A DNA stretch of 9,202 nucleotides from Chloroflexota bacterium (GTDB taxonomy: Bacteria; Chloroflexota; UBA6077; CF-72). Positions 1 through 9,202 of the stretch are shown piece after piece. The notes beneath the pieces were generated by a model that did no database searches, was not told the DNA's origin, and saw only the letters and a program-made list of their open reading frames with translations. The stretch spans positions 1 through 9,202 of the forward strand of contig JAFAPL010000752.1 in assembly GCA_019247135.1 (NCBI GenBank). Direction: 5' to 3'. The position numbers and the translations under genes were made by a program. Numbering within the stretch: position 1 is the first letter of the stretch; the number at the start of each line of letters is the position of its first letter.

Positions 1-115
1 CGAGGTAGACGTCAATGCGATCGAAGCCCGTCGCCTGACGGTCGAAGTCGCAGTACGGACAGATCGAGAGGCAGAAAGGGAAGTGGATGTACAGAGCGAG
101 CGAAGTCGTGAGCAC
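1..115 (-). CDS. hemW: HemW-like radical SAM protein, N-terminal fragment (gene continues past the left edge)
   Basis: Reading the minus strand from a GTG at 115-113 gives 38 residues, beginning MLTTSLALYIHFPFC and containing the radical SAM cluster CLSICPYC (CxxxCxxC) followed by DFDRQATGFDRIDVYL. The order YIHxPFCxxxCxYCDF close to the N-terminus is typical of HemW, formerly called oxygen-independent coproporphyrinogen III oxidase-like. HemW is a radical SAM haem chaperone related to HemN. The three cysteines would hold the SAM-binding 4Fe-4S cluster. An in-frame stop lies upstream (139-137 on the minus strand), so the start must fall between it and the motif. GTG 115 is the most plausible start, with no strong ribosome binding site visible. 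The gene is divergent from aspS. HemW and HemN cannot be firmly separated from this fragment, but the very short leader before YIHFPFC favours HemW. Confidence 0.75.
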   Translation of the reverse strand, partial: MLTTSLALYIHFPFCLSICPYCDFDRQATGFDRIDVYL

Positions 116-246
116 TAGTCTCGCACGTCGCGCGCGTTATTCTGTGCTCATATTCGTCGAGCGAGAGCCGCCTGCCCCGGGTAGGGTGTGACAACGGCGA
201 CTTGCCAGCATCGACTTCACTGAATGATCCACGACTCACGACTGCT
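116..246. promoter_or_regulatory. Divergent intergenic region between hemW and aspS, probable two-way promoter region
   Basis: About 130 bp separate two outward-reading genes, so both promoters should lie here. Most of it is GC-rich, with one A/T-richer island at about 136-157 (GTTATTCTGTGCTCATATTC). On the plus strand TATTCT (138-143) is a 4/6 match to a -10 box, but I see no convincing -35 box at the right distance. On the minus strand the same island offers GAATAT-like and AGAATA-like hexamers. I see no T-box (tRNA-sensing leader), no riboswitch-like structure and no clear operator palindrome. The promoter role is inferred from gene orientation rather than from a strong motif. Confidence 0.4.
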
Positions 247-2022
247 ATGAAACGCTCCATGATGTGCGGCGAAGTCCGCGCCGCGCACGTCGACCAATCT
301 GTCACCCTGCAAGGCTGGGTGCACACCGTGCGCGATCACGGCGGCCTGATCTTCATCGACCTGCGCGATCGCTCCGGATTGGTCCAGGTGCTGATCAACC
401 CGTCCAGCGCACCTGAAGCGCACGCGGTCGCCTCCGAGGTCCGCGATGAGTTCGTCGTCGAGGTCTGCGGCATCGTTCAGCGCCGCCCAGCCGGTAGTGA
501 GAACCCGCGCATCGGCACCGGCGAAATCGAAGTCCATGCGGAAAGCATCGAGGTGCTGAACCCGAGCCTGCCCTTGCCGTTCCAGGTCGCCGAGGACACG
601 CCCGTCGACGAGCGCTTGCGGTTGCAGTATCGCTATCTGGACCTGCGCCGAACGCGCATGACACGCAACATCGTGTTCCGCCATCGGGTGATCAAGTACA
701 TCCGCGACTTCATGGACGCGGCCGGCTTCATCGAGGTGGAAACGCCGATTCTCGCCAACCCGACGCCCGAGGGTGCGCGCGACTTTCTCGTGCCCAGCCG
801 CCTGCACCAGGGCAGCTTCTATGCGTTGCCGCAAAGCCCGCAGCAATACAAGCAGCTCTGCATGGTCGCGGGCATGGATCGCTATTTTCAGATTGCGCGG
901 TGCTTCCGCGACGAAGACCTGCGCGCGAATCGCGCCGTCGAGTTCACCCAGCTCGATCTCGAGATGTCGTTCGTCGAGCCAGAGGACGTGTTCGCGGTCT
1001 GCGAAGATCTGTTCAGCGGTCTGACCGAATCGCTCACGGACAAACGGGTGATGAGAAGGCCCTGGCCGCGCATCTCGTGGCAGGAAGCCATGGACCGCTA
1101 CGGCTCCGACAAGCCGGATCTTCGCTACGAGCTGCCAATCGTCGACGTCTCTGAGATCGCGGGCGCAACCGAGTTTCAGGTGTTCCGCGGGACGGTGGAG
1201 TCGGGCGGTGTGGTCCGTGCGCTGCGAGCGCCAGGCGCTGGTGGCGTGACCCGCCGACAGGTGGACGAGCTGACGGAAATAGCGAAGTCCGTGGGCGCGC
1301 GCGGCCTGGCGTGGGCTGCACTCGGCGATGAGCTCCGATCTTCGTTCGCCCGCTTTCTCACCGAGGGTCAACTGAATGCCCTCTCGAGCCGCCTCGAAGC
1401 GCAACCGGGCGATCTCGTGCTGCTGGTCGCGGACAAGTTGCCGGTGGCTCGTGCGACGATGGGTCGACTACGAAGCGAAATGGCAGTCCGTCTGGGCCTG
1501 GTCCCCAGAGACGTGGTCGCGTGGGCGTTCGTCACCGAGTTTCCCTGGTTCGAGCGCGACGAGCTGACCGGGCGGCTGACCTTCATGCACCACCCGTTCA
1601 CCATGCCTTACGAGCAAGACCTGCCGTTGCTGGGCACCGATCCACTCTGCGTTCGCGCCAGGGCGTACGACATCGTCGCCAACGGCGAAGAGCACGCCAG
1701 TGGCAGCATCCGCGTTCACCGCGCCGACATCCAGGCCAGGCTGTTCGAGCTGCTCGGCTACTCGCCCGAGCGAATCCAGTCCAACTTCGGACACATTCTC
1801 ACGGCCTTCCAGTATGGTGCGCCGCCCCACGGTGGCATCGCGCCTGGCCTGGACCGCATCATCGCGATGCTGCTCGACGAGGACAACATCCGCGAGGTCA
1901 TCCCCTATCCCAAGAACCAGAGCGCCCAGGACCTGATGATGAGCGCGCCCGCGCCGGTCGCGCCCGCACAGCTCGAAGAGCTGAACATCAGACTGGTCGA
2001 GCCGCCGCCTCAGGCGACTTGA
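247..2022 (+). CDS. aspS: Aspartate--tRNA ligase (AspRS), probably the non-discriminating Asp/Asn type
   Basis: A class II aminoacyl-tRNA synthetase of 591 aa, normal length for bacterial AspRS, that attaches aspartate to tRNA in the cytoplasm. The OB-fold anticodon domain spans about residues 1-110 (GWVHTVRDHGG at 23-33). The catalytic domain has the flipping loop TPEGARD (173-179), QSPQQYKQL with Lys202, motif 2 CFRDED (219-224), EFTQLD (232-237), and motif 3 GLDRI with Arg537. The bacterial insertion (GAD) domain lies between motifs 2 and 3. The start at ATG 247 is chosen because MKRSMMCGEV aligns with the usual MRTxYCGxL beginning; a TTG at 202 would add 15 unlikely residues. No Shine-Dalgarno sequence is clear. 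His31 and Gly83 match the residues linked to non-discriminating AspRS. Oddities are NRAVEFTQ where DRQPEFTQ is usual, and NGEEHASGS where NGxExGGGS is usual. ileS follows after 38 nt. Confidence 0.96.
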   Translation: MKRSMMCGEVRAAHVDQSVTLQGWVHTVRDHGGLIFIDLRDRSGLVQVLINPSSAPEAHAVASEVRDEFVVEVCGIVQRRPAGSENPRIGTGEIEVHAESIEVLNPSLPLPFQVAEDTPVDERLRLQYRYLDLRRTRMTRNIVFRHRVIKYIRDFMDAAGFIEVETPILANPTPEGARDFLVPSRLHQGSFYALPQSPQQYKQLCMVAGMDRYFQIARCFRDEDLRANRAVEFTQLDLEMSFVEPEDVFAVCEDLFSGLTESLTDKRVMRRPWPRISWQEAMDRYGSDKPDLRYELPIVDVSEIAGATEFQVFRGTVESGGVVRALRAPGAGGVTRRQVDELTEIAKSVGARGLAWAALGDELRSSFARFLTEGQLNALSSRLEAQPGDLVLLVADKLPVARATMGRLRSEMAVRLGLVPRDVVAWAFVTEFPWFERDELTGRLTFMHHPFTMPYEQDLPLLGTDPLCVRARAYDIVANGEEHASGSIRVHRADIQARLFELLGYSPERIQSNFGHILTAFQYGAPPHGGIAPGLDRIIAMLLDEDNIREVIPYPKNQSAQDLMMSAPAPVAPAQLEELNIRLVEPPPQAT

Positions 2023-2060
2023 ACGCTGCGCTAGGATTCTGCTGACCGCGCTCCATCACC

Positions 2061-5000
2061 ATGTTTCAACCTGTCCCCGACAAGCCCGATTTCCCGTCCC
2101 TCGAACGCCGCATCCTCGATTTCTGGGACGAAACGCAGGCATTTGAGGTCCTGCGCGCCAGGCTAGCCACATCGGAGAAGCAGTTCTCGTTCATCGACGG
2201 GCCGATCACGGCCAACGGCGCAATGGGCGTCCATCACGCGTGGGGACGCACGTACAAGGACCTGTACCTGCGCTACAAGGCGATGACCGGGCACAACTTG
2301 CGCTGGCAGAACGGTTTCGACTGCCAGGGGCTGTGGGTCGAGGTCGAGGCTGAGAAAGACCTGGGCTTCTCCACGAAGCGCGACATCGAACGCTACGGAG
2401 TGGCCGAGTTCGTCCAGTACTGCAAGAACCGAGTTTTGAAGTTCGCTCGATTGATCACCGAGCAAAGCATCCGCCTCGGTATGTGGATGGACTGGGCTGA
2501 CTCGTACTACACGATGTCGGAGGCCAACAACTTCACCATCTGGCGCGTCATCAAGACGTGTCAGGAGCGGGGCTGGCTCTACAGGGGCCACGACGTCATG
2601 CCGTGGTGTCCGCGCTGCGGCACGGGGATCAGCAACATGGAGATCGAGACCGAGGGCTACGCCGAGGTCACCCACCTGAGTCTGTACGTGAAGCTGCCTC
2701 TTCTGGACCGCCCCGGCGAAAGCCTCCTTGTCTGGACGACGACTCCCTGGACGCTGAGCGCGAACGTTGCTGCCGCCGTTCACCCCGAGTTGACGTACGC
2801 ACGCGCGAAAAAGGGCGACCAGACCGTCATCCTCGCCGAACCGCTGGTGAACGGCGTGCTCGGACCAGGCTGGGACGTGGTGCAGCACTTGAGGGGTGAA
2901 GAGCTCGTGGGCTGGCGCTACGCAGGCCCGTTCGACGAGCTGCCGGCGCAGAAGGGCGTCGAGCACCGGGTCATCCCGTGGGACGAGGTCAGCCAGGACG
3001 AAGGCATGGGCATCGTCCATATCGCCCCCGGCTGCGGCGAAGAAGACTTTCAGTTGGGCAAAGAGTTTGGTTTGCCTGCGATCGCGCCCCTCGACGAGAG
3101 CGGCATCTACGTCGATGGCTTCGGTTGGCTCACGGGCAAGAGCGTCAATGAAGTCGGCGCGCTGATCGCCGACGACCTGGAACAGAAGCACGTGTTGCTC
3201 AAACGGCAGCAGTACGCGCATCGATATCCGCATTGCTGGCGCTGCGGCACCGAGCTCGTGTTCAGACTTGTCGACGAGTGGTTCATCAGCGTGGCCGAGC
3301 TACGCCAGATGCTCATCGACATCACGCGTCAGATCCGCTGGATCCCCGACTTCGGCCTGGAGCGCGAGCTCGACTGGCTGCGGAACATGCACGACTGGAT
3401 GATCTCGAAGAAGCGCTACTGGGGCCTCGCCTTGCCGATCTGGTTTTGCGAGGACTGTCAGAGCTTCGATGTGATCGGCAGCCGCGAAGAGCTACAGGAG
3501 CGAGCCGTCGAGGGCTGGGGCGAATTCGAAGGGCATACCCCCCATCGACCCTGGATCGATCGGGTGAAGATCGCCTGCGGGACATGCGGCAAACACATCA
3601 GCCGAATCCCGGACGTCGGAAATCCGTGGCTGGACGCTGGCATCGTTCCCTTCTCGACACTCGATTACGACCACGATCCGCAACATTGGCGAAAGTGGTT
3701 TCCTGCCGACTTCATCACCGAGAGCTTTCCGGGGCAGTACCGCAACTGGTTCTATTCGCTGCTCGTCATGAGCGCGGTCCTGGAGAACAAGCCGCCGTTC
3801 ATGTCGGTGCTCGGCTACGGCACCCTGCGCGGTGAAGATGGCCGACCGATGCACAAGAGCTGGGGTAACGCCATCGCGTTCGACGAAGCCGCCGACCGCG
3901 CCGGGGCGGATGTCATGCGCTGGGTGTTCTCGTTGCACAACCCCGCCGCGCCGAACCTGAACTTCGGCTGGAAACTGACGGAGGAAACTAAGCGGCGTCT
4001 TCTGAAGATCTGGGAGAGCTACAAGTTCTTCGTGTTGTACGCCAGCCTCGAACAGTGGCGTCCTGGCTCGGCGCCGGCGCTGCTCGAGCGGTCCGAGCTG
4101 GATCGCTGGCTGGCCTCGCGGTTGAACACGCTCGTTGGCTTTGTGCGCGAGCGTCTCGACGATGTCGATGCGATGAACGCCGCTCGGGCGATCGAAGATT
4201 TTGTGGAAGAGCTGAGTAACTGGTACATCCGCCGCAGCCGCGCGCGCTTCCAGGTACCGGGTGCGAACGCCGATCCCGCCGCGATGGCTACGCTGTACGA
4301 CGCGCTCACAACTCTGACGCGCCTGTTGGCTCCGTTCCTGCCGTTTCTGAGCGAAGAGCTTTTCCAGAACCTGGTTCGCGGCGTGGACGCGACTGCCCCA
4401 ACCAGCGTGCACCACACAGACTATCCCGTGGTACAGCCCGAAGTGCAGGACGCTGATCTCGAACGTGTGATGGCCTGGACGCGCCAGGTCGCCAGCCTTG
4501 GCAACGCCGCCCGCAAAGGCGCAGGTATTCGCTTACGTCAACCGCTACTCACGCTGCGGGTATCTGGCGGCTCGACGTTCGATGCCCTTCCCGAGTGGGC
4601 GTCTGCTTTGCTCCGAGACGAGCTCAACGTCAAGCGCGTCGAGTACGCGCGCGAGCTGAGTGAAGCTGTCCGCCCGCGTGCCGAAGCCAATCCCAAGCTG
4701 CTCGGTCCGAAGTACGGCAAAGACTATCCGCGCATTCGGGCCGCGCTCCAGGCAGGCGATTTCTCCGTCCTCGACGATCGGCGTGTACGCGTCCTCGACT
4801 GGACCCTCGAACCCGACGAAGTCTCCATTTCGCTCGAGCCCGCGCCCGGTTTTGCCGCCGTGGCCGACGCTGGAATTCTGGTTGTGCTCGACACGAATCT
4901 CACGCCCGAGCTCATTGCGGAGGGCCGTGCGCGCGAGGTCGTGCGGTTGATCCAGGACGCCCGAAAACAGGCCGGTTTCGAGGTATCGGACCGCATCACG

Positions 5001-5192
5001 ATCCGCTACACCGCCGCCGATGGCATAGCCCAGGCGTTCCAGCGTCACGCCGACTACATCCAGCGCGAAACATTGGCCACGCGCCTCGAGCCAGGCCTGG
5101 ACTCTGCCTCTGAGCCCGAGTGGCACCGCGCAGCGGACCAGATCGACGGTCACCCCGTTGTGGTGGCCGTCCAGCGCAGTCGCTCCGCATGA
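2061..5192 (+). CDS. ileS: Isoleucine--tRNA ligase, IleRS2 type with altered GVHH signature motif
   Basis: A 1043-aa class I synthetase charging tRNA-Ile. The catalytic Rossmann fold begins about residue 40. The HIGH motif is replaced by GVHH (56-59) and KMSKS by PMHKS (596-600). The CP1 editing domain looks functional: WTTTPWTL (225-232) is the Thr-rich loop, and His320 and Asp329 align with E. coli His333 and Asp342. Two paired CxxC sites suggest zinc: C183/C186 with C392/C395, and C463/C466 with C506/C509. After the anticodon-binding helices (about 675-800) comes a C-terminal region (about 850-1040, with LTPELIAEGRAREVVRLIQD at 947-966) resembling the DUF5915 domain of IleRS2, in place of the IleRS1 C-terminal zinc finger. 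Other class-conserved spots are also changed: GFDCQGLW (85-92) and NPWLDAG (521-527). ATG 2061 is the first start after aspS and has no Shine-Dalgarno sequence. lspA follows 58 nt later, a common ileS neighbour. A divergent Val/Leu-type enzyme is less likely, given the editing-site residues and the context. Confidence 0.93.
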   Translation: MFQPVPDKPDFPSLERRILDFWDETQAFEVLRARLATSEKQFSFIDGPITANGAMGVHHAWGRTYKDLYLRYKAMTGHNLRWQNGFDCQGLWVEVEAEKDLGFSTKRDIERYGVAEFVQYCKNRVLKFARLITEQSIRLGMWMDWADSYYTMSEANNFTIWRVIKTCQERGWLYRGHDVMPWCPRCGTGISNMEIETEGYAEVTHLSLYVKLPLLDRPGESLLVWTTTPWTLSANVAAAVHPELTYARAKKGDQTVILAEPLVNGVLGPGWDVVQHLRGEELVGWRYAGPFDELPAQKGVEHRVIPWDEVSQDEGMGIVHIAPGCGEEDFQLGKEFGLPAIAPLDESGIYVDGFGWLTGKSVNEVGALIADDLEQKHVLLKRQQYAHRYPHCWRCGTELVFRLVDEWFISVAELRQMLIDITRQIRWIPDFGLERELDWLRNMHDWMISKKRYWGLALPIWFCEDCQSFDVIGSREELQERAVEGWGEFEGHTPHRPWIDRVKIACGTCGKHISRIPDVGNPWLDAGIVPFSTLDYDHDPQHWRKWFPADFITESFPGQYRNWFYSLLVMSAVLENKPPFMSVLGYGTLRGEDGRPMHKSWGNAIAFDEAADRAGADVMRWVFSLHNPAAPNLNFGWKLTEETKRRLLKIWESYKFFVLYASLEQWRPGSAPALLERSELDRWLASRLNTLVGFVRERLDDVDAMNAARAIEDFVEELSNWYIRRSRARFQVPGANADPAAMATLYDALTTLTRLLAPFLPFLSEELFQNLVRGVDATAPTSVHHTDYPVVQPEVQDADLERVMAWTRQVASLGNAARKGAGIRLRQPLLTLRVSGGSTFDALPEWASALLRDELNVKRVEYARELSEAVRPRAEANPKLLGPKYGKDYPRIRAALQAGDFSVLDDRRVRVLDWTLEPDEVSISLEPAPGFAAVADAGILVVLDTNLTPELIAEGRAREVVRLIQDARKQAGFEVSDRITIRYTAADGIAQAFQRHADYIQRETLATRLEPGLDSASEPEWHRAADQIDGHPVVVAVQRSRSA

Positions 5193-5250
5193 TGCCCTCA
5201 ATTCCTCGCCGCCGCGGCCCGCATGAGCAGAGCGCAGGACTGTCGGCGCA

Positions 5251-5805
5251 ATGAGCAGCGACGCACTGCCTGTCCCCGTGGACGCGCCACGCGAGCGGGC
5301 CTTTCCCATTCGCGGCCTGTTGTTCCTCGGCCTGGCCGTGCTGGTCGTGGTGGCCGACCAGATCACCAAACGTCTTGCCGAAGACCGCCTGTATCGCAGC
5401 GGCGCGCGCTCCGTCCCTATTCCGGGCACTGCGGACCTCTTGAGGCTCACCTACGTCGAGAATCGCGGGGCCGCCTTCGGCCTGCTGCAAGACCAGACCG
5501 CGTTCTTCGTCTTCGTCGGCATCATCGTCATCGGAGTCATCGCCGCCAGCTACCGCTACCTGCCACGCTCCGGGTTCATCCTCCACCTGGCACTCGGCCT
5601 GCAGCTCGGCGGGGCCATCGGCAATCTCATCGACCGTGTCCGTCAGGGCTACGTGGTCGACTTCGTCGACTTCGGCTATCGCTCGAACTGGTGGCCTGTG
5701 TTCAACGTCGCCGACTCCGCCATCGTGGTCGGCGTCGCGCTGCTTGCTCTAACGGCTCTGAGGTCCACCGAGGAGCCCGCCTCGACCGGAGATGCCAGCG
5801 GCTGA
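5251..5805 (+). CDS. lspA: Lipoprotein signal peptidase (signal peptidase II)
   Basis: A 184-aa inner-membrane aspartyl protease that cleaves the signal peptide from diacylglyceryl-modified prolipoproteins, acting after Lgt. Four hydrophobic segments are visible at about residues 20-36, 64-98 (interrupted), 108-127 and 150-170. The family boxes are present: DQITK (36-40), VENRGAAFGLL (69-79), GGAIGNLIDRV (120-130) with catalytic Asp128, VVDFVDF (135-141), and FNVADSAI (151-158) with catalytic Asp155. The 20-residue N-terminal leader before the first membrane segment is proline- and charge-rich and poorly conserved in the family. ATG 5251 is the only sensible in-frame start; another ATG at 5223 is out of frame. 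The stop lies inside the next gene (14-nt overlap), suggesting translational coupling. LspA is the target of globomycin and myxovirescin. Confidence 0.96.
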   Translation: MSSDALPVPVDAPRERAFPIRGLLFLGLAVLVVVADQITKRLAEDRLYRSGARSVPIPGTADLLRLTYVENRGAAFGLLQDQTAFFVFVGIIVIGVIAASYRYLPRSGFILHLALGLQLGGAIGNLIDRVRQGYVVDFVDFGYRSNWWPVFNVADSAIVVGVALLALTALRSTEEPASTGDASG

Positions 5806-6775
5806 GGCGAGCGAGCGACGGCGTTTACGAGCCGTCACTCGCGACGCGCCGACCGGCCGCATCGTGGTGGTCCCGCCGTTCGCCGCTGGCGATCGGCTGG
5901 ACGGCTTTCTCATGCGCCACGGTGGCGAGCCAGACCGCTCCCGCTCCGAATGGCAGCGCCTGATCGGCCTCGAAGCTGTCCGCCTGAACGGGCAGCCATC
6001 CAAGCCAAGCCAGCGCGTCGCGACGGGCGACCGGGTACTGGTGGCTCACGCACCGCGTCAGCTCGATCTTCCACCAGACGAGGACGTGCCGTTCAACGTC
6101 ATCTATGAGGACGCGGCCATGCTCGTGGTCGACAAACCCGCCGGCCTCGTGGTGCATCCGGCGCCCGGAAACGAGCACGGCACGCTGGTCAACGGCCTGC
6201 TGGCGCGCTTTCCGGAGTTGCGCGATGACTCGGGCGATCTGCGGCCTGGCATCGTGCACCGCCTCGACAAGGACACATCAGGGTTGATGGTGGTCGGCCG
6301 GACGCTCGCCGCGACGGCGAACCTGCAGCGTCAGATGCAGGCACGCACAACGGAAAAGCGCTACCTCCTGCTGGTGCGCGGCAACATCGATGAGGACGAA
6401 GGTCTGATCGACGCGCCGATCGCACGCGACCTGCGCAATCGTCAGCGCATGTCGGTCCGCGCGGGCGGTCGTTCAGCCCAGACCCGCTTTTCTGTACGTG
6501 AGCGTTTGGGTGAGTACACGCTGGTCGAAGCGCTGTTGTTGACGGGTAGAACGCATCAACTGCGCGTACACTTCGCTTCGATTGGACGACCCGTCGCCGG
6601 TGACGACACCTACGGCGCCGGTCGTCGACCGCCAGCACTGGCACGCCAGTTTGTCCACTCGTGGAAGCTGCGCCTCGAGAGTCCTGCCGACGGTGTCGAG
6701 CACACGTTTCAGGCAGATCTTCCGCCCGAGTTGGCGGATGTTCTGGAGCGCCTCCGTCGACGCGCTAAGGTATAG
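5792..6775 (+). CDS. rluD: RluA/RluD-family pseudouridine synthase
   Basis: A 327-aa RNA pseudouridine synthase, probably acting on 23S rRNA. An S4-like RNA-binding domain covers about residues 27-85 (DRLDGFL at 34-40, VRLNGQPSKPSQRVATGDRV at 63-82). The catalytic domain starts near YEDAAMLVVDKPAGLVVHPA (105-124). It holds the active-site signature RPGIVHRLDKDTSGL (151-165) with catalytic Asp159, TEKRYLLLVRG (187-197) and the C-terminal LLLTGRTHQLRVHF (248-261). With both the S4 domain and HRLDKDTSG, it matches the RluD/YlyB group usually found beside lspA. The exact target uridines cannot be read from sequence. ATG 5792 overlaps lspA by 14 nt and has GGAG abutting the start, too close for a good ribosome binding site. 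GTG codons near residues 25-26 are alternative starts, so the first ~24 residues are uncertain. Confidence 0.93.
   Translation: MPAAEASERRRLRAVTRDAPTGRIVVVPPFAAGDRLDGFLMRHGGEPDRSRSEWQRLIGLEAVRLNGQPSKPSQRVATGDRVLVAHAPRQLDLPPDEDVPFNVIYEDAAMLVVDKPAGLVVHPAPGNEHGTLVNGLLARFPELRDDSGDLRPGIVHRLDKDTSGLMVVGRTLAATANLQRQMQARTTEKRYLLLVRGNIDEDEGLIDAPIARDLRNRQRMSVRAGGRSAQTRFSVRERLGEYTLVEALLLTGRTHQLRVHFASIGRPVAGDDTYGAGRRPPALARQFVHSWKLRLESPADGVEHTFQADLPPELADVLERLRRRAKV
6767..6770 (+). promoter_or_regulatory. Ribosome binding site (AAGG) supporting the GTG start of gltX
   Basis: AAGG lies 7 nt before the GTG at 6778, inside the last codons of the preceding pseudouridine synthase gene. It is the best-placed Shine-Dalgarno-like element I see for any gene here. 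It supports GTG 6778 as the gltX start, which also places the family motif APSPTGDPHIGT at the expected residues 8-19. Confidence 0.5.
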
Positions 6776-6777
6776 GC

Positions 6778-8223
6778 GTGGTCGTTCGCACCAGGACGGC
6801 GCCGTCGCCGACTGGCGACCCGCACATCGGCACCGCCTATCGCGCGCTCTTTGACTCCGTCTTCGCGCGTCATGAAGGCGGTCAGTACCTGCTGCGCATC
6901 GAAGACACAGACCGCGCGCGCTACGTCGACACGAGCGAGGACCAGATTTTCGAGACGCTGCGCTGGCTCAATATCGACTGGGATGAAGGCCCGGATAAGC
7001 CGGGCCCACACGCGCCGTATCGTCAGTCAGAGCGTCTGCCGCTGTATCGCGAGCACGCCGAACGTCTCGTCGAATCAGGCAATGCGTATTACTGCTGGTG
7101 TTCGCCACAACGTCTCGAAGACGTTCGTGCCGAGCAGCAGAAGCGTAAGCAACCGCCTCGCTACGACCGGTTCTGCCTCGGCAAATCCGAGGAGCAGCGT
7201 GCGAAGGAGCCCGGCTTCCAGACGCCGCCGGTCGTTCGACTCTTCGTTCCCGACGACGTTGCCCTCGAATTCGACGACGTCATCCGAGGGCGGATCAGTG
7301 CGCCACGGCCGAACGATCCGGTGCTTCTGAAATCCGACGGCTTCCCCACGTACCACCTCGCCGTCGTGGTCGACGATCACGCGATGGAGATCACGCACGT
7401 CACGCGTGGCGAAGAGTGGATCAGCTCGACCCCCATCCACCTCGAGCTGTACAGGGCATTCGGTTGGGAGCCGCCCAGGTTCGCGCACTTTCCCCTTTTG
7501 AGGAACCCTGATGGCTCCAAGATCAGCAAACGCAAGAACCCGGCAGCACGTCTGCTGTGGTTCGTGGAAGAGGGCTTTCTGCCCGAGGCGGTGCTGAATT
7601 ATCTGGCCCTGATGGGCTGGAGCATGCCCGACGAGCGCGAGATTTTTTCGTACCAGGAGATGGTGGAGAACTTCAACTGGTCCCGCTTCAGCACCGGCGG
7701 TCCTGTCTTCGACGTGACCAAGCTGGAGTGGATGAACAACCAGTACCTCCAGCGCATGAGTGACGACGAATTTCTGGCTCGCATCGATTCGTTCTTGCCT
7801 GGTCCCGGTCAGCGCGACGGGATGCGCGTCATGGCCCCGCATCTGAAAGAGCGCCTGCACCGCTTGTGCGAGGTGCGCGAGCAGGTCGAGTTCCTGTTTA
7901 CCGACGAGCTCGATCTCGACCGCGACCTGCTGGTCAAACAAGGTAACGAGGCGCTGCCCGCGGTCGAGGCGCTGCGCATGGCCGAGACCGTGCTGCGCGA
8001 GGTCGATCCATACTCCGAAAGCAACATCAATCGCGCGTTGGCGGAGGCAGTGAACGCACGAAACATCGCGAAAAAAGGTGCGTTCTACATGCCAATTCGC
8101 GTCGCGATCTCGGCCAGGACGCGTACGCCGCCGTTGACGCCCATGCTTGCCGCGCTCGGCAAACAGCGCACCCTGCGCCGCCTCCGCGACGCGATCGATC
8201 TCATCTCGCCAGGCCTGGCCTGA
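6778..8223 (+). CDS. gltX: Glutamate--tRNA ligase (GluRS)
   Basis: A 481-aa class I synthetase that loads glutamate onto tRNA-Glu, of normal bacterial length. The N-terminal Rossmann fold holds APSPTGDPHIGT (8-19, the HIGH-type motif in its HIGT form), RIEDTD (40-45) and WDEGPD (68-73). HVTRGEEWISSTP (207-219) and KISKR (248-252, the KMSKS equivalent) complete the active site. NYLALMGWS and the helical C-terminal anticodon-binding region follow, ending in LGKQRTLRRLRDAIDLI. A possible zinc knuckle has Cys106, Cys108 and Cys133, but glycine sits where E. coli has its fourth ligand, a histidine. The GTG start has an AAGG ribosome binding site and begins 2 nt after the upstream stop, so translation is probably coupled. 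Whether it is discriminating (Glu only) or also charges tRNA-Gln cannot be decided here. GluQ-RS is unlikely, because the full anticodon domain is present. Confidence 0.96.
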   Translation: MVVRTRTAPSPTGDPHIGTAYRALFDSVFARHEGGQYLLRIEDTDRARYVDTSEDQIFETLRWLNIDWDEGPDKPGPHAPYRQSERLPLYREHAERLVESGNAYYCWCSPQRLEDVRAEQQKRKQPPRYDRFCLGKSEEQRAKEPGFQTPPVVRLFVPDDVALEFDDVIRGRISAPRPNDPVLLKSDGFPTYHLAVVVDDHAMEITHVTRGEEWISSTPIHLELYRAFGWEPPRFAHFPLLRNPDGSKISKRKNPAARLLWFVEEGFLPEAVLNYLALMGWSMPDEREIFSYQEMVENFNWSRFSTGGPVFDVTKLEWMNNQYLQRMSDDEFLARIDSFLPGPGQRDGMRVMAPHLKERLHRLCEVREQVEFLFTDELDLDRDLLVKQGNEALPAVEALRMAETVLREVDPYSESNINRALAEAVNARNIAKKGAFYMPIRVAISARTRTPPLTPMLAALGKQRTLRRLRDAIDLISPGLA

Positions 8224-8270
8224 GTCCGCCGAGCGATTCCTGGCACATCGCCTGCACTGCCACCGTAACG

Positions 8271-8831
8271 TTGATCTTGAAGCTTCTCCTCGCCGCCGTC
8301 GTCGTCGCTGTGGCGGCCATCGGCTTCATGGTCCGCACTGCCGCAACGCCTGCTGGCCAGCAGCCCGCCGCGACCGCACCTGCAGCAACGCCCGCCGCGA
8401 CGGCCATCGCGGCCCGGCCCGCGTCCGGCGACCAGACCGTCGTCATCACCGAAGCGATGCTCGACGACGCGCTCACCCGGCAGCTGGTGGGGCATCCGCT
8501 CGGCAGCACGCCCATGGGTCCGGCCACGCTCCAGCGTGTCCAGACGCACCTCGCTAATGGCCAGATCCAGGCGAACGGTGACGCGTTGGTTGGCGGCTCG
8601 ACGGTGCCCGTATCGATGTCGAGCCGAGTGGACGTCGCGAACGGGAAACCAATCGTGACGGTTCAGGACGCCCGCGCGGCCGGGATGCCCGTTCCAGACT
8701 CGACGAAGAATTCCGTCCAGCGCGTGATGCAGTCAGAGCTCGACCAGCAGGTGCAGATGGACCAGCTTGACATCAAGTCGATCTCCGTCTCAGACGGCAG
8801 ACTGGTCATCCTCGGCACGCCCCAGTCGTGA
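8271..8831 (+). CDS. Membrane-anchored or secreted protein of unknown function, possibly LmeA/DUF2993-like
   Basis: The 186-residue product starts with a hydrophobic segment (about 2-20) that could be a signal peptide or membrane anchor. I see no lipobox cysteine. An Ala/Pro/Thr-rich low-complexity linker (about 24-52) follows, then a compact domain (about 55-186). That domain has alternating polar and hydrophobic strands: VVITEAMLDDAL (57-68), NGQIQANGDALVGGSTVPV, VDVANGKPIVTVQDARAAGMPVP, and a final SISVSDGRLVILG. The pattern of strands, an amphipathic helix and a closing 'DGrLvIlG' strand resembles LmeA/DUF2993-type lipid-binding periplasmic proteins, but I recognise no diagnostic motif, so this is only a suggestion. 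The start is TTG 8271, or TTG 8277; there is no Shine-Dalgarno sequence, and no ATG or GTG lies between the gltX stop and the hydrophobic segment. It follows gltX by 47 nt and is probably co-transcribed. Confidence 0.7.
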   Translation: MILKLLLAAVVVAVAAIGFMVRTAATPAGQQPAATAPAATPAATAIAARPASGDQTVVITEAMLDDALTRQLVGHPLGSTPMGPATLQRVQTHLANGQIQANGDALVGGSTVPVSMSSRVDVANGKPIVTVQDARAAGMPVPDSTKNSVQRVMQSELDQQVQMDQLDIKSISVSDGRLVILGTPQS

Positions 8832-8834
8832 GCA

Positions 8835-8852
8835 GGCAGCCGCTAGGCTGCT
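8835..8852. terminator. Possible hairpin terminator between convergent genes
   Basis: GGCAGCC (8835-8841), loop GCTA, and GGCTGCT (8846-8852) form a stem of six Watson-Crick pairs plus one G-U pair. It sits in the 11-nt gap between two convergent genes and includes the stop codon of the minus-strand gene. Neither side has a U-run, so it is not a canonical intrinsic terminator. Position makes a bidirectional transcription end plausible. Confidence 0.3.
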
Positions 8853-9202
8853 CCAAGGTGCTCGCGGAGAAACTCCACCGCCATCGGATACGCGACCAGC
8901 TTGTTCTTGAGCTTTGCGATCTGGTGGCCCTCGTCCTCCAGCCGCAGAAACTCGACCGTCCGCCCGAGTGATCTCAGCTGACCCACCATCTGTTCCGTCT
9001 CGGAGATCGGTACTCGCGGGTCATTGGCGCCGTGAATCACCACTAATGGCGCCCTGATCCGGTCGACCTTGTTGATGGGTGAGATCGACACGAGAAAATC
9101 GCGGTCGTTTTCGAGCGATCCGTATTCCGCTTCGCGCAGGTGCCGCCGCCACGGGCCGGTGTTTTCGAGGAACGTGACGAAGTTGGCGATGCCGACCAGG
9201 TC
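8843..9202 (-). CDS. S9 family (prolyl-oligopeptidase-type) peptidase, C-terminal fragment (gene continues past the right edge)
   Basis: The minus strand is open from the right edge (9202) to a TAG at 8845-8843, giving 119 residues of the C-terminal part of an alpha/beta-hydrolase peptidase. It begins DLVGIANFVTFLENTGPW and continues through REAEYGSLENDRDFL to SISPINKVDRIRAPLVVIHG. Two catalytic-triad members are visible: Asp in HGANDPRVP (codon 9022-9020) and His in DEGHQI (codon 8926-8924). The nucleophilic Ser (GxSxGG region) lies beyond the window. This pattern is typical of S9C/acylaminoacyl-peptidase and dipeptidyl-peptidase IV-like enzymes that cleave short peptides. A GTG at 9091 is an internal valine, not a start, because conserved family sequence continues upstream of it. 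The gene converges with the preceding operon and is probably unrelated to it. Confidence 0.9.
   Translation of the reverse strand, partial: DLVGIANFVTFLENTGPWRRHLREAEYGSLENDRDFLVSISPINKVDRIRAPLVVIHGANDPRVPISETEQMVGQLRSLGRTVEFLRLEDEGHQIAKLKNKLVAYPMAVEFLREHLGAA

Follow-up and report, generated by a model that had tools for sequence, protein, structure and literature searches.

A type-2-like isoleucyl-tRNA synthetase of a Chloroflexota bacterium with a swapped HIGH motif and further rewritten synthetic-site motifs

Results

The ileS gene and its neighbours

The window, by which we mean the whole stretch of 9,202 nucleotides of Chloroflexota bacterium contig JAFAPL010000752.1 that was analysed, holds an aspS-ileS-lspA-rluD-gltX cluster (Table 1), in which AspRS, LspA, the RluA-family pseudouridine synthase and GluRS each score above their own family cut-off; a preliminary description of the DNA had placed ileS in an operon with lspA, rluD and two other synthetases, and the family models bear this cluster out. 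Its call of the ileS product as an isoleucyl-tRNA synthetase (IleRS) holds as well, with 709.8 bits against TIGR00392 (isoleucine--tRNA ligase family) for a cut-off of 621.4, and the frame begins with ATG and is open throughout. Pfam recognised PF00133, PF08264 and PF19302 in the protein, and none of its four Pfam matches was a zinc-finger domain. PF19302 we take to be a marker of the IleRS2-type C-terminal part, which on the strength of this match, and with no zinc-finger match beside it, is present in the window IleRS. When an AlphaFold model of the enzyme (mean pLDDT 88.2) was used in a fold search, the top four matches were P. megaterium IleRS2 structures (TM 0.75-0.82), and P. megaterium IleRS2 and its GVHH mutant (8c8v, 8c8w) are the best match to the full protein, in both sequence and fold, among solved structures.

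The remainder of the window, 3' of gltX, contains a 186-aa frame with a TTG start (8271-8831, forward strand), which matched neither NCBIfam nor Pfam within the limits applied and whose N-terminus resembles, by eye, a signal or membrane anchor. The end of another gene leaves the window on the reverse strand (8843-9202) and matches the C-terminal part of Peptidase_S9 (prolyl oligopeptidase family).

Table 1. Features of the window, with residues numbered in the window IleRS; clade B and the 24 reference sequences are defined in the text.
Feature	Residues	Position	Strand	Support
aspS, aspartyl-tRNA synthetase, upstream neighbour		202..2022	+	NF001750, 795.6 bits
ileS, isoleucyl-tRNA synthetase, type-2-like branch with rewritten synthetic-site motifs	1043 aa	2061..5192	+	ORF, TIGR00392, Pfam, tree, model
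Ile in place of the second Pro of GPP (GPI)	49	2205..2207	+	Pro in 24/24 references, 0/174 clade B
HIGH-motif position, GVHH, G/AxHH swap	56-59	2226..2237	+	codons GGC GTC CAT CAC
GFDCQGLW, versus GWDxHGLP	85-92	2313..2336	+	H89 and P92 in 24/24 references; Q89 in 174/174, W92 in 171/174 clade B
TTTPWT, threonine-rich peptide of the editing domain, unchanged	226-231	2736..2753	+	T226, T227, T228, W230 and T231 in 174/174 clade B, P229 in 173/174
Lys in place of Arg (ISKKR versus ISRxR)	450	3408..3410	+	Arg in 24/24 references, 21/174 clade B
NPWLDA, versus DxWFDS	521-526	3621..3638	+	D521 in 24/24 references, 20/174 clade B; S526 in 23/24 and 0/174
GQYRN, versus DQxRG, Gln559 kept	558-562	3732..3746	+	G562 in 23/24 references, 0/174 clade B; Q559 in 174/174
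PMHKS, versus KMSKS: first Lys absent, Ser to His, second Lys kept	596-600	3846..3860	+	
Phe in place of Pro after the KMSKS loop	607	3879..3881	+	Pro in 24/24 references, 0/174 clade B
C-terminal DUF5915 (PF19302) domain	850-1014	4608..5102	+	129.2 bits
lspA, signal peptidase II		5251..5805	+	TIGR00077, 109 bits, cut-off 73.95
rluD-like RluA-family pseudouridine synthase		5792..6775	+	TIGR00005, 263.6 bits, cut-off 192.7
gltX, glutamyl-tRNA synthetase		6778..8223	+	TIGR00464, 468.2 bits

A swapped HIGH motif shared throughout clade B

Class I synthetases are marked by two signature motifs, HIGH and KMSKS. At the HIGH position the window IleRS reads FIDGPITANGAMGVHHAWGRTYKDL, in which GVHH aligns gap-free to the HVGH of T. 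thermophilus and of P. megaterium IleRS2, so motif positions 1 and 3 are swapped; codons and alignment thus uphold the earlier reading of residues 56-59 as a motif with its first and third positions exchanged. With Gly in first place and His in third and fourth, the enzyme falls within the definition of G/AxHH (Gly or Ala at 1, His at 3 and 4), a motif that the same description had rightly treated as known and that is published (Brkic et al. 2023, PMC10485003).

To follow the motif we used an alignment of 241 distinct IleRS taken from loci, together with the window enzyme and T. thermophilus (291 loci, giving 245 distinct proteins and, once same-core copies were merged, 241), from which five ValRS rows under the score limit were dropped; two further rows, in which the HGLP segment is missing, were excluded. 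Clade B is defined here as the 174 rows with Gln-Gly-Leu at residues 89-91 (80 from a similarity scan, 93 from genome searches and the window itself), 80 of the 174 having been selected by likeness to the window enzyme, and branch N as the 67 rows with HGLP, including E. coli IleRS1 and T. thermophilus.

Every clade B row is [GA]xHH (174/174): the first letter is Gly in 170 rows and Ala in 4, the third and fourth are His throughout, and HxGH was found in 0/174 rows; the loci concerned are labelled Chloroflexota, Latescibacterota, KSB1, Eisenbacteria, Neomarinimicrobiota, Armatimonadota and others. The 80 nearest relatives, being the best 80 of 430 confirmed candidates in one genome-collection scan and mostly Chloroflexota, all carry [GA]xHH, which rules out a sequencing error or a chance motif, and so do, among the top 120 proteins from a large protein search, all 116 in which the pattern was readable (it was unreadable in 4). 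A GxHH enzyme in a core operon had earlier been put forward as worth following up, but the counts do not support its being unusual: 98 of the 102 IleRS genes in a draw of Chloroflexota genomes are G/AxHH and only 4 are HxGH (52 genes are of the window type and 50 of the other type), and we dropped novelty on this point, G/AxHH being both published and ordinary in Chloroflexota. The text of PMC10485003 already contains the motif, the consequence predicted for it and its occurrence in a housekeeping enzyme that is the sole IleRS.

Clade B is a sister branch of characterised IleRS2

GxHH IleRS fall into two sorts, one with KMSKS and GWDxHGLP, the other (clade B) with xMHKS, GFDCQGLW and, in place of the WFDSG region, NPWLDAG. 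K596 and S598 are present in all branch N rows that have the segment, and HGLP in all 67; among the 60 branch N rows with His at residue 58, 59 keep K596, S598 and H89, and one is without the 596-598 segment. The swap therefore does not require the other motif changes, which in the aligned rows were never seen without it.

A tree was built from 530 columns, motif segments excluded, with 20 clade B, 19 other IleRS2, 5 IleRS1 and 3 ValRS rows. The 20 clade B rows are monophyletic (support 100/99), as are the 19 other IleRS2 (99/99), and these 39 rows stand together against IleRS1 and ValRS with support 97/96, for which Treekit warns that two long branches, those of IleRS1 and ValRS, come together. 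The alignment and tree that had been proposed as a check thus place the window IleRS with IleRS2, against IleRS1, on columns outside the motifs; its closest companions are L001 and L003 (AVHH) and L002 (GVHH). T. thermophilus and two Actinomycetota GxHH enzymes lie in branch N. At least 7 changes of the G/AxHH swap are required on the tree and it is present in all clade B rows, so that it comes and goes in branch N.

By its C-terminal domain and the tree clade B belongs with IleRS2, and branch N groups with it against IleRS1. The two differ by the KMSKS and HGLP of branch N, its HYP[FYW] and its Trp at the column of PmIleRS2 W130, D. radiodurans and S. griseus being outside the alignment and the tree sample. 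The distinguishing IleRS2 signature HYPFE (PMC4861432) is replaced in the window enzyme by DYDHD (HYP[FYW] in 0/174 clade B rows versus 56/67 in branch N), and the W130 column holds Ile132 (Trp in 0/174 versus 65/67); with neither feature present, we describe clade B as a sister branch of characterised IleRS2 and not as a typical member. Of the IleRS1 signatures NKIL and Tyr59 (E. coli numbering; PMC4861432), the first is GRTY in the window enzyme and the second is Thr in 174/174 clade B rows. An IleRS1 with a swapped motif, which would be new, was rejected on the C-terminal domain, the tree and these missing signatures.

Rewritten signature motifs beside conserved isoleucine and editing sites

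Beyond what had been reported for this DNA, further signature motifs are changed in the same enzyme (Table 1). As references for a column test we used 24 IleRS (19 from branch N and 5 IleRS1, with no archaeal or eukaryotic row), counting a column between 10 and 660 as near-universal where at least 95% of these references share one letter, which gave 86 columns, and as changed where less than 20% of clade B rows retain the usual letter. By this measure 14 of the 86 near-universal columns are changed in clade B, 13/40 within six motif segments versus 1/46 outside them (column 398; Fisher p 0.00018), the segments being class I signature regions that were drawn after the differences had been seen. 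Each sampled clade B member combines the swap with altered letters at most of these 14 columns. The 14 changes are partly incomplete, the usual letter being kept by 17 to 21 of the 174 rows at columns 398, 450, 457 and 521. A reciprocal control with 20 clade B rows, in which each group was scored on columns universal in the other two, placed 12/13 changes in motif segments for clade B, 1/5 for branch N and 2/10 for IleRS1.

The count of Q89 in 174/174 rows is circular, clade B having been defined by Gln-Gly-Leu at 89-91; residue 92 is Trp in 171/174 and His in 3. In the loop, residue 596 is Lys in 0/174 rows (Glu in 78, Pro in 42, Asp in 29 and others in 25), residue 598 is His in 172/174 and Ser in 2, and residue 599 is Lys in 171/174 and Arg in 3. 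Three clade B loci (L155, L156 and L159) read MHRS, so that the second KMSKS lysine is also replaced, by Arg, and two others (L184 and L188) read LMSKS, with Ser at the third loop position and yet without the first lysine. The adenine-stacking position (Phe586 in PmIleRS1, His582 in PmIleRS2, read here as Thr588) was dropped from consideration, as it varies in both branches.

P48, D87, W523, Q559 and W563 of the window IleRS, which we take to correspond to five residues lining the isoleucine pocket in T. thermophilus, are each present in 174/174 clade B rows. D329, presumably an editing-site residue together with T226-T228, is likewise kept in all 174. As judged from the aligned sequences, the amino-acid and editing sides are conserved where checked and the signature motifs, including the ATP-handling ones, are rewritten; the location of these motifs suggests that the rewritten residues would act on ATP.

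Copy number of IleRS in related genomes

The Chloroflexota draw comprised 101 genomes of the phylum of Ktedonospora formicarum, whose own genome (G007) was its centre and is included (completeness of at least 90% was requested, values not given). One IleRS match (E <= 1e-120) was found in 98 of the 101, two in 2 and none in 1, and the genomes with two, G007 and G100, have one from each GxHH branch (L081 and L093; L144 and L152). A single IleRS above the family cut-off was present in 11 of the 12 genomes of chosen relatives, with two in the twelfth, and a single match in 11/11 other genomes; another draw, of mostly the same genomes as the Chloroflexota one, gave one match in 58/61 and none in 3. 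A draw in the phylum of G005 (E <= 1e-120) gave one match in 35/43, two in 1 (G140) and none in 7, and further draws gave one IleRS in 39/41 (none in 2) and in 8/8. The seven genomes of the G005 phylum in which no IleRS was matched, G125-G127, G132, G137, G150 and G156, are either incomplete or have more divergent enzymes.

For each of the three closest loci (L001, L002 and L003) the genome has one IleRS above the family cut-off, and the aspS-ileS-lspA-rluD-gltX order is conserved in L001 and L002, the L003 locus ending early. From this single IleRS and this synteny, the window ileS, which the preliminary description had taken for the housekeeping gene, is probably the only copy as well as the housekeeping one.

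Mupirocin and the published G/AxHH enzymes

G/AxHH was found in 86 of 379 IleRS, none of them IleRS1, and is described as a mupirocin hyper-resistance motif compatible with a housekeeping role (PMC10485003). In the text of that work a mupirocin Ki of 6.6 mM is given for the D. radiodurans ALHH IleRS2, and exchange of the motif in both directions moved Ki down or up by factors of as much as roughly a thousand. In the structure of a GVHH mutant the third His of GXHH sits where the first His of the canonical motif would be, in a model it clashes with mupirocin, and antibiotic selection is proposed for the motif (PMC10485003). The characterised G/AxHH IleRS2 (D. radiodurans ALHH, S. griseus; PMC10485003, PMC4861432) share with the window enzyme the first/third swap of HIGH and are often the sole IleRS. 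The P. megaterium GVHH mutant has the same four letters as the window IleRS, whereas P. megaterium IleRS2 is 34% identical to it over the fold alignment and has KMSKS, HGLP and, in the wild type, HVGH.

The enzymes measured were those of D. radiodurans, T. thermophilus and P. megaterium, with S. griseus cited (PMC10485003), so that, as far as can be told, hyper-resistance was measured in enzymes outside clade B, and mupirocin hyper-resistance of the window IleRS is a plausible extrapolation from the other branch. A literature search, with subscription papers, figures and supplements outside its coverage, found no published measurement on a clade B enzyme and nothing on the additional motif changes of the clade. 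In our reading of the alignment the mupirocin-binding Asn70 of PmIleRS1 is the N of NKIL and hence Gly62 of the window enzyme; this column is Gly in 171/174 clade B rows and Asn in 3, and the mupirocin-binding Asn is absent from other IleRS2 too.

A minor IleRS2 clade of few, early-branching sequences from Planctomycetota and Chloroflexi, with GXHH at its ancestor (node 747), has been described (PMC10485003), and clade B is probably this clade, going by the text of the paper and not by its tree. The other changed motifs go unmentioned in that text, and its figure 2b gives the KMSKS of key nodes, where the loop change may show. Clade B is apparently an uncharacterised active-site variant.

Discussion

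We think it likely that the window ileS is the housekeeping IleRS of this Chloroflexota bacterium and is part of a large branch sister to characterised IleRS2, in which poor sensitivity to mupirocin would be a by-product of an old active-site architecture. Such an enzyme would activate isoleucine normally, His58 at the third motif position taking over the role of the canonical first His, by analogy with the published GVHH mutant structure, and the loop xMH598K599S replacing KMSKS with one lysine and a histidine, of which Lys599 may suffice, perhaps aided by His598. The bulky His58 and Gly62 (Asn in IleRS1) would together make for poor sensitivity to mupirocin, a resistance that would come with the architecture and not as an acquired trait. 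A bolder reading, which we offer tentatively and on balance doubt, is that the clade B enzymes make up a third functional form of IleRS, whose ATP site would be built from His58 of the HIGH helix, His598 of the signature loop and one lysine, replacing a HIGH with His first and a KMSKS with two lysines, and with Gln89 and Trp92 re-packing the adenylate side; the swap would then be ancestral and structural rather than a response to antibiotics, and resistance again a by-product.

That GxHH was installed or retained by selection from mupirocin-like antibiotics and confers specific hyper-resistance, the latter as the preliminary description predicted, seems to us unlikely for this clade. G/AxHH has been tied to mM Ki by two-way exchange of the motif, and such selection has been proposed (PMC10485003), but the swap is invariant in the clade B sample across several phyla (HxGH in 0/174), and it is accompanied there by motif changes that it does not need, as the 59 of 60 branch N rows with His58 that retain K596, S598 and H89 demonstrate. 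We regard it as quite improbable that the window IleRS is a second, resistance or specialised copy with a canonical ileS elsewhere in the genome: pairs of IleRS do occur (in 2/101 Chloroflexota genomes, one enzyme from each GxHH branch, and as two matches in 1/43 genomes of another phylum), but the cluster with aspS, lspA, rluD and gltX is conserved in L001 and L002, and the L001, L002 and L003 genomes each have a single IleRS above cut-off. A decayed or repurposed paralogue without isoleucine activation, to which the changed KMSKS and HGLP might point given that the first KMSKS lysine, H89 and P92 (each 24/24 in the references) are replaced, is scarcely credible, since almost all of the genomes searched have no other IleRS match, its full frame is open, its isoleucine-pocket and editing residues are invariant and its second KMSKS lysine is kept in 171/174 rows (Arg in 3).

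As a probable housekeeping enzyme of this branch, the window IleRS stands for a widespread and apparently sole IleRS in which HIGH is swapped, KMSKS is without its first lysine in every sampled member and HGLP and WFDSG are rewritten, so that clade B offers a natural test of what the activation chemistry of class I synthetases requires. The clade also separates two questions that are joined in the literature: did GxHH arise to resist mupirocin, or is it an old feature that some lineages tolerate? Neither the motif nor its occurrence in a housekeeping enzyme is new, and the point of interest lies in the wider rewriting of the synthetic site and in the assumption that findings made on the other branch apply to this one.

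The acquired resistance enzymes MupA and MupB are similar to the window IleRS over their full length. It scores 614.6 and 574.9 bits with the MupA and MupB models, below their cut-offs of 1900; 0 of 211 matching plasmid records were 60% or more identical to it, and plasmid mupA reached at most 33.6% among the 30 listed of these 211 records. On these identities and scores an acquired resistance gene was rejected. One plasmid ileS, from Rhodococcus opacus (L294, 571-3726), has a natural GTHH and adjoins genes for a phosphopantetheine-binding protein and a flavin oxidoreductase; it is possibly the self-resistance gene of a biosynthetic cluster. A further variant at the HIGH motif was seen in an IleRS1 of Methylobacterium bullatum (L298), which reads HIGT, with Thr replacing the fourth-position His.
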